A stretch of DNA of 64,000 nt, from the NCBI RefSeq assembly GCF_018332695.1, contig NZ_BOQN01000015.1:124001-188000 (forward strand), written 5' to 3'. The position numbers and the translations under genes are program-made. The notes under the pieces are model-generated. The model did no database searches and was not told the origin of the DNA. It saw nothing but the letters and a program-made list of their open reading frames with translations. Shown piece after piece: positions 1 to 64,000 of the stretch. The DNA comes from Paractinoplanes toevensis (GTDB lineage Bacteria > Actinomycetota > Actinomycetes > Mycobacteriales > Micromonosporaceae). Numbering within the stretch: position 1 is the stretch's first letter; every line of letters starts with the position of its first letter.

Positions 1-300
1 ACGCTGGCCCGGCACAACTGGGCGCTCGCGTCGGCGGCGCACACCCGCGCGGTCCGGCTCGCCGAGTGGTATGAGACGGATGCCGCGCTCGTGATGATCG
101 CCGAGGCCCGCCTGCACGCCGCGCTGATCGTCGGCCTGCTCACCCGCACCTATTTCCGCAACGCGGCCGACGCGGTGAAGCGCACCGGCGTCGCGGGCGC
201 CGACATCCAGGAGCTCGGCGCGGTGCTCAAGGAGCACGCCGAGGAGCTGGCCGCCCGCGGCCGCCCGGTCGACGGAGATCTGACCGCGCTGTTCGACTAG
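1..300 (+). CDS. C-terminal end of an unidentified protein (5' partial)
   Basis: The last 99 codons of a gene that begins before the window. The residues look largely helical, with a hydrophobic stretch (AALIVGLL) in the middle and a charged, Ala/Glu-rich end. I recognise no family, so no function is given. It converges on the VIT-family gene, and the two stop codons overlap inside CTAG at 297-300. The third-codon-position GC bias matches the neighbours, which supports a real gene. Confidence 0.7.
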   Translation, partial: TLARHNWALASAAHTRAVRLAEWYETDAALVMIAEARLHAALIVGLLTRTYFRNAADAVKRTGVAGADIQELGAVLKEHAEELAARGRPVDGDLTALFD

Positions 301-986
301 GCGATCAGGACCCCGATGCCGTAGGTGACGGCCGCGGCCAGGCCGCCCAGGACCAGCTGGCGCAGGCCGCTGAACCACCACGACTGGGCGGTGAACCGGG
401 CCACCAGCGCGCCGGCACCGAACAGCCCGAGGCCGCCCACCGCCAGCGCGAGCCACAGACTGTCGCTGCCGAACAGGTAGGTGAGCAGCGGAATCAGGGC
501 GCCGATCGAGAAGCAGACGAACGACGAACCGGCCGCCGTCCACGGGCTGGGCAGTTCGTCGGGAACGACGCCCAACTCCTCCTGCGCGTGCACCCGCAGC
601 GCCTGCTCGGGATTGTCCCGCAGCACCGCCGCCACCTGCTCGGCCAGCTGCACCGGCAGGCCCCGGGCGGTCCACGCGGACACCAGCTCGGCCGCCTCGC
701 CGTCCGGGTTGACCTCGAGTTCGTGGCGTTCCTTGGCCAGCTCGGCCTGCACCTGATCGTTCTGGCTGCGGACGCTCGTGTATTCACCGAGGCCCATCGA
801 GATCGCCCCGGCCACCAGGCCGGCCACACCGGTCAGGATCAGCGTGCGGTGCCCGGCCCCGCCGCCACCCACGCCCGCGATCAGCGCGATGTTGGTGACC
901 AGGCCGTCCATCGCGCCGAACGTCGCGGCCCGCAGCCAGCCGCCGGAGACGTCGGCGTGGTGATGCTCGGCCGGCAGGACCGTCAC
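297..986 (-). CDS. VIT family (CCC1/VIT1-like) iron/manganese transporter
   Basis: A 229-residue integral membrane protein of the VIT1/CCC1 family, which moves Fe2+ or Mn2+ across membranes. Visible are an N-terminal helix with the family-type [16 protein letters not shown] segment, a second helix ending [18 protein letters not shown], a charged cytoplasmic metal-binding region (residues about 70-140, rich in Glu, Gln and His), and three C-terminal helices (about 145-225). The start chosen is the GTG at 986, which overlaps the map stop codon in GTGA; this gives the normal family length, whereas longer versions run antiparallel through map. Translational coupling to map is likely. The metal is not predictable from sequence alone. 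Confidence 0.85.
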
Positions 987-1840
987 GGCAGGGTGAGGAT
1001 CTCGTAGCCGTCCTCGGTCACCACCAGGGTGTGCTCGAACTGGGCGGTCCACTTGCGGTCCTTGGTGACGACGGTCCAGCCGTCGGCCCACATGTCGTAC
1101 TCGTGGGTGCCCAGGGTGATCATCGGCTCGATGGTGAAGGTCATGCCCGGTTCCATCACCGTGTCGAGGCGCGGGTTGTCGTAGTGCGGGATATACAGGC
1201 CGGAGTGGAACGTCTCGCCGATGCCGTGGCCGGTGAAGTCGCGCACCACGCCATAGCCGAAGCGCCGGGCGTACGCCTCGATGACCCGGCCGATCGCGTT
1301 GATCGGGCGACCGGGGGCGACGGCGCGAATGCCGCGCATCATCGCCTCGTGGGTGCGCTCGACCAGCAGGCGCGCCTCCTCGCTCGGCTCGCCCACGCAG
1401 AACGTGGCGTCGGTGTCGCCGTGCACGCCGTTGAGATAGGCGGTGACGTCGACGTTGATGATGTCGCCGTCCTCGAGAACCGTCGAGTCGGGGATGCCGT
1501 GGCAGATCACCTCGTTGAGCGACGTGCAGCACGATTTCGGGAAGCCCTTGTAGCCCAGGGTCGACGGGTAGGCCCCGTGGTCACAGAGGAACTCGTGCAC
1601 CACCCGGTCGATCTCGTCGGTGGTGACGCCGGGCTTGCAGTGCTCGCCCGCGAGTTGGGTCGCCTGCGCCGCGATCCGCCCGGCGATTCGCATCTTCTCG
1701 ATGGTCTCGGGGGTCTGCACGTGGGAACCGCGCCACTCTTTCGGGCGCTTCTTGCCCACATACTCAGGACGGATGATCTGCGCCGGGACCGCCCGCCAGG
1801 GCGACTGCTTTCCCGGCACCAGTAGGGCGCGCACGGTCAT
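983..1840 (-). CDS. map: type I methionine aminopeptidase
   Basis: Removes the initiator methionine from nascent proteins; cytosolic dimetal hydrolase. The five metal ligands are visible in order: Asp in [10 protein letters not shown], Asp in GDTDATF, His in [12 protein letters not shown], Glu in FTIEPMI and Glu in QFEHTL. At 285 residues it carries an N-terminal extension of about 40 residues with Pro-rich sequence (PAQIIRPEY), as in the longer mycobacterial MetAP1c form. Its stop overlaps the start of the VIT gene by 4 nt, so the two are probably co-transcribed. The family assignment is firm. Confidence 0.97.
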
Positions 1841-1955
1841 AGCCCCAGCCTATCGCCGTGGCACCGGCGGGCCGAGGTGGCGGCGGCCGCACGATAACGG
1901 CTCGGCTGAACCTGTTCGGGCGGTTCTTGCTGCCCTCGGGAGCCTGTGAAATCGT

Positions 1956-2273
1956 ATGTTCGTGGATCAAGAGGGGCCGGACCCCAACTTCTCGGCCGTC
2001 GTTGCGGTGGCCGACGGCCGGGCCACGGTGACCGTGGCCGGTGAGGTCGACATGTCGACCGCGGGCGCCATGCTCCGTGCCGCCCGCACGGAGGATGCCG
2101 CCGCCGCGACGCTCGACCTGCGGCAGGTCACGTTCTTCGACTCGGCGGCCATCCACGCGGTTCTCCAGCTCGCCGAGCAGTACGGCGACGGGCTCATCGT
2201 GCTGCCGTCGTCCCAGGTGCGGCGGGTGCTGGAGATCTCCGGCCTGGCCGGCCAGCCCTGGCTCAGCGAGTGA
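1956..2273 (+). CDS. STAS-domain anti-sigma factor antagonist
   Basis: A 105-residue single STAS domain, the SpoIIAA/RsbV type of protein that binds an anti-sigma kinase when unphosphorylated. The strand FSAVVAVADGRATVTVAGEVD and the loop-helix FFDSAAIHAVLQLAEQ are diagnostic; the Ser after Asp in FDSAA is at the usual phosphorylation position. It is divergent from map and converges on the large sensor kinase/phosphatase, the two 3' ends overlapping by 11 nt. That neighbour contains both an RsbW-like kinase domain and a PP2C phosphatase, so this protein is a plausible partner; this pairing is inference. Confidence 0.9.
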   Translation: MFVDQEGPDPNFSAVVAVADGRATVTVAGEVDMSTAGAMLRAARTEDAAAATLDLRQVTFFDSAAIHAVLQLAEQYGDGLIVLPSSQVRRVLEISGLAGQPWLSE

Positions 2274-5200
2274 GCGGACGCCGCAGCGTCACCGCGGTGC
2301 CCTGATCGCCGCGCGCCACCGACAGCTCGGTGAGCGCACCGATCAAGGCGAGGCCGCGGCCGCGGAAGCCGCCCGACGAAGCCGGCCGCCAGCGCCCGGT
2401 GTCGCGCACCGTCACCAGCACCGCGTCCTCGTCGATCGCCGCCTCCACGGTGATCTGCGGTTCGGCCGGGTCGACCGGGTGCTCGATCGCGTTGGCGGCG
2501 GCCTCGGAGACCGCCACGGTCAGGTCGAGCACGTCGGCCTCGAGCACGCCGTGCCCGGTGAGAAAGTCCTCGAGGCGGCGGCGCAGGATGCTGAGCCGGG
2601 TCGGGTCGGCGGGCAGCCGCAGCACGAACTCGCGCGGTTCGGTGGCCTGCAGCGCGAGCAGCGCGATGTCGTCCCGCCGGGTGCGCCGGGCCGCCCTCGA
2701 CAGCAGCGCGTCGAGCAGGTCCTCGACGTGGTCGGCCGGTTTCGCGGCATCCTCGATCAGCTGGTTCAGGCCGGTGTCGATGCCGACCCGGCGGTCCTCG
2801 ACCAAGCCGTCGGTGTAGAGCAGCAGCCGGCTTCCGGGGTCGAGGGAAGCCTCCATGGTCGGGTACTCGGCGACGGCGAGCGCACCGATCGGCGGGCCCA
2901 GCGCGGTGCGGTAGAGAAACTCGGCCGGCTGTCCGGGACGGATCAGCACCGGCGGCGGGTGGCCGGCCGACGAGTAGTGCAGCTGCCCGATCACCGGGTC
3001 GAACCGCACGCACACCACGGTGGCGAACTGGCGCCGGCCCAGGTTGTCGACCAGCCGGTTGAGCCGGGTGAGCGCCTCACCGCAGTCGAAACCCTCGAGG
3101 ATGTACGCCCGGAGCGCGTTGCGCAGCTGCCCCATCCCGGCCGCTGCCTGCACACCCTTGCCGACCACGTCACCGATCACCAGGAACAGCCGGTCGTCGG
3201 GGGCGGCTATCACGTCGTACCAGTCGCCGCCGACCTCGGCCTCGCTGCTGCCGGGCAGATAGCGGCTGGCCACCACGGTGCCGGGCACCCGGGGCAGCGA
3301 CGGCGGCAGCAGGCTGTGCTGCAGGGTGCTGGCGATGCGGTGCTCGGCCTCGTAGAGGCGGGCGTTCGCGAGCCGCAGCCCGATCAGCCGGGCCAACTGG
3401 GTGAGCAACTCCGGGTCGGGCGGACCGTCCGGACCGGACCAGACCCGCAGCTCGCCGAGCGGGGCGCCGGAGATGTCCGGCAGCGACATGACCTCGAGCC
3501 GGGCCCGCGGGTCGGCACCGCCGTCCACCTCGGCCCGGGCACCGGTGGCGGTCACCACCACCCGCCCGGCGCCGGTCATGGTCAGCACGTGGTGGGCGGC
3601 CACGTCGAGCACCTCGTCGATGGTCCGCACGGTGCTGACCGCGGTGAACGCGTCGACCAGGCCGCGCAGCCGGCTGATCACCTGCCGGCGGGCCCGGCCG
3701 AGGTCGAGGTTGGCCCGCACCCGGGCGGTGAGGTCCCGCGCCGTGAACGGCTTCACCAGGTAGTCGTCGGCGCCGGCGGCCAGGCCCGCGCCGGACGCCT
3801 CCTCGCCGGCCCGGGCGGACAGCACCACGATCGGTACGTCCCGGGTGCGGTCACCGGCGCGTAGTGCGGCGATCAGGCCGAAGCCGTCCAGGCCGGGCAT
3901 CATGACGTCGGTCAGCACCAGGTCGTACGCCTCGCGCTCGACCAGCTCCAGCGCGGCCAGGCCGTCCATCGCGGTGGACACGTCCCAGTGCGGGCGTAGC
4001 AGCCGGGCCACGTGGTCGCGCAGGTCGGCGTTGTCGTCGACGAGAAGGATGCGGCCACGCGTGCCGACGGGTTCCTCGGCCGGTTCCGAGTCGAGCAGCC
4101 AGGAGGACGTCTCCTCGAGGAACAGCCGGGGCGTGACGTCGGTGACGATCGGGGCGCCCTCCTCGCCGATCCGGTCGGCCGGCAGGTGAGTGGCCCCGAA
4201 GGGAATGCGCACGGTGAAGACGCTGCCGCGCCCCACCTCACTCTCCGTTTCCACCGAGCCGCCGTGCAGCTCGGCCAGTTCGCGCACCAGAGCCAGCCCG
4301 ATGCCGGTGCCCTCGTGCGAGCGGGACCAGGCGCCGGCCACCCGGTGGAAGCGGTCGAACAGCAGCGGCCGCTCGGCCGCGGACACCCCGACGCCGGTGT
4401 CCCGCACGGCCAGGACGGCCATGCCGGCCTCGGCGTAGACACGCAGGTCGATCCGGCCGGCGGGGGTGAACTTGATCGCGTTGGACAGCAGGTTCAGAAC
4501 GATCTTCTCCCACATCTCCCGGTCGACGTGGACCGGGAGAGGCAGCGGTTCGGCGGCCACCACCAGCTCGAGTCCGGCGCGCTCGGCAGCCGACCGGAAC
4601 GTGCTCGCCAGTCGCGCCGTGTAGTCGGCCAGATCCGTCGGACGGTAAACGGCCCGCATCCGCCCCGACTCCAGGCGGGAGAAGTCGAGGACCGTGTTGA
4701 CCAGCTTCAGCAGGCGCAGGCCGTTGCGCTGCATCGGCAGCAGCCGCTCCCGCTCGGCGGCCGGCACGTCCGGATCGTCGAGCAGGTCCTCCAGCGGACC
4801 GAGGATCAGGGTCAGCGGAGTGCGGAACTCATGGCTCACATTGGCGAAGAAATTGGTCTTGGCCTGGTCGAGCGCGGCCAGCTCGGCGGCCCGCGCCCGC
4901 TCCTGCGCGTAGGCGCGCACGTTCGCCACCGCGCGCGAGATCTGGGCGGCCGCCAACTCCAGGAAGTCGCGATAACCGCGGTCGAGCGCGAGGTAACGGC
5001 TCACCCCCACGATCAGCGCGCCGGCCGCCGCCGCACCGATCCCGACCGGCAGGACCAGCGCCTCGTCCGCCGCGGTCGGCGGCGGGTCGGTGATCTCACC
5101 CAGCACCACCGTGCCGCTGGCCGATGTCGCCGGCACCTCGTCCGGGTCCAGCATCAACCGGGCGAACGGCACGTCGGCCGCATTTTCCCGGAACACCTCG

Positions 5201-5799
5201 GCCACCTCGGCGATCAGCGCGGCCTCGTCCGGCGAATCGGCCAGTCGCAGGCCGAGAGCGCTGAGCGTGCGGGTGCGGCGCTCGCCGAACAACCGGAACG
5301 TGGTGTCCGTGACGATGCAGAAGATGCCGGTGACCTCGCCGTCCGCCCCGCGGATCGGGTCGTAGGAGATGTCGAAGTAGGTCTCTTCGAGAAACCCGTG
5401 CCGCTCCAGCAGGAACGGGTGGTCCGGGCTGAGGTAGGAGGTGTCGTTCTCGCGGACCCCGTCGAACAGCTCGTGCAGCAGCGTCCAGGTCTCGTTCCAC
5501 ATCGTGCGGCCGGGAACGCCGAGGTTGCCCGGATGCTTGTCGCCCAGTGCGGGGATGTAGGCGTCGTTGTAGAGCGCGCAGTACTCCGGACCGAAGAAGA
5601 TGGCGATCTGGGCACGCGAGGCGAGCATCGTGGCGACCGCATCGACCAGTTCCTCGGGCCAGCCCACCGGTGGTCCGAGCGGACTGGCCGACCAGTCCAG
5701 CTCCAGCATCCGCCGGCCCATCTCGCCGCCACGCTCGAACGCGGTGCGCAACCGGCGCGGCAATTCACCGGCGGGGGCGCTCGGAGTTTCCGCGCCCAT
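2263..5799 (-). CDS. hybrid sensor histidine kinase / receiver / SpoIIE phosphatase / RsbW-like ATPase
   Basis: A 1178-residue regulator with many domains: PAS-like sensor (about 30-170), GAF (175-310), HisKA with phospho-acceptor His about 323 (SHEFRTPL), HATPase_c with N box NLLSNAIKF and GTGIGLALV, receiver with Asp about 631 (LTDVMMPG) and Lys in VKPF, a second GAF, SpoIIE-type PP2C phosphatase from about 830 (GDWYDVI, GDVVGKG, YTDGLVED) and a C-terminal RsbW-like HATPase (SEAAANAIEHP, RGRGLALI). The start at 5799 has GGGAGG 4 nt upstream; an upstream in-frame start would add 17 residues. No membrane segment is seen, so it is cytosolic. It likely couples a two-component input to a partner-switching output, perhaps through the adjacent STAS protein. 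Confidence 0.93.
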   Translation of the reverse strand: MGAETPSAPAGELPRRLRTAFERGGEMGRRMLELDWSASPLGPPVGWPEELVDAVATMLASRAQIAIFFGPEYCALYNDAYIPALGDKHPGNLGVPGRTMWNETWTLLHELFDGVRENDTSYLSPDHPFLLERHGFLEETYFDISYDPIRGADGEVTGIFCIVTDTTFRLFGERRTRTLSALGLRLADSPDEAALIAEVAEVFRENAADVPFARLMLDPDEVPATSASGTVVLGEITDPPPTAADEALVLPVGIGAAAAGALIVGVSRYLALDRGYRDFLELAAAQISRAVANVRAYAQERARAAELAALDQAKTNFFANVSHEFRTPLTLILGPLEDLLDDPDVPAAERERLLPMQRNGLRLLKLVNTVLDFSRLESGRMRAVYRPTDLADYTARLASTFRSAAERAGLELVVAAEPLPLPVHVDREMWEKIVLNLLSNAIKFTPAGRIDLRVYAEAGMAVLAVRDTGVGVSAAERPLLFDRFHRVAGAWSRSHEGTGIGLALVRELAELHGGSVETESEVGRGSVFTVRIPFGATHLPADRIGEEGAPIVTDVTPRLFLEETSSWLLDSEPAEEPVGTRGRILLVDDNADLRDHVARLLRPHWDVSTAMDGLAALELVEREAYDLVLTDVMMPGLDGFGLIAALRAGDRTRDVPIVVLSARAGEEASGAGLAAGADDYLVKPFTARDLTARVRANLDLGRARRQVISRLRGLVDAFTAVSTVRTIDEVLDVAAHHVLTMTGAGRVVVTATGARAEVDGGADPRARLEVMSLPDISGAPLGELRVWSGPDGPPDPELLTQLARLIGLRLANARLYEAEHRIASTLQHSLLPPSLPRVPGTVVASRYLPGSSEAEVGGDWYDVIAAPDDRLFLVIGDVVGKGVQAAAGMGQLRNALRAYILEGFDCGEALTRLNRLVDNLGRRQFATVVCVRFDPVIGQLHYSSAGHPPPVLIRPGQPAEFLYRTALGPPIGALAVAEYPTMEASLDPGSRLLLYTDGLVEDRRVGIDTGLNQLIEDAAKPADHVEDLLDALLSRAARRTRRDDIALLALQATEPREFVLRLPADPTRLSILRRRLEDFLTGHGVLEADVLDLTVAVSEAAANAIEHPVDPAEPQITVEAAIDEDAVLVTVRDTGRWRPASSGGFRGRGLALIGALTELSVARGDQGTAVTLRRPLTR

Positions 5800-5991
5800 C
5801 GATCCTCCCGCAAAATCAAACCGGCCACGGCGGACCGGCACGGTCTGCACCGTAACACCGGCTCGCCCGACGAAAAGAAACCCTTTCGAGTACGCGCCGG
5901 GCCGTCCCCGACCGCAACGATGGCCGCACCGCCGAGGCGGTCGGCAAGCGGTCCGTCACGGCCGTCGCGGGCCGCCGGGCGAAGGCGTTGC

Positions 5992-6741
5992 CTAACCCGC
6001 GAACGCGTGCCGGCGCAGACCCGAGCGCTCGGTCGCGGCCTCCACCAGGGCGCCGAAGACCCGCAGGTCGGACGTGCGTTCGGGGTGCCACTGCACGCCG
6101 AAGGCGAACGCGTGCTGCGAGCTCTCGATGATCTCCACGACTCGGTCGTCCGGGCACCAGCCGACCGCGGTGAACTTGCCCGGGTCGTCGACCGCCTGGT
6201 GGTGGAACGAGTTCACCACCAGGTGCGAGCCGAGCAGTTCGTGGGCCCGGGACTCCGCCGCAACCACCACGTCGTGCCGGCCGTAGGCGGAGGCGTCGGC
6301 GGCCAGCGGGTCGGTGCCCGCGGCGGCCCGGTGCCGCTCGTGCCCGATCAGGTCGGGCAGGTGCTGGTGCAGGGTGCCGCCGCCGGCCACGGCCATCACC
6401 TGCATGCCCCGGCACACGCCGAGCACCGGCAGGTCGAGGTCGAGCGCGGCGCGCATCAGCATCATCTCGGACTCGTCGCGGACGGCGTCGACGTCGGTCT
6501 CCGGGTGCCGCTCGGCGCCCCAATACGCCGGGTCGACGTCACCACCGCCGGAGAAGACGATCCCGTCCAACGACTCCAGCACATCGATGTCCGGCTCGTC
6601 CGGGGTGATCAGCACGGCCCGGCCGCCGGTCGCGTGCACGGCCCGCACGTACGTCATCGGGAGCATTCCCGCCATCACTTCGTTGTTGCCGTACTGCACC
6701 TGCTGGGCGTACGCGGTCATGCCGATAAGGGGCCTGCGCAT
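5992..6741 (-). CDS. gamma-glutamyl-gamma-aminobutyrate hydrolase family protein (PuuD-like), copy 1
   Basis: A class I glutamine-amidotransferase-fold hydrolase of the peptidase C26 family, 249 residues, which cleaves gamma-glutamyl amides to free glutamate. The nucleophile elbow GVCRGMQVMAV holds the catalytic Cys, and QWHPE near the C terminus supplies His and Glu. The oxyanion Gly and the HQHLPDLIGHERHR region are as in PuuD. It follows the second copy with a 49-nt gap and has GAGGAGG 10 nt before its ATG. Being the last gene of the leftward gamma-glutamylation locus, it probably performs the final deglutamylation step. Confidence 0.88.
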   Translation of the reverse strand: MRRPLIGMTAYAQQVQYGNNEVMAGMLPMTYVRAVHATGGRAVLITPDEPDIDVLESLDGIVFSGGGDVDPAYWGAERHPETDVDAVRDESEMMLMRAALDLDLPVLGVCRGMQVMAVAGGGTLHQHLPDLIGHERHRAAAGTDPLAADASAYGRHDVVVAAESRAHELLGSHLVVNSFHHQAVDDPGKFTAVGWCPDDRVVEIIESSQHAFAFGVQWHPERTSDLRVFGALVEAATERSGLRRHAFAG

Positions 6742-6790
6742 GCGGTGGGTTCCTCCTCTTCCCGGTTCTTCGGCAGCGGTGTGCCGGCGC

Positions 6791-7474
6791 TCAGCCGGCT
6801 GCTTCGACCAACGCGCCGAACAGGCGGTGGTCGCGGATCACCTCCGGATGCCACTGGACGCCGAGCACGAACCGGCGGTCCTGGTCCTCGATGGCCTCGG
6901 CCAGGCCGTCCTCGGTGCGACCGGTGACGGTCAGCGTGCCGGCATCGGCGACACCCTGGTGGTGGTAGCAGTGGATGGCGACGTCGTCGCCCATCAGCTT
7001 GGCGATCATGCTGCCGCCCTCGAAGCGGGCCTCGTGCTCGCCGTAGACACCCGGGGCCGGCCGGTGCCGCTCGTGACCGAGCGCATCGGGCAGGTGCTGG
7101 TGCAGGGTGCCACCGGCGGCGACGGCCAGCACCTGCATGCCCCGGCAGACGCCGAGGATCGGCAGATCGATCGCCAGCGCGTGCCGGACCAGCAAGAACT
7201 CGCCGGCATCGCGCTCCGGGCGGGACTCGGTGAGAGGCTCCGGCTCGGCGCCGTAACGGCCCGGTTCGACATCGGGGCCGCCGGCCAGCAGCAGTCCGTC
7301 GAGGACGCGCAGCACATCGGGGTCGCGATCGTCGGGCGGGATGATCACCGCGCGTCCGCCGGCCTGCTCGACGGCGGCCACGTAGTCGTTCGGGATCAGC
7401 GCCGTGGGCAGGTCATGCCAGACACCCCAGGTGGCAGGCACCACGTACGAGGTGATGCCGATGATCGGGCGCAT
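6791..7474 (-). CDS. gamma-glutamyl-gamma-aminobutyrate hydrolase family protein (PuuD-like), copy 2
   Basis: A 227-residue paralogue of the downstream gene, with the same catalytic elbow (GVCRGMQVLAV), the HQHLPDALGHERHRP segment and the His-Glu pair in LGVQWHPE. The two copies clearly arose by duplication but differ substantially, for example in the substrate-side loops, so they may handle different gamma-glutamyl products or form a heteromer. It starts a separate small unit: 229 nt and a strong hairpin (7545-7580) separate it from the SDR gene upstream. Confidence 0.87.
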   Translation of the reverse strand: MRPIIGITSYVVPATWGVWHDLPTALIPNDYVAAVEQAGGRAVIIPPDDRDPDVLRVLDGLLLAGGPDVEPGRYGAEPEPLTESRPERDAGEFLLVRHALAIDLPILGVCRGMQVLAVAAGGTLHQHLPDALGHERHRPAPGVYGEHEARFEGGSMIAKLMGDDVAIHCYHHQGVADAGTLTVTGRTEDGLAEAIEDQDRRFVLGVQWHPEVIRDHRLFGALVEAAG

Positions 7475-7544
7475 CGCTCCACCGTAGTCAGATCGTGTTT
7501 CGTTCGGGCTCGTTCGACCGGGCGATCTCAGCCGGAGATTTGGT

Positions 7545-7580
7545 GCGCGGCGTCACCTCGAGAGGGAGGTGACGCCGCGC
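7545..7580 (-). terminator. 15-bp perfect hairpin after the SDR gene
   Basis: GCGCGGCGTCACCTC at 7545-7559 pairs perfectly with 7566-7580 across a 6-nt loop. It lies 120 nt beyond the stop of the leftward SDR gene and before PuuD copy 2. There is no T tract, so if it terminates transcription it does so in the U-less way proposed for actinobacteria; an mRNA-protecting or protein-binding role is also possible. Confidence 0.6.
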
Positions 7581-7703
7581 CCGGGCCCATCTGTCCCACC
7601 GACACAGGGATCTGTGGCCTGCACCAGCGGGGATTCGACCCCTGCGCCCGATCTCTGTCGGACGTATCACAGATCGTTCCCCGGGGGCAGGCGTGTTAAA
7701 ACA

Positions 7704-8468
7704 TCACAGCGGAGTTACATATGCGCCGGTGATGCCGCCGTCGACGACGAACTGCGACGCCGTCATGAAGGAGGCGTCGTCGCTGGCGAGGAACGCAACG
7801 GCCGCCGCGATCTCGGCGGGCTCGGCGAACCGGCCCATCGGGACGTGCACGAGCCGGCGGGCGGCCCGCTCCGGATCCTTCGCGAAAAGATCCATCAGCA
7901 GTGGGGTCGCCACCGGCCCGGGGCAGAGCGCGTTGATCCGGATGCCCTCGCGGGCGAACTGCACGCCGAGCTCCCGGGTCATCGCGAGCACCCCGCCCTT
8001 GCTCGCCGTGTAGGCGATCTGCGAGGTGGCCGCGCCGAGCAGGGCCACGAACGAGGCCGTGTTGATGATCGAGCCCTTGCCCTGCCGCTGCATGTGCGGG
8101 ATCGCGTACTTGCAGCAGAAGAAGACGCTGGTCGTGTTGACCCGGATGACCCGCTCCCACGCGTCGATCCCGGTGACCAGGATCGAGTCGTCGTCGGGCG
8201 GTGAGATGCCGGCGTTGTTGAAGGCGATGTCGACCCGCCCGTGCCGCTCGGCGACCCCGTCGAACAGCGCCTTGACCTGCTCCTCGTCGCTGACATCGCA
8301 GGCCACGAACTCGCCGCCGGTCTCCTCCGCGGCCGCCTTGCCGGCGTCGGGGGAAATGTCCACCGCGACGACCTTCGCACCCTCCGCGGCGAACCGCCGA
8401 GCGGTGGCCAGCCCGATTCCGCTGCCGGCACCGGTGATGACGGCGACGCGATCCTGCAGACGCTCCAC
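7704..8468 (-). CDS. short-chain dehydrogenase/reductase (SDR)
   Basis: A 254-residue classical SDR using NAD(P)+. It shows the cofactor motif TGAGSGIG at the N terminus, Asp in AVDISPD (NAD preference), NNAG in the fourth strand, and the Tyr-x-x-x-Lys pair in YTASKGG. The GTG start directly follows the TAA of the aldehyde dehydrogenase gene, so translation is coupled. In this locus it could oxidise an alcohol group, for instance gamma-glutamyl-ethanolamide to the aldehyde used by the neighbour; this role is inference. Annotated relatives often carry generic names such as glucose 1-dehydrogenase. Confidence 0.92.
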   Translation of the reverse strand: MERLQDRVAVITGAGSGIGLATARRFAAEGAKVVAVDISPDAGKAAAEETGGEFVACDVSDEEQVKALFDGVAERHGRVDIAFNNAGISPPDDDSILVTGIDAWERVIRVNTTSVFFCCKYAIPHMQRQGKGSIINTASFVALLGAATSQIAYTASKGGVLAMTRELGVQFAREGIRINALCPGPVATPLLMDLFAKDPERAARRLVHVPMGRFAEPAEIAAAVAFLASDDASFMTASQFVVDGGITGAYVTPL

Positions 8469-9827
8469 TTAATCTCCCATCGAGATGAACACGTTCTTCA
8501 CGTCGGTGAAGCCGAGCAGCGCGTCCGGGCCGAGCTCGCGGCCGAGACCGGACTGCTTCATGCCACCGAACGGCGTCCAGTACCGCACCGACGAGTGGCT
8601 GTTGACGCTGAGCGCGCCGGTCTCCACGGCCCGCGACACCCGCAGCGCCCGGCCGAGGTCACGGGTCCAGAGCGAGCCGGACAGGCCGTACTCGGTGTCG
8701 TTGGCGAGGCGGATCGCGTCTTCCTCGTCGGAGAACGGCAGCACCGACAGCACCGGCCCGAAGACCTCCTCGCGCCAGTGCCGGTCGTCGGTCGAGCGGG
8801 CCAGCAGCACGGTCGGCGGGAACCACCAGCCGTCGCCGTCCGGAGCCGACCCCCGGAACGCCACGTCGGCGCCGTCCACATAGGAGGCGACCGTCTCCCG
8901 ATGACCGGCCGAGATCAGCGGGCCCATCTCGGCGGCCGCGTCCGACGGATCGAGCACCCGGAAGGACGAAACCGCCGGCTCGAGCAGGGCCAGGAACTTG
9001 TCGTAGACCGACTCCTGCACAAGCAGCCGGGACCGGGCGCAACAGTCCTGACCGGCGTTGTCGAAGACCGAACCGGGCGCCCCGGCCGCGGCTTTCTCCA
9101 GGTCGGCGTCGGCGAAGACGATGTTGGCGCTCTTGCCGCCCAGCTCGAGGGTCACCCGTTTCACCTGGTCGGCGCAGCCCGCCATGATCGACTTGCCGAC
9201 GTCGGTGGAGCCGGTGAAGCAGACCTTGCGGACCGCCGGATGGGTGACGAACCGCTGCCCGACGATCGAGCCCTTGCCCGGCACGATCTGGAAGACACCT
9301 TCCGGAATTCCCGCTTCGAGGGCCAGCTCGCCGAGGCGGATCGCGGTGAGCGGGGTCAGCTCGGCCGGCTTGAGCACGACCGTGTTGCCGGCCGCCAGCG
9401 CCGGGACGAACCCCCAGCCGGCGATCGGCATCGGGAAGTTCCACGGCACGATGATGCCGACCACGCCGAGCGGCTCGTGGAACGTGACGTCGAGGCCGCC
9501 GGCCACCGGGATCTGCTTGCCGATCAGCCGTTCCGGCGCACCGGCGTAGTAGTTCAGGACGTCCCGGACGTTGCCGGCCTCCCAGCGGGCGTTGCCGATC
9601 GTGTGGCCCGCGTTGCGGACCTCGAGATCGGCGAGCTCGTCGATGTGCTCGTCGACCACCGCCGCGAAGCGCCGCAGCAGTCGCGCCCGGTCACCCGGCG
9701 CGACCGCGCGCCAGTCCGGAAAGGCCCGCGCGGCCCGCTCGATCGCGGCGTCGGTCTCCGCCACCCCCAGCGAGGGGACGCTGGTCAATACCTGCCCGGT
9801 GGACGGGTTGATCACGTCAGTTGTCAC
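8469..9827 (-). CDS. aldehyde dehydrogenase family protein (PuuC-like context)
   Basis: An NAD(P)+-dependent aldehyde dehydrogenase of 452 residues. Visible are the fold signature PWNFPMPIAGWGFVPALAAG, the Rossmann segment FTGSTDVGKSI, the catalytic Glu in LELGGKSANIVF and the catalytic Cys in NAGQDCCARSR. The start at the GTG 9827 is chosen because GGGAGG lies 5 nt upstream; an in-frame start 11 codons earlier has no such site. It sits 63 nt after the glutamine-synthetase-like gene and abuts the SDR gene. By analogy with PuuC it would oxidise a gamma-glutamyl aldehyde to the acid. Confidence 0.93.
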   Translation of the reverse strand: MTTDVINPSTGQVLTSVPSLGVAETDAAIERAARAFPDWRAVAPGDRARLLRRFAAVVDEHIDELADLEVRNAGHTIGNARWEAGNVRDVLNYYAGAPERLIGKQIPVAGGLDVTFHEPLGVVGIIVPWNFPMPIAGWGFVPALAAGNTVVLKPAELTPLTAIRLGELALEAGIPEGVFQIVPGKGSIVGQRFVTHPAVRKVCFTGSTDVGKSIMAGCADQVKRVTLELGGKSANIVFADADLEKAAAGAPGSVFDNAGQDCCARSRLLVQESVYDKFLALLEPAVSSFRVLDPSDAAAEMGPLISAGHRETVASYVDGADVAFRGSAPDGDGWWFPPTVLLARSTDDRHWREEVFGPVLSVLPFSDEEDAIRLANDTEYGLSGSLWTRDLGRALRVSRAVETGALSVNSHSSVRYWTPFGGMKQSGLGRELGPDALLGFTDVKNVFISMGD

Positions 9828-9890
9828 GCATACCTCCCTGGCGCGATCCTTACACAACAAGCACGCATGATCTGCCGGATCCGGCGCGTC

Positions 9891-11237
9891 TCACATCCGC
9901 TCGAAGCCGCGGCTCAGCTCCCAGTCGGTCACCGCCGCGTCGAACGCGGTCAGCTCGACCTGGGCCATGTTGGCGTAGTGGCCGACCACCTCGGCGCCGA
10001 ACGCCTCCCGGGCGATGTCGCTGCCGAGCCAGAGCCCCTGGGCCTCGCGCAGCGTGCCGGGCACCCGGCCGGCCGTCGCGTCGTCGTAGGCGTTGCCGGT
10101 GAACTCGGGTTCCAGCTCCAGCTCGTGCTCGATGCCGTAGACCGCGCCGGCGACCAGCGCCGCGATCGCCAGGTAGGGGTTGACGTCGCCGCCCGGCACC
10201 CGGTTCTCCACTCGCATGCCCTGGCCGTGGCCGGCCATCCGCAGCGAGCAGGTGCGGTTGTCGACGCCCCAGCGCAGCGCGGTGGGCGCGAACGAGCCGG
10301 GCTGATAGCGCTTGTACGAGTTGATGTTGGGAGCGAACAGCAGGCTGAACTCGCGCAGCGTGGCCAGCAGCCCGGCCGTCACCCGCTGCCCGATGACGCT
10401 CAGGTGCGCGGGACCGTCGCCGAGCATGGCCGAGCGCCCGTCCTCGCCACGCAGCGAGAAGTGGATGTGGCAGGAGTTGCCCTCGCGGGCGTTCGGCTTG
10501 GCCATGAAGGTGAGCGCCATGCCCTCCTGGGCGGCGATCTCCTTGGCGCCGTTCTTGTAGATCACGTGGTTGTCGGCCGCGGTGACCGCGTCGGCGTAGC
10601 GGAACGCGATCTCGTGCTGGCCGAAGTTGCACTCGCCCTTGGCGCTCTCCGGCTGGAGGCCGGCGCCGTACATCTCGTTGCGGATGCGGCGCAGCAGCGG
10701 CTCGACCCGGGCGGTGCCGAGCATCGAGTAGTCGACGTTGTATTGATTGGCCGGGATCAGGTCGCGGTAGTGCTTGTCGAAGGCCTGCTCGTAGGTGTCC
10801 TTGTAGAGGACGAACTCGAGCTCGGTGCCGGCGAACGCGGTCAGCCCGTGCGCCGCCAGCCGCTCCAACTGCCGCTGCAGGATCTGCCGGGGCGACGCGT
10901 AGACCGGGTCGCCGTCGGTGGTGAACAGGTCGGCCAGGACCATCGCGGTGCCCGGCTGCCAGGGCACCTTGCGCAGGGTGCTGAAGTCGGGCCGCATCAC
11001 GAAGTCGCCGTAGCCGCTCGACCAGGACGACATCTCGTAACCGTCGACGGTGTTCATGTCGACGTCGACCGCGAGCAGGTAGTTGCACCCCTCGCTGCCG
11101 CCGCTGGCCACCTCGTCCATGAAGTAGCGGCCGTGCAGGCGTTTGCCCTGCAACCGGCCCTGCATATCGGTCAGGGCCAACAGCACGGTGTCGATGCTGC
11201 CGTTGTCGACGGCGACGTCGAGCTCCTCGAGGTCCAT
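9891..11237 (-). CDS. glutamine synthetase family gamma-glutamyl-amine ligase (GlnA3/GlnA4/PuuA-like)
   Basis: A 448-residue member of the glutamine synthetase fold. The C-terminal catalytic domain shows KPNAREGNSCHIHFSL, the equivalent of the GlnA ATP/metal loop, NRTCSLRMAGHG and the Glu-rich metal sites (GTELEFVL). The adenylylation site region of housekeeping GlnA (NLYDLPPEE) is absent. This, and the permease-ligase-ALDH-hydrolase context, argue for gamma-glutamylation of an amine (polyamine in PuuA/GlnA3, ethanolamine in Streptomyces GlnA4) and not for ammonia assimilation. The start at 11237 is preceded by GAAGGA. The amine substrate cannot be settled by reading. Confidence 0.9.
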   Translation of the reverse strand: MDLEELDVAVDNGSIDTVLLALTDMQGRLQGKRLHGRYFMDEVASGGSEGCNYLLAVDVDMNTVDGYEMSSWSSGYGDFVMRPDFSTLRKVPWQPGTAMVLADLFTTDGDPVYASPRQILQRQLERLAAHGLTAFAGTELEFVLYKDTYEQAFDKHYRDLIPANQYNVDYSMLGTARVEPLLRRIRNEMYGAGLQPESAKGECNFGQHEIAFRYADAVTAADNHVIYKNGAKEIAAQEGMALTFMAKPNAREGNSCHIHFSLRGEDGRSAMLGDGPAHLSVIGQRVTAGLLATLREFSLLFAPNINSYKRYQPGSFAPTALRWGVDNRTCSLRMAGHGQGMRVENRVPGGDVNPYLAIAALVAGAVYGIEHELELEPEFTGNAYDDATAGRVPGTLREAQGLWLGSDIAREAFGAEVVGHYANMAQVELTAFDAAVTDWELSRGFERM

Positions 11238-11302
11238 GGCAGAAGTCCTTCGCAGACGGCGGTGGGGGACGGGCGAGCGCCCGTCCCCCGGGAGCAACTA
11301 CA

Positions 11303-12826
11303 TCATTCGGTCGGCAGGGTCGGCTCGCCGTGTGCGGCTTTTTCGATCAGGTTCTGCCGCGGTCCGGTGAACCAGTTCTTGGCGCTGGCCAACCACCAGA
11401 TGGTCGCGGCGCCGACCACGACCGCCACCGCGACGATCGTGTAGTTGAAGTTGGTCGCCGAGATCGGACCGGCCGTCGGCAGCACGAACAGCACACAGAT
11501 GATCAGTACCCAGACGATCGCGATCCAGCCGATCGGCGCACTCCATTTGCCGAGATTCCACGGCCCCGGCACGAAGTCGGGGTTCCGCCGGCGGAGGAAG
11601 ACCGGCGCCACGTACGCGATGTAGAGGCCGATGACCGCGATGGACGTGGCCGCGAGGTACGCCGTGGTGTTCCACAGCGAGGGCAGCACGAGGATGACCG
11701 ACAGGGTCACGCACAGCCAGATCGAGTTGGTCGGCGTGCCGGTCCGCGGGTTGACCTGCTTCCAGAGCCGCGAGCCGGGCAGCGCGCCGTCGCGGGCGAA
11801 CGCGTACGACATCCGGGAGTTCGCGGTGACCGAGGCCATGCCGCAGAACCACTGCGCGACCATGCAGATGAACAGCAGGAACGTGCCGGTGTTGTGGCCG
11901 ACCGCGTCGATGAAGATCTGCGCGGGCGGCAGTCCGAGCGACGTGGTCCGCTCCGCCTCGTAATCCTGAATGGACCAGGTGATCGCGACCAGCAGCACGA
12001 AACCGGCGATCACCGAGACGACGACGGACAGCACGATGCCGCGCGGTGCGGCCCGGGAGGCGTCGTGCGTCTCCTCGGCCACGTGCGCCGACGCGTCGTA
12101 ACCGGTGTACGTGTACTGCGCCATCAGCAGTCCGATGAGGACGGCGTAGACGCCCGCCCCGGCGAAGGTGAAGCCGGTCGCGTTGTGCACCTCGGTGAAG
12201 ACCTCGGAGATCGGCTTGTGCTGGTCCGGGATCACCGTCAGCAGCACCACGATGACGGCCACGCCGACCAGGTGCCACCAGGCACTGACATCGGAGAGCA
12301 ACCGGACCAGGCTCACGCCGAACGTGTTGAGCAGGCCGTGCACGATGATGATCACCAGGAAGATCAGGAACGTCCTCCCCGGCGTGACCTCCATGTCGAA
12401 GGTCAGGCTCAGGAACGCCGCCGTGGTGATCGCCGCGCCGAAGTCGATGGCCGCCGTGACGGCGACCTCGCCGAGGAAGTTGAACCATCCCACGAACCAG
12501 GCCCAGGCGGCCTTGTTGCGCTTGGCCAGCGCGGCCGCCCACCAGTAGAGGGCGCCGGCCGTCGGGTAGGCCGAGCAGACCTCCGCCATGGCCAGGGCCA
12601 CCACGGTGACCATGATGCCGACGAAGAGCCAGCCGAGCGTGATGGCGAGGGGGCCACCGGCGGTCATGGCGATGCCGTACGACGTGATCGCGCCGGCGAG
12701 GATGGAAATGATCGAGAAGGAGACCGCGAAGTTCGAGAAGCCGGAGAGTCGGCGATGCAGTTCCTGCTGGTAGCCGAGCTGGGCGAGACGTTCTTCGTCG
12801 GTGCTGGGTGTGGGGTTGACGCTCAT
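11303..12826 (-). CDS. APC superfamily amine/amino acid permease
   Basis: A 507-residue transporter with about twelve membrane segments. The start of the core (ELHRRLSGFSNFAVSFSIIS, then GAITSYGIAMTAGGP) is typical of the GABA/choline/ethanolamine branch of the amino acid-polyamine-organocation superfamily. The ATG at 12826 has AAGGGAG 6 nt upstream; the open frame extends 28 codons further without support. It is the first gene of the leftward unit permease, ligase, ALDH, SDR, with a 65-nt gap to the ligase, so it probably imports the amine that the ligase conjugates to glutamate. Confidence 0.92.
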   Translation of the reverse strand: MSVNPTPSTDEERLAQLGYQQELHRRLSGFSNFAVSFSIISILAGAITSYGIAMTAGGPLAITLGWLFVGIMVTVVALAMAEVCSAYPTAGALYWWAAALAKRNKAAWAWFVGWFNFLGEVAVTAAIDFGAAITTAAFLSLTFDMEVTPGRTFLIFLVIIIVHGLLNTFGVSLVRLLSDVSAWWHLVGVAVIVVLLTVIPDQHKPISEVFTEVHNATGFTFAGAGVYAVLIGLLMAQYTYTGYDASAHVAEETHDASRAAPRGIVLSVVVSVIAGFVLLVAITWSIQDYEAERTTSLGLPPAQIFIDAVGHNTGTFLLFICMVAQWFCGMASVTANSRMSYAFARDGALPGSRLWKQVNPRTGTPTNSIWLCVTLSVILVLPSLWNTTAYLAATSIAVIGLYIAYVAPVFLRRRNPDFVPGPWNLGKWSAPIGWIAIVWVLIICVLFVLPTAGPISATNFNYTIVAVAVVVGAATIWWLASAKNWFTGPRQNLIEKAAHGEPTLPTE

Positions 12827-12902
12827 CTGCGACTCCCTTGACCGAGGGGGGCGCTGTGACCTGGGCCACCGCGTGCCGTGATGATCTCGCCGGGTTGTTA
12901 CG

Positions 12903-12928
12903 CGCGTCAATGATCAACGTTAATTGCG
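12903..12928 (-). promoter_or_regulatory. candidate promoter and operator of the permease unit
   Basis: Read leftward, TTGACG (12903-12908) could be a -35 hexamer for the permease gene. Immediately upstream is AACG-N7-CGTT at 12914-12928, a small dyad of the size bound by LacI-type or similar repressors. No clear -10 hexamer is seen, so confidence is low. Confidence 0.3.
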
Positions 12929-13040
12929 TTGCCGGTGATGCCCGCCAACCCGCACACTCATCCGCAGAACGGACACGACACGCGAGCCCTCGGCAGGCTT
13001 CGCGACACGCAGGGGCTGTCCAGTCGCCCCTGCTCCCGCG

Positions 13041-13107
13041 GCGGTGCGGGGCGCGGTCACCTCTCTCAAGCGCGGCTTTGCCGCGTCCGGCGCCCGCTCC
13101 GCACCGC
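13041..13107. ncRNA. nested stem-loop element of unknown type
   Basis: Three coaxial helices can be paired by eye: GCGGTGCGG (13041-13049) with 13099-13107, GGCGC (13050-13054) with 13090-13094, and a terminal hairpin CGCGGC-TTT-GCCGCG (13071-13085). Only a 4-nt bulge separates the two outer helices. The fold is as strong on either strand. I do not recognise a riboswitch or known RNA family; high GC raises the chance background, so it is offered as a candidate. Confidence 0.4.
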
Positions 13108-13264
13108 CGCTCTTACTTCTAGCCACCAGCGGTCAGACGTTTTGTCCGAAAAATCTACAGCCGCGGTACTAGAAATAACGCCGCGTCAGGCATAGTCTTT
13201 CTCCAGTCGGCCACGCACAGCCGACAAGCAACTGGCAGACCCTGAGTTGGCTAAGGAGGACGAG

Positions 13265-13402
13265 ATACCGCAGCAACGCGAAATCGCAACGTCCCCGACC
13301 CGACAAGAGGTGATCGCAGCCGATGCCCATCACTCAGGCCGTCCGTTAGCGGCACGCAGACGGACGACCGCATGCGCCGACGACGGTCGGCATCAGAATT
13401 GA
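13265..13402 (+). CDS. possible 45-residue leader peptide with an AUA start
   Basis: AAGGAGG (13254-13260) stands 4-5 nt before ATA at 13265, and the frame stays open for 45 codons to TGA at 13400. Within the same frame lies GTG 13310 (30 codons). A second, overlapping option is ATG 13323, an 8-codon frame (MPITQAVR) preceded by AGAGGTGATC, which matches the anti-Shine-Dalgarno well. The product has no family I know. Either could be a translated leader controlling merR. AUA starts are very rare, so a sequencing error or a decayed ATG must be considered. Confidence 0.3.
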   Translation: MPQQREIATSPTRQEVIAADAHHSGRPLAARRRTTACADDGRHQN

Positions 13403-13410
13403 AAAGCCAG

Positions 13411-13433
13411 GGCCCCGGTTACCCGCCGGGGCC
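13411..13433 (+). promoter_or_regulatory. GC hairpin in the merR leader (attenuator-like)
   Basis: GGCCCCGG (13411-13418) pairs with CCGGGGCC (13426-13433) over a 7-nt loop, and the stem can be lengthened by a G-U and an A-T pair. It ends 40 nt before the merR ATG and directly follows the stop of the putative leader frame, the arrangement expected of an attenuator or of the terminator of a small upstream transcript. No T tract follows. Confidence 0.45.
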
Positions 13434-13473
13434 TTGGACTGTCTCCCTGACCGAAACCACCCCCGGAAAGGCA

Positions 13474-13815
13474 ATGAGCACGACTTTTGACGACGCCGAC
13501 TACCCGGCGTACACCATGGGCCGCGCCGCCGACATGATCGGCGTAACCCCGGCCTTCCTGCGCAGTCTCGGCGCCGCGGGCCTGATCGAGCCCGAGCGCT
13601 CCCTCGGCGGCCACCGCCGCTACTCCCGGCACCAGCTCCAACTCGCCGTCCGCGTCCGGCAACTGCTCGACGAGGGCGTCCTGCTCACCGCGGCCTGCCG
13701 CATCGTGACCCTCGAGGACCGGCTGGCCGCGGCCCACCGGCACATCCTCGAACTCGGCGGCAGCATCACCGAGGGCGACGACGCTTCCCAGCCCACCAAG
13801 ACGACGGCCGCCTAA
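13474..13815 (+). CDS. MerR-family transcriptional regulator, short form
   Basis: A 113-residue DNA-binding protein with one MerR-type winged helix: YTMGRAADMIGVTPAFLRSL, then the wing motif LGGHRRYSRHQLQLAVR, followed by a short helical tail (LEDRLAAAHRHILELGG) that may dimerise. There is no ligand domain and no Cys metal site. The ATG at 13474 with GGAAAGG close upstream is preferred to an in-frame GTG/ATG 34 codons earlier, which lies inside the leader hairpin. Its stop TAA overlaps the stop of the convergent tetR gene. Target genes are unknown; the long leader suggests post-transcriptional control. Confidence 0.88.
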   Translation: MSTTFDDADYPAYTMGRAADMIGVTPAFLRSLGAAGLIEPERSLGGHRRYSRHQLQLAVRVRQLLDEGVLLTAACRIVTLEDRLAAAHRHILELGGSITEGDDASQPTKTTAA

Positions 13816-14399
13816 CCCACTCGCCGCACGATGGCGAGAAGTGACTCCTCGACGTCCTCGATCGGGCGTTCCGGCTGGAACACCAGCCAGTCGACGGCCA
13901 CCACCAGGCCGACGCCGAACAGCGCCGCCGAGGCGACCCGCACGTCCAGGTCGCCCGGCAGATCGCCGGAGTCGACGCCGGCCTGCACGGTCTCGGCGAT
14001 CACGCCGATCGCCTGCTCGCGCAGCAGGATCAGGGTCTGGTGCCACTCCCGGTTGGTGCGCCACATCTCGGACAGCAGCAACTGGGCGAACGCCTGGTAG
14101 CGACGGATGTACTCCAGCTGGGTGCGGATCAGCGCGCCCACCGCCTCGCGCGGCGGCAGCCCCTCGACCGCCTGCCGGAAAGCCGCGGTGAGCAGGCCGA
14201 TGCCGTGCCGCAACAGCTCCTCGAACAGGTCGTTCTTCGACTTGAAGTTGTAGTAGACGGTGCCCTTGGCGACCTTGGCCCGCAGCGCGATGTCGTCCAC
14301 CGTGGTTGCCGAGAAGCCCTGCTCGGCGATGAGCTCGACGGCCGCCTCGTACAGCCGCTGCCGGGTGTCCTCCCGCCGCCGGCTCCTGCCGTCCGTCAC
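13812..14399 (-). CDS. TetR/AcrR-family repressor of the adjacent ABC exporter
   Basis: A 195-residue regulator with the N-terminal TetR helix-turn-helix (RQRLYEAAVELIAEQGFSATTVDDIALRAKVAKGTVYYNFKSKNDLFEEL) read here in parts: AAVELIAEQGFSATTVDDIA and KGTVYYNFKSK. The C-terminal half is a helical ligand/dimer domain. It is the last gene of the leftward ATPase-permease-tetR unit, 15 nt after the permease. A perfect palindrome lies just upstream of the first gene (17390-17403), so autoregulation of the whole unit is likely. Confidence 0.9.
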   Translation of the reverse strand: MTDGRSRRREDTRQRLYEAAVELIAEQGFSATTVDDIALRAKVAKGTVYYNFKSKNDLFEELLRHGIGLLTAAFRQAVEGLPPREAVGALIRTQLEYIRRYQAFAQLLLSEMWRTNREWHQTLILLREQAIGVIAETVQAGVDSGDLPGDLDVRVASAALFGVGLVVAVDWLVFQPERPIEDVEESLLAIVRRVG

Positions 14400-14414
14400 C
14401 GTCGCCCCGCTCCC

Positions 14415-16556
14415 TCAGATGGCCAGCTCGGGGTGCAGGGCCGACGGCGTCAACCGCCGCGACCGGTACGCCACGAGCACCGTCAGCACCAACGATCCCA
14501 GGCCGTAGGCGAGCAACGCCACCACCCCCGTGACCACCGGCCCCGAGGCACCCCCGTCGACGGCGTGCCGGACGGCTTCCACCACGTACGTCATCGGTAG
14601 CAGCGGGTGGATCGCCTGGAAGAAGCCCGGCGTGGTCTGCACCGGATAGGTGCCTCCGGAGGAGGTGAGCTGCAGCATGAGCAGGGCGAGCGCGACGATC
14701 CGGCCGGGCGCGCCGAGCGCGGCCCCGATCAGCTGCATGAGCGCCGCGAAGGCCGTGGCCGTGAGCAGCAGCAGTCCCCAGGTCAGCAGCGGATGGACCG
14801 GCGACAGCCCGAGCCCGAACCGGACCACCGCGTAGAGCAGCGTGGCCTGGGTGAGCCCGACCGCCACGGCCGGCAGCAGTCCGGCGAGCGCGACCCGGGG
14901 TGCCGGCGCGCCGGACATCAGGTGCCGCCGGTTCAGCGGGCGCAACACCATGTAGGTGATCATCGCGCCGACCCACAGGGCCAGCGCAAGGAAGTAGGGC
15001 GCGAAGCCGACGCCATAGGTCCCGGCCGGGTTGCGCACGCTGCGGTCCAGCGAAACCGGATCGGCCAGCACGTCGGCCCGGTCCGACGGGTCGTCGCCGT
15101 AGCTCGGGATCTGGTCGGCGCCGTCCGCCAGCCCCGATGCCAACCGCGTCGCACCACCCTGCAGCTGGCCGAGCCCGTCGGCGAGCTGATGCCCGCCGGT
15201 GGACAGCGTGCCGAGACCGCCGTCGAGCTGCTGCGCGCCGGTCCTCAACCGGTAGACGCCGTTCGTGATCCGGGCAGCGCCGTCGTGCAACTGGTCGGTG
15301 CCGGTCTGCAGCTGCTTCGCGCCGGCGGCCAGCTGGTTCAGCCCGGCGGCGAGCTGGTCGACCCGGCTGCGCGCGGCCTGGATGTCGTCGGCCAGGTGCG
15401 GCGCGGCCGCCGCCACCTGCCGGGCCGTCGACGCGACCTGCTCGAGCTCGGCGCGCAGCCCGTCCAGGTCGGCCTGATCCACGGTGTCCTGCACTTTCTC
15501 GGCCGCGGTCACCAGACTCGCGGCGAGCGCCTTCGCGTCGGCCAGCCCGGGCGTGTCGGCGGGCAGCCCGTCCAGGTAGTCCCGCAGCTGCTTGGCATCG
15601 TGCACGGCTTGACCGGCGGCGCTGTCGATGGCGCCGATGTTGGCGGCCAGGGTGTCCGCTCCGGTCGCGACCTGGTTCGCCGCGTCCTGGATGGTGTCGG
15701 CGTTGTCCCGCAGCACCGGCACGATCCGGTCGGCCGCGCCGTCCACCGCGGTGGCCAGCTGCCTACCCCCGGCGGCCGCCTCGGCGGTGCCACCGGCCAG
15801 TTGCCGCGCGCCGGTGTTCAGCTCGGCGAGACCGTCGGTCAGGGTGTTCAGGCCGGCGGCGGCGGTGCCGAGCCCGCCGGCGAGCTGCCCGGCCCCGTCG
15901 TGCGCGTCGTCGATGCCGCCGGACAGCCGGCCGGCTCCGCTCTCGGCGTCGGCCACGCCGCTCTCGACCTGGGCGGCACCGTCGGCGGCCTCCTGGGTCC
16001 GGGACTTCAGGTCGGTGAACCCGATCAGCATCTTGTCGTAGTAACCGGCCGACGCGCTCGCCGCCGCCGCGGCCCGCACCTCGTCGAACGCGGTCCGGGC
16101 GAACACACCGGACAGATAGTTGGTCGAGTCGTCGCTGACCGCGGTGAGCTGCGCGGACTCGGCGGTCACCGCGTCGTCCGGCCCGGTCACCAGATCAGCC
16201 GAGAAGTCCGCCGGGATCCTCAGCAGAATCTGATATTTGCCGTTTTCCAGGCCTTTCTCGGCGGCCGACTCGTCCACCACATGCCAGTCGAAGATCTGCC
16301 GGTCGATCAGCTCGTCGGCCAGGTCCTGGCCCGCGTGCACCGTCGTGCCGTCGGTCGCGGTGGCCGTCCGGTCCTCCACCACGAGGGCCGCCGGGATGTG
16401 ATTCAGGCGGCCGTAGGGATCCCAGAACGCATACAGGTACAGGGCCCCGTACAGCAGCGGAACCACCGCCAGGACCGCGAGAGCCGCCGCGGTCAGCCGG
16501 CTCCGCAGAAACCTCCGCAGCTCCAGCCCCGCCAGCGACAACGTCGAAAAGCTCAC
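14415..16556 (-). CDS. YhgE/Pip-domain ABC-2 type membrane permease
   Basis: A 713-residue membrane protein of the YhgE/Pip type. One helix near the N terminus (LTAAALAVLAVVPLLYGALY) precedes a large extracytoplasmic domain, about residues 45-510, built of repeated Gly/Leu/Ala segments such as QLAGGLGTAAAGLNTL and ELNTGARQLAGG that should form long amphipathic helices. Five or six helices follow (about 525-700). Relatives include phage-infection protein and the EsaA/YhgE secretion-linked proteins; with a cognate ATPase next to it this looks like an exporter half. Start and ATPase stop overlap by 4 nt. Substrate unknown. Confidence 0.87.
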   Translation of the reverse strand: MSFSTLSLAGLELRRFLRSRLTAAALAVLAVVPLLYGALYLYAFWDPYGRLNHIPAALVVEDRTATATDGTTVHAGQDLADELIDRQIFDWHVVDESAAEKGLENGKYQILLRIPADFSADLVTGPDDAVTAESAQLTAVSDDSTNYLSGVFARTAFDEVRAAAAASASAGYYDKMLIGFTDLKSRTQEAADGAAQVESGVADAESGAGRLSGGIDDAHDGAGQLAGGLGTAAAGLNTLTDGLAELNTGARQLAGGTAEAAAGGRQLATAVDGAADRIVPVLRDNADTIQDAANQVATGADTLAANIGAIDSAAGQAVHDAKQLRDYLDGLPADTPGLADAKALAASLVTAAEKVQDTVDQADLDGLRAELEQVASTARQVAAAAPHLADDIQAARSRVDQLAAGLNQLAAGAKQLQTGTDQLHDGAARITNGVYRLRTGAQQLDGGLGTLSTGGHQLADGLGQLQGGATRLASGLADGADQIPSYGDDPSDRADVLADPVSLDRSVRNPAGTYGVGFAPYFLALALWVGAMITYMVLRPLNRRHLMSGAPAPRVALAGLLPAVAVGLTQATLLYAVVRFGLGLSPVHPLLTWGLLLLTATAFAALMQLIGAALGAPGRIVALALLMLQLTSSGGTYPVQTTPGFFQAIHPLLPMTYVVEAVRHAVDGGASGPVVTGVVALLAYGLGSLVLTVLVAYRSRRLTPSALHPELAI

Positions 16557-17371
16557 CGCTCCCCCTCATCGGCGCCGGCTTCGCCGTCCGCCTTCTCTTC
16601 GCCGCCGGCCGCGGCTTCCTCTTCCGGCTTTTCGCGTACGGCCTCAGCACCGTCCTTCGCGGACGGTGCGCCGCCCCGAGAGTCGAGCGGGCGGTCGGCA
16701 CCGGAGTGCTCGGACGGCTCGGACGGCTCGGACGGCTCGGACAGCTCGGACGGCTCGGGTTCGGCCGCCGCTTCGGGCATTTGCTCGGCGCCGGCGTGGC
16801 CGGAGCCGAGGTCGATCACCGTGCTCACGGCCGACCGATCGACTTCGCGGGCGGTGAGCACCACGGCCGGGCCGCTCGCGGCGATCTGGGTCAGGTGGTG
16901 CAGCAGGGCTGCCTGCTCGCGCTGGTCGAGGCCGTCGTCCAGGCCGTCGAGCGCGATCACCGCGGGCCGTTCCAGCCGGGCCAGCACCAGGCCGAGCAGC
17001 TGCTTCTGGTACGGCGAGAGGTCGCGGCCCCTCGCGTGCGGGTCGAGCCCGTACAGGTCGACGTCCGCGGCCTCGCGCCGACGCCGGCCGAGCAGCGACA
17101 GCCGCTCGCGGACGTGCTCGGTGACGGTGAACACCGGTTCCGGCTCGGTCACCTCGGGCACGTAGCCGAGCGCCACCCGCCCCTCCGCCGTGACCTGCCC
17201 GGCCGCGAGCCGGAACCGTTTGGCCAGGCTGAGCAGCACCGTCGTGCGCCCGCTGCCGGGCGGCCCGACCACCGCGACGATCTCACCCGGCTCGACCGAG
17301 ACGTCGAGGTCGCGAAACAGCCAGTGACGATGCCGGCGGACGCCGACGGCCCGGGCGGTGAGCACCGACAT
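16553..17371 (-). CDS. ABC transporter ATP-binding protein with acidic C-terminal tail
   Basis: A 272-residue nucleotide-binding subunit. Walker A is GPPGSGRTT, the signature position reads LSPYQKQLLGLVLARL (LSPYQ in place of LSGGQ), and Walker B is PAVIALDGLDD, in which the usual final Glu is Gly-Leu-Asp-Asp. From about residue 205 the protein becomes an acidic tail with a repeated Ser-Glu-Pro unit encoded by a 9-bp tandem repeat. The ATG at 17371 has GGGAG 6 nt upstream. It heads the TetR-regulated exporter unit and energises the YhgE-type permease. Confidence 0.9.
   Translation of the reverse strand: MSVLTARAVGVRRHRHWLFRDLDVSVEPGEIVAVVGPPGSGRTTVLLSLAKRFRLAAGQVTAEGRVALGYVPEVTEPEPVFTVTEHVRERLSLLGRRRREAADVDLYGLDPHARGRDLSPYQKQLLGLVLARLERPAVIALDGLDDGLDQREQAALLHHLTQIAASGPAVVLTAREVDRSAVSTVIDLGSGHAGAEQMPEAAAEPEPSELSEPSEPSEPSEHSGADRPLDSRGGAPSAKDGAEAVREKPEEEAAAGGEEKADGEAGADEGER
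16709..16760 (-). repeat. 9-bp tandem repeat encoding Ser-Glu-Pro
   Basis: About six copies of CTCGGACGG, with small changes near the end, run through the ATPase gene's acidic tail. Being a multiple of three, the copy number can change without a frameshift, so length variation between strains is expected. Confidence 0.85.
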
Positions 17372-17389
17372 GACCGACTCCCTATTTGA

Positions 17390-17403
17390 ACTGACCAGTC
17401 AGT
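17390..17403. promoter_or_regulatory. TetR-type operator ahead of the ABC exporter unit
   Basis: ACTGAC-CA-GTCAGT is a perfect 6+2+6 palindrome 19 nt upstream of the ATPase ATG. Its position, at the expected transcription start of the unit that includes tetR, fits repression by the TetR-family product. Confidence 0.7.
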
Positions 17404-17484
17404 GCAAAAACATACCCGGGAAGGAGATCTATTCCACGCCGCGGTGGTAGACCTCACTGGGGCAGGCCAGGCAGGATCGAACGC

Positions 17485-18471
17485 ATGTCGATGCGATGGG
17501 GCATGACCGTGCCGTTGAGTGGAGTTCCGCTGTCCGGCCACCAGGCCGTCTACCAGGCACTGGCGGACGCCGGCTTCACCGACCTGTGGTCCTCGGAGGT
17601 GAACGGCACCGACGCGTTCACCCCGCTCACCCTGGCCGCGGCCTGGCAACCACGGATGCGGCTGGGCACCGCGATCGCCCCGGTCTTCACCCGCGGTCCC
17701 GGCCTGCTCGCGATGACGGCGGCCGCCCTGGCCGAGGCCGCCCCCGGCCGCTTCCAGCTGGGCATCGGCTCGTCCTCACCGGTGGTGGTCGGCGACTGGA
17801 ACGCGGTCGACTTCACCGAGCCGTACGCCCGCAGCCGCGACACGCTCCGCTTCCTGAAGGCGGCCCTGGCCGGCGAGACGGTCGACCACGACTACGGCAC
17901 GTTCGCCCTGCGCCGCTTCCGCCTGGAGCGCCCACCGGCCACGCCACCGCAGATCCTGCTGGCCGCGCTGCGCCCCGGCATGCTCCGCCTGGCCGCCGCC
18001 GAGGCCGACGGCGTGATCCTGAACTGGCTCTCCCCCGCCGACGTCCAGACGGCCCTGACCGAGACGAAGGCCGCGGGCGAAGATTTCGAGGTGGCGGCCC
18101 GCATCTTCGTATGCCCCACCGAGGACGCCGACTACGCCCGGGCGATCGGCCGCCGCCTGATCACGGCCTACCTGACCGTCCCGGCCTACGCGGCTTTTCA
18201 CCGCTGGCTGGGCCGCACCGAAGTCCTGACCCCGATGTGGCAGGCATGGTCGGCCGGCGACCGCAAAGCCGCCCTGGCCGCAATCCCGGACAGCCTGGTC
18301 GACGACCTGATAGTCCACGGCCACCCCGACGAGTGCCGGGCCAAGGTCGAGTCCTACGCCGCGGCCGGCATCAAGGTCCCGGTGATGGCCCTGCTGCCGA
18401 CCCCGGCCTTGGAGTCCGGCGGCTTCCCCACCCTGATCGAGACCCTGACCGACCTGGGCGCTCGCGGCTGA
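17485..18471 (+). CDS. LLM-class (luciferase-like) flavin/F420-dependent oxidoreductase
   Basis: A 328-residue TIM-barrel protein of the luciferase-like monooxygenase family, in actinobacteria usually dependent on coenzyme F420. Recognisable segments are QALADAGFTDLWSSE, LGTAIAPVFTRGP, GRFQLGIGSSSPVVV and the C-terminal VHGHPDECRAKVESYAAAGI. The first of two nearby ATGs (17485) is used; the ribosome site is weak. It is divergent from the ABC exporter and followed by its own terminator. Substrate cannot be inferred. Confidence 0.9.
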   Translation: MSMRWGMTVPLSGVPLSGHQAVYQALADAGFTDLWSSEVNGTDAFTPLTLAAAWQPRMRLGTAIAPVFTRGPGLLAMTAAALAEAAPGRFQLGIGSSSPVVVGDWNAVDFTEPYARSRDTLRFLKAALAGETVDHDYGTFALRRFRLERPPATPPQILLAALRPGMLRLAAAEADGVILNWLSPADVQTALTETKAAGEDFEVAARIFVCPTEDADYARAIGRRLITAYLTVPAYAAFHRWLGRTEVLTPMWQAWSAGDRKAALAAIPDSLVDDLIVHGHPDECRAKVESYAAAGIKVPVMALLPTPALESGGFPTLIETLTDLGARG

Positions 18472-18594
18472 TCTCCGCGTCCCGGGCCGGAAGCCCGCGA
18501 CGGCCCGGTGTTGCAGATGGCCGCCGCCGCGGCGGTTCGGGGTATTGCGGTTGGGGCAGCCCGACGGCGTATTCAAATAAAGCTGGAACGACGG

Positions 18595-18622
18595 AAAGGC
18601 GCACCCCGAGGGATGCGCCTTT
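18595..18622. terminator. bidirectional intrinsic terminator between LLM and padR genes
   Basis: AAAGGCGCACCC pairs with GGGATGCGCCTTT (one mismatch) over a 3-nt loop and is followed by T-rich sequence. It serves the rightward LLM gene and, with its A/T flanks, also the leftward padR gene. A second GC hairpin (CCGGGCC 18482-18488 with 18502-18508) lies just after the LLM stop. Confidence 0.85.
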
Positions 18623-18640
18623 CTTCGTCTGCCCCTTGAT

Positions 18641-19240
18641 TTACTCGCTGTCGGCGAGGATCGCGTAAAGCTTGCGCTTGGTCTCGCTGAGCACCTCGAG
18701 CGCCTTCTGACGCTGCTCCGGGGTGCCGCTGAAACCGACCTGCCGCAGCGCGCCCATGATGCCGACCGCCGCATCGCGGAAGTCCTGCACCTGGGACATG
18801 GTGTCGTCGCCGATGCTGGCCCACGGCGGATTCTGAGCGGCCGTCTCGGCCTCGGGGCGCCCGGCGTCGGTGAGGTGGTAACTCTTGCGGCCGCCGGATG
18901 CCTCGGGCTCGATGAGGCCCTCGTCCTCCAGGAGCTGGAGGGTGGGGTAGATCGAGCCGGGGCTCGGCCGCCAGATGCCGTTGGTGCGGGCGTCGAGCTC
19001 CTGGATCATCTCGTAGCCGTGCATCGGCCGCTCGAGCAGGAGCGCGAGGACCGCGGGGCGGACGTTGAGCCGGCTGCCACGGCCGCCGCGGCGATGGCCG
19101 CGCTGGCCGGGACCGAATGGACCGCCGCCGGGGCCGAAGCCTGCGCCGAAGTCGGGGCCGCCGGGCCCGAACGGGAAACCGAAACCTCCGCCGCGCATGC
19201 GACGGCCGTGACCGGGGTGACCCTCAGTTTGGAACCTCAT
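18641..19240 (-). CDS. PadR-family transcriptional regulator
   Basis: A 199-residue PadR regulator. The N-terminal 65 residues are a Gly/Phe/Arg-rich low-complexity arm (GGGFGFPFGPGGPDFG). The winged helix follows: LALLLERPMHGYEMIQELD, WRPSPGSIYPTLQLLEDEGL and the wing GGRKSYHLTDAG. A C-terminal helical part ends the protein. The ATG at 19240 (GGAGATAGTC upstream) is chosen over a frame reaching 19381. A dyad at 19256-19286 immediately upstream suggests autoregulation; no obvious transporter target is adjacent. Confidence 0.9.
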   Translation of the reverse strand: MRFQTEGHPGHGRRMRGGGFGFPFGPGGPDFGAGFGPGGGPFGPGQRGHRRGGRGSRLNVRPAVLALLLERPMHGYEMIQELDARTNGIWRPSPGSIYPTLQLLEDEGLIEPEASGGRKSYHLTDAGRPEAETAAQNPPWASIGDDTMSQVQDFRDAAVGIMGALRQVGFSGTPEQRQKALEVLSETKRKLYAILADSE

Positions 19241-19255
19241 GACTATCTCCGTTCT

Positions 19256-19286
19256 GTTGTCGATAGTTTGACGATATATCGGCAAC
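19256..19286. promoter_or_regulatory. dyad operator upstream of padR
   Basis: GTTGTCGATA (19256-19265) and TATCGGCAAC (19277-19286) form a 10-bp inverted repeat with one mismatch, separated by 11 nt that contain a smaller palindrome CGATATATCG at 19272-19281. The spacing and AT-rich centre resemble PadR operators, and the site ends 15 nt before the padR start. Confidence 0.6.
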
Positions 19287-19355
19287 GCATCGGATGCAAG
19301 GGTTTCTTGCGGAGAGGGGGTTGCGGCACGTGTCAGCAGGCCCGGATCTGGCAAT

Positions 19356-20204
19356 GTGATACCTGTGCTGACGGTGCCCATTCGCCAGCTCGGGGAGTCC
19401 GAGCGTGCGGCGGTCGAGCGGATCCTCGATCGCGATCCCTACGCGGGCGCCCAGATCGCCGAGCGGGTGGCCGCCCACGGGCTGAACTGGTGGCGCTCCG
19501 ACGGCCGCATCTTCGGGTACGGGACGGGCCGGAAGGTCGAGTCGATCATCTGGTCGGGCGCTCATCTCGTGCCGGTCTGCTCGACGCCGGCGGCCACCGC
19601 GGCCTTCGCCGACATGCTCGGCTCCGAGCCGCGCATCTGCTCGTCGATCATCGGCCGGTCGGAAGCCGTCCTCGATCTGTGGGACCGGCTCGGCGGCTAC
19701 TGGGGGCGGGCCCGTGACGTGCGGCCCAACCAGCCGCTGCTGGTCGCCGACCACGATCCGGCCATCGCGCCCGACCCCGAGGTGCGGCTCGTGCGGCCCA
19801 ACGAGGTCGACGCGCTCTTCCCGGCCGCCGTGTCGATGTACACCGAAGAGGTCGGCGTCTCGCCACTGCTCGACGACGGCGGGCGCGGCTACAAGCGGCG
19901 CATAGCCGAGCTGGTCAAGGGCAAGAGGGCCTACGCGAGGTTCGTCGGTGACCGGGTGATCTTCAAGGCCGAGCTGGCCATCGTCACCCGGCGCACGACA
20001 CAGGTCCAGGGCGTCTGGGTCGATCCGGAGTTTCGCGGGCGCGGCCTGGCCGCCCCCGCGATGGCCACCGTCGTGCGCGACGCGCTGCGCCGGGTGTCAC
20101 CCACGGTGAGTCTCTACGTGAACGACTACAACGTGGCGGCCCGGCACGTCTACGCACGGTGCGGATTCGCCTCGGCCGGCTCGTTCGCGACGGTGCTGTT
20201 CTAA
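19356..20204 (+). CDS. GNAT N-acetyltransferase with N-terminal DUF4081-like domain
   Basis: A protein of about 282 residues. The C-terminal half is a GNAT fold: acceptor strand ELAIVTRRTTQVQGVWVDPE, the acetyl-CoA loop FRGRGLAAPAMA (Arg-Gly-x-Gly-Leu-Ala) and SLYVNDYNVAARHVYARCGF. The N-terminal half (about 1-125) resembles the DUF4081 domain that accompanies such enzymes in actinobacteria. Start uncertain: GTG 19356 or GTG 19365; no ribosome site is visible, and leaderless translation is possible. It ends one base before the convergent glycosyltransferase stop. Substrate unknown. Confidence 0.88.
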   Translation: MIPVLTVPIRQLGESERAAVERILDRDPYAGAQIAERVAAHGLNWWRSDGRIFGYGTGRKVESIIWSGAHLVPVCSTPAATAAFADMLGSEPRICSSIIGRSEAVLDLWDRLGGYWGRARDVRPNQPLLVADHDPAIAPDPEVRLVRPNEVDALFPAAVSMYTEEVGVSPLLDDGGRGYKRRIAELVKGKRAYARFVGDRVIFKAELAIVTRRTTQVQGVWVDPEFRGRGLAAPAMATVVRDALRRVSPTVSLYVNDYNVAARHVYARCGFASAGSFATVLF

Positions 20205-20205
20205 A

Positions 20206-21441
20206 TTACGCGGTCGGGGTCAGGTCGCGGTCGCGCTGACGCTGGCGCGGGATGCGCTCGGTGAGGACGGTGTCCTTGCGGACCCCGCGCAGGGTCAGCA
20301 GGCTGGAGAACAGGCCGGCGAAAACGCCCACCACACCGATCGCGATCGCGGTGGCCGACGGCAGCACCAGGCGGATCGTGCCGCGCGGGTCCAGGTCGCC
20401 GAAGTCGGCCGCACCCCAGTCGGCCACGGCCGCGATGGTGCCGGCCACGCCCAGGGCGATCACCGACAGGCCCAGCGCCACGCAGCGTTCGAAGCTCAGC
20501 CAGCGGGTCCATCGACTCAGGTCGCGGTCGCGGACCAGGCCTTCGAACCGTCCGTACAACTCGGCGTAGCCACCGAACAGGATCAGCTGGAAACCGACCA
20601 GGACCGCCACACAGGCGTACGCCAGGGCGTTGATGTCGAACTCCACGCCGCCGATGGCCCGCGGACCGGTGGCCAGCGCGACCGTGCTGACCAGGCCGAC
20701 CAGAAAGATGATCAGGCCGGGCCAGACCAGCGTGCGGCGCGGCGCGAACACCAGCAGGAAGCGCAGGTGCCGCCAGCCGTCGCGCCAGGTGCGCAGGTGC
20801 GGCGGGCGGCTGCGGCCGTCGGGACGCAGCGTCGTCGGCACCTCGGCCATGTCGTAACCGGAGAACTTGGCCCGCACCACCAGCTCGGAGGCGAACTCCA
20901 TGCCGGGCATGCACAGCTGGAGCTCGCGGATGCGCTCCCGGTGGAAGCCGCGGATGCCACAGTGGAAGTCGTTGACGCCCTTGAGCCCGATCAGCGCCCG
21001 GCCGAGCCACGACAGCACCGGGTTGCCGAGGTAGCGGTGCAGGGGCGGCATGGCGCCGGGCATGATGCCGCCGCGGAACCGGTTGCCCATCACCAGGTCG
21101 TGCCCGGCGCGCAGGCCCTCGACGAACGGGCCGAGGTTGGCCAGATCGTAGGAGTCGTCGGCGTCGGCCATGATGATGTACTTGCCGCGGGCCTGCTCGA
21201 TGCCGTTGAGCAGCGCGCCGCCGTAACCACGGATCGGCGCGTGCACCACGCGGGCACCGGCCGCGGTGGCGATCGCCTGCGAGCCGTCGGTCGAGCCGTT
21301 GTCGCTGACCAGCACCTCGCCGCGGACGCCGAGCTCGGCCAAGGAGCCCAGCGCCTTGCGGACGCAGACCTCCAGCGTCTCGGCCTCGTTGAGGCAGGGC
21401 AGCAGAACGGTGACCTCTAGGTCATCCGGAGCTTCCGGCAT
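20206..21441 (-). CDS. family 2 glycosyltransferase (polyprenyl-phosphate type) with membrane tail
   Basis: A 411-residue GT2 enzyme. The GT-A domain (1-240) has VTVLLPCLNEAETLEVCV, VSDNGSTDGS and the metal-binding MADADDSYD; FHCGIRGFHRERI is the usual segment of dolichyl/polyprenyl-phosphate mannose or glucose synthases. About four membrane helices follow (about 245-395), as in enzymes that deliver the lipid-linked sugar. ATG 21441 is preferred; the frame extends to 21504 with a Pro-Asn repeat. It is convergent with the acetyltransferase gene and monocistronic as far as can be seen. Confidence 0.88.
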   Translation of the reverse strand: MPEAPDDLEVTVLLPCLNEAETLEVCVRKALGSLAELGVRGEVLVSDNGSTDGSQAIATAAGARVVHAPIRGYGGALLNGIEQARGKYIIMADADDSYDLANLGPFVEGLRAGHDLVMGNRFRGGIMPGAMPPLHRYLGNPVLSWLGRALIGLKGVNDFHCGIRGFHRERIRELQLCMPGMEFASELVVRAKFSGYDMAEVPTTLRPDGRSRPPHLRTWRDGWRHLRFLLVFAPRRTLVWPGLIIFLVGLVSTVALATGPRAIGGVEFDINALAYACVAVLVGFQLILFGGYAELYGRFEGLVRDRDLSRWTRWLSFERCVALGLSVIALGVAGTIAAVADWGAADFGDLDPRGTIRLVLPSATAIAIGVVGVFAGLFSSLLTLRGVRKDTVLTERIPRQRQRDRDLTPTA

Positions 21442-21616
21442 GTCAGCTATCACTTTCGGCGGGTTCGGGGGGTTTGGCGGTGCCAGCGTAGAAGGCACCG
21501 CCAAACGACCAAAGATTCATCTCCGGTACAGGCCCGCGAAACTAACACGCCCCGAATCAACCTCACAGCCCGCGATCGGGTGTTCATCCCGTTTCGCGGA
21601 TTACCGACCCGCAAAG

Positions 21617-22789
21617 TTAATGCACGGTCACCTGCGCGCCGGGGAGCAGCTCGCGCAACTCGTCCGGCAGTTCGGCGCCCATCTCGTCGGCCAGCCGGAG
21701 CGCCTCCTCGACCAGCGTCTCCACGATGATCGACTCGGGCACGGTCTTGATGACCTTGCCCTTCACGAAGATCTGGCCCTTGCCGTTACCGGAGGCGACA
21801 CCGAGGTCGGCCTCACGGGCCTCGCCGGGGCCGTTCACGACGCAGCCCATGACCGCCACCCGCAGCGGGACCGGCAGGTCCTCCAGCGCGGCGGTGACCC
21901 GCTCGGCCAGCGTGTAGACGTCGACCTGGGCCCGGCCGCAGGACGGGCAGGAGACGATCTCGAGGCCACGCTCGCGCAGGCCCAGCGACTCCAGGATCGC
22001 GTTACCGACCTTGATCTCCTCAACCGGCGGGGCGGACAGCGACACCCGGATGGTGTCCCCGATGCCCTCGGCGAGCAGCGCGCCGAACGCCACCGAGCTC
22101 TTGATCGTGCCCTGGAAGGTCGGGCCGGCCTCGGTGACGCCGAGGTGCAGCGGGTAGTCGCACTGCTCGGCGAGCTGACGGTAGGCGCGGATCATCACGA
22201 CCGGGTCGTTGTGCTTCACCGAGATCTTGATGTCCCGGAAGCCGTGCTCCTCGAACAGCGAGCACTCCCACAGCGCCGACTCGACCAGGGCCTCGGCCGT
22301 GGCCTTGCCGTATTTCTCCAGCAGCCGCTTGTCGAGGCTGCCCGCGTTGACACCGATCCGGATCGGGATGCCGGCGTCACCGGCCGCCTTCGCGATCTCC
22401 TTGACCTTGTCGTCGAACTGGCGGATGTTGCCCGGGTTGACCCGGACCGCCGCGCAGCCGGCGTCGATCGCCGCGAAAACGTACTTCGGCTGGAAGTGGA
22501 TGTCGGCGATCACCGGGATCTGCGACTTCTTGGCGATCGCGGGGAGCGCCTCGACGTCGTCCTGGGACGGCACCGCGACCCGGACGATCTGGCAGCCCGA
22601 CGCCGTGAGCTCGGCGATCTGCTGGAGGGTGGAGTTGATGTCGGAGGTGAGCGTGGTCGTCATCGACTGCACGCTGACCGGGGCACCACCGCCCACCGGC
22701 ACGCTGCCCACCATGATCTGGCGGCTCTTGCGCCGGGGCGCCAGCGGCGGCGGGGGAACGGCGGGCATACCGAGACTGATAGCGGTCAC
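21617..22789 (-). CDS. ispG: 4-hydroxy-3-methylbut-2-enyl diphosphate synthase
   Basis: The 390-residue Fe-S enzyme (GcpE) that converts MEcPP to HMBPP in the MEP isoprenoid pathway. The N-terminal TIM barrel includes [10 protein letters not shown] and ADIHFQP; the C-terminal cluster domain shows [11 protein letters not shown] and [12 protein letters not shown], giving the three conserved cysteines, plus Glu. It follows rip1 with a 7-nt gap in the conserved actinobacterial order dxr-rip1-ispG, so the isoprenoid genes share an operon with a membrane protease. Confidence 0.97.
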
Positions 22790-22796
22790 TTGTGCA

Positions 22797-24065
22797 TCAC
22801 CTATTGAAGATCTGGATCGGGTTGACGATGTCGGCGGTGATCGTCAATACGGTAAACGCACCACCGATCAGAATGACCGCGTATGTGATCGGCATCAGCT
22901 TGTAGTAGTCGACACGTCCCGGGTCGGGGCGGCGCAGCCGGGCGTACAGCCACGAGCGGGCCCGTTCGAACCACGCGATCGCGATGTGCCCGCCGTCCAC
23001 CGGCAGCAGCGGCAGCAGGTTGAAGATGCCGATGAAGACGTTCAGCGAGATGAAGATGTTGAGGAACAGCTCGGGCACGCCGTGCTCGATCGCCTCGCCG
23101 CCGAGCCGGCTCGCGCCGACCACGCTGATCGGGGTGTCCGGGTCGCGTTCGCTGCCGGTCAGCGAGTGCCACAGCGCCGGCACCTTCTCCGGGATGCGGC
23201 CGAGCGCCTTGAACGTGTTCTCCACCAGGTACCAGCCGTACTCGAAGGTGGCCGGGACCGCGCTGGCGGCGTTGTACTTGATCATGCTTTCGACGCTCGA
23301 CGTGTCCCAGCCGAGACCGGCGACGGCCACCTTGGTGACCGCGCCGTCGTCGTCGCTGACCGGCTTGCGGTCTGCGGTGATCAGGTTGACCGTGGCGGTC
23401 GAGGTGACGCCGTCGCGCTGGTATTCGAAGGCGACCGGGCCGGCCGGCTGGCTGCGGATCGCGTCGGTCAGCTGGCCGTAGGTGGTGACCGCGGTGGTGC
23501 CGACCTTGGTGACCAGGTCACCGTCCTTCAGGCCGGCCGCGGCGGCCGGGCCGGCGACCGCGCCGTTGCTGCCCGGCGTGCAGACGGCGTTGACGTCGGT
23601 CGGGATGGTGATCCAGGTGCAGTCGGAGATCGTGATGTACGGCGCCTGCTTGAGCTGGTCGGCCGTCGTCGCCGGGTAGGCGGTGTTGGGCAGGCCGAGG
23701 GTGAAGGCGACCACCCAGGCGGCGGCGAGCGCCAGCATGAAGTGGGTGATCGAGCCGGCCGCCATGACGATCGTCCGCTTCCAGACCGGGAAGCGCCACA
23801 TCGCGCGGGGCTGGTCCTCCGGGGCGACGTCGTCGTCCTGCGGCGTCATGCCGACGATCTTGCAGAAGCCGCCGAGCGGGATGCCCTTCAGGCCGTACTC
23901 CGTCTCGCCCTTCTGGAACGAGAAGATCGTCGGTCCGAAGCCCACGAAGTACTTCGTGACCTTCATGCCGAAGTACTTGGCGGTGAGCAGGTGGCCGAAC
24001 TCGTGCAGGCTTACCGAGATCAGGATGGTCAGCGCGAAGGCCGCCACTCCCAGCCAGTACAGCAT
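22797..24065 (-). CDS. M50 site-2 intramembrane metalloprotease (Rip1/RseP family)
   Basis: A 422-residue intramembrane protease that cuts anti-sigma factors and other membrane proteins. The zinc motif HEFGH is at residues 21-25 in the first membrane helix; a PDZ domain sits near 170-260 ([16 protein letters not shown]); the second active-site motif [13 protein letters not shown] (Asp ligand) is near 365; four membrane helices in all. Its ATG overlaps the dxr stop by 1 nt (TGATG) and ispG follows 7 nt on. Mycobacterial Rip1 in the same gene order controls several sigma factors; targets here are unknown. Confidence 0.95.
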
Positions 24066-25264
24066 CAGGCTCCTTCAGCCACAGTAGTGATCATCCGCTG
24101 TGCCTGGGCACGGGCCCATGCCTCGGCGGCAAGCACTTCTTCGACGGTACTCGGTTCGGGAAAGTCAGGTGCCTCGGCGAGGACGCGTTCCAGGGTGTCG
24201 ACGATGCCCAGAAAAGGTAGCCGACCGGCCGCGAACGCGGCTACACACTCCTCGTTCGCCGCGTTGTAGATCGCCGGGCGGCAGTGTCCCGCGCGCCCGG
24301 CGTCCTTGGCCAGCCGCACGGCCGGGAACGCCTCGTCGTCGAGCGGCCGGAACTCCCAGTTGTGCGCCTCGCGCCAGTCGACCGCGGCCGCGGCCCCGGG
24401 CACGCGTTCCGGCCAGGCCAGCGCGAGCGCGATCGGCAGCCGCATGTCCGGCGGGCTGGCCTGCGCCAACGTCGAGCCGTCGGCGAACTCCACCATCGAG
24501 TGGATGACCGACTGCGGGTGCACGGTCACCTCGATGTCGTCGTAGGGCACCCCGAACAGCTCGTGCGCCTCGATCACCTCGAGCGCCTTGTTGACCATGG
24601 TGGCCGAGTTGATGGTGACCACCGGGCCCATGTCCCAGGTCGGGTGCTTGAGCGCCTCCTCCGGGGTGACGCCGGTCAGTTCCGCGCGGCGCCGGCCCCG
24701 GAACGCGCCGCCGCTCGCGGTCAGGATGAGCTTCGTCACCTCGGCCGCGGTGCCGCCGCGCAGGCACTGGGCCAGCGCCGAGTGCTCCGAATCGACCGGG
24801 ACGATCTGCCCCTCCTTGGCCACCCGGCGCACCAGCGGCCCGCCGGCGACCAGGGACTCCTTGTTGGCCAGGGCGAGGATGCGGCCCGACTCGAGCGCGG
24901 CCAGCGTCGGCGCGAGGCCGAGACTGCCCACCACCCCGTTGAGCACCACGTCGCACGGCTGCCGGGCCAGCTCGGTCATCGCGTCCGGCCCGGCCACGAT
25001 CCGCGGCAGCTTGAAGTCGCCGGTGGCCCAGCCCCGCTTCTGCGCCTCGGCGTAGAAGGCGAGCTGGAGGTCCTGCACGACCGACGCGCGGGCCACCCCG
25101 ACGACGTCGACCGCCAGGGCCAGCGCCTGGGCGGCGAGCAGCTCGACGTTGCCCCCGCCGGCCCCGAGCGCCACGACCCGGAAACGGCCGGGGTTGCGCC
25201 GCACGATGTCGATGGCCTGAGTGCCGATGGAACCGGTCGAACCGAGCAGAACGAGGTCGCGCAT
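24065..25264 (-). CDS. dxr: 1-deoxy-D-xylulose 5-phosphate reductoisomerase
   Basis: The second MEP pathway enzyme, turning DXP into MEP with NADPH and a divalent metal. The 399-residue protein begins [16 protein letters not shown], with the NADPH-binding GSTGSIG, and carries [13 protein letters not shown] and the metal/substrate segment [14 protein letters not shown] 25264 is used; three codons upstream another in-frame start exists. It heads the dxr-rip1-ispG operon and is divergent from the yihY-like gene. Confidence 0.97.
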
Positions 25265-25307
25265 GCCGCCCATCTTCCCGGACGCCCGAAGTGGGTAACA
25301 GACCGGT

Positions 25308-26102
25308 GTGTGGGCAGCGATAGTGGCAGCGTTCCGGCCTCTCCGCGGGCGGGATCTGGCTTTGCGGGCCGCCGCGGTGACCTTCTATGCCGGTATCGCG
25401 GTGGTGCCGATCGCGCTGCTGGCGATCTGGGTGACCGGGCGGGTGGTCGGGGCCGGGCGGGTGCGGCAGCTCACCGGGCACACCATCGCCGCGCTGCCGG
25501 ACGCCATCGGAGCGCCGCGGGCGCTGGGCGCGCTCATCGACGCCGGGCTGCACCTGAGCCCGATGATGGCGCTGGCCGGGCTGCTGCCGGCCACGCTCTA
25601 CGGCGAGGGCCTGCGTCGCGCCTTCGTCTCGCTGCGCGAGCCGGACGGCGGCGACACCGCGGTGGGCTGGAAGGGCCGGTTGCTCTGGCTGCCGCTGCTC
25701 GCGGCCGCGCCGGCGCTGCTGCTGGCGATGTTTCTCGCGCTTCCGACCACCAGTTCCCTTTGGGTACGCGGCGGAGCGTACGCGTTTCTCGGCGTCGTCC
25801 TGTCGTTTCTCTGCTGCTGGCTGGTGCTCACCCCGGTGGTCATCTGGGTCTACCGGTACGTCGCGCCGGGCCGCCCGGATTGGCTGGTCACCAGCCTGAT
25901 CGGCTCGTTCACCGCGGCCAACCTGGCCGGTTTCCTGCACGGCTTCGTGCTGTTCTGCTCGCTGCCGCTGGACCTCGGCCTGCCGTTCGGCGGGTTCGAC
26001 CAGATCGGCGGAACGGTCGCGATCGGGCTCTGGCTCTACCTGTTCCACGTGATCCTGCTGGCCGGATACGTCGCCACCCGGTCCCTCTCCCGCCGGCCCT
26101 GA
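25308..26102 (+). CDS. YihY/UPF0761 family (BrkB-like) membrane protein
   Basis: A 264-residue inner-membrane protein with about six hydrophobic segments. The conserved core includes [20 protein letters not shown] near the N terminus and the C-terminal [25 protein letters not shown] region, as in YihY proteins once annotated ribonuclease BN. The biochemical role of the family is not established. GTG 25308 is close to the probable promoter and lacks a ribosome site, so leaderless translation is possible. It is divergent from dxr and followed by the flavoprotein gene after 73 nt. Confidence 0.85.
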
Positions 26103-26175
26103 GCAACTCTGCGCTACTTTTCGCATACGAAACGCTGAAGCGGCGACTCATATCGGCGCGCTACGCTCGCTCGTC

Positions 26176-27771
26176 ATGACCCCCTTCCCCGCTCAGACCG
26201 ACGTCGTCATCATCGGCGCCGGTCACAACGGTCTCGTCTCCGCGATTCTGCTGGCCCGGGCCGGGCTCGACGTCGTCGTGCTCGAGTCGGCGAGCGTGCT
26301 GGGCGGGGCGACCCGCACCGAGCACCCATTCGCAAAGGTGCCCGGTCTCGGCCAGTCCACCGGCTCCTACCTGCTCGGGCTCATGCCGCCCGAGCTGCTG
26401 CGCACCCTCGACGTGGACATCCCGGTGCTGCGCCGCGACCCGCACTACTTCCTGCCCACCCCGGGCCCGGCCGGCTCGCCCTACCTGCTGTTCGGCCGCG
26501 ATCGCGAGGACACCCGGGCGCAGATGGCGAAGTTCTTCTCGCCGCGCGACATCGCCGCCGACGAGCAACTCGCCGTCGAGATCGCCGCGTTGCGCGCCGA
26601 CCTGGCCCCGGCCTGGCTCGAGGAACCGACCAGCGTCGAGGAGATCGCCGACCGGCACATCCGGCCGCAGCTGCAGAGCACCTTCATCGACCTGGTGCGC
26701 GGCTCGGTCGCCGATTATCTGGCCCGGTTCGGCTTCAAGAGCGAACTGCTGATGAGCATGTACGCGGTGACCGACGGCCTCTCCGGGCTCAACGCCGGCC
26801 CCGACGATCCGGGCACCGGCCACAACTTCCTGGTGCACAACATGTGCCGGCTGCCCGGCGCCGACGGCACCTGGATGATCGCCGAGGGCGGCATGGGCAC
26901 GGTGTCGCGCACGTTCGCCGACGCGGCCCGCGCGGCCGGTGCCCGGTTCTACACCGACGCCCGGGTCTCGTCGGTGACCATCGACGGCGGCGCGGCCAGC
27001 GGCGTGGTGCTGGCCGACGGCCGCTCGCTGCAGGCTCGGGTGGTGCTCGGCGCCTGTGATCCCTACCAGCTGATGAGCCTGGTCCCGGCCGGGGTGCTGC
27101 CGTCCTCGCTGACCACCCACATGGAGTCGGTGCGGCGGCCGGGCACGACGCTCAAGGTCAACCTGGCGCTGCGTGACCTGCCGCGCTTCTCCTGCCTGCC
27201 GGACGGCTCGCCGCCACCGTTCGGCTCGACCATCCACCTGCTGCCGGGTTCGGCCGAGCTGGCCGGTTCGGGCGACCGCGAGTCGCCGATGGCCGCCCTG
27301 CGGGAGATGTGGGCCGAGGTCCAGGCGGGCCGGCTGCCGGCCGAGCCGACCATCGAGTGGTACGTGCACACCACCGTCGACCCGTCCCTGCAGGATCCGG
27401 CCGGACATCACTCGTCGGCGCTGTTCGTGCAGTCGGTGCCGTACACGCTGGACGGCACGACCTGGGAGGCCGAACTGCCCGGTTACGTCTCCCGGCTCCT
27501 GGAGATCTGCGACCGCTACGCGCCCGGCACGTCCGACCTGGTCGCCGACGTCATGCCGCTCACGCCGCCGGGCATCGAGGAGCACTTCGGCATCACCGGC
27601 GGCCACATCCACCACGTCGACAACACGGTCGCCTTCAACGAGCGGATGCCGTATTTCACCGGCGTCGACGGCCTTTACGCCGGCTCGGCGGGCACCCACC
27701 CGGCCGGCAGCGTGATCGGCGCGGCCGGCCACAACGTCGCCAAGCGCATCCTCAGCGATCTGGGCAAGTAA
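26176..27771 (+). CDS. FAD-dependent phytoene-desaturase-like oxidoreductase (PYROXD2/CrtO type)
   Basis: A 531-residue flavoprotein of the phytoene desaturase/amine oxidase superfamily. The N terminus has the dinucleotide fold VVIIGAGHNGLVSAILLARA followed by Glu in VVLESASVLGG and Arg in TRTEHPF. The C terminus has the second FAD motif DGLYAGSAGTHPAGSVIGAAG. No carotenoid genes are near, so carotenoid work is not implied; the closest general description is the PYROXD2-like group of unknown substrate. No ribosome site precedes ATG 26176. A strong terminator follows. Confidence 0.9.
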   Translation: MTPFPAQTDVVIIGAGHNGLVSAILLARAGLDVVVLESASVLGGATRTEHPFAKVPGLGQSTGSYLLGLMPPELLRTLDVDIPVLRRDPHYFLPTPGPAGSPYLLFGRDREDTRAQMAKFFSPRDIAADEQLAVEIAALRADLAPAWLEEPTSVEEIADRHIRPQLQSTFIDLVRGSVADYLARFGFKSELLMSMYAVTDGLSGLNAGPDDPGTGHNFLVHNMCRLPGADGTWMIAEGGMGTVSRTFADAARAAGARFYTDARVSSVTIDGGAASGVVLADGRSLQARVVLGACDPYQLMSLVPAGVLPSSLTTHMESVRRPGTTLKVNLALRDLPRFSCLPDGSPPPFGSTIHLLPGSAELAGSGDRESPMAALREMWAEVQAGRLPAEPTIEWYVHTTVDPSLQDPAGHHSSALFVQSVPYTLDGTTWEAELPGYVSRLLEICDRYAPGTSDLVADVMPLTPPGIEEHFGITGGHIHHVDNTVAFNERMPYFTGVDGLYAGSAGTHPAGSVIGAAGHNVAKRILSDLGK

Positions 27772-27780
27772 CTACTCACC

Positions 27781-27816
27781 AAGCGGCCGTCGCCCCTCGG
27801 GGCGGCGGCCGCTTTT
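27781..27816 (+). terminator. intrinsic terminator after the flavoprotein gene
   Basis: AAGCGGCCGTCGCCCC pairs with GGGGCGGCGGCCGCTTTT; one internal T faces a G, and a T-rich run follows. It starts 9 nt after the stop at 27771. Confidence 0.9.
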
Positions 27817-27823
27817 GGTTTTG

Positions 27824-27922
27824 CCACGCACGCAGAATGAAGGGCCAGGGCCAGCTTTTGCTGGGCCCCGGCCCGGCCTCGACGGGAGTTGCGGTCTGCA
27901 CCACCCACCCAGGCACGACATC
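27824..27922 (+). repeat. 98-bp dispersed hairpin repeat, copy A
   Basis: About 99 bp that recur inverted at 53612-53709 with roughly ten mismatches. The 5' part reads CCACGCACGCAGAATGAAGG; the centre is a hairpin, GGGCCAGGGCCAGC against GCTGGGCCCCGGCCC; the 3' edge is CCAGGCACGACATC. It fills the space between the terminator of the flavoprotein gene and the stop of the convergent Rieske gene. It encodes nothing obvious and is best described as a REP-like or MITE-like intergenic element; see the finding. Confidence 0.85.
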
Positions 27923-27927
27923 TGCTT

Positions 27928-29484
27928 CTAAGGGTTTGTCTTCTCGGCCCGGATCTTGTGGCCGACGCTGGTCAGACACCGCCCACTCGGGAGGTCGAAC
28001 TTCCAGCCGTGCAGTTGGCAGGTCAGGGTGTTGCCGTCGACGATGCCGAAGCGGCTGAGGTCGGCCTTGAGGTGCGGGCAGCGGCGCTGCACGGTCCAGC
28101 CACCGAGTTGGGTGTCCTCGGCCTCGACCGCCTTCTCGTGCTCGTCATACCAGCCCTCGGCGTATTGCAGGCGCTCCTCGGAGAGGCACTTGAAGAAGGC
28201 GTAGACGAACTCGTTGTACTGCCCGATGCGGGCGGCGGAGAAGCGGCAGCTCAGGAACAGCGAGTTGACCCAGTCGCCCTCGTCGATGTGGATCAGGTGC
28301 TCGATCAGGGCGCGGCCGGTCTTGAAGCGGTAGCGGACCTTCTCGTCGGCGTAGGGGCGCACCTGCTTGCCGGGGAAGTCGACGACGATGCTCTCGACGA
28401 CCTCGCCGGTGGTGCCGAAGCTGTCGGTCAGGTCGAAGCGGACCGGGCCGCCGACGCCCTGGGCCATGTAGATCGACTCTTCGAGCAGGGGCTCGATGCG
28501 CTTCTTGAGCTCGCCCAGCACGTCGATCTCGGGGTGCCGCCAGGAGGCTTTCTCGGCCGCGATGATCGGGGCCTTCCGCTGCCGCATCTCCTCGAGGTGC
28601 TGCTTCTTGTTCGCGAAGAACTCGTCGACCGGGATCGGGTGCTCGGTCGTCGCTGCCTTTTCCGACAGATCGGTCACCGAGCCGGGGAGCAGGACGATGG
28701 CGTTCGTTCCGCCGACCTTCGCGTACTCCTCCAGGAAGACGCCCTGGTCGGGAAAGATGTTGCCCTCGTCGCCGAAGATGTCGTTGAACTTCCACAGCTC
28801 GTCGTCGAGGAAGCAGGGCGGGCCGGCGATCGGGAAGACGTGGTCGGCCTTCAGGTCGTCGATGTAGCGCCAGGTGCGGTCGAACTGGCGGTCGCGTTTC
28901 TGCTTGCCGAACGCGGTCTTGGCCGACTCGGGCAGCTCGTAGACCATCGGGTACCAGATCGCGCCGGAGAACTGCAGCATGTGCGCGTGCACGTGGCCCA
29001 GCTCGGCGAAGATCGCCAGGTCGGTGGGGCGGGCGTCGTTCTGGTTGAGCACCCGGACGCCCTCGTGCTCGACCCAGAGCGACGAGTCGCCGATCGGGCC
29101 GTCGGTCGGGCTGATCAGCGCCTGGATCATCACCTTGAGGCCGCCGTCGAGCTCGTGCACCTCGTTCGACCTCGTCTTCAGGAACTTGGTGAAGCCCAGG
29201 TCGCGCAGCTCGTCCTCGAGCTGGCTGGTCGGGTACTCCGGCAGCAGGACCGTGGCCTTCTTGCTGATGAACCGCTTCAGGTGGGCCGCGTCGAAGTGGT
29301 CCCGGTGCAGGTGGGACACGTAGAGATAGTCGACGTCGCCGAGGGTTTCCCAGTCCAGAAGCGAATTATCGGGGAATGGGAACCATGAGGCGAAATATGC
29401 GGGATTGACCCACGGGTCACACAAGATGCTGCCGGCGGACGTGTCGATCCGCATGCTGGCGTGGCCGGTGCCCGTGATCCGCAC
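27928..29484 (-). CDS. metallo-beta-lactamase fold hydrolase fused to a Rieske [2Fe-2S] domain
   Basis: A 518-residue two-domain protein. Residues 1-260 are a UlaG-like metallo-beta-lactamase fold (DYLYVSHLHRDHFDAAHL gives His-x-His-x-Asp-His). Residues about 435-518 are a Rieske domain with Cys-x-His in RRCPHLKAD and Cys-x-x-His in LTCQLHGWKFD, binding a 2Fe-2S cluster. The arrangement resembles CMP-sialic acid hydroxylase relatives, but sialic acid genes are not in view. GTG 29484 has GGAGGAGG upstream. It may be an oxygenase-type enzyme with unknown substrate; no reductase is adjacent. Confidence 0.88.
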   Translation of the reverse strand: MRITGTGHASMRIDTSAGSILCDPWVNPAYFASWFPFPDNSLLDWETLGDVDYLYVSHLHRDHFDAAHLKRFISKKATVLLPEYPTSQLEDELRDLGFTKFLKTRSNEVHELDGGLKVMIQALISPTDGPIGDSSLWVEHEGVRVLNQNDARPTDLAIFAELGHVHAHMLQFSGAIWYPMVYELPESAKTAFGKQKRDRQFDRTWRYIDDLKADHVFPIAGPPCFLDDELWKFNDIFGDEGNIFPDQGVFLEEYAKVGGTNAIVLLPGSVTDLSEKAATTEHPIPVDEFFANKKQHLEEMRQRKAPIIAAEKASWRHPEIDVLGELKKRIEPLLEESIYMAQGVGGPVRFDLTDSFGTTGEVVESIVVDFPGKQVRPYADEKVRYRFKTGRALIEHLIHIDEGDWVNSLFLSCRFSAARIGQYNEFVYAFFKCLSEERLQYAEGWYDEHEKAVEAEDTQLGGWTVQRRCPHLKADLSRFGIVDGNTLTCQLHGWKFDLPSGRCLTSVGHKIRAEKTNP

Positions 29485-29612
29485 TTTCTGATCCTCCTCC
29501 GTCGTCGACCGACGGCCTCGAAGGTACCCGGTCCGGGTTGGTGCCTTGCGTGCGGAGCCGCCATGCGAGACTTGACCTACTGAGATCGGCCTTTCGAGGA
29601 AGGACTTTCGGC

Positions 29613-29846
29613 GTGTCTGCGGAACAAGACCCGGTCTACGCTCCCGACCAGCTCAAGCCGGGCAATCGGAAGTGGGCCCGTCGCGGCGCCCTCGGCTCGG
29701 CCGCGGCGATGCTGTTGTTCTTCTGGGGCAACCACGAGGGCAACACCGAGAACATCTATCTCGTCCTCTTCGCGGTCGGCCTGGTCGGTGCCGTGATCGC
29801 CGACGCCGTGCTGCGGCGGAACGGCCTCAAGCCCAACGACCAGTAG
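29613..29846 (+). CDS. small membrane protein, two transmembrane helices
   Basis: A 77-residue protein of unknown function. A charged N-terminal 27 residues are followed by two helices, GALGSAAAMLLFFWGN and NIYLVLFAVGLVGAVIADAVL, joined by a short loop, with a short polar tail. GTG 29613 is chosen because AAGGA lies upstream; the open frame reaches 29538 without support. It is divergent from the Rieske gene and has a perfect terminator. Likely conserved in related actinobacteria, but I cannot name the family. Confidence 0.75.
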   Translation: MSAEQDPVYAPDQLKPGNRKWARRGALGSAAAMLLFFWGNHEGNTENIYLVLFAVGLVGAVIADAVLRRNGLKPNDQ

Positions 29847-29865
29847 CTTCTCGCCAACGAAAAAA

Positions 29866-29885
29866 GGGCCCGCTCGCGCGGGCCC
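29866..29885. terminator. bidirectional terminator between small membrane protein and DivIVA gene
   Basis: GGGCCCGC-TCGC-GCGGGCCC with an A run before and a T run after, lying between two convergent genes whose stops are 46 nt apart. It should work in both directions. Confidence 0.93.
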
Positions 29886-29891
29886 TTTTCG

Positions 29892-30998
29892 TCATCGGTG
29901 CCTGAGCAGGATGTCCTTGACCTCGCGCAGCGCGGCGTCGACCTCGGCCTCGAAGTAGCCGCCGGAGACCAGACCGAACTGCAGCATGTCCAGCTCGTTC
30001 TCCGGCACCGGCATCGGGCCGCGGCCGGTCATCGCCTGCAGGATCGCCTCGAACAGGCGGTCGACCTGCTGCGGGTCGTAGCCGCTGCCGAACCGGCGCA
30101 CCTGGAACGTGCGGCGCAGCTGGTCGACCCGGTAGAGCTCGCCACCCGGCTCGCCGATCGGCGGCGGAAGCTGCGGCTGCTGGCCGTAGCCACCACCCGA
30201 CGGCGGCCCGCTCATCGGCGAACCCGGCATCGGCGGAGCACCCATCGGGGCGCCGTAGCCGCCGCGCGGGTCGGGCTCGCCGTAACCGCCGCGCGGGTCC
30301 TCCCGCTGCGGCATCCGGATCTCCGCGGTCATGTCGGTCTTGCCATGCCGGCCGGCCTCGAAGCCGTCGAAGCCGCTCGGGTCGTAACCACCGGGCGCCG
30401 GGTCGTAACCGGGCGGCGGTCCGGGACGCTGCGGGAGCTGCTGCTGAGGCTGGCCACCGTACTGCTGCTGGGATCCGGTGTCCTCGTAACGGCCGTACGG
30501 GTCGCCGGTGGGCATCGGGGGGCGCTGCTGCATCTGCTGCGACTGCATCCGGTCCTCGCGGATCGGCGGGGCGGGCAGGCGCTCGGTCGGCGGGGCCATC
30601 CGGCCCGCCATGCCGGCCGACGACGCGCCACCCATGGCACCCGCACCGCGGCCCGCCAGGCCGCCGGTGCTCATGCCACCGGTGTTGATGCTGCCGGTGG
30701 TCAGGCCACCACGCAGCGAGTCACGCATCGGGTCCGGAGCACCCGGGCGGCCGCCCCGGTCCTCGAGCTCGGCCAGCTGCCGCTCCACGCGGTCGAGGTG
30801 CAGGTCGACCTGCCACTCGTCATAACCGCCGAAGCGCACCCGGAAGACGACGTCGTGCACCTCCTGGGCGCCGACGGGCGCACCGACCGGCTCGCCGGCC
30901 AGCGTCGCCTCGACGCGGTCCAGGAAGTTGTCGACCTCGTCGACCTTGTAGCCGCGCCGCAGCGCACGCCGCCGGAAACGCTGCCCCTGACTCGTCAC
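29892..30998 (-). CDS. protein with three DivIVA-like segments and a disordered linker
   Basis: A 368-residue cytoplasmic protein. Residues about 8-95 hold two short DivIVA-type motifs, RRGYKVDEVDNFLDRVEATL and FGGYDEWQVDLHLDRVERQL; residues about 295-368 hold two more, GSGYDPQQVDRLFEAILQAM and GGYFEAEVDAALREVKDIL. Between lies a Gly/Pro/Gln/Met-rich disordered linker with YGGQPQQQLPQRPGPPPGYD. DivIVA proteins mark curved membrane and organise polar growth, but the long coiled coil of Wag31 is lacking, so this is a different, probably adaptor-like member. GTG 30998 has GGGAG 5 nt upstream. Confidence 0.85.
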   Translation of the reverse strand: MTSQGQRFRRRALRRGYKVDEVDNFLDRVEATLAGEPVGAPVGAQEVHDVVFRVRFGGYDEWQVDLHLDRVERQLAELEDRGGRPGAPDPMRDSLRGGLTTGSINTGGMSTGGLAGRGAGAMGGASSAGMAGRMAPPTERLPAPPIREDRMQSQQMQQRPPMPTGDPYGRYEDTGSQQQYGGQPQQQLPQRPGPPPGYDPAPGGYDPSGFDGFEAGRHGKTDMTAEIRMPQREDPRGGYGEPDPRGGYGAPMGAPPMPGSPMSGPPSGGGYGQQPQLPPPIGEPGGELYRVDQLRRTFQVRRFGSGYDPQQVDRLFEAILQAMTGRGPMPVPENELDMLQFGLVSGGYFEAEVDAALREVKDILLRHR

Positions 30999-31035
30999 AA
31001 CGTCTCCCACTCCGCTCGCTGGGACCTGCGCCCAG

Positions 31036-32211
31036 TCACCTTGCCACCTCCGCGTCGGCCGCGCCCCCTGCGCCTGCCTCCGTGAGCTCGCCCGCGGCCA
31101 GCTGGCCGCACGCGCCATCGATCTCCCGGCCCCGGGTATCGCGGACCGTCGTTGCCACGCCGGCCGCGCGCAGCCGGTGGACGAACTCGCGCTCGACCGG
31201 TTTCGGACTCGCATCCCACTTACTTCCCGGGGTCGGGTTCAGCGGGATGAGGTTCACGTGGGCCAGCTTGCCGCGCAGGATCCTACCCAGTAGGTCGGCG
31301 CGCCAGGGCTGGTCGTTCACGTCCCTGATCAGGGCATATTCGATTGAGATCCGACGACCGGTCCGAGCCGCGTAGTCAAACGCGGCATCGAGCACCTCGG
31401 CCACCTTCCAACGCTGGTTCACCGGCACTAGCTCGTCGCGCAGATCATCATCGGGGGCATGCAGGGACAGCGCAAGGGTCACGTTGAGCTCTTCCGCGAT
31501 CAACCGGCGCATTGCGGGCACCAGACCCACGGTCGAGACGGTTATGTGCCGTTGCGAAAGACCCAGACCCTCCGGTGCGGGGGCGGTCAGCCGCCGGACC
31601 GCCTCGATCACCCGGGGGTAGTTGGCCAGCGGCTCGCCCATGCCCATGAACACCACGCGGGACAGCCGCGGTGGTGAACCGGTGACCGCGCCGCTCGCCG
31701 CGACACCGGCCAGATAGACGACCTGGTCGACGATCTCGGCGATCGACAGGTTGCGGGTCAGGCCCTGCTGGCCGGTCGCGCAGAACGGGCAGGCCATGCC
31801 GCAGCCGGCCTGGCTCGACACACAGGCGGTGACCCGGTCGGGATAGCCCATGAGCACGCTCTCGACCAGCGCACCGTCGTGCAGGCGCCACAACGTCTTG
31901 CGGGTGGCACCGTCGTCGCAGGCCAGCTCGCGGACCGGGGTGAGCAGCGTGGGAAGAAGGTCGTCGGTCAGCCGGGCCCGGGAGGCGGCGGGCAGGTCGG
32001 TCATCTCGTCGATGTCGCGCACCAGCCGGCCGAAGTAGTGCGTGGAGAGCTGCTTGGCGCGGAACGCGGGCTCGCCGAGCGTGGTCACCGCGGCCTTGCG
32101 GGCGGCGAGATCGAGATCGGCGAGGTGGCGGGGAGGCATCGACGGACGGCGTCGGGTGGGGACGGCGTCGGGCTGGTCGGGGCTGGTCGGGATGACCGGA
32201 AGAATCGTCAT
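31036..32211 (-). CDS. rlmN: 23S rRNA/tRNA adenine-C2 methyltransferase
   Basis: A 391-residue radical SAM enzyme that methylates A2503 of 23S rRNA and A37 of some tRNAs. The cluster motif Cys-x3-Cys-x2-Cys is in [28 protein letters not shown] and the C-terminal [12 protein letters not shown] (the methyl-carrying Cys) are present. After that Cys a tail of about 20 Ala/Gly residues is appended. It follows cdsA with a short gap in the leftward ribosomal operon. Confidence 0.95.
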
Positions 32212-32248
32212 GGCGTATCCAGTCTCCCACGCCGCGCGAGTAGCTCGG

Positions 32249-33235
32249 TCATAGCAGGTTCGCGTAGATGACGGCGAACAGCAGGTAGGCGGTCGGCACC
32301 GCGAACAGGATCGAATCCAGCCGGTCCATGACGCCGCCGTGGCCGGGCAACAGGTTGCTCATGTCCTTGACGCCCAGGTCGCGCTTGAGCATCGACTCGG
32401 CGAGGTCACCGACCACCGCCACCACCGAGATCACCGCGCCGAAGAGCAGGCCCCAGTAGGACGGGATGTCGAGCAGGAAGTAGAGCAGCAGGGCACTGCC
32501 GATCGCGGACGCGCAGATCGAACCGGCGAAGCCCTCCCAGGTCTTGCCCGGGCTGATCGACGGGGCCATCTTGTGCCGGCCCAGGAAGACACCGGACGCG
32601 TAGCCGCCGGTGTCCGAAAGCACCACGGCCAGCAGCGTGCAGAGCACCCGCCAGCGGCCGTCCTCGGCGGCGTCCGGCTGCTGCAGCAGGATCGCGAAGC
32701 TGAGCAGGAACGGCACGTAGATCGCGACCATCAGGATCGCGGTGAAGTCGCGGCGCACCGCGGCGAAGCCGTCGGCCAGCCGCCACACCAGGGCGGCGAG
32801 GATCGTCACGGCCAGGCCGACGACCAGCGAATCGGCCCCGTCGTAATAGGCCAGGGCGGTCATCACCGCGGCGCCGGCCATCAGCGGGATCAGCGGCGCC
32901 TTCGCCCCGGCCTTGCGCAGCGCGTTGGCCATCTCCCAGGCACCCGCGCAGGACGCGACCACGATCAGGCCGATGAACGCCGGTGGCCACACCACCAGCG
33001 ACGCGAGGACCAGCAGGACGAGGCTGAGGCCGACCGCGATGGCGGCCGGCAGGTTACGGCCGGCCCGGCCCTTGGCCGTCCTGCCGGCGCGGCGCTTGCC
33101 GGGGCCCTTCCTGTCCTGCTCCGTCACATCTCCCAGATGCTGAGGTCGTGCCTCATCGTCCGCGTGCCAGGCCGGCACCGGCGCGCCCATCTCCTCGCCG
33201 GAGGTCTGCCCGGCACGCGGATCGAGGTAGGACAT
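32249..33235 (-). CDS. cdsA: phosphatidate cytidylyltransferase
   Basis: Makes CDP-diacylglycerol from phosphatidate and CTP, the branch point of phospholipid synthesis. The 328-residue protein has a hydrophilic N-terminal part of about 65 residues (Lys/Arg/Gly-rich), then about eight membrane helices. The C-terminal signature is intact: [30 protein letters not shown] and [12 protein letters not shown]. The start overlaps the frr stop by 1 nt. The order pyrH-frr-cdsA-rlmN is widely conserved. Confidence 0.96.
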
Positions 33236-33792
33236 CAGACCTCGAGAAGCTCGGTTTCCTTGTGCTTGACGAGCTCGTCGACGACCGACACGTACTTGTG
33301 CGTCGTGTCGTCGAGCTCCTTCTCAGCACGGCGGCCGTCGTCCTCACCGGTCTCGCCGTCCTTGACCAGCTTGTCCAGCTGCTCCTTGGCCTTGCGGCGG
33401 ATGTTACGGATGGCCACCCGGCCCTCCTCCGCCTTGCCCCGCGCGACCTTGATCATCTCGCGGCGCCGCTCCTCGGTCATCTGCGGCAGGTGGATCCGCA
33501 GCTGGGTGCCCTCGTTGTTCGGGTTCACACCGAGGTCGGAGTCGCGGATCGCCCGCTCGATCGGGCCGAGCTGGGTCGCGTCGTACGGCTTGACGATGAC
33601 CATGCGCGGCTCCGGGACGCCGACCGAGGCCATCTGCGTCACGGGCGTGGGTGCGCCGTAGTAGTCCACCAGGATCTTGGAGAACATCGCCGGAGTGGCC
33701 CGACCCGTACGGATCGCGGCGAACTCCTCCTTGGCGTGCTCGACCGCACTTTCCATCTTCTCTTCGGCCTCGAAGAGGGTCTCGTCGATCAC
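33235..33792 (-). CDS. frr: ribosome recycling factor
   Basis: A 185-residue protein that, with EF-G, splits the post-termination ribosome. It is full length and collinear with the family: N-terminal helix METAL-like segment [40 protein letters not shown], and the three-helix bundle ending [16 protein letters not shown]. It lies 42 nt downstream of pyrH and overlaps cdsA by 1 nt. Confidence 0.98.
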
Positions 33793-33834
33793 CTGCTCTT
33801 CTCGCCTCCTTGCTTTCCTCGGTGGTTTTTAAGC

Positions 33835-34596
33835 TCAGGCGGTGATCAGGGTGCCGATCTTCTCGCCGCTGACGGCACGGACGATCGTGTCATCACCCTC
33901 GGCACCGAAGACAAGCATCGGGAGGTTGTTCTCCTCGCAGAGGCTGAACGCGGCCTGATCGGCGACGCGCAGCCCACGCTGGAGGATCTCCTGGTAGGTG
34001 GCGGTGTCGAGCTTCTGCGCGGCGGGGTCGACACGCGGGTCGGCGGTGTAGACGCCATCGACGCCGTTCTTGCTCATCAGCACGACGTCGGCGTGGATCT
34101 CCAGCGCGCGCTGGGCGGTGACGGTGTCGGTCGAGAAATACGGCATCCCGGCGCCGGCGCCGAAGATGACGGCGCGGCCCTTCTCGAGGTGCCGGATGGC
34201 GCGAAGCGGAATGTACGGCTCGGCGACCTGGGCCATCGTGATCGCGGTCTGCACCCGCGTCTCGATGCCCTCCTTCTCCAGGAAGTCCTGCAGGGCGAGC
34301 GCGTTCATCACGGTGCCGAGCATGCCCATGTAGTCGGCGCGGTTGCGGTCCATGCCCCGCTTCTGCAGCTCGGCGCCGCGGAAAAAGTTGCCGCCGCCGA
34401 CCACGATGGCGACCTGGATGCCGCGGCGGATCACGGTGCCGATCTGCCGGGCGATGCCCTGCACGACGTCGGGGTCGACGCCGACCGCGCCACCGCCGAA
34501 CACCTCGCCGGAGAGCTTCAGAACGACTCGACGGGGCCGCAAGGACGGCGGAGTCGGATCGTCAACCGGAACTGCTTGCTCGGTCACCATCGTCAT
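33835..34596 (-). CDS. pyrH: uridylate kinase
   Basis: Phosphorylates UMP to UDP; hexameric amino acid kinase fold, 253 residues. The N terminus has about 20 extra residues before [32 protein letters not shown] and [17 protein letters not shown] are family segments. It is separated from tsf by about 100 nt that contain a terminator-like hairpin, and leads the pyrH-frr-cdsA-rlmN group. Confidence 0.97.
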
Positions 34597-34641
34597 GAGA
34601 CCCGCCTTCCCTTCATAGCCCAGCAGAGACCTTATGTGACG

Positions 34642-34677
34642 GGGAGGCCGGGCGCAGAATCGCGTTCCCGACCTCCC
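34642..34677 (-). terminator. hairpin between tsf and pyrH
   Basis: GGGAGGCCGGG (34642-34652) pairs with CCCGACCTCCC (34667-34677) with one mismatch over a 14-nt loop. It begins 20 nt after the tsf stop and would end or attenuate the rpsB-tsf transcript before pyrH. Confidence 0.6.
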
Positions 34678-34696
34678 GTATCACTTGTGCTCGCTC

Positions 34697-35527
34697 TTAC
34701 TCCTGGCCGACCTCGAACCGGACGAACCGGGTGATGGTCAGCCCGGCGTCGGCCGCGATCTGCTTCACGGTCTTCTTGTTGTCGACCACGGAGGACTGCT
34801 CGAGGAGGACGTAGTCCTTGAAGAAGGAGTTCACCCGGCCCTCGATGATCTTGGGCAGAGCCTTCTCCGGCTTGCCCTCCTCCTTGGCGGTCTCCTCGGC
34901 GATGCGGCGCTCCGACTCGACGACCTCGGCCGGCACCTCCTCACGGGTGAGGAAGCGCGGACGCATGGCGGCGATCTGCATGCCGATGCCACGGGCGTCG
35001 GCGTCGGCGGCCTCGTCGGTCTTGCCCTCGTACTGCACGAGGATGCCCACCTGCGGCGGCAGGTCCTGCGCCTTGCGGTGCAGGTAGACCGCGACGTTGC
35101 CGTCGAGGTTGACGAAACGGTTCAGGACGATCTTCTCGCCGATCTTGGCCGAGTAGTCCTGGATCGTGTCGGCCACCGACTTGCCGTCGGGCAGCGTGGC
35201 CACCGACAGCGCGGCCGCGTCGGCCACGTTGTTCTTCGCACCGAGCTCGACGAGCTGCTGGCCGAGAGCGACGAAGTCGGCGGTCTTGGCGACGAAGTCG
35301 GTCTCGCAGTTGAGCTCGAGCAGCGCCTTCTCGAAGTGGCTCACGATGCCGTTGGCCGCGGTGCGGCCGGCCCGCTTGCCGACGTCCTTCGCACCCTTGA
35401 TGCGCAGGAACTCGACGGCCTTGTCGAAGTCGCCCTCGGACTCCTCGAGCGCCTTCTTGCAGTCCATCATGCCGGCACCGGTCAGATCGCGGAGCTTCTT
35501 GACATCCGCGGCGGTGTAGTTAGCCAT
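34697..35527 (-). CDS. tsf: translation elongation factor Ts
   Basis: The guanine-nucleotide exchange factor of EF-Tu, 276 residues. The N-terminal UBA-like domain ([26 protein letters not shown]) and the TDFVAKT motif that inserts into EF-Tu are intact, as is the C-terminal domain. It follows rpsB after a 33-nt gap, the standard arrangement. Confidence 0.98.
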
Positions 35528-35560
35528 GACTCTCTCTCGATGTCGTGTCTGGCGGCGTTC

Positions 35561-36496
35561 TTACTCGGCGGCGACGGGCGCGGGGAGCTCAGGAGCGCCC
35601 GACACGACCTCGTCGACGACCGGGGTGGCCTCAGCGGTCTCGACCGTGACCGGGGCGGCCTCAGCGGCGACAGCGGCCGGCTCGACGTCGGCGGCCTTCT
35701 TCTCGGCGCCCTCGTACAGGTCGCGCTCCCACTCGGGCAGCGGCTCGCCGGCGGCGACGGTGCCCGGCTCGGGCTTCTCGTCGGCGTTGCTGCCCCGGTT
35801 GCGGCCGGAGCGGGCGATGAGGCCGTCCGCCACGGCGGTCGCGATGACCCGGGTGAGCAGCTCGGCGGAGCGGATCGCGTCGTCGTTGCCCGGGATCGGG
35901 AAGTCGACCTCGTCCGGGTCACAGTTGGTGTCGAGCACCGCGATGACCGGGATGCCCAGCTTGCGGGCCTCGTCGACGGCGATGTGCTCCTTCTTGGTGT
36001 CCACGACCCAGATCGCCGACGGCGTCTTGGTCATGTCCCGCAGACCACCGAGGGTCTTCGTGAGCTTGGTCTTCTCGCGGAAGAGCTGGAGGGTCTCCTT
36101 CTTGGTGTAACCGGCAGCCGTGCCGGTCAGGTCACCCAGAGCCTCGAGCTCCTTCATGCGCTGCAGACGCTTGTACACCGTCTGGAAGTTGGTGAGCATG
36201 CCGCCCAGCCAGCGGTGGTTCACGTAGGGCTGGCCGACCCGGGTCGCCTGCTCGGCGATGGCCTCCTGCGCCTGCTTCTTGGTGCCGACGAAGAGGATGT
36301 GACCACCCTCGGCGACGGTGTCCCGCACGTACGCGTAGGCCTTCTCGATGTAGTCGAGGGTCTGGCGCAGGTCGATGATGTAGATGCCGTTACGCTCAGT
36401 GAAGATGAAGCGCTTCATCTTCGGGTTCCAGCGCCGGGTCTGGTGCCCGAAGTGGACACCGCTTTCCAGCAGCTGACGCATGGTCACGACGGCCAT
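35561..36496 (-). CDS. rpsB: 30S ribosomal protein S2
   Basis: Full S2 core ([71 protein letters not shown]) followed by a C-terminal extension of about 75 residues rich in Ala, Glu, Val and Pro, for a total of 311. Such acidic tails are common on actinobacterial S2. ATG 36496 with GGGAG upstream is the start; a longer open frame to 36694 is not supported. It opens the leftward rpsB-tsf operon. Confidence 0.98.
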
Positions 36497-36717
36497 GGGT
36501 GATTGCTCCCTATTTACCCTGGTTGTCACGCTCACCGGCGGTGTGCGCCCTGGTGCCCGGTCGCTGGCCACAGTCGGACTCGAGAAGATCGAGACCAGGG
36601 AGGGCCGTCGCCGCCGTCCCGTGATTACGGAACCGGCAGAGGGCACGCGAGGTCGACCGCCGCAGGGCGGTCGCCGGGCCCAAGCATACGCCAAGCCGTT
36701 TCGTTACTCCGAGTGCC

Positions 36718-37263
36718 TCAGGCCACGGCCATTCCGGCGGCCACCAGCAAGATCAAACCCACCGGGAGGTACGCCACCGGAGGGCGCAGCCAGGTCTCCC
36801 GGCCGACCGCCCCGGCCTTGGCGAAAGCGAACAAGCCGACACCGGTGAGCGCGAAGCCCAGCGTGAGGAGGACGGCCGGGACGATGCCGCGCGGCGTCGG
36901 GTCCCCGGTGAACGTCTGGTCGATCAACAACCGGACCACCGGAATCAACAGGACGAACATCATGAAAGCCACCAGGAACGCCGTAACCGGACGGCGAGCC
37001 TGATAGACCTCCTCCTTCGGGCGCACAGCCGGATATTCCGGGCCGCGCACCGAACGGGAGTGGCTGCCGGTCGTGACGAGCGGATCGGCCACCGGGTAGG
37101 GATTGGCCGGCGGCGGAGTCACGGCCGGGCGCTGCTCGGGCAGGCGGAACGCGCCGGACGGGCGTTCGTGGATGCCGGAGTCGTAAGGGTCGGTCGCGCG
37201 GGCGTACTGCCCCCGCCCCGGATACCAGCCCGGCTCATCCTCGGCATAGCGGTGTCCTTCCAC
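36718..37263 (-). CDS. membrane protein with disordered N terminus, unknown function
   Basis: A 181-residue protein beginning with GTG (VEGHRYAEDEPGWYPGRGQY). The first 95 residues are polar and Pro-rich. Three hydrophobic segments follow: FLVAFMMFVLLIPVVRLLI, PAVLLTLGFALTGVGLFAF and AYLPVGLILLVAAGMAV. No catalytic motif is seen and I do not recognise the family, though similar proteins sit beside rpsB/yraN in relatives as far as I recall. The start is set by the in-frame GTG nearest the conserved-looking N terminus; 60 extra codons upstream would run through the yraN promoter. Confidence 0.75.
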   Translation of the reverse strand: MEGHRYAEDEPGWYPGRGQYARATDPYDSGIHERPSGAFRLPEQRPAVTPPPANPYPVADPLVTTGSHSRSVRGPEYPAVRPKEEVYQARRPVTAFLVAFMMFVLLIPVVRLLIDQTFTGDPTPRGIVPAVLLTLGFALTGVGLFAFAKAGAVGRETWLRPPVAYLPVGLILLVAAGMAVA

Positions 37264-37339
37264 GATCTCGCACGCTAGGTGACGACGGTCACGTGCGCCA
37301 CCGGAGACGCCATAACAGATCGACCTGGCTACGCAGCGG

Positions 37340-37348
37340 TTATCCACA
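37340..37348 (+). promoter_or_regulatory. perfect DnaA box upstream of yraN
   Basis: TTATCCACA, the consensus DnaA-binding nonamer, lies 62 nt before the yraN ATG in a divergent promoter region. A second perfect box occurs at 47468-47476. Isolated boxes can titrate DnaA or affect transcription; binding is not demonstrated. Confidence 0.45.
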
Positions 37349-37409
37349 GTTGCGCTCCGTCCACAACCGCTCGTGCGGCCGCGGAGCGAACGGGCCACCG
37401 TTGACCGCC

Positions 37410-37769
37410 ATGACGACGGAACGACGGGCGGTCGGCGCCTACGGCGAACGAGTCGCCGCGCAGCACCTGCAGGACCAGGGACTCGTGATCCTCCACCGGA
37501 ACTGGCGCTGCTCCGCGGGCGAGGTCGACCTCGTCCTGCGGGACGGCGACGACATCGTCTTCTGCGAGGTGAAGACGAGGCGCGGCCCGGCCTTCGGCAC
37601 TCCCGCCGAAGCGGTCGGCTACCGGAAGGTGCGCAAACTGCGCGAGCTCGCCGGGCGCTGGCTCGCCGAGACCGGCATCCATCCACGCAACGTGCGCTTC
37701 GACGTGGTCGAGGTCCTCCCCCAGCCGCGCGGGGCCACCCGGGTCGCGCACATCCGCTCGGCCTTCTGA
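37410..37769 (+). CDS. yraN: YraN/UPF0102 family endonuclease-like protein
   Basis: A 119-residue protein with a PD-(D/E)xK nuclease-like core: GAYGERVAAQHLQDQG, NWRCSAGEVDLVLRDGDDIVFCEVKTR, where Glu, Asp, Glu and Lys form the expected active site. The function of the family is unsettled; recombination or repair is often supposed because of its neighbours. ATG 37410 begins the conserved region. Its TGA overlaps the comM ATG (TGATG), so it is the first gene of the yraN-comM-dprA operon. Confidence 0.93.
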   Translation: MTTERRAVGAYGERVAAQHLQDQGLVILHRNWRCSAGEVDLVLRDGDDIVFCEVKTRRGPAFGTPAEAVGYRKVRKLRELAGRWLAETGIHPRNVRFDVVEVLPQPRGATRVAHIRSAF

Positions 37770-39301
37770 TGAGCTACGCCCGCGTCCTCTGCGTCGGCCT
37801 GGTCGGCGTGGCCGGCCACCTGGTCGAGGTCGAGGCCGACCTCGCACCCGGCCTCCCCGTCGTAACGCTGACCGGCCTGCCCGACACCGCCCTCAACGAG
37901 GCCCGCGACCGCGTCCGCGCCGCCGTCGTCAACTCGGGTGAGACCTGGCCCAACCGCCGGATCACCATCAACCTGCTCCCGGCCGCACTGCCCAAGCAGG
38001 GCACCTCGTTCGACGTCGCGATCGCCGCCGCCCTGCTCTCCGGCGCCGGCGAACTGCCCTCGGTGTCCCTGGACGGCGTGGTCGTCCTGGGCGAGCTGGG
38101 GCTCGACGGCGCGGTCCGCCCGGTGCGCGGCGTCCTGCCGATGGTGGCGGCCGCGGTCCGGGCCGGCGTGACCCAGGTCATCGTGCCGGCGGCCAACGCG
38201 TGGGAGGCCACCGTGGTGCCCGGCGTGACGGTTCGCGCGATCGACTCGCTCCGCCGGCTGGTCGACTACGTCCGCGGCACCGGCCCGCTGCTCGACCCGC
38301 CACCGTCCTCGGCGTCACCGCCCCCACCCGGCCTCGACCTGGCCGACGTGGCCGGCCAGGAACTCGGCCGGTACGGCCTCGAGGTCGCCGCGGCCGGCGG
38401 CCACCACCTGGCACTGTTCGGCGCGCCCGGCGCCGGGAAGACCATGCTCGCCGAGCGTCTGCCATCAATCCTGCCGGAGCTGGACGACGCCACCGCGCTG
38501 GAGGTCACCGCGATCCAGTCGATCGCCGGCGTGCTGCCACCGGACGGCCGGCTGGTCCGGCGCCCGCCGTTCCAGGCGCCCCACCATTCCGCCAGCATGG
38601 CCGCGCTGATCGGGGGCGGGAGCGGGCTGGCCCGGCCCGGGGCACTCTCCCTCGCCCACCGCGGCGTGCTCTTCCTGGACGAGGTCGCCGAGATGCGCGG
38701 ATCGACCCTGCAGGCACTTCGCCAGCCGCTGGAGGACGGGCGGGTGGTGATCGGCCGAGCGCGCGGAACGACCGAGTTCCCCGCCCGCGTGCAGCTCGTC
38801 GTCGCCGCCAATCCGTGCCCCTGTGCCTCCCCCGCCGGCGATCACGCCTGCACCTGCCCGCCCGTCGTCCGGCGGCGATACCGGGCCAAGCTGTCCGGCC
38901 CACTTCTCGACCGGATCGACATCCGGATCACCCTGCATCCGCTGAACGCCGCCCAACTGATGGCGGCCACCGCACCGGCCGAACCATCGGCCCAGGTCGC
39001 ATCCCGGGTCGCCCGGGCGCGCAAGGCCGCGAACACCCGCTGGCGCGAGCACGGGTGGCAGGTGAACGCCGACGTGCCCGGTCCGGTGCTGCGCCGCCCG
39101 CCGTGGAGTCTGCCCGCGACCGACACCGCCGACCTGCGGGCGGCCCTGGACCGAGGCTTGCTGTCGGCCCGGGGCTTCGATCGGGTGCTGCGCCTCGCCT
39201 GGACGATCGCCGACCTCGACGGCCGCGATCGGCCGGGCCGGGAGGAGATCACCGAGGCGATCCAGTTACGGATGGGAGAGTCCCATGAGTACGCCGCGTA
39301 G
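37769..39301 (+). CDS. comM: YifB/ComM family Mg-chelatase-like AAA+ ATPase
   Basis: A 510-residue ring helicase-type ATPase; ComM promotes branch migration during natural transformation in other bacteria. The N-terminal Lon-protease-like domain has GLPDTALNEARDRVRAA; the AAA core has Walker A GAPGAGKTM, the PHHSAS motif, Walker B VLFLDEVAEM and the sensor region; a Cys-rich loop follows (NPCPCASPAGDHACTCPP); the C-terminal Mg-chelatase domain ends the protein. It starts on the yraN stop and overlaps dprA by 17 nt. Confidence 0.95.
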   Translation: MSYARVLCVGLVGVAGHLVEVEADLAPGLPVVTLTGLPDTALNEARDRVRAAVVNSGETWPNRRITINLLPAALPKQGTSFDVAIAAALLSGAGELPSVSLDGVVVLGELGLDGAVRPVRGVLPMVAAAVRAGVTQVIVPAANAWEATVVPGVTVRAIDSLRRLVDYVRGTGPLLDPPPSSASPPPPGLDLADVAGQELGRYGLEVAAAGGHHLALFGAPGAGKTMLAERLPSILPELDDATALEVTAIQSIAGVLPPDGRLVRRPPFQAPHHSASMAALIGGGSGLARPGALSLAHRGVLFLDEVAEMRGSTLQALRQPLEDGRVVIGRARGTTEFPARVQLVVAANPCPCASPAGDHACTCPPVVRRRYRAKLSGPLLDRIDIRITLHPLNAAQLMAATAPAEPSAQVASRVARARKAANTRWREHGWQVNADVPGPVLRRPPWSLPATDTADLRAALDRGLLSARGFDRVLRLAWTIADLDGRDRPGREEITEAIQLRMGESHEYAA

Positions 39302-40565
39302 CCGTCTCGCGCCGGGCACCGACGCCGACCGCGCCGCCCGCGTGGCCCTCACCTGGCTGGCCGAGCCCGGCAACCGGACGGTCTGGTCGATGGTGGAGAC
39401 CCACGGGGCGCCGGAAACCGTCGAGCGGCTGATGCGCGGCGCGATCCCGGACGGCGCGCTCCAGGCGTCGGTGCTGGCCCGGGCGACCGACTTCGATCCG
39501 GGCCGGATGGCCGCCGAAACACTGCACCGAGCCGACCAGCTCGGTGCGCGGATCGTGGTGCCCGCCGACGACGAGTGGCCGCGCCGGGTCGACTCGCTGG
39601 CCGTCCTCGAGCTGGACACACCCGGGCTGATCAACGTGAACGTACGGCCGCCGCTCTGCATCTGGGTCCGCGGGTCCTGGCCGCTGGGCCCGGCGCTGGA
39701 GCGTTCGGTCGCGGTGGTCGGGGCACGAGCGGCAACCGGCTACGGCAAGCAGGTCACCGGGGACATCGCCTACGGCCTCGCCGAGCGCGGGTGGACCGTG
39801 GTGTCCGGCGGTGCGTTCGGCATCGACGCCGCGGCCCACCGGGCGGCGCTGGCGGCCGGCGGGCTCACCGTGGCCGTACTCGCCTGCGGGGTCGACCGCC
39901 CCTATCCCGCCGGCAACGCGGCCATGTTCGAGCGGATCGCCGAGACCGGCCTGCTGATCAGCGAATGGCCGCCGGGCGCCGAGCCGCTGAGGCACCGGTT
40001 CCTCATCCGCAACCGGGTGATCGCGGCCGCCACCACCGGCACGGTCGTCGTCGAGGCCGCCGCGCGCAGCGGCGCGATCCAGACGATGAACCGCGTGCTG
40101 GCCCTCCGCCGGCCTGCCATGGTCGTGCCCGGCCCGGTGACGTCGGCCATGTCCGTCGGTTGCCACGAGCTGCTCCGCGGCAATCCCGGCGCGACGCTGG
40201 TCACCGGCTTGCCGCAGGTGCTGGAGACGGTCGGCCGGATGGGTGAGTACTACGCGGAGGCACCACGCGGTCCCGAGCACCGCCGAGACGCCCTCGACGA
40301 GGAATCGGCCCTGGTGCTGGAGGCCGTCCCGCCGAAGGGAGCGGCCAGACCGGAGGAGTTGGCCACCCGCGCCGGGCTGGCCCTGCGCACGGTGCTGCGC
40401 CGCCTGTCCCTGCTGGAACTGTCCGGCCTCGTGGAACGCCGCGACGACGGCTTCGCCCTGCCCCGGCCGGCTTCGCCCTCTGGCGATTCGCCCCCTGGCG
40501 CTTCCCCTGGCGGTTCGCCTGGCGCTTCGCCTGGTGCCTCGTCGGGACGGGAGGCGGCCCGGTGA
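39285..40565 (+). CDS. dprA: DNA processing protein DprA with repeat-rich C-terminal tail
   Basis: Loads RecA on incoming single-stranded DNA. The 426-residue protein has an N-terminal SAM-like part, the Rossmann DprA core (SVAVVGARAATGYGKQVT, VVSGGAFGIDAAAHRAAL, LACGVDRPYPAGN, RHRFLIRNRVIAA) and a C-terminal winged helix (PEELATRAGLALRTVLRRLS). The last 35 residues are a Gly/Ala/Ser/Pro repeat (GDSPPGASPGGSPGASPG). The ATG lies 17 nt inside comM with GGGAGAG before it. The presence of comM and dprA does not by itself show competence. Confidence 0.95.
   Translation: MSTPRSRLAPGTDADRAARVALTWLAEPGNRTVWSMVETHGAPETVERLMRGAIPDGALQASVLARATDFDPGRMAAETLHRADQLGARIVVPADDEWPRRVDSLAVLELDTPGLINVNVRPPLCIWVRGSWPLGPALERSVAVVGARAATGYGKQVTGDIAYGLAERGWTVVSGGAFGIDAAAHRAALAAGGLTVAVLACGVDRPYPAGNAAMFERIAETGLLISEWPPGAEPLRHRFLIRNRVIAAATTGTVVVEAAARSGAIQTMNRVLALRRPAMVVPGPVTSAMSVGCHELLRGNPGATLVTGLPQVLETVGRMGEYYAEAPRGPEHRRDALDEESALVLEAVPPKGAARPEELATRAGLALRTVLRRLSLLELSGLVERRDDGFALPRPASPSGDSPPGASPGGSPGASPGASSGREAAR
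40471..40548 (+). repeat. 12-15-bp imperfect tandem repeat in the dprA tail
   Basis: Six degenerate units built on CTGGCGCTTCGCC encode the Gly-Ala-Ser-Pro tail of DprA. All units are multiples of three. Probably a disordered, length-variable end. Confidence 0.7.
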
Positions 40566-40614
40566 GCCCGCTCGGCTCCCGGGCGCCGCCCGCACAGTTC
40601 GGACGGGTCCGAGG

Positions 40615-40824
40615 TCAGTCCTCGGAGTCGTCCAGGTCGCGGCGATGGACTTTCATCCACGCCTCGACGTCGTCGGCCAACCACACCTTGCCCTGCGCCA
40701 GGTCGGCGAGCGGTTTGGGGAAGTCAGCCCGACTGGTGATCTGGTACGCACGCTGCCGGCTGACCCCACCCAAACGGATGCGGATCTCGTGCGCGCCCAT
40801 AAGCCGGATCGGTTTCACTGCCAC
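40615..40824 (-). CDS. AlpA-like / excisionase-family HTH protein
   Basis: A 69-residue DNA-binding protein: MAVKPIRLMGAHEIRIRLGG, then GVSRQRAYQITSRADFPKPL and KVWLADDVEAWMKVHRRD. This is the MerR-like winged helix of AlpA and phage excisionase proteins. It converges on dprA (49-nt gap) and is divergent from the Cys-motif gene across an 83-nt promoter region with a palindrome. AlpA-like proteins regulate integrases of mobile elements, but no integrase gene of that kind is next to it. Confidence 0.85.
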   Translation of the reverse strand: MAVKPIRLMGAHEIRIRLGGVSRQRAYQITSRADFPKPLADLAQGKVWLADDVEAWMKVHRRDLDDSED

Positions 40825-40858
40825 ATGATCGACCGTAGGCGTGAGACTATTAGTCAGT

Positions 40859-40871
40859 TATCAAGTTGATA
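40859..40871. promoter_or_regulatory. perfect 13-bp palindrome in the divergent AlpA-like/Cys-motif promoter
   Basis: TATCAA-G-TTGATA lies between the two divergent genes, 35 nt before the AlpA-like ATG and 37 nt before the Cys-motif ATG. It is a good candidate operator for the AlpA-like product or for the GntR-type regulator encoded nearby. Confidence 0.55.
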
Positions 40872-40895
40872 GGAGACAGCTAGTCGTATGCCATC

Positions 40896-40901
40896 TATAC
40901 T
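40896..40901 (+). promoter_or_regulatory. -10 hexamer of a leaderless promoter
   Basis: TATACT ends 6 nt before the ATG of the Cys-motif gene, and no Shine-Dalgarno is present. That spacing puts the transcription start on or beside the A of the ATG, the usual layout of a leaderless actinobacterial mRNA. A -35 element is not clear. Confidence 0.6.
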
Positions 40902-40907
40902 GGCCCC

Positions 40908-41642
40908 ATGACTAGGCGTCGCCGGACCGCTCGTCCGGTCCCTCAGACCCCCCTCCACAGACGCGACTGGCACACCCTGTGGCGCCGCTGCAGCTGCGGC
41001 CTGACCTCGCCTTGCGTAGATCGAGCACTCCCCGCAAAGCCCCGCCCGTTCCCGCCGGCTCCCCCGGCCCCCATCCACATCAGACGTCAGCTACCCACCT
41101 ACAGCGAGTACTTGGCGACCATCCCGTTCCCGGTCTACTGCGGCTTCGCCGCCATGAGGACCTTCCCCGGCGAGATGCCCCCGTCCCCCGAATCCCCCAC
41201 AGTCCCACCCCACCCAGCCTCGGCCGACCAAGCCCCGTCCCCCCGACATCACTTCCCAGCGCCTCTGCCGTCCCTGCCGGCCGGCAAGGCGCGAGGGGCG
41301 GCCCCAGTTCAGGCCCCAGCCCCGGCGCCCGGACCGGGGCCGCCCCGGAAACAAATCCCCGACCTACCCCAGCCAGCACAAAAGCGGGTGACGTCGCCGA
41401 CCGATTCGGCACCAAGGCCAGCGACGCCACCGCCACCCCAGAACAACCCCGGCGACCACGCCGGCCGACTCGGTACGCGGGGGTCGCGAACCGATGCGGA
41501 CGGGGCCCAGCGTGATCGCCACCCTCCGGCGATAACCACTCAGCACAGAGCTGGAACGGCAACGACCCAACTACTCAGAACTCACATACTCGGCAAACCG
41601 GCGACCGAGGCGCGGGCGACCAACCCGGCCCACCGCAGGTAA
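40908..41642 (+). CDS. Pro-rich protein with N-terminal Cys motif, unknown function
   Basis: A 244-residue protein of unknown role. The N-terminal 45 residues are basic and hold a compact motif, RRDWHTLWRRCSCGLTSPC (Cys-x-Cys-x5-Cys), which could bind zinc or be a redox site. A second short conserved-looking piece is PTYSEYLATIPFPVYCGFAA. From about residue 85 the sequence is low-complexity Pro/Ala/Arg, and the plus strand is strongly C-rich. No membrane segment or signal is visible. Expression is probably leaderless. The stop position of a functional product may vary between strains because the tail is poorly constrained. Confidence 0.6.
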   Translation: MTRRRRTARPVPQTPLHRRDWHTLWRRCSCGLTSPCVDRALPAKPRPFPPAPPAPIHIRRQLPTYSEYLATIPFPVYCGFAAMRTFPGEMPPSPESPTVPPHPASADQAPSPRHHFPAPLPSLPAGKARGAAPVQAPAPAPGPGPPRKQIPDLPQPAQKRVTSPTDSAPRPATPPPPQNNPGDHAGRLGTRGSRTDADGAQRDRHPPAITTQHRAGTATTQLLRTHILGKPATEARATNPAHRR

Positions 41643-41874
41643 GCGAGGAGGGCCACCAACGCTGGGGACCGCCATCCCCAGTCGGCCCTCAGCCGAGCCG
41701 ACCCTCAGCTCCAGCGGGCCGCAGGCGAGGCGGACCACCAAACCCGATGAACCGCAGGCGATGCGGATCGTCGGGCCGAGGGACCGCCAAGCAAGGCGGA
41801 CCGGAGGCCGCACCAAGCAAGGCGAACCGCCAGACCCAAACCACGCCAAGCTGGGCGGCCCACCGGACCAGACG

Positions 41875-41924
41875 TGCCCCGCTAGCGCATTCGACTGAGG
41901 CGAGCCAGTCGCGCTAGCGGGGCA
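41875..41924. repeat. 14-bp perfect inverted repeat with a second stem inside
   Basis: TGCCCCGCTAGCGC (41875-41888) is repeated inverted at 41911-41924. Inside the loop CGACT (41892-41896) pairs with AGTCG (41907-41911). The whole 50 nt can fold into one long hairpin. No gene end is near on either strand; it may be a mobile-element relic, a recombination site or an RNA structure. Confidence 0.75.
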
Positions 41925-42000
41925 CACCCGGCCGCCCAAAGTCGCTCACCGCCTCAGGGGAGTAACGCAGAACCACAAGCAACTCGGAGCGGCGAACCCA

Positions 42001-42165
42001 CCAGCCCGACGGCCCGACGGCCCACCAGCCCGGCGGCCCGGCGGCCGGGTGGTCGGGTGGTCGGGTGGTCAAGGCCGGGCGGCCCGACAGCCGGATGGTC
42101 GGGTGGGCCGGGCGGCCCGACAGCCGGGTGGTCAACGGCCGGGCGGCCGCGCGGCCGAGCCGAGT
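42001..42165. repeat. degenerate GC tandem array of about 33-bp units
   Basis: Units like GCCGGGCGGCCCGACAGCCG followed by a GGTGGTC-type end recur about four times, preceded by shorter GGCCCGACGGCCC units. Long runs of self-complementary GC make this prone to slippage. Confidence 0.75.
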
Positions 42166-42310
42166 GGTCTACCACTCACCAAGAGCCGAACCGTCCTGCC
42201 GAAACCGCCCCGTAGACCGCCGAGCCGCGAATCGCCCCGGGGCCCGTGAGCAAACAACTAGATCGACGACTTCACCGCAGCCGAGGCCGGCGGGCGATTG
42301 GGGAACACCG

Positions 42311-42562
42311 ATGACGACGATGGTTAAAAGGGGCGAACACCTGCGTGATCGTCCTGACTGGGATTGCCGCTCGTGTCAGCAGCCGTGGCCGTGCGCCAAC
42401 GCGAAGGCCAATCTGCTGGTCGAGTTCCGCCAATTTCCGTCGGTCCTGACCATCTACCTGTCAGCCCAGATGTATGAGGCCCTGGGCGACATGACCTCCC
42501 GCGGCGAACCCGCCCCGCCAAATCTCTACGAGCGCTTCCTCTCCTGGGCCCGCCACGCCTGA
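42311..42562 (+). CDS. small Cys-motif protein (often mislabelled flavin reductase)
   Basis: An 83-residue protein. Near its start is RPDWDCRSCQQPWPCANAK, a Cys-x2-Cys-x5-Cys motif; the rest is NLLVEFRQFPSVLTIYLSAQMYEALGDMTSRGE, a compact helical piece ending FLSWARHA. Very similar small proteins are common in Micromonosporaceae and, as I recall, are often labelled flavin reductase without evidence. No flavin motif is visible. The shared W/Cys motif links it to the gene at 40908. A second ATG three codons later is an alternative start. Confidence 0.75.
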   Translation: MTTMVKRGEHLRDRPDWDCRSCQQPWPCANAKANLLVEFRQFPSVLTIYLSAQMYEALGDMTSRGEPAPPNLYERFLSWARHA

Positions 42563-42589
42563 CGCAGCTCGCCCGTCATCAGGCACACA

Positions 42590-42668
42590 GGCACACAGGC
42601 GACCAGGCGACCAGGCGCAGCAGGCCGCAGCAGGCCGCAGCAGGGCGCAGCAGGGCGCAGCAGGACGG
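42590..42668 (+). repeat. short tandem repeats (8-bp and 10-bp units)
   Basis: AGGCACAC twice, GGCGACCA twice, then GCAGCAGGCC/GCAGCAGGGC five times in a row. They follow the stop of the Cys-motif gene by 28 nt. Units touch each other, so this is not a CRISPR array. Confidence 0.85.
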
Positions 42669-43474
42669 CACGGGTTACTTGGGCACACCAGCACACGGGC
42701 TCGTGCTGCACGGCGCCGCGGGTCGCTCACAGCAACGCCCGGACGCGATCCCGTCAAGCATCGGCGTCGCCAGCAATCGCGTCGCCCTGCGTCGGTCACA
42801 CCGGGACGACATACGTCAAGCGCTGAACACGCAGGCAACGGGGCGATACACCAATTTGGTCATGCCCTGATGGTGTTCCCGGCGCCGATGTCGCCGAGAA
42901 CGGCAACGTCAAGCGCCGGCTGCTAGGCGTCGGGTCGTGCGGGGCGAAGCGCTTGCAACAACGGGACCCCTTTGCGCAAGTACCTATGCCGCAACCTGCT
43001 GATGCCGCAGCTTGCCGATGGACACGCCTTCACCGACGTCGCCGTTGCCCTGTTGGGGATCTGCGGCCTGCTCTGGCGGTGGGCAGCTGGTTGCCGGGCT
43101 CGCCCACGCGCCTCTGCATTCGCGTAGGCGGTGGGCGGCCGGCGTCACGGTGCGTAGCACTCAGCTATTCGTCCTTAATGGATGGTCGCGTGACTTTTGG
43201 GTGTGGGTGACCTTCAGGGTCGGCATTCGGCAGTCTCCTTCGCTGGCCAAGCACAGTGGACACACGTCTGCCTTGTGTGCACTGCCGGGGGCAAGGTTCT
43301 TGGTCTCCGCGCTCGGGAAGCTTTCGCCCTTCGAGCCGGTCACCGCAGGTCTCCCACTGCGGTGGAACGGGCGACGGCCGGACCGCGCACCAGGCGCGAC
43401 GGCGACCCTACGAGCGATCGGCAACCGCCGCCCGCCCTGCCGCCTGATCGAGTCGGAGCCTTCTCAGTGCGGCG

Positions 43475-43509
43475 GTTGTATCATACCTACATGGCCTCAT
43501 ACGTACAAC
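43475..43509. promoter_or_regulatory. imperfect 35-bp dyad before the gntR gene
   Basis: GTTGTATCATAC (43475-43486) and its inverted partner CATACGTACAAC (43498-43509) match at 10 of 12 positions around an 11-nt centre. The site is 35 nt before the gntR ATG. Autoregulation is plausible. Confidence 0.5.
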
Positions 43510-43544
43510 ACGATGGAGCATCGTGGCCACGTAAAGTGACCGAC

Positions 43545-43949
43545 ATGATCGATCCTTCCGCGGACCGGGCGGTGTTCCGTCAGCTGGCTGACCTGCTCCG
43601 GAACCAGATCGAGTCGGGGGAGTTGGGGCCTGGGGAGCCGCTTCCCAGCGAGTTGCGCCTGGCGCAGGAATACGGCATCAGCCGCACCACTGTGCGGCAG
43701 GCGATCGGTCAGCTTCGCACCGAGGGCATCGTCACGGTGGACCGGCCACGAGGGACATTCGTGCGAGTGCCGGAGCCGACGCAGCTTGTGCCGCTTGCTC
43801 GCGGGGATCGGGCCATCGCCCGCATGCCCACCGATGCCGAGCGGCGGAAATATCGGCTGGGCGAGGGCGTCCCGGTGCTGGTCGTGACGGCCACCGACGG
43901 CACCGAGACCGTCCACCCGGCCGACCGGGTGCAACTCACCCGCCCATAG
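43545..43949 (+). CDS. short GntR-family transcriptional regulator
   Basis: A 134-residue regulator. The N-terminal winged helix is typical GntR: FRQLADLLRNQIESGELGPG, LPSELRLAQEYGISRTTVRQ and LRTEGIVTVDRPRGTFVRVP. The C-terminal 60 residues are too short for a UTRA or FCD ligand domain and include ARMPTDAERRKYRLGEGVPV, with a His/Asp tail. Such truncated GntR proteins accompany the small Cys-motif genes in Micromonosporaceae, as I recall. ATG 43545 is chosen; an earlier ATG at 43491 would place the operator-like dyad inside the gene. Confidence 0.82.
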   Translation: MIDPSADRAVFRQLADLLRNQIESGELGPGEPLPSELRLAQEYGISRTTVRQAIGQLRTEGIVTVDRPRGTFVRVPEPTQLVPLARGDRAIARMPTDAERRKYRLGEGVPVLVVTATDGTETVHPADRVQLTRP

Positions 43950-44265
43950 TCGTTGCCCGGCCACCCGCCGAAGGACACGCCCGCGGCCGTCACGGCGCTC
44001 GGTGGCGACATCGATCGCGGTGGTGGTCATGGGCCGACTTTAGGGCGGGGGTACGACAAGAACCCGCGGCCACCGGCCAGGTGCGCGGAGGCGCACAGCC
44101 GACGAATGACCGCGCCGGTGAAAGCTCGCAACCGGCGAACTCCGACACCGGCCAGGCCCGCGCACCGACCAGAACGATCACGCCGACCAGGCCCGCGCAC
44201 CGACCAGAACGATCACGCCGGCCGGGGCCGTGCGAATGGACGAGCGGGCGGAGCGCGCGAGCGGG
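43950..44265. other. 316-nt intergenic region with a 35-bp duplication
   Basis: No gene is supported. Apart from the tandem duplication at 44152-44221, the sequence is C-rich and repeats GACC/ACCGG words. It separates gntR from the convergent lipoprotein gene; no clear terminator is seen. Confidence 0.65.
44152..44221 (+). repeat. 35-bp tandem duplication
   Basis: Two adjacent copies (44152-44186, 44187-44221) of a unit beginning CCAGGCCCGCGCACCGACCA, identical except for the last base. Near-identity suggests a recent duplication. Confidence 0.9.
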
Positions 44266-44748
44266 TCAGAAGAAGCTGTAGCGGGCCACCGACATTGTGA
44301 AGCCGCGGCCGCTCTTCTCGTCCTTGCAGGTCAGGCCGCTGCTTTCGCTGGTGCACAGGACGTCGCCGGAGCGAAGTGACCGGCCGTACTCCAAGGTTTC
44401 GGTTGCTGAACCCAGCAACGTGTCGCCGGTGCAGGTGAAGGCGGCCTTTCCGGCCTCGATGTAGGCGCCGTTGCCCCAGTCCAGCTCGCAGTCGGCCGGT
44501 TTGCTGGGTACGTTCCATTTGTTCTGGGCGATGTCGCAGCGAACAGCGGAACGGGTCAGCGCGCAGAAGATGTTCTTCGACGGGGTCCGGAACATCGCCT
44601 CGTCGACGTCGGTCGTCGCGGCAGCGGCGGTGGGGCCGCCGAAGCCGGCATGTGCGGACGGCGTGGGGGATGCGGCGCCGCCGCCCGGGTCGCAGCCGGA
44701 CAGTGCGGCGCAGAGCGTCAGCGCGGCCAGCGCTCGGGTCGTTGCCAT
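44266..44748 (-). CDS. lipoprotein with DUF6636-like domain
   Basis: A 160-residue secreted lipoprotein. The signal peptide MATTRALAALTLCAALSGC ends in a lipobox with Cys 19. After a Ser/Pro/Ala-rich linker, the domain starts FRTPSKNIFCALTRSAVRCD and continues with WGNGAYIEAGKAAFTC and VLCTSESSGLTCKDEKSGRG: six cysteines that probably form disulphides. The FxTPSxNIxC...RCD pattern fits the DUF6636 group of actinobacterial exported proteins, whose function is unknown. It is convergent with gntR and divergent from xer. Confidence 0.82.
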   Translation of the reverse strand: MATTRALAALTLCAALSGCDPGGGAASPTPSAHAGFGGPTAAAATTDVDEAMFRTPSKNIFCALTRSAVRCDIAQNKWNVPSKPADCELDWGNGAYIEAGKAAFTCTGDTLLGSATETLEYGRSLRSGDVLCTSESSGLTCKDEKSGRGFTMSVARYSFF

Positions 44749-44820
44749 GGTGAGCGCAGTTTAGAAGTGACCGGCAAGCCCCCTTGACGTGGCGGGCGGC
44801 GGCGATAACGGTCGGAGGCG

Positions 44821-45744
44821 ATGGATACGCGCGCGATGCACGAAGAGCTGCCGGTCGGTCTCCGCGAAGCGGTGGACGAGTTCGGGCGTCATCTGGCGCG
44901 GGTGGAGAACAGGTCGGCGCACACCGTCCGGGCGTACCTCGGTGATGTTGTCTCCCTCCTGCACCATGCCGCCGTGAGCGGCCGCACCTCGCCGGATGAT
45001 CTCGATATCGCGCTGTTGCGCGGTTGGCTGGCCGCGCGGATGCGGCAGGGGGCCGCGCGCACGTCGCAGGCCCGGCGGGCCGCGGCGGCCCGGGCTTTCA
45101 CGGGGTGGGCGCATCGCAGTGGGTTGATGGCGAACGACTCGGGTGCCTCGCTCGCCAGTCCGCGGGCTCACCGTGACCTGCCCAACGTGCTGCGCGCCGA
45201 CCAGGCGGCGAGTCTTGTCGAGCAGGATGAGAGGCAGGACCCGGAGGGCGTACGGGATCGGGCCGTTCTTGAACTTCTCTACGCCACCGGCGTGCGGGTC
45301 AGCGAGCTCTGCGGCCTCGATCGTGCCGACGTGGATGACGCCCGGCGGGTGGTGCGGGTCTTCGGCAAGGGCGCCAAGGAGCGGGCCGTGCCGTATGGGG
45401 TGCCGGCGCAGCGGGCGCTGGACGACTGGCTGCGCCATGGGCGGCCGGCGCTGGAGAGCGGCGACAGCGGGGACGCACTGTTCGTGGGGGTTCGGGGCGG
45501 CCGGCTGCAGCAGACCGTGGTGCGCCGGATCGTGCAGGCTGCCGCGCAGCGGGCCGGCCTGCCGCACACCAGCCCGCACGACCTGCGGCACTCGGCCGCC
45601 ACGCATCTGCTGGACGGTGGTGCCGATCTGCGCGCGGTGCAGGATCTGCTGGGGCACGCGTCGCTGTCGAGCACTCAGATCTACACGCATGTCTCCACCG
45701 AGCGGCTCCGGGCGGCCTTCAAACAGGCCCACCCCCGCGCGTGA
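44821..45744 (+). CDS. xerC: tyrosine recombinase XerC/XerD
   Basis: A 307-residue site-specific recombinase for chromosome dimer resolution at dif. The N-terminal SAM-like domain (residues 1-105: FGRHLARVENRSAHTVRAYL) binds DNA. Catalytic residues are visible: Arg in LLYATGVRVSELCG, Lys in FGKGAKERAVP, His and Arg in SPHDLRHSAATHLL, His in LGHASLSSTQIYTHV and the Tyr of that motif. Its position after dprA is the conserved one for the cellular Xer protein, not that of a phage integrase. The stop overlaps the aminotransferase GTG by 4 nt. Confidence 0.92.
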   Translation: MDTRAMHEELPVGLREAVDEFGRHLARVENRSAHTVRAYLGDVVSLLHHAAVSGRTSPDDLDIALLRGWLAARMRQGAARTSQARRAAAARAFTGWAHRSGLMANDSGASLASPRAHRDLPNVLRADQAASLVEQDERQDPEGVRDRAVLELLYATGVRVSELCGLDRADVDDARRVVRVFGKGAKERAVPYGVPAQRALDDWLRHGRPALESGDSGDALFVGVRGGRLQQTVVRRIVQAAAQRAGLPHTSPHDLRHSAATHLLDGGADLRAVQDLLGHASLSSTQIYTHVSTERLRAAFKQAHPRA

Positions 45745-46949
45745 CCCCGTACGATCGAGGCGTGAGCGCCGGAGATCCGCCCGCCCCCCTGCCTGGTGCC
45801 CGGCTCCTGTTCTCGCTGGACCCGGCCGTGTCCTATCTCAACCACGGCTCGTTCGGCGCGGTGCCGATCGGCGTGCAGCGCGCTCAGCAGCGCCTGCGCG
45901 ACGAGATCGAGGCCAATCCGCACAAGTTCTACACGCAGGGCATGCTCGACCGGGTCGTCCATACCCGACGGCACGTCGCGGCGTTTCTCGGTGCCGACCC
46001 GGACGGCAGTGCCCTGATGCCGAACACGACCGCCGCGGTCTCCACGGTGTTGCAGTCGGTGCGGCTGGAGTCGGCCGACGAGGTGCTGCTCACCGATCAT
46101 GGTTATGGCTCCGTGGCGCTGGCGGCGCGCCGTCAGTGCCGGCGGGCCGGTGCCACGGCGCGGACGGTCGCGCTGCCGCTGTCGGCGTCGGCCGGCGAGG
46201 TGATCGGCCGGGTGCGGGCGGCCTTGCGGCCGGGAAAGACCAAGCTGCTGATCATCGATCAGATCGCGTCGGCGACGGCCGCCCTCTTTCCGGTACGCGA
46301 GATCGCCGCCGCCGCCCGTGAGCACGAGATCCCGGTGCTGATCGACGCCGCGCACGTGCCGGGGATGCTGCCGGTGGACGTGTCCGCGATCGACGCCGAT
46401 TTCTGGGTGGGCAACCTGCACAAGTGGGCGTTCGCGCCGCGTGGCACGGCCCTGCTCGCGGTTGCCCCGGCCTGGCGGCGCCGGATCGAGCCGCTGATCG
46501 TGTCGTGGGAGCAGGAGCAGGGCTTCCCCCTCTCGGTGGAATATCACGGCACGGTCGATTACACCCCCTGGCTGGCCGCGCCGGCCGGGCTGTTCACGCT
46601 GCGCACCCTCGGCTGGGAGGCGGTGCGGGCGCACAACGCGGCGCTGGTCGATTACGGCCAGCGGGTGGTGGGTGCCGCCCTCGGGGTGGCGCCGGCCGAT
46701 CTGCCGCGGCCGGCCGACCCGGAGGTCGCCATGCGGGTGATCCCGCTGCCGGCCGGGTTGGCGTCGACGCCGCCGGAGGCGATCGCGCTGCGCCTGCTCA
46801 TCTCCGACAAGCTGGCCACCGAGACGGCGGTGAACGCGTGGGGCGGCCGCGGCCTGCTCCGGTTGAGCGCCCAGGTCTACAACCGCCCGGACGAATACGA
46901 CCGGCTGGCCGAGCGCCTCCCCCAGCTGCTGGCGAGCTATCAGCGCTGA
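45741..46949 (+). CDS. class V PLP-dependent aminotransferase (isopenicillin N epimerase-like)
   Basis: A 402-residue pyridoxal-phosphate enzyme. Family segments are YLNHGSFGAVPIGVQ, ALMPNTTAAVSTVLQSV, LIIDQIASATAALFPV, VLIDAAHVPGMLPVD and the Schiff-base Lys in FWVGNLHKWAFAPRGTALL. This is the branch labelled isopenicillin N epimerase or cysteine desulfurase-like; no beta-lactam genes are near, so the substrate is open. GTG 45741 overlaps xer; GTG 45762 is an alternative start. The 3' end overlaps the M23 gene by 10 nt. Confidence 0.9.
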   Translation: MTPYDRGVSAGDPPAPLPGARLLFSLDPAVSYLNHGSFGAVPIGVQRAQQRLRDEIEANPHKFYTQGMLDRVVHTRRHVAAFLGADPDGSALMPNTTAAVSTVLQSVRLESADEVLLTDHGYGSVALAARRQCRRAGATARTVALPLSASAGEVIGRVRAALRPGKTKLLIIDQIASATAALFPVREIAAAAREHEIPVLIDAAHVPGMLPVDVSAIDADFWVGNLHKWAFAPRGTALLAVAPAWRRRIEPLIVSWEQEQGFPLSVEYHGTVDYTPWLAAPAGLFTLRTLGWEAVRAHNAALVDYGQRVVGAALGVAPADLPRPADPEVAMRVIPLPAGLASTPPEAIALRLLISDKLATETAVNAWGGRGLLRLSAQVYNRPDEYDRLAERLPQLLASYQR

Positions 46950-47416
46950 CCCCGCCGCTCGACGGGCAATAGGCGGACGCGGCCGAGGCCGAGCAGCGCC
47001 AGCGGGTCCAGGTAGACGTCGCCGCGCCGCAGACCCCAGTGCAGACAGGCCGGCGTGGGGCAGCCGGGGTGCCCGGCCGCAAGGAGGCCCAGTTCGTCGC
47101 CGGCGGCGACGTGATCGCCGCGGGTGACCCGGGCCAGCACCGGCTGATAGGTGGTGCGCAGCCCGCCGGCGTGGGACACGCTCACCACCCCGTTTCCGGC
47201 GACCGTGCCGACGAAGACCACCGTCCCGGCGCCGGCAGCCCGCACCACGGCGCCCGGCGGCGCCGACAGGTCGACCCCGCGGTGGCCAGGGAGCCAGCGC
47301 TGCGGCGGCGGATCGAACCGCCGCACGACCCGCGCCGAGTCGACCGGCCAGCCGAAGTGGGGCACCGGTAGGGCTAGGAGGATGCTGAGGAGCAGGGTGA
47401 GTGGCATGGCCATCAC
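46940..47416 (-). CDS. secreted M23 family metallopeptidase (LytM domain)
   Basis: A 158-residue exported protein: hydrophobic signal (MPLTLLLSILLALPVPHFG) then one LytM domain. Zinc ligands are His and Asp in GHRGVDLSAPPG and the second His of a short HxH-like site in CLHWGLRRGDVYLDP, where only one His remains visible (LHWGLR, Trp at the middle). Substrate is probably peptidoglycan or, if a ligand is missing, it may act as a non-catalytic activator. This gene beside xer, rpsB or rnhB is a known actinobacterial arrangement. Confidence 0.87.
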   Translation of the reverse strand: MMAMPLTLLLSILLALPVPHFGWPVDSARVVRRFDPPPQRWLPGHRGVDLSAPPGAVVRAAGAGTVVFVGTVAGNGVVSVSHAGGLRTTYQPVLARVTRGDHVAAGDELGLLAAGHPGCPTPACLHWGLRRGDVYLDPLALLGLGRVRLLPVERRGQR

Positions 47417-47431
47417 CCTGTCGGAATGTCA

Positions 47432-47449
47432 GGCCGGCGGCCGCCGGCC
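47432..47449. terminator. 18-bp GC palindrome upstream of the M23 gene
   Basis: GGCCGGCGGCCGCCGGCC is a perfect palindrome that can form a 7-bp stem with a 4-nt loop. It is between the DUF2469 stop and the M23 start on the minus strand, so it may end the rnhB-DUF2469 transcript; no T tract. Confidence 0.4.
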
Positions 47450-47467
47450 CTGTGGACAGCGGCTAAC

Positions 47468-47476
47468 TGTGGATAA
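47468..47476 (-). promoter_or_regulatory. perfect DnaA box
   Basis: TGTGGATAA (TTATCCACA on the minus strand) lies 7 nt beyond the DUF2469 stop. It matches the box at 37340-37348. Confidence 0.4.
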
Positions 47477-47482
47477 CTCCCG

Positions 47483-47806
47483 CTAGCTGCCGAACCCTGG
47501 CTCGTCGGGCAGCGAGATGTCGGGCTTCTCCAGCTCCTCCACGTTCACGTCCTTGAACGTCATCACCCGCACGTTCTTGACGAACCGAGCCGGCCGATAC
47601 ATGTCCCACACCCAGGCGTCGTGCATCTCGACCTCGAAATACACCTCGCCGTCGGAGTTGCGCACGTGCAGGTCGACCTGGTTGGCCAGGTAGAACCGGC
47701 GCTCCGTCTCCACCACGTAGGAGAACTGGCGGACGATGTCGCGGTACTCCCGGTAGAGCTGCAGCTCCATCTCGGTCTCGTACTTCTCGAGATCCTCTGC
47801 GCTCAT
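47483..47806 (-). CDS. DUF2469 domain protein
   Basis: A 107-residue acidic protein (MSAEDLEKYETEMELQLYRE start, then REYRDIVRQFSYVVETERRF and VWDMYRPARFVKNVRVMTFK). The DUF2469 family is restricted to actinobacteria and nearly always follows rnhB; its function is unknown. The start overlaps the rnhB stop by 4 nt, so the two are translated together. Confidence 0.92.
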   Translation of the reverse strand: MSAEDLEKYETEMELQLYREYRDIVRQFSYVVETERRFYLANQVDLHVRNSDGEVYFEVEMHDAWVWDMYRPARFVKNVRVMTFKDVNVEELEKPDISLPDEPGFGS

Positions 47807-48648
47807 CGCTTCTCGCCCTCCATGGCCTCATCTTCCCCCACCATCGGCGACGGCTGAGGCTGGTCGCCCGACGCCACGCCGACGGTACCCTCAGCAGCGT
47901 CCGGAAGCACCGGCTGCTCAGCCGATGATGCATCAAACAGCAGCGTCTGCTGCCCGTCAAAGGCCGCCACCGGGCGCCGGGCCCGGGGCGGCCGGTTCAC
48001 CCGGCCGGAGGCGGTGGCCACGTTCACGTACGAGAAGCGGTGCTCCGCGCACGGGCCGTGGCGCAGCAGCGCGGCGCTGTGTTCCTCGGTGATGTATCCC
48101 TTATGCACGGCGAAGCCGTAGTCGGGGAAGCGGTCGTCCATCTCCACCATGATCCGGTCTCGGGTGACCTTGGCAAGCACGCTGGCGGCAGCCACGCAGG
48201 CGGCGACCCGGTCACCCTTCCACACGGCCAGGCCGGGCACACCCAGGCCGTCGACCGGGAAACCGTCGGTCAACACGTACTCCGGGGAGGTGTCGAGCGA
48301 CGCGAGCGCGCGGCGCATCGCCGCGAGGTTGCAGACGTGCAGGCCGCGCGCGTCGACCTCGGTCGCCGGGATGATCATGACGGACCAGGCGAGCGCCCGG
48401 GACACGACCTCCTCGTAGACGCGTTCGCGCGCGGCCGGGGTCAGCAGCTTGGAGTCGGCCAGCCCGGGGACCTCGCCGCGCTTGCCCTCGGGCAGGATGG
48501 CCGCCCCGGCCACCAGCGGGCCCGCACAGGCGCCACGACCCGCTTCGTCGGCTCCGGCCACGAACCGGAAGCCACGGCGCTGCAGCGCCCGCTCAAGGGC
48601 GTAGAGGCCGCCTTCGCGGCGGACGACGGTGCGCGGGGGTGCCAGCAT
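47803..48648 (-). CDS. rnhB: ribonuclease HII
   Basis: Removes ribonucleotides and RNA primers from DNA-RNA hybrids. The acidic active site is visible: Asp and Glu in VAGADEAGRGACAGPLV, Asp in YVLTDGFPVDG and Asp in VEMDDRFPDYGFAVHKGY. At 281 residues it has an extra C-terminal tail of about 60 residues, rich in Ala, Pro and Gln, after the catalytic domain. It touches the Nudix gene upstream (shared base) and overlaps DUF2469 downstream. Confidence 0.96.
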   Translation of the reverse strand: MLAPPRTVVRREGGLYALERALQRRGFRFVAGADEAGRGACAGPLVAGAAILPEGKRGEVPGLADSKLLTPAARERVYEEVVSRALAWSVMIIPATEVDARGLHVCNLAAMRRALASLDTSPEYVLTDGFPVDGLGVPGLAVWKGDRVAACVAAASVLAKVTRDRIMVEMDDRFPDYGFAVHKGYITEEHSAALLRHGPCAEHRFSYVNVATASGRVNRPPRARRPVAAFDGQQTLLFDASSAEQPVLPDAAEGTVGVASGDQPQPSPMVGEDEAMEGEKR

Positions 48649-49100
48649 CAGCGCTCACCGGCCGCACGGAGGAGGCCGGCCAGCGACGAGGGGAAGATCT
48701 GCTCGTCACTGGCCTCGATCTCGGGGGCCGACCACCACCGATGCTCGGTGATGGTCTGCTGCTCCTCGTCGTCCATGCCGGCCGTGTCGACCTGCCACGA
48801 ACTCACCCGGAGCAGAAAGAAATCCTGGTCCTGCCGGTATTGCCGCTCGCGGTAGCTGAACTCGGCGACCTCGCGCCACACCGGCTCGCCCAGCTCGGCC
48901 GGGTCGACCCGCAGGCCGGTCTCCTCGAACAGCTCGCGGGCGGCACCCTCGGCGGGCGACTCCCCGGCGTCGAGGCCGCCGCCGGGGGTGAACCACCAGC
49001 GCCGGCCGGGGCGGGCCGGGTCGCCGCCGTGCAGCAGCAACGTGCGGCCCGCGGCATCCACGAGAAGCACGCGGGCGGCGCGGCGGTCGAGCACAGTCAC
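48648..49100 (-). CDS. Nudix hydrolase
   Basis: A 150-residue Nudix-fold pyrophosphatase. The Nudix box GGGLDAGESPAEGAARELFEETGL is intact with the REx2EE catalytic core (here RELFEE). Gly-Arg-Arg-Trp-Trp-Phe-Thr-Pro precedes it as usual. Substrate cannot be told from sequence. GTG 49100 starts it, 44 nt after the second signal peptidase gene; it joins the leftward lepB-rnhB unit. Confidence 0.92.
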   Translation of the reverse strand: MTVLDRRAARVLLVDAAGRTLLLHGGDPARPGRRWWFTPGGGLDAGESPAEGAARELFEETGLRVDPAELGEPVWREVAEFSYRERQYRQDQDFFLLRVSSWQVDTAGMDDEEQQTITEHRWWSAPEIEASDEQIFPSSLAGLLRAAGER

Positions 49101-49144
49101 GCGCTCAAGCCTATTGCGCCCGTGATGGATCTTTCGATCGGGTG

Positions 49145-49783
49145 TTACTTGGCGTCCGGAATGTCGTCGAAGCCCTTCGGCACGGACAGCCAGGTGGCCC
49201 GCTTGACCGGCCAGAACACTGTGAAAGCGCGGCCGACCACCGAGTCCTCGGTGATCGTCGCCTCCTCGACGTCATTGGTTTCCTCGTAGTGCTCGAGGGA
49301 GTCACCGGAGGCCGAGCGGTGGTCACCCATCACCCAGAGCCGCTTGGCCGGCACGGTGATGTCGAACTTGCGGTCGGCGGCCGGGTCCTGATTGCCGTCG
49401 GCGTCCTTGAAGATGTACGGCTCGTCCAGGGACTTGCCGTTGATCACCAGGCGCTCCTGGGAGTCGCAGCACATGATGTGGTCGCCGGGCGTACCGATGA
49501 TGCGCTTGATGAAGTCTTCGCCCTCGGCGCCGGACTGCCAGTCGGAGGGCGCCTTGAAGACGATGATCTCGCCGCGCCGAGGGTCCCGGAAGTCGTAGAC
49601 GAGCTTGTTGACGAGCACCCGGTCCAGCACGTTGAGCGTGTGCTCCATCGACGGACTCGGGATGTAGAACGTCTGCAGGACGAATGCGCGCACGAGGACG
49701 GCGACGAGGATCGCCACACCCAGCAGGATGGGAAGCTCGCGCCAGAAGGAACCACGGCGCTTTTCGGTCTGCTCGTCAATCAC
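49145..49783 (-). CDS. lepB: signal peptidase I, second copy
   Basis: A 212-residue type I signal peptidase anchored by one N-terminal helix (LPILLGVAILVAVLVRAFVL). The catalytic Ser is Ser 45 in YIPSPSMEHTL and the general-base Lys lies in GEDFIKRIIGTPGD. GDHRSASGDS is the third signature. It starts within the end of the longer copy (4-nt overlap), a tandem arrangement seen in other actinobacteria that have several signal peptidases. Confidence 0.95.
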   Translation of the reverse strand: MIDEQTEKRRGSFWRELPILLGVAILVAVLVRAFVLQTFYIPSPSMEHTLNVLDRVLVNKLVYDFRDPRRGEIIVFKAPSDWQSGAEGEDFIKRIIGTPGDHIMCCDSQERLVINGKSLDEPYIFKDADGNQDPAADRKFDITVPAKRLWVMGDHRSASGDSLEHYEETNDVEEATITEDSVVGRAFTVFWPVKRATWLSVPKGFDDIPDAK

Positions 49784-50676
49784 GAACGGAGCCTACGACG
49801 CCGTGTCGCGAACGGCAGTCCGGAACGCGCGGATAACCCCGCAGTTAACAGAAACGGGAGGATCAGTGCGTCGGTGGCCGGATCGTCCCGGCGGACCGGA
49901 ACCGGGCCCAACTCGGCGGCGGCGGTCGGATGGTCCGCGGCGTACGTCTTCCAGATGTCCGGTACGGACAGGCTGGTGAACCGGCTGCTCGGCCAGACGA
50001 TGACGAATGCCCGGCCGATCACGTTCTTGATCGGCACCGGGCCCTGGCAGCGGGCGTCCTGGGAGACCGCCCGGTGGTCGCCCATGACGAACATCTCACC
50101 CGCGGGGATGGTGACCTCCGCGAATCTGCGGCTGGTGCACTGCGTCGGGTTGGGCGGCTGGTTGATGTCGGAGTTGAAGCCCTCGGAGATGTACGACTCG
50201 TCCATGCCCACGCCGTTGACGGTGATCCGGCCCTGCGCGTCGCAACAGGCGACCTTGTCACCCGGGAGGCCGATCACTCGTTTGATGAAGTCGCGTTCAC
50301 CCGGGCGGCTGACCCCCACGAGGTCGCCGATCGTGCGGCCGAGCTTGGCCGCGAAGCTGTTGCTGACCGGCTCGGTCACCTCGGGCGCCCAGTTGTCGGT
50401 GCCGCGGAAGACCACGATCTCGCCGCGCACCGGGTCGCGCATGTCGTAGATGACCTTGTTGACCAGCACCCGGTCCTTGACCTCCAGCGTGTGCTCCATC
50501 GAGCCGCTGGGGATGTAGAAGGCCTGCACCAGGAACGTGCGAATGAGTACGGCCAGACAGAACGCCACCACCAGCAGAAGCGGAAGCTCCTGCCAGAGAG
50601 GCATCTCTTTGCGCCGTAACATCGACCGTCGTCGTGCTGACGGCCGATAGCCCTGCATCGGTTCCACGCTTCGCAT
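49780..50676 (-). CDS. lepB: signal peptidase I, first copy
   Basis: A 298-residue signal peptidase. An Arg-rich cytoplasmic N terminus is followed by a membrane helix (LPLLLVVAFCLAVLIRTFLV); catalytic Ser 59 is in YIPSGSMEHTL, the Lys in RDFIKRVIGLPGD, and the box GDHRAVSQDARC. Beyond the catalytic domain the C terminus is about 60 residues longer than in the neighbour and includes a possible second hydrophobic segment (TDALILPFLLTAGLSA). It leads the lepB-lepB-Nudix-rnhB unit, 155 nt after rplS. Confidence 0.95.
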   Translation of the reverse strand: MRSVEPMQGYRPSARRRSMLRRKEMPLWQELPLLLVVAFCLAVLIRTFLVQAFYIPSGSMEHTLEVKDRVLVNKVIYDMRDPVRGEIVVFRGTDNWAPEVTEPVSNSFAAKLGRTIGDLVGVSRPGERDFIKRVIGLPGDKVACCDAQGRITVNGVGMDESYISEGFNSDINQPPNPTQCTSRRFAEVTIPAGEMFVMGDHRAVSQDARCQGPVPIKNVIGRAFVIVWPSSRFTSLSVPDIWKTYAADHPTAAAELGPVPVRRDDPATDALILPFLLTAGLSARSGLPFATRRRRLRS

Positions 50677-50710
50677 CTCCCGCCGCCGACCGGCCGAACC
50701 GCCCCGGATA

Positions 50711-50762
50711 CAGCACTACCGCCCGAGTATCCCCTCGCGAGGTCTTACGGGCGGTAGTGCTG
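50711..50762 (-). terminator. 15-bp perfect hairpin between rplS and lepB
   Basis: CAGCACTACCGCCCG (50711-50725) pairs perfectly with 50748-50762. The 22-nt loop contains the smaller palindrome CCTCGCGAGG (50733-50742). It begins 70 nt after the rplS stop and precedes lepB. Again there is a long stem and no T tract. Confidence 0.7.
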
Positions 50763-50831
50763 GAAGGGTTCACATTGATCCCATCCGACACTGGCGCAAG
50801 CGTAGTTCGCCGTTGGCCGGATCGATGAGGA

Positions 50832-51188
50832 TCAGACGGTCTGCTTCTCGCGAAGCTCCTTGATCTTGGCCTTCTTGCCACGGAGCTCACGAAGGTAGTA
50901 GAGCTTGGCGCGCCGCACGTCACCGCGGGACACGACCTCGATCCGGTCGATCGCCGGGCTGTTGATCGGGTAGGTCCGCTCGACACCGACGCCGAAGCTG
51001 ATCTTCCGGACCTTGAAGGTCTCCCGGAGGCCGGCTCCCTGGCGGGCGATAACCACGCCCTGGAAGACCTGGACGCGGGAACGGTTGCCCTCGACGACCC
51101 GGGCGTGCACCTTGAGGGTGTCACCGGCACGGAAGTCGGGAAGGTCGGTGCGCTGCGACTGGGCGTCGAGTTCGTCCAGCGTGTTCAT
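50832..51188 (-). CDS. rplS: 50S ribosomal protein L19
   Basis: A 118-residue L19. Recognisable parts: [60 protein letters not shown] and the C-terminal [15 protein letters not shown] 51188 with GAGGA upstream is the start. It follows trmD by 126 nt that include a strong hairpin, so it may have its own control. Confidence 0.98.
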
Positions 51189-51249
51189 CGCTGCATCCTC
51201 GTCGTGCTCAAAGCGCATCGGGTGTTCGATGCGCGAGGTGGGTAATTCT

Positions 51250-51272
51250 GATCTCCCAGACGTCGGGAGATC
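51250..51272 (-). promoter_or_regulatory. 8-bp hairpin in the rplS leader
   Basis: GATCTCCC (51250-51257) pairs perfectly with GGGAGATC (51265-51272) over 7 nt. It lies in the trmD-rplS gap, 62 nt before the rplS ATG. It could be an attenuator, a processing site or an L19-responsive leader. Confidence 0.5.
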
Positions 51273-51314
51273 CTCGTTTTCACTTCGCGGCGCGAACTGA
51301 AAACGGCAACCTCC

Positions 51315-52073
51315 CTACTCTGCCACAGAGGGAGGCGTGATCCGAAATCCGCCCTCGTCGAGGGTCTTCCGGTCCGCTTTGTCGAGGGACGAGGGCGGGT
51401 ACGCGGCCATCATGTCCGGTCGCCGGGCCGCGGTCCGCAGCAGCGACTGATCCCGCCGCCAGCGCGCGATCCGCCCGTGATCGCCGGAGCGCAGGACGTC
51501 CGGGACATCGCGGTCGCGCCAGGAGGCGGGCTTCGTGTAGACGGGCGCCTCCAGCAGGCCGGCCGCGTGCGACTCCTCGGTCAGCGAGTCGGCGTTGCCG
51601 AGCACCCCCGGCAGCAGCCGGGTGATGGCCTCCATGATCACGATGACCGCGACCTCGCCGCCGAAGAGAACGTAGTCGCCGAGCGAGACCTCGAGCACCG
51701 GCATCCGGGCGGCCGCGTCGTCGATGACCCGCTGATCGATCCCCTCGTACCGCCCGCAGGCGAAGATCAGATGATCCAGCGAGGCCAGCGCCTGGGCGTC
51801 CGCCTGAGTGAAGGGCTTGCCGACCGGCGAGGGCACGATCAGGGTGCCCGGCCCGACGGCATCCAGCGCCTGCCCCCACGGCTCCGGCCGCATCACCATG
51901 CCCGGTCCGCCCCCGTACGGGGTGTCGTCCACGGTTCGATGCACGTCGGAGGTCCAGGTGCGCAGGTCGTGCACCTCGAGATCGAGCAGGCCGGAACCCC
52001 GGGCCTTGCCGATCAGCGACAACGACAGCGGCCCGAAGTAATCCGGAAAAATGGTGATGACGTCGACGCGCAT
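51315..52073 (-). CDS. trmD: tRNA (guanine-N1-)-methyltransferase
   Basis: Methylates G37 of tRNAs to prevent frameshifting. A 252-residue SPOUT enzyme: [20 protein letters not shown] start, [18 protein letters not shown]-type segment, [14 protein letters not shown] and the knot [19 protein letters not shown]. It lies 2 nt after rimM; the order rpsP-khpA-rimM-trmD-rplS is standard. Confidence 0.98.
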
Positions 52074-52075
52074 GC

Positions 52076-52639
52076 TCAGAGGTCCAGCAACCCCTCGGGC
52101 AGATCAACCACGATCTTGCCGCCGGCCACGTCCACGGTCGGCACCATCTGGCTGACGAACGGAATCAACGCCGTACCGCCGCCCGATTTGTCCAGAACAA
52201 TCAAGTCGGAGGCGGGTGCGTGGTCGATCCGGGCAACGACACCGAGGTCATCGCCGGCGACGGAAACCACCCGGAGCCCGATCAGCTGGTGGTCGTTGAA
52301 CTCGTCGGGATCCGACGGCGGCTTCACCGTCGAGCTGTCGACCTGCAACAGCACGCCCCGGAGGGCCTCGGCGATATTTCGGTCGTGGACGCCCTCGAAC
52401 TGGACGATCCCACGCCCCTGATGCCACCGCACCGACTCGATCACGAGCGACGGCGGCACCTGATAAGCGATCCCGGGGGCCGCCGCCGGCCCGGCGCTCA
52501 CCCGGCGGTCCCGGGGGACCTCCGTGGCGAACACCGAACCGGCGACGAAACGCTCCTCGGGCTCGTCCGTGCGCACGGCTACCGAGACCTCGCCCCGGAC
52601 CCCGTGCGGCTTACCGATCTGACCGACGACGAGCAACAT
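52076..52639 (-). CDS. rimM: 16S rRNA processing protein RimM
   Basis: A 187-residue assembly factor for the 30S head. The N-terminal beta-barrel begins [20 protein letters not shown]; the PRC-barrel-like C-terminal half has [20 protein letters not shown] and [20 protein letters not shown]. An insertion of about 15 residues rich in Ala/Pro ([17 protein letters not shown]) widens the middle. It is 3 nt after khpA. Confidence 0.95.
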
Positions 52640-52642
52640 CGG

Positions 52643-52900
52643 TCAGTAGGCGTCGACGATGTCGACGCGGATGCCGCGCCCACCGATCGACCCGATGACC
52701 TGTCGCAGGGCCTTGGCCGTACGCCCGCCACGCCCGATGACCGTTCCCAGGTCCTCGGGGTGCACGCGCACCTCGAGCCGCTTGCCGCGGCGCGAGTCGA
52801 CCAGCCGGACCCGGACGTCGTCCGGGTTGTCGACGATGCCCTTGACGAGGTGCTCCAGCGCCGGCCGGAGCGCCCCGTCAGTTCTTGTCGGCGCCGGCAC
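52643..52900 (-). CDS. khpA: KH-domain RNA-binding protein KhpA, start uncertain
   Basis: The family sequence is clear: [20 protein letters not shown], then the KH loop [20 protein letters not shown] and [14 protein letters not shown]. But no ATG, GTG or TTG occurs where these proteins normally begin: the reading is GCG-CTC-CGG-CCG-GCG-CTG-GAG. The nearest in-frame GTG (52900) would add about 10 residues and overlap the end of rpsP by 23 nt; a CTG start inside would shorten it. I report the GTG version (85 residues) with the caveat that a point change, a sequencing error or an unusual initiation codon could be involved. Confidence 0.8.
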
Positions 52901-53414
52901 CGGCGGGGTCCTCTGCGGTCTCGGCAACAGCCTCGCGGTTCGGCTCGGCCGGGTCGACAGCCTCGGTCTGCGCCGGCTTGGCCGCGGCGGCCTCCGGAGC
53001 AGCGGCGACCTTCTCCGTCTTCGGCTCAGTCTTGGCCGACTTCTTCGGGGTGGCGGGCTTCGTGTCGGCAACGCCGGCGGCGGCCTTCGACTCAGCCTCG
53101 TACACCTCGGTGCGGCTCTTCTTCGGCTCCGCCACGAGCAGCGGCGGCGGCGCGGGAAGACCCTTGAACTGCTGCCAGTCGCCCGTCTTCTCCAGGATGC
53201 GCTGCACGGCCTCGCTCGGCTGCGCGCCGACGGAGAGCCAGTACTGCACGCGCTCCGACTTCACCTGGATCAGCGAAGGGTTCTCCTTCGGCTGGTAAAT
53301 GCCGACGTACTCGATGGCACGGCCGTCGCGCTTGGTGCGCGAGTCGGCGATGACGATGCGGTACTGCGGGTTGCGGATCTTGCCCATCCGCAGGAGCCGG
53401 ATCTTAACGGCCAC
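52878..53414 (-). CDS. rpsP: 30S ribosomal protein S16 with long C-terminal extension
   Basis: The S16 core occupies residues 1-80 ([51 protein letters not shown]). The remaining 95 residues, rich in Ala, Glu, Lys and Pro ([20 protein letters not shown]), are an extension that makes the protein 178 residues long, about twice the minimal S16. Extended S16 tails occur in actinobacteria; this one is near the long end. It leads the rpsP-khpA-rimM-trmD group. Confidence 0.97.
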
Positions 53415-53715
53415 GGTATTTCGCTCCTGATGACTGCGTGAGGTTTTGAGGTCAGGACCCGCGTGGGGATGCGGGACCGAGCCTCGGGGATGGCAACGCG
53501 CTCAGAGTTAGAGGGCGCCTCACGCGTGCCAAGCTCGTCCATTCTGCCAGACGGCCCGCCGCGGATCCCAACCGGGCCCATTTTCAGCGATACGATCAAG
53601 ATCAAATTCTGGATGTCGTGCCTGGTTGCATGGTGCTGACCGTCGCTCCCGCCGAGGCCGGGCCGGGGCCCAGCAGAGCTGGCCCTGGCCCTTCATTCTG
53701 CGTGCGTGGTGAAGA
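53415..53715. other. rpsP upstream region, 301 nt
   Basis: No gene. The first 150 nt form the promoter side of rpsP, without a hexamer pair that I would trust. The distal third is filled by copy B of the 98-bp hairpin repeat, which abuts the stop of the DUF402 gene. Confidence 0.7.
53612..53709 (-). repeat. 98-bp dispersed hairpin repeat, copy B
   Basis: The inverted counterpart of 27824-27922. On the minus strand it reads CCACGCACGCAGAATGAAGG and ends CCAGGCACGACATC; the central stem is identical except for the loop (TCT for TTTT). It begins 7 nt after the stop of the DUF402 gene. The differences from copy A cluster in the 3' third. Confidence 0.85.
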
Positions 53716-54369
53716 TCAAAACCGAGCCTCGACCGGCCGATCCCAGCCCGCGGGCAGTTCCAGCGGGGGCGACCAGGCCGGGTCCGGCTGGAAGTCGATC
53801 CAGGTGCCGTCGAAAGGGAACTCGGCCGCCTCGATCATCTTGATCACTCGTCGGCCTTCGGCCCAGACCGCCGCCTCGTCGGGGACCCAGTAGTGCTGTG
53901 ACAAGGCCAGTCGCTCGGCGAACTCGTCCTCGTCCTTCCACTGCCAGGCCCGGTCCGGGGTGGCGACGATGTCGAGGTCCTGGTCGATCACGTCGATGCC
54001 GGCCACCTCGCCGTCGTCCCAGCGGACCGCGGACTCCTCGAGGTTGACGTAGTAGTTCTTGAAGACACCCTCGTCGGTGCGGAAGAGCCAGACCGAGTGA
54101 TCGGCGCCGGCCGGGAAGAAGCGCAGCACGCCCGGCCCCTGCCAGCTGGCGAGCCGCAACTCGTACCGCTGCGTCACCCATTCGGTGAACGGCATGTCGC
54201 GCGGGCCCCGGCCGTCCGCGGACCGCTCGATCGCGATGGTCGAGCCCCGGGCCAGCCAGACGAGCAGACCGCGCTCGTCGTCGGAGACCACCCGGGCCGG
54301 ATGCACGAAGGCGATCCGTCCCAGGTGGGTGTCCCGATGCAGAATCAGCCGGCCATGATCGAACGTCAC
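53716..54369 (-). CDS. DUF402 domain protein
   Basis: A 217-residue protein of the DUF402/FomD-like fold; some members hydrolyse nucleoside diphosphates or related phosphates with a metal. The core signature runs WLFRTDEGVFKNYYVNLEES, then DVIDQDLDIVATPDRAWQWK and DEDEFAERLALSQHYW, with the conserved Asp/Glu residues in place. The C-terminal 60 residues vary. It is 1 nt from the proS stop and is probably translated with it. Confidence 0.88.
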   Translation of the reverse strand: MTFDHGRLILHRDTHLGRIAFVHPARVVSDDERGLLVWLARGSTIAIERSADGRGPRDMPFTEWVTQRYELRLASWQGPGVLRFFPAGADHSVWLFRTDEGVFKNYYVNLEESAVRWDDGEVAGIDVIDQDLDIVATPDRAWQWKDEDEFAERLALSQHYWVPDEAAVWAEGRRVIKMIEAAEFPFDGTWIDFQPDPAWSPPLELPAGWDRPVEARF

Positions 54370-54370
54370 G

Positions 54371-55777
54371 TCAGTAGGAACGGGCCAGGATCGCGATCAG
54401 GTTCGGCTCGTCGTCGGAATCGGGCATCGTGCCGTCGTCACGGGTGAGGCAGCGGACCGTGACGGCCTTGCCGTTCGCCTCTTTCTCACCCTGCTCGCCG
54501 ACCGCCGACCACGGCACCCGCGCCCAGCCGGTCTGCGCGGCCTCGATGCCCTCGCCCAGCGTCTTGACGTCGACCGTGTTCTCCTCGCGGAAAGCCAGCG
54601 CGCTGTCGTAGAGCCGCTGCTGGTCGGCCTTGAGCCCGGTCGTGACCGCGCCCACGACGTCGCCCAGCGGGATCGGCGACTTGGTGCCGTCGATGCGGCG
54701 GGCCACCGTCACGTTGCCGGTGGCCAGGTCACGGGGACCGACCTCGACGCGGATCGGGATGCCCTGCAGTTCGGCGTCCACGGCGCGGCGGCCGAACGGG
54801 ATGTCGGCACGGTCGTCGAGCTTCACCCGTACACCCGCGGCTTTGAGATCGTCCCGCAGCTTTGCTGCGGCCTCGGCCACGCCCTCGCCGGCCTTCACCA
54901 CCATGACCTGCACCTGGATCGGCGCGAGCCGCGGCGGCAGCCGCAGGCCGTTGTCGTCGCCGTGCACCATGATCAGCCCGCCGACCATCCGGGTCGACGT
55001 GCCCCACGAGGTGGTCCAGGCGTGCTCGACCGTCCGCTCGGCGGACGAGTAGGTGATGTCGAACGCCTTCGCGAAGTTCTGCCCCAGCTCGTGCGACGTG
55101 CCCATCTGCAGCGCCTTGGTGTCACCCATCATGGCCTCGACGGTCATCGTGTTGGTGGCACCGGCGAACCGCTCGCCCTTGGTCTTGCGGCCGGGCACCA
55201 CCGGGATGGCCAGCATCTCGGTGATGAACGCCTCGTAGACGTTCTTGTGGATGTCCCGGGCGTGCTCGCGGGCGTCGGCCTCGGTGGCGTGCGCGGTGTG
55301 CCCCTCCTGCCAGAGGAACTCGGTGGTGCGCAGGAAGGTGCGCGGGCGCAGCTCCCAGCGCACTACGTTGGCCCACTGGTTGAGCAGCAGCGGCAGGTCG
55401 CGGTAGGAGTCGACCCACTTGGCCATGAACTCGCCGATCACCGTCTCGCTGGTGGGGCGCACCACCAGCGGCTCGGCGAGCTCCTTGCCGCCGGCGTGGG
55501 TGACCACGGCCAGCTCGGGCGAGAAGCCCTCGACGTGGTCGGCCTCGCGGCGCAGGTAGCTCTCCGGGATGAAGAGCGGGAAGTACGCGTTCTGCACGCC
55601 GGCTTCCTTGATGCGCGCGTCCATGTCGGCCTGCATGCGCTCCCAGATCGCGTAGCCGACCGGCCGGATCACCATGGTGCCGCGCACCGGCCCGTTGTCG
55701 GCCAGCTGCGCCTTGGCGATCAGGTCCTGGTACCAGCGGGGGAAGTCTTCCGCACGGGGTGTGAGCACACGAGCCAT
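54371..55777 (-). CDS. proS: prolyl-tRNA synthetase, archaeal/eukaryal-type architecture
   Basis: Charges tRNA-Pro. The 468-residue class II synthetase has motif 1/2 regions ADNGPVRGTMVIRPVGYAIW, VVRPTSETVIGEFMAKW, LLLNQWANVVRWELRPRTFLRTTEFLWQEGHTAH (given here in parts) and motif 3 TSWGTSTRMVGGLIMVHGDD. The editing INS domain of bacterial ProS is absent and an extra C-terminal domain ends in Tyr (ILARSY), so it is the shorter type found in archaea, eukaryotes and some bacteria. It is divergent from the ECF sigma gene. Confidence 0.95.
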   Translation of the reverse strand: MARVLTPRAEDFPRWYQDLIAKAQLADNGPVRGTMVIRPVGYAIWERMQADMDARIKEAGVQNAYFPLFIPESYLRREADHVEGFSPELAVVTHAGGKELAEPLVVRPTSETVIGEFMAKWVDSYRDLPLLLNQWANVVRWELRPRTFLRTTEFLWQEGHTAHATEADAREHARDIHKNVYEAFITEMLAIPVVPGRKTKGERFAGATNTMTVEAMMGDTKALQMGTSHELGQNFAKAFDITYSSAERTVEHAWTTSWGTSTRMVGGLIMVHGDDNGLRLPPRLAPIQVQVMVVKAGEGVAEAAAKLRDDLKAAGVRVKLDDRADIPFGRRAVDAELQGIPIRVEVGPRDLATGNVTVARRIDGTKSPIPLGDVVGAVTTGLKADQQRLYDSALAFREENTVDVKTLGEGIEAAQTGWARVPWSAVGEQGEKEANGKAVTVRCLTRDDGTMPDSDDEPNLIAILARSY

Positions 55778-55856
55778 GAGGGTGCATCCTAGTCGCGCCG
55801 TGCGCGCAACCTCCCGGGTGGGCAGCCCGTGTCAATTCGGGAAAGGGCGGTGACGG

Positions 55857-56348
55857 ATGGACTTCGACGCGTTCTACCGGGACACCTCCCGGCGCCTGCT
55901 GCGCTACGCGTACGGGTTGACCGGGGATCCGGGTGAGGCGCAGGACCTCGTGCAGGAGGCGTACGCGCGCGCCTGGCAGCGCTGGCGACGCCTGGCCGAC
56001 TACGAGGAACCGGAGGCCTGGCTGCGGCTGGTGGTGAACCGCCTGGCCACCGACCGATGGCGGCGGCTCGGCGTACGCCGATCGCGGGTCCTGGAAAGAC
56101 CCGGGCCGGTGGATCCCCCGTCGGAGGACGTGGTCCTGCTGGTCACCGCCATGCGCACGCTCCCGGCCGCGCATCGGCGGGCGCTCGCCCTGCACTACCT
56201 GCTGGACCGGTCGGTGGCCGAGATCGCCGTGGAGACCGGCGCCTCCACCGGAACGGTGAAGTCCTGGCTGTCCCGTGGCCGCGCGGGCCTGGCCGCCGCA
56301 CTCGGTCTGGCCGGCGACGTCAAGGAAGGAGCGGACCGTGCCCGCTGA
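55857..56348 (+). CDS. ECF sigma factor, SigE family
   Basis: A 163-residue extracytoplasmic-function sigma factor of the actinobacterial SigE subgroup. Region 2 is YRDTSRRLLRYAYGLTGDPG, EAQDLVQEAYARAWQRW; region 4 is LPAAHRRALALHYLLDRSVA, EIAVETGASTGTVKSWLSRG. There is no extra C-terminal domain. The downstream gene starts within the last codons (11-nt overlap), so the pair is translationally coupled and the second protein is the expected anti-sigma partner. Confidence 0.92.
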   Translation: MDFDAFYRDTSRRLLRYAYGLTGDPGEAQDLVQEAYARAWQRWRRLADYEEPEAWLRLVVNRLATDRWRRLGVRRSRVLERPGPVDPPSEDVVLLVTAMRTLPAAHRRALALHYLLDRSVAEIAVETGASTGTVKSWLSRGRAGLAAALGLAGDVKEGADRAR

Positions 56349-57780
56349 TCTCGACGACCTCTTCGATGCGCTGGGCCGTAACGCCGACGCGCTCCCCCTG
56401 GCCGGCGCGACCGATGCCAGGCGGCGCGGCCGGCAGCGAACCTGGACCCAGGCCGGGGTGGCCGCGGCCGCCGCGGTGGTACTGGTGGTGACCGGCATCG
56501 GCGTGGCCCTGCGCGACCCCCATCCGCGCGCGTCCCGCCCGGCCTCCACCCCGTCCGCGTCCACCCCCGCGGGCATTCCGGTGGTCGGCACGGTCAAGCT
56601 CGGCACGGACCGCCTCGCCACCGCGCTGACCGCCCAGGACGGCCGACGGGCATACACCACGTGGGTGAGCCAGGACGACAACACCCAGTGGGTGCTCGGT
56701 GCCGACCTGGCGACCGGCGCCGAAGCCTGGCCGGCCCGCCGGATCGACGACAAGGACCGGGTCATCGAGCAGATCCTGGTCGTACCCTCCGCCGTTCTGG
56801 TCGTCACGCTGACCCACAGCGGCGCCTTGCCGGAACGTGCGCTGTACGCGTTCGACCCGGCCGGCGGTGCGCCGCTCTGGCAGGACTACGTTCCGGCCGG
56901 CGACTCGGTGGTCTTCACCGATCAGATGCTGGTGCGGTCGTCCCGCTCCGAGGGCCTGGTCGAAGGTCTCGACTGGCGCACCGGCGCGCAGCGCTGGCGG
57001 ATCCTGCTGGAGGACGACCGGCCGGCCCGGACGATCGGCATGCGGGTGGCCGCCGACGAGGAGCGGATCGACCGGGCCGGCCCGCGCCCCGATCTCACCG
57101 ACGGCCGGGTCGTCGTGGTCACGGTGGCCGGCCAGGTGCAGGTGCGCGAGGCCGGCACCGGTCAGCTCACCCTCACCACGTCGGTGCCGGTGGGTTCCGG
57201 GAACACCATGGTCGCGTACGGGGGCCGGCTGTTCAGCCACGACGAGGCCGACGACAACGGCGGCCCCCACCACATCCGGGCCACCGATCTGACCGCCGGC
57301 GGCGCTTCCGCCGTGATCGGCACGGTGGCCGACCGGTTCCTGGACATGGACGGCTGCGGCCCGAACCGGATCTGCGTGGTCAGCGCCCGCAAGCCGAATT
57401 TCACCGGGACGGTGCTCACCGCGTTCGACGCGGCCGAGCGCAAGATGCTCTGGGCGTCGGCGAGCCAGTACGGCGGCACCCGGATCGCGTCGGCCCGCGG
57501 CCGGACGACGCTGAGCGCCCCGGAAGGCGGTGACGAGATGTTCGACGCCGACGGCACCCGCATCTTCACCGCGACGCTGACCAACGGCTGGCTGGACGCC
57601 GGCACCCTGATCATCGTCGCGCCGGACGGCACCGGCCGGTGGGCCCGCTGGTCGATCGCCGACCGCAAGCTCACCCCGCTGGGCCCGCCACCGAACGAGC
57701 AGCTCGGCTTCTGCGCCTCGACCAGCACCCTGCTGGCCTGCCCCGGCCAGTCGGGCCTGCGGATCTGGCGGGTCCGCTAA
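56338..57780 (+). CDS. membrane-anchored beta-propeller protein, probable sigma partner
   Basis: A 480-residue protein. Residues 1-40 are cytoplasmic (VPADLDDLFDALGRNADALP), followed by one membrane helix (AGVAAAAAVVLVVTGIGVAL) and a Ser/Pro linker; the rest is extracytoplasmic, built of PQQ/WD-like strands such as GLDWRTGAQRWRILLEDD and TAFDAAERKMLWASASQ, which suggest a 7- or 8-bladed propeller. No zinc-binding anti-sigma motif is visible, so regulation, if any, would be by the short N terminus. GTG 56338 is the start. The gene order sigma factor plus such a propeller protein recurs in Micromonosporaceae, as I recall. Confidence 0.8.
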   Translation: MPADLDDLFDALGRNADALPLAGATDARRRGRQRTWTQAGVAAAAAVVLVVTGIGVALRDPHPRASRPASTPSASTPAGIPVVGTVKLGTDRLATALTAQDGRRAYTTWVSQDDNTQWVLGADLATGAEAWPARRIDDKDRVIEQILVVPSAVLVVTLTHSGALPERALYAFDPAGGAPLWQDYVPAGDSVVFTDQMLVRSSRSEGLVEGLDWRTGAQRWRILLEDDRPARTIGMRVAADEERIDRAGPRPDLTDGRVVVVTVAGQVQVREAGTGQLTLTTSVPVGSGNTMVAYGGRLFSHDEADDNGGPHHIRATDLTAGGASAVIGTVADRFLDMDGCGPNRICVVSARKPNFTGTVLTAFDAAERKMLWASASQYGGTRIASARGRTTLSAPEGGDEMFDADGTRIFTATLTNGWLDAGTLIIVAPDGTGRWARWSIADRKLTPLGPPPNEQLGFCASTSTLLACPGQSGLRIWRVR

Positions 57781-58853
57781 CGGACGACCCGGCCCCGCAG
57801 CACGATCCGTTGCGGGGCCCGCACCACCCGGAGATCGACGCGCGGGTCGGCCTCGTAGACCACCAGGTCGGCGAGGCCGCCCTCGACCAGCCCCGGGAAG
57901 CCGAGCCACTCGCGGGCCTTCCAGGAGGCGGAGGCGATGATGTCGGCCGCCGGGATCCCGGCCTCCTCCATGATCAGCATTTCCTCGGCCGCGAGCCCGT
58001 GCCGGATCCCGCCCCCGGCATCGGTCCCGATGTAGATCGGCACGCCGGCCTCGTGCGCGGCCCGCACGACCTCGGGGAACCCGTCCCGCAGCGCGATCAT
58101 GTGATCGGCGTACCCCGCGAATTTCTCCCGGGCCTGATCGGCGATGCCGCCGAAGGTCCGAATGTTGATCATCGTGGGCACCAGCGCGGTTCCCCGCCGA
58201 GCCATCTCGTCGATGAGCTCGAGCGACAGCCCGGTCCCGTGCTCCACGGAGTCGACGCCGGCCTTGACCATGATCTCCACACCCTCTTCGGAGAAGGTGT
58301 GGACGGCGGCCCGCGCGCCGGCGGCGTGCGCGGCCTCGACGGCGGCGGTCATCGTCGCGGCATCCCAGGAGGGCGCGAGGTCGCCGACGCCGCGATCGAT
58401 CCAGTCCCCCACGAGCTTGACCCAGCCGGTGCCGGCCTTGGCCTGAGCGGTGACGGTCGCGGCGACGTCCTCGGCCGCGACCTCGATGCCGATGTCCCGC
58501 AGGTAGCGCCGGGGAGGGGCCACGTGCCGGCCGGCGCGGGCCAGCCGCGGAATCTCCGGCTCGTCGTCGAGCTCGGGATAGGGGAACGGCGACCCCGCGT
58601 CCCGCAGCGCGAGGACACCGGCGTCCCGATCGGTGACAGCCAGTTCGCGAGCCTGGTCAAGGCTGGTGATCGGCTTGGCTCCATAGGCAATGCCCAGGTG
58701 GCAGTGCGCGTCAACCAGTCCAGGCACGATGAAGCCGCCGTCGCTGACGGTCTCGGCGTCGGCAACGGGCTCAAACGTGACCCGATCCCCCACCAGCCAG
58801 AGGTCCCGGACTTCGCCCTCAGGCAGGACCGCCCCACGCACATGAAACGCCAT
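57777..58853 (-). CDS. metal-dependent amidohydrolase family protein
   Basis: A 358-residue TIM-barrel hydrolase of the prolidase/imidazolonepropionase-like group. Metal ligands are visible in order: His-x-His in VDAHCHLG, Lys for carbamylation in GWVKLVGDW, His in AAVHTFSEEG, His in VEHGTGLS and Asp in YIGTDAGGG. It is convergent with the propeller gene, whose stop overlaps by 4 nt. The substrate is unknown. Confidence 0.9.
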   Translation of the reverse strand: MAFHVRGAVLPEGEVRDLWLVGDRVTFEPVADAETVSDGGFIVPGLVDAHCHLGIAYGAKPITSLDQARELAVTDRDAGVLALRDAGSPFPYPELDDEPEIPRLARAGRHVAPPRRYLRDIGIEVAAEDVAATVTAQAKAGTGWVKLVGDWIDRGVGDLAPSWDAATMTAAVEAAHAAGARAAVHTFSEEGVEIMVKAGVDSVEHGTGLSLELIDEMARRGTALVPTMINIRTFGGIADQAREKFAGYADHMIALRDGFPEVVRAAHEAGVPIYIGTDAGGGIRHGLAAEEMLIMEEAGIPAADIIASASWKAREWLGFPGLVEGGLADLVVYEADPRVDLRVVRAPQRIVLRGRVVR

Positions 58854-58870
58854 AGGACAGTCCTACCTGA

Positions 58871-59491
58871 TCACGGCTGCCCGCGGTGTCGCGCCTGCTC
58901 GTTGATCCGGTCACGCCTCCGAGTCCAGGACGGCAGATCCAGCGTGACTTTCCACGGCTGGTCGAGGATGACCAGGTCTCGCGCCTGAAGGTTGCACTGG
59001 TAGGTGCCGTCCGGACCGAGCAGGAACTGCGTGAAGGTGACCCAGGGCGCGAGCGGATCGATGATCCAGTAGGACGGGATGCCGAGGTCCGCATAGCGCT
59101 TGAGCTTGTCACCGGGGTCGGTGAACCGGGAGGACTGCGAGATCACCTCGACAACGAGCAGAACGTCGGCCGTCAGGACCGGGGAACGCCAAGCGCCCTC
59201 GGCGCGGAAGACCATGGCGTCCGGACGCAGTTCGTTGCGGCGATTGAGCAGGAGCGCCTGTTCGACGTTGACGACAAAATCGTCAGGACAGTTCCGCTCG
59301 AGGGCGAAGGCGGTGTTCTGGCTGATCACCTGATGAATAGGAAGAGCGTTGGGGGTCAAAACGAGCCTGCCGTCGATCAACTCATAGCGAAGGTCCTCAG
59401 GGAGATCCACGATGTCGTCGACGGTCAGATCATCCCGGCCGACCAGAAAATCGAGCAGGTCAGAACCGTTGAGGTGCGGGGCGGCGGTCAT
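58871..59491 (-). CDS. Uma2 family (DUF820) endonuclease-fold protein
   Basis: A 206-residue PD-(D/E)xK nuclease-fold protein of the Uma2 family, abundant in actinobacteria and cyanobacteria. The core is RYELIDGRLVLTP, ELRPDAMVF, LVVEVISQSS and KLKRYADLGIPSYWIID, with Asp, Glu, Lys in the expected places. Its biological role is not established. ATG 59491 with GAGGAGG 5 nt before it is preferred to ATG 59524. It is 17 nt from the amidohydrolase start. Confidence 0.88.
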   Translation of the reverse strand: MTAAPHLNGSDLLDFLVGRDDLTVDDIVDLPEDLRYELIDGRLVLTPNALPIHQVISQNTAFALERNCPDDFVVNVEQALLLNRRNELRPDAMVFRAEGAWRSPVLTADVLLVVEVISQSSRFTDPGDKLKRYADLGIPSYWIIDPLAPWVTFTQFLLGPDGTYQCNLQARDLVILDQPWKVTLDLPSWTRRRDRINEQARHRGQP

Positions 59492-59568
59492 CGATTCCTC
59501 CTCGATGGGATCGCCGCCAACCATACTGCACCCCTGACTAGTTGCTCCATGCCAATCTTGACCAGAGA

Positions 59569-61128
59569 CTACTTCTTGTCGTCGTCGTCTTTCTGGGGCT
59601 TCATCAGCTTGTTGAAGTCCAGGTTGGGGAGCTTGAAGCCGCCGGGGCCGGCGCCACCGCCCAGGGCGTTCGGGTCGAGGCCCGGCGGGAGCTGGGGCAT
59701 GCCGCCCGGGAAGCCCGGGGGCATCGCGCCGCCGCCCACGCGGGGGCGGGTCGAGCCGCCCTTCGTGCCCTTGCGCTTGTTCTTCGGGCTCTTGGTGGCC
59801 TTCCGCCGCGCGCCGGGCAGGCCCATCATGCCGGTCATCTGCTTCATCATCTTCTGCGCGTCGGCGAAGCGGTTCAGCAGCTGGTTGACCTCCATCACGG
59901 TGACGCCGGAGCCGTTCGCGATGCGGACCCGGCGGGAGCCGTTGAGGATCTTCGGATTGGTGCGCTCGCCGGGGGTCATCGAGCGAATGATCGCGGTGAC
60001 CCGGTCGAAGTGGGAGTCGTCGAGGTCGTCGAGCTGGGCCTTCATCTGGCCCATGCCGGGCATCATGCCGAGGATGTTGGCGATCGGGCCCATCCGGCGC
60101 ACGGCGGTCAGCTGCTCGAGGAAGTCCTCCAGGGTGAACTGCTCGCCACCGAGCAGCTTGGAGGTCATCTTCTCTTTCTGGTCCTCGTCGAAGGCCTGCT
60201 CGGCCTGCTCGATGAGGGTCAGCACGTCGCCCATGCCGAGGATGCGGCTGGCCATCCGGTCGGGGTGGAAGAGGTCGAAGTCTTCGAGCTTCTCGCCGGT
60301 GGACGCGAACAGGATCGGCTCGCCGGTGACGTGCCGGACGGACAGCGCGGCACCACCGCGGGCGTCGCCGTCGAGCTTGGAGAGGACCACGCCGGTGATG
60401 CCGACGCCGTCGCGGAACGCCTCGGCGGTCTGCACCGCGTCCTGGCCGACCATGGCGTCGATGACGAAGATGACCTCGTCGGGGTCGACCGCGTCGCGGA
60501 TGTCGCGGGCCTGCTGCATCATCTCGGCGTCGATGCCGAGGCGGCCGGCGGTGTCGACGATGACGATGTCTTTCGCCGTGCGCTTGGCGTGCTCGATCGA
60601 GTCCTTCGCGACCTGGACCGGGTCGCCGACGCCGTTGCCGGGCTGCGGGGCGTAGACGTCGACCCCGGCCCGGCCGGCCAGAACCTGCAGCTGGTTGACC
60701 GCGTTGGGGCGCTGGAGGTCGGCCGCGACGAGCAGCGGCTGGTGGCCCTGGCCCTTGAGCCAGCGGGACAGCTTGCCGGCCAGCGTGGTCTTACCGGAAC
60801 CCTGCAGACCGGCCAGCATGATCACCGTCGGCGGCGTCTTGGCGAACTGGAGGCGCCGGTTCTCGCCACCGAGGATGTTGATGAGCTCCTCGTGGACGAT
60901 CTTGATGATCTGCTGGGCCGGGTTGAGGGCCTGGGAGACCTCGGCGCCCCGGGCGCGTTCCTTCAGGTTGAAGATGAAGGCCTTGACCACGGGCAGCGCG
61001 ACGTCCGCCTCCAGCAGCGCGAGACGGATCTCGCGTGCGGTGGCGTCGATGTCGGCATCGGTGAGCTTGCCCTTGCCGCGAAGCTTGGTGAAGATCCCGG
61101 ACAGGCGGTCACTCAAGGTGTCAAACAC
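59569..61128 (-). CDS. ffh: signal recognition particle protein Ffh
   Basis: GTPase of the signal recognition particle that targets nascent membrane proteins, 519 residues. N domain 1-90; G domain with GLQGSGKTTLAGKLSRWL, DTAGRLGIDAEMMQQA and VLSKLDGDARGGAAL; Met-rich M domain from about 300 (IANILGMMPGMGQMKAQLDD) that binds 4.5S RNA. The C terminus has about 65 extra residues rich in Lys, Gly and Pro (TKGGSTRPRVGGGAMPPGFP). The 4.5S RNA gene is not in the window. Confidence 0.98.
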   Translation of the reverse strand: MFDTLSDRLSGIFTKLRGKGKLTDADIDATAREIRLALLEADVALPVVKAFIFNLKERARGAEVSQALNPAQQIIKIVHEELINILGGENRRLQFAKTPPTVIMLAGLQGSGKTTLAGKLSRWLKGQGHQPLLVAADLQRPNAVNQLQVLAGRAGVDVYAPQPGNGVGDPVQVAKDSIEHAKRTAKDIVIVDTAGRLGIDAEMMQQARDIRDAVDPDEVIFVIDAMVGQDAVQTAEAFRDGVGITGVVLSKLDGDARGGAALSVRHVTGEPILFASTGEKLEDFDLFHPDRMASRILGMGDVLTLIEQAEQAFDEDQKEKMTSKLLGGEQFTLEDFLEQLTAVRRMGPIANILGMMPGMGQMKAQLDDLDDSHFDRVTAIIRSMTPGERTNPKILNGSRRVRIANGSGVTVMEVNQLLNRFADAQKMMKQMTGMMGLPGARRKATKSPKNKRKGTKGGSTRPRVGGGAMPPGFPGGMPQLPPGLDPNALGGGAGPGGFKLPNLDFNKLMKPQKDDDDKK

Positions 61129-61195
61129 GGTGCGACTTCCCGATGGTCGAAAGGGTGCCTACAAACAACGCAAGCCTAGCCGCCCGCGTTGAAGC

Positions 61196-61423
61196 TCACC
61201 GGTTGCGCATGCGGTACGTCTTCTGCGCAGCCTCGATCCGCCGCTGGGTGCGGGTGCCGGGAGCGAGCGACTTCTTGGCCTTGCCGTACAGATAAACGCC
61301 GCCGACCACCGCGAGCACGACCAGGGCCAGGTAGAACAGCGGGCCGATGATCGCGTGCAGCACCCAGCCGACCACGACCACGGCGCCGATCGCCGCGAGC
61401 AGATATGCGAGAGCCTTACCCAT
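61196..61423 (-). CDS. small membrane protein with two helices
   Basis: A 75-residue protein next to ffh. Two hydrophobic segments, ALAYLLAAIGAVVVVGWVL and IIGPLFYLALVVLAVVGGVY, are followed by a basic tail (KAKKSLAPGTRTQRRIEAAQ). ATG 61423 with GGAGG 5 nt upstream is preferred to a start 4 codons earlier. It is in the same direction as ffh, 67 nt upstream of it. Function unknown. Confidence 0.75.
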   Translation of the reverse strand: MGKALAYLLAAIGAVVVVGWVLHAIIGPLFYLALVVLAVVGGVYLYGKAKKSLAPGTRTQRRIEAAQKTYRMRNR

Positions 61424-61654
61424 CAGGTCCTCCAAAAAGAGCGTCGACCTCCACGATGCCCCCGCGGGTCAAGCCTGCCTATCGGCCGTATCCCTGAAGC
61501 ACACCCCGTAGGGGTCGCTCTCGTCCGTTTTGTCCTACCTCATCGGGTAAATGGCGTATACCGGCGTTATCAGGCGTCACATACGACCGCAACTTCGAGT
61601 CGAGGGCTGCCGTTGAGGGTCAGTGACCGAGACGGCGGGCGGAAGGACGACGGC

Positions 61655-63442
61655 GTGCCGATACGGCGGATCCTGCGACACACGCCCTGGCCGGTTCGGC
61701 GGCGGGTGCTGGCCGGCCTGCAACACAAGCTGCTGCGCTATGTCCCGGCCGAGCGCCGCCTGGCCACGGCCCGGCGGGTCGTTCCGCTGACCGGAGGACC
61801 GCGGCGGGTCCGGGTGGCCGCGCGGGTCACGGAGAGGGCAACCCCCTCGGGCGTACGCCGGGAGAACCTCGACCGAGTCGTGACCGCGCTCGAAACGGCC
61901 GGCATCGACTGGTTCCGGGTACCGGTCGAATCGGTGACCGGGTCGGCGGTAGCCGTACCGGAAGAGGACCGGAACCGGGTGATCGCCCTGCTCGAAACGC
62001 TGAGCGCGAGTGACGCCGGGCTGTTGGAGATCGTCCGGCCGCAGGGCCGGCACGGCCGGCGCGGACGACGGACCGCGACCGTGCTGCGGCTGAGCCGTCC
62101 GGTGACCGACCCGCGCGGGACCCTGGTATTCGGCCCGGAGTACGGCTGCGAGATCGAGTTCTGGCGCAGCGTGAACGGCAACCTGGTCGGGCCGCGCAGC
62201 AACCCGGTCTCCGACGTGGTGCCCGCCGACGAGCCGATGGTGTACGCGAGCGAGCAGGTGTTCGGCTCCTTCAGCGCGCCCGATGACCCGGCCTCCTACC
62301 GCACCCGCGAGATCTTCACGATGGTCAGCCCGGACCGGGTCGGGTTCCCGATCGACGTGGTCTACACCTGGGTGGACGGCGGCGATCCGGACTGGCGGGA
62401 GCGCAAGGCCGGGGCGCTGTCGGAGAACAGCTGGGTCGCCGACGTGAGCGGGCTGGCCACCAACGACTCGCGGTACGCCTCCCGGGACGAGTTGCGCTAC
62501 TCGCTGCGCGCGCTGCACGCGTTCGCCCCCTGGGTGCGGCACATCTTCCTGGTCACCGACGACCAGGTGCCGGCCTGGCTGGACACCGCCCGGCCGGATC
62601 TGACCGTGGTGAGCCACCGGGAAATCTTCGGCGACACCGGCCGGCTGCCGACCTTCAACTCGCAGGCCATCGAGTCGCGGCTGCACCGGATCCCGGGGCT
62701 GGCCGAGCACTTCCTCTACCTGAACGACGACGTCTTCCTGGCCCGGCCGGTGCCGCCGGAGATGTTCTTCACGCCGGGCGGACTGACCCGGTTCTTCCCG
62801 TCGACGGCGCTGGTCGACTCGGCACCGCGGCGGGACGACGACCCGCCGGCCAACTCGGCCGGGAAGAACAACCGGCGGCTGATCCAGCAGGCGTTCGGCC
62901 GGGTGCTGACCCGGAAGATGAAGCACACTCCGCACCCGTCGCGGCGCAGTGTGCTCGCCGAGATCGAGCTGCGCTTCGCCGAGCAGGTGGCGGCGACGGC
63001 CGAGCACCAGTTCCGGCATCCGGAGGACGTCTCGCTGCTCTCGTCGCTGCAGCAGTACTACAGCTACCTGACCGGGCGGGCCGCCCCCGGCGAGATCAAG
63101 TACATGTACGCCGACCTGGCCGACGCGGGGACGCCGATGCGGCTGGCCCGGGTGCTGCACGACCGGCATCTGGACGCGTTCTGCCTGAACGACACCGACT
63201 CGACCGTCGAGGCGGCCGACGAACAGGCCGCGCTGCTGGCCGAGTTCCTGCCGGCCTATCTGCCGTTCCCGTCGCCGTACGAGCTGGCGAACCCGCGGCC
63301 CGCGACCGGGCGGCTGGAGCTGCCGCGTACGCCGGTGCTGGCCCGCCAGGCCTCCCGCGCGCCGCATGCGCAACCACACCCGGACATCGCGCTGCCGGCG
63401 CAGCCGGTGCCGCCGTCCGCCTCCGACTCCTCCGTGGCCTAG
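61655..63442 (+). CDS. Stealth family capsular polysaccharide phosphotransferase
   Basis: A 595-residue cytoplasmic enzyme that transfers a sugar phosphate to a growing surface polysaccharide. The Stealth blocks are visible: CR1 FPIDVVYTWVDGGDPDWRER, CR2 DELRYSLRALHAFAPWVRHI, CR3 near NDDVFLARPV and CR4 in the segment with DRHLDAFCLNDTDS. A basic N-terminal region of about 200 residues precedes them. GTG 61655 is chosen because AAGGA lies 7 nt upstream; the frame is open from 61355. With the adjacent nucleotide-sugar dehydrogenase it marks the beginning of a surface glycan locus. Confidence 0.9.
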   Translation: MPIRRILRHTPWPVRRRVLAGLQHKLLRYVPAERRLATARRVVPLTGGPRRVRVAARVTERATPSGVRRENLDRVVTALETAGIDWFRVPVESVTGSAVAVPEEDRNRVIALLETLSASDAGLLEIVRPQGRHGRRGRRTATVLRLSRPVTDPRGTLVFGPEYGCEIEFWRSVNGNLVGPRSNPVSDVVPADEPMVYASEQVFGSFSAPDDPASYRTREIFTMVSPDRVGFPIDVVYTWVDGGDPDWRERKAGALSENSWVADVSGLATNDSRYASRDELRYSLRALHAFAPWVRHIFLVTDDQVPAWLDTARPDLTVVSHREIFGDTGRLPTFNSQAIESRLHRIPGLAEHFLYLNDDVFLARPVPPEMFFTPGGLTRFFPSTALVDSAPRRDDDPPANSAGKNNRRLIQQAFGRVLTRKMKHTPHPSRRSVLAEIELRFAEQVAATAEHQFRHPEDVSLLSSLQQYYSYLTGRAAPGEIKYMYADLADAGTPMRLARVLHDRHLDAFCLNDTDSTVEAADEQAALLAEFLPAYLPFPSPYELANPRPATGRLELPRTPVLARQASRAPHAQPHPDIALPAQPVPPSASDSSVA

Positions 63443-63465
63443 AGGCACCCGGAAATCCGCCGGCT

Positions 63466-63507
63466 CGCCGCCGGCCCAACCGCCGGCGCCGCCGGCCCAA
63501 TTGCCGG
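63466..63507 (+). repeat. 21-bp tandem repeat before the nucleotide-sugar dehydrogenase
   Basis: Two adjacent units, CGCCGCCGGCCCAACCGCCGG (63466-63486) and a copy with two changes (63487-63507), in a run of GCCGGC palindromes between the two glycan genes. Confidence 0.75.
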
Positions 63508-63538
63508 CCGCGGCCGGCCCCAAAGAGGGGGAAATTTC

Positions 63539-64000
63539 ATGACTTACGATGTTGTTGTGCTCGGACTCGGGTACGTCGGGCTACCGCTCGCCCAGCAGGC
63601 CACCCGGGCCGGCATGACGGTGCTCGGCTTCGACGTCAACGCACGCGTCGTCGACTCCCTCACCGCCGGGAAGTCGCACGTGGACGACCTCAGCGACGCC
63701 GACGTGACCGAGATGCTGGCCGCCGGCTTCCGCACCACCACCGACGAGACGCTGATCGCCCGGGCCGACACCGCGGTGATCTGCGTGCCCACCCCGCTGG
63801 CCGAGGGCGATGGCCCCGACCTGCGCGCCGTCGTCGGCGCCACCGAGGCGATCGGCCGCAACCTGCGCCCCGGCATGCTGGTCGTGCTCGAGTCGACCAC
63901 CTACCCCGGCACCACCGACGAGGTGGTCCGGCCGCTGCTGGAGAAGCTGTCCGGGCTGACCGCCGGCATCGACTTCCACCTGGCCTTCTCGCCGGAGCGG
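63539..64000 (+). CDS. nucleotide-sugar dehydrogenase, 3' end beyond the window
   Basis: The first 154 residues of a UDP-glucose/GDP-mannose dehydrogenase family enzyme that oxidises C6 of a nucleotide sugar to a uronate with NAD+. The Rossmann fold starts VVVLGLGYVGLPLAQQATRA, typical of the UDP-GlcNAc/ManNAc branch, with Asp in GFDVNARVVDSL and TAVICVPTPL and VVLESTTYPGTTDEV. ATG 63539 has GAGGGGG upstream. It should supply the acidic sugar to the polysaccharide extended by the Stealth enzyme. Confidence 0.9.
   Translation, partial: MTYDVVVLGLGYVGLPLAQQATRAGMTVLGFDVNARVVDSLTAGKSHVDDLSDADVTEMLAAGFRTTTDETLIARADTAVICVPTPLAEGDGPDLRAVVGATEAIGRNLRPGMLVVLESTTYPGTTDEVVRPLLEKLSGLTAGIDFHLAFSPER

Follow-up and report, generated by a model that had tools for sequence, protein, structure and literature searches.

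The elements closest in kind to the repeat described here are small, folded and intergenic. The CIR elements of Caulobacter and Brucella are intergenic, 100–200 nt long and without terminal inverted repeats, and their transcripts have been modelled as two hairpin arms with a linker, in all of which our repeat is similar (PMC2229807). The CIR hallmark, a GANTC in a loop (PMC2229807), was by eye absent from the two copies first found, and the hosts are unrelated bacteria. Unlike CIR, the Actinoplanes repeat has a proposed pseudoknot, and its copies resemble each other genome by genome. ERIC or IRU (~127 bp) and YPAL (~168 bp) are likewise intergenic and strongly folded, occur in tens of copies and have an unknown mover; target duplications accompany both of them, and ERIC also carries terminal inverted repeats with TA ends (PMC2229807). 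Neither target duplications nor such ends were seen in the Actinoplanes repeat. REP sequences and BIMEs share with it intergenic hairpins, compensatory change, genome-specific types and inverted pairs (here in genome G059, locus L065), but differ as single hairpins of 20–40 bp, usually present in more than 100 copies and having a cognate transposase (PMC2817692, PMC3733652). The Actinoplanes repeat is thus of one kind with CIR, ERIC, YPAL and REPs, yet none of the tested lists of defining features describes it.

Two copies in one window

The window, a stretch of 64,000 nt from the Paractinoplanes toevensis genome, holds two copies, A and B, on opposite strands (Table 1). Their full-length alignment has 89 identical columns out of 99, nine mismatches and one gap, and the two longest inverted repeats listed for the window are the two halves of this match. 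This bears out the preliminary description, which had pointed to a ~98-bp inverted pair with about ten mismatches, common edges and a central stem. It had also placed both copies shortly past the 3′ end of a gene, as holds for B, starting 6 nt past the stop of the gene at 53716–54369 (−), and for A, behind a terminator-like hairpin. At site A, the order is the stop of 26176–27771 (+), this hairpin, the copy, and after 5 nt the stop of 27928–29484 (−), so that A lies between convergent genes. B is upstream of 52878–53414 (−), read as rpsP from its translation; all gene names used here are such readings. Taken singly, the two folds are not unusually stable (z of −1.1 for A and −0.3 for B on the given strand, −2.2 and −1.5 on the other), and the case for structure is a comparative one, made across copies. 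Elsewhere in the window (44145–44214), a 35-nt unit occurs as a tandem pair, 94% alike.

Table 1 Features of repeat copies A and B and their borders, in window coordinates.
Feature	Position	Strand	Basis
Copy A, short-P1 class	27824..27922	+	Alignment, searches
A: conserved 5′ module (CCACGCACGCAGAATGAA)	27824..27841	+	Alignment
A: hairpin P1	27842..27874	+	Fold, alignment; covariation comes from long-stem relatives
A: hairpin P2, GGGA loop within 27884–27888	27875..27896	+	Alignment
A: TCG, proposed pseudoknot 5′ side	27879..27881	+	Column-pair scan
A: CGA, proposed pseudoknot 3′ side	27916..27918	+	Column-pair scan
Terminator-like hairpin between upstream gene and A; neighbour, outside the repeat	27781..27814	+	Terminator scan
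Copy B	53612..53709	−	Alignment, searches
B: conserved 5′ module	53692..53709	−	A/B alignment
B: hairpin P1	53660..53691	−	Fold, A/B alignment
B: hairpin P2	53638..53659	−	A/B alignment
B: TCG, proposed pseudoknot 5′ side	53653..53655	−	Column-pair scan
B: CGA, proposed pseudoknot 3′ side	53616..53618	−	Column-pair scan
TTGATCTTGATC tail directly beyond B 3′ end	53594..53605	−	Tail comparison
TTGATCTT at B 5′ side, overlapping the stop codon of 53716–54369	53712..53719	−	Tail comparison

Family size and distribution

With either covariance model, R1 or R2, at least 13 copies were recovered from the P. toevensis genome, and a DNA search found 12 places. In four relatives chosen for their many matches, R2 recovered at least 67 (G173), 48 (G022), 47 (G005) and 25 (G048) copies; all whole-genome counts are lower bounds, with 14, 23 or 150 candidates scored per genome. 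Of 60 sampled genomes of the genus, 47 matched B at E ≤ 0.001. Across the family, 20 of 150 genomes, from 4 of 44 genera, matched at E ≤ 1e-5, and 13 of the 20 belong to the genus of P. toevensis. Outside it there were one or two matches per genome, and those viewed kept the long hairpin and the GNRA-looped hairpin, with a different 3′ end. An order-wide motif search, in a set with P. toevensis as the one genome of its genus, matched 59 of 397 genomes, P. toevensis eight times and no other genome more than twice, with 7 genomes matched by the backward control.

Copies in the genome and in sister species support the dispersed repeat family suggested earlier; this is not the lone duplication set out as its alternative, with two copies only and none in sister species. 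A and B are members of a dispersed, non-coding repeat family, about 95–125 nt long, whose copies occur chiefly in the Actinoplanes group. Rfam 15 had no match in the window at the gathering cut-off, and in 17 loci of relatives it gave three matches below threshold; those checked by coordinates did not fall on a copy. A text search of the literature, with subscription journals mostly outside its reach, returned no description recognised as this repeat. Plasmids and phages were searched as well; each set had a single weak partial match, covering 42% of the query in the one and 37% in the other at E 6e-3, and neither was counted as a member.

Two related groups were seen on the way. Three P. toevensis loci (L009, L010 and L011; C10, C103 and C100) form a sub-family that shares the 5′ half and the hairpins but ends differently at the 3′ side, in GCAGGTCCGTGCCAC..GACGAACTCGATCT. 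Shorter relatives of the repeat occur in genus g19 of the family (L260, L262, L263, L269 and L270), at least one or two per genome with R2, and a genus-specific model may uncover more of them.

Anatomy of a copy

Three alignments were used: A1, with 40 mixed copies; A2, with 56 long-stem copies out of 58 candidates (L098 and L094 left out); and A3, with 106 model-aligned copies. The input of A3 was 98 chosen loci, several short or odd copies being set aside (among others L009–L012, L055, L056, L077, L078, L098, L116, L118, L126, L130, L170 and L186).

Copies are about 72–129 nt long, and most have two hairpins. In all three alignments the 5′ module ends in ..CACTCACGCAG... The P1 hairpin is variable: that of the P. 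toevensis class is short, and other copies have a longer one containing an inner hairpin. The P2 loop is of the GNRA type, with GGGA in 87 and GTGA in 18 of the 106 copies of A3, and one gapped. The conserved 3′ end reads ..CGACAT. A TTGATCTT tail (at most one mismatch) lies within the 30 nt that follow this end in 66/101 copies, compared with 10/101 for the 30 nt preceding the copy and 1/101 for shuffled 40-nt tails. The idea that a TTGATC repeat was there first, as a target, found no support: the 14-mer TTGATCTTGATCTT occurs at four places in three genomes, one directly behind a copy, two within called ORFs and one in no called ORF.

A scan of all column pairs outside P1 singled out columns 107, on the 5′ side of the P2 internal loop, and 143, within the 3′ CGACAT, which pair in 106/106 copies (G-C in 82, C-G in 24). 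The neighbouring pair is C-G in 105 and U-G in one, and the outer pair U-A in 73, with 33 copies unpaired. The C-G form is carried by 20 of the 21 G048 copies and by one copy each in G032, G033, G039 and G003; in the one G048 copy left over, G-C is found on both sides. Since copies within a genome are alike and the swap is confined to five genomes, it may represent one or two events. From this pattern of columns, the conserved 3′ segment may pair back to P2 as a pseudoknot.

Covariation and strand of the fold

In A2, 94.9% of 1331 cells were paired, against 71.0% in shuffles, and 19 of 24 pairs had two-sided changes. The two-sided cells numbered 277 for 96.2 expected, a value reached by 0/500 shuffles. 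Relatedness is left in by the shuffle control and removed by the slide control, in which moving the partner by 1–3 columns brought pairing to 43% or less. The signal of A1 was weak (6 pairs with two-sided change, 70/500 shuffles as high), because short and long stems are mixed there.

The wobble cells were distributed very unevenly between the strands. G.T cells outnumbered A.C cells 121 to 3 in A2 (58 to 1 with each genome and pair counted once) and 154 to 34 in A3. As the P1 columns of A2 had been picked on folds of the stated strand, which leans towards G.T, we added a strand-symmetric scoring, from which 4/101 copies dropped out because the search expression missed their P2; it gave 199 to 76 and, once the short-stem group was removed, 192 to 39. 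Both kinds of cell would be expected alike in a duplex, and the excess of G.T thus indicates that the stated strand is selected as a single strand. Judged on the aligned copies, base pairs are kept through compensatory change, and wobble is tolerated on one strand only. Running against this choice of strand, 82/106 copies reach a lower minimum energy, by prediction, when the opposite strand is folded.

We tentatively favour, with somewhat less than even confidence, a non-autonomous dispersed repeat that acts as a folded single strand, as RNA rather than ssDNA. The acting form would be the stated strand, recognised by a factor acting in trans. Copies would have entered gaps where harm is slight; some sites would have been filled long ago and then kept, and the copies within a genome would have been made alike by new insertion or conversion. 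Covariation and one-strand wobble fit a structured RNA, and ssDNA would look the same; the GNRA-type loop and the possible pseudoknot are what make us hold RNA likelier.

A small RNA family had been among the first candidates. It is compatible with the strand-specific covariation; no sigma-70-type promoter match was found near A or B. This result and the lower energy of the opposite strand count against the RNA reading. In addition, the 5′ neighbour points away in 23 plus 9 of 101 copies, so that read-through cannot make the RNA there.

Transposases and replication fork

The ends of IS200/IS605 elements are strand-specific hairpins with short guide pairings. By analogy, our repeat could act as folded ssDNA on the lagging-strand template, with an HUH-type enzyme mobilising it in trans as happens for IS200/IS605 or REP, and the pairing between the P2 foot and the 3′ end would then equal that between guide and cleavage site. 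We consider this explanation unlikely, though it has several results on its side. The hairpins are strand-specific by their G.T and A.C cells, as in IS200/IS605, and G173, the genome richest in copies, has four matches to Y1_Tnp (PF01797), two of them above 75 bits. Most copies also point against the replication fork, 62/96 in eight genomes (13 of 109 typed places set aside, those of G034, for which no length was available) and 35/51 in G173.

Against it, Y1_Tnp was detected in 4/15 genomes and absent from the other 11, among them copy-rich ones (G022 with 48 copies, G005 with 47, G048 with 25) and P. toevensis with 13. Two genomes with matches, G009 and G028, yielded no copy (G028 by DNA search only), and in G173 the distance to the nearest Y1_Tnp match exceeds 90 kb for all 51 copies of the fork count. 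There is no fork bias in G022 (22 to 20); elsewhere the bias may follow from gene orientation, and copies that occupy shared sites do not count as independent cases. The suggestion of a REP or BIME, in the sense of a RAYT-associated element, finds no support, in view of the same distribution of the Y1 transposase and of size, the repeat having three to five times the REP length. With the REP foot tag GTAG/CGTC in mind, a CGTC was seen by eye before P1 in many class II copies, and not in A or B.

Genomic context and shared sites

Among 101 of the 102 matches, 42 lay between two stops, 23 and 15 in the two kinds of tandem gap and 9 between two starts; 7 were inside an ORF of the simple caller, and 5 had one neighbour unseen. 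Of the 80 gaps that hold a copy, 41 were convergent, compared with 17 of the 108 other gaps in the same stretches (Fisher p 2e-7), a preference for convergent gaps. In 69/101 copies, the 3′ end looks onto the stop of a gene on the opposite strand, and in 43 of these the distance is 4–30 nt. An upstream terminator as insertion target was rejected, as one precedes 13/106 copies only.

Site A holds the repeat in 16 of 80 loci with the neighbour gene, always in one orientation; the decayed copy of L170 (E 0.0016) is among the 16, and a further weak match, on the opposite strand (E 0.024), was left uncounted. The repeat is absent from P. tereljensis (L165), whose two stops directly adjoin. At some loci of the Micromonospora group, the site-A gap carries different palindromes: one of the type AAGGAAGGGC..CTTATTAACG..AAGGGGCCCCT..TTAACA takes the place of the repeat in L199, L209, L210 and L211, and a further family, TTGATCATGA..TCATGATCAA, is found in L239–L242. 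Site B was examined in 30 of the 59 genomes with the gene, and 10 of these have it filled; in G048 it is empty, with a TTGATCTTGATCTG remnant kept.

Among the 106 copies, 14 sites are common to at least two genomes. The mean stem distance was 0.493 between copies at a shared site, 0.291 within a genome and 0.573 otherwise, and that of the 3′ part 0.229, 0.168 and 0.287, respectively; these are raw distances, with genome relatedness included. Copies were closer to others of their own genome than to their site counterparts in 36/43 cases for the stem, 31/43 for the 5′ module, 32/43 for P2 and 30/43 for the 3′ part. The last of these does not bear out overall an idea of ours, by which only the hairpin would go with the genome and the 3′ part with the site. 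Four-combination and order tests for gene conversion gave many incompatible column pairs and no order signal in 6/7 genomes, with a weak one in G022 (4 copies). Gene conversion among the copies of a genome is possible.

Orientation was opposite in 23/244 cross-genome pairs with a common neighbour gene. Most of these come from one locus, upstream of a gene read as pdxT, where G059 (L065:1695–1945) has adjacent inverted copies, one short-stem and one long-stem; there, other species keep one orientation or the other. Opposite orientations at one locus mean that repeated insertion at a site does happen.

The repeat could instead serve the host, as an RNA or 3′-end element under selection (terminator, protector of mRNA ends or antisense RNA in convergent gaps), spread by chance duplication and conversion. 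The stems that stay paired at sites common to distant species, the single orientation at site A and the position of so many 3′ ends opposite a stop would fit such a role. Nevertheless, we regard it as doubtful, given that copy numbers range from 0 to 67 among related species, that two thirds of the B sites examined are empty and that orientation flips between species. A and B also have no U-tract after P1, and the intrinsic terminator scan marked a hairpin before A and one before B, and not P1.

Means of spread

The MITE proposed at first does not agree with the 101 copies, which have neither terminal inverted repeats nor target duplications above shuffles. The longest inverted end match averaged 4.3 nt, against 4.5 nt when shuffled, and the mean longest direct match was 4.92, against 4.79 ± 0.11 with shuffled partners, copy boundaries being uncertain. 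Direct end matches of 8 nt or more occurred in 8/101 copies, mostly TTGATCTT. A composite transposon was rejected after inspection of L096, L110, L118, L127, L129 and a stretch of L271: the ORFs between neighbouring copies look ordinary by eye, with no transposase or reverse transcriptase seen. They include what we take to be glutamine synthetase, panB and sigma factors.

A pseudoknotted RNA might be copied back beside gene ends by a reverse transcriptase, as a bacterial counterpart of SINEs. The fixed 3′ end, the short-period TTGATC tail of varying length, the genome-wise likeness and the lack of terminal repeats, target duplication and transposase suggested this to us, and we offer it as a long shot. 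A double-stranded DNA element (a cruciform, a protein site or a symmetric two-way terminator) is very improbable, as the strand asymmetry of the wobble pairs is unexpected for a symmetric duplex, even with a strong GC-rich palindrome between convergent genes.

Small intergenic repeats are common in bacteria, and what moves most of them and how they are kept up remain open. The Actinoplanes repeat gives a handle on these questions, with a fold readable from compensatory changes on one strand, 0 to 67 copies per genome, and shared sites whose copies nevertheless follow the genome. Whether RNA or DNA is the acting form, what moves it and how its copies are homogenised can be tested in culturable Actinoplanes strains. 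The family would also give Actinoplanes genomes an annotation that is missing from Rfam 15.
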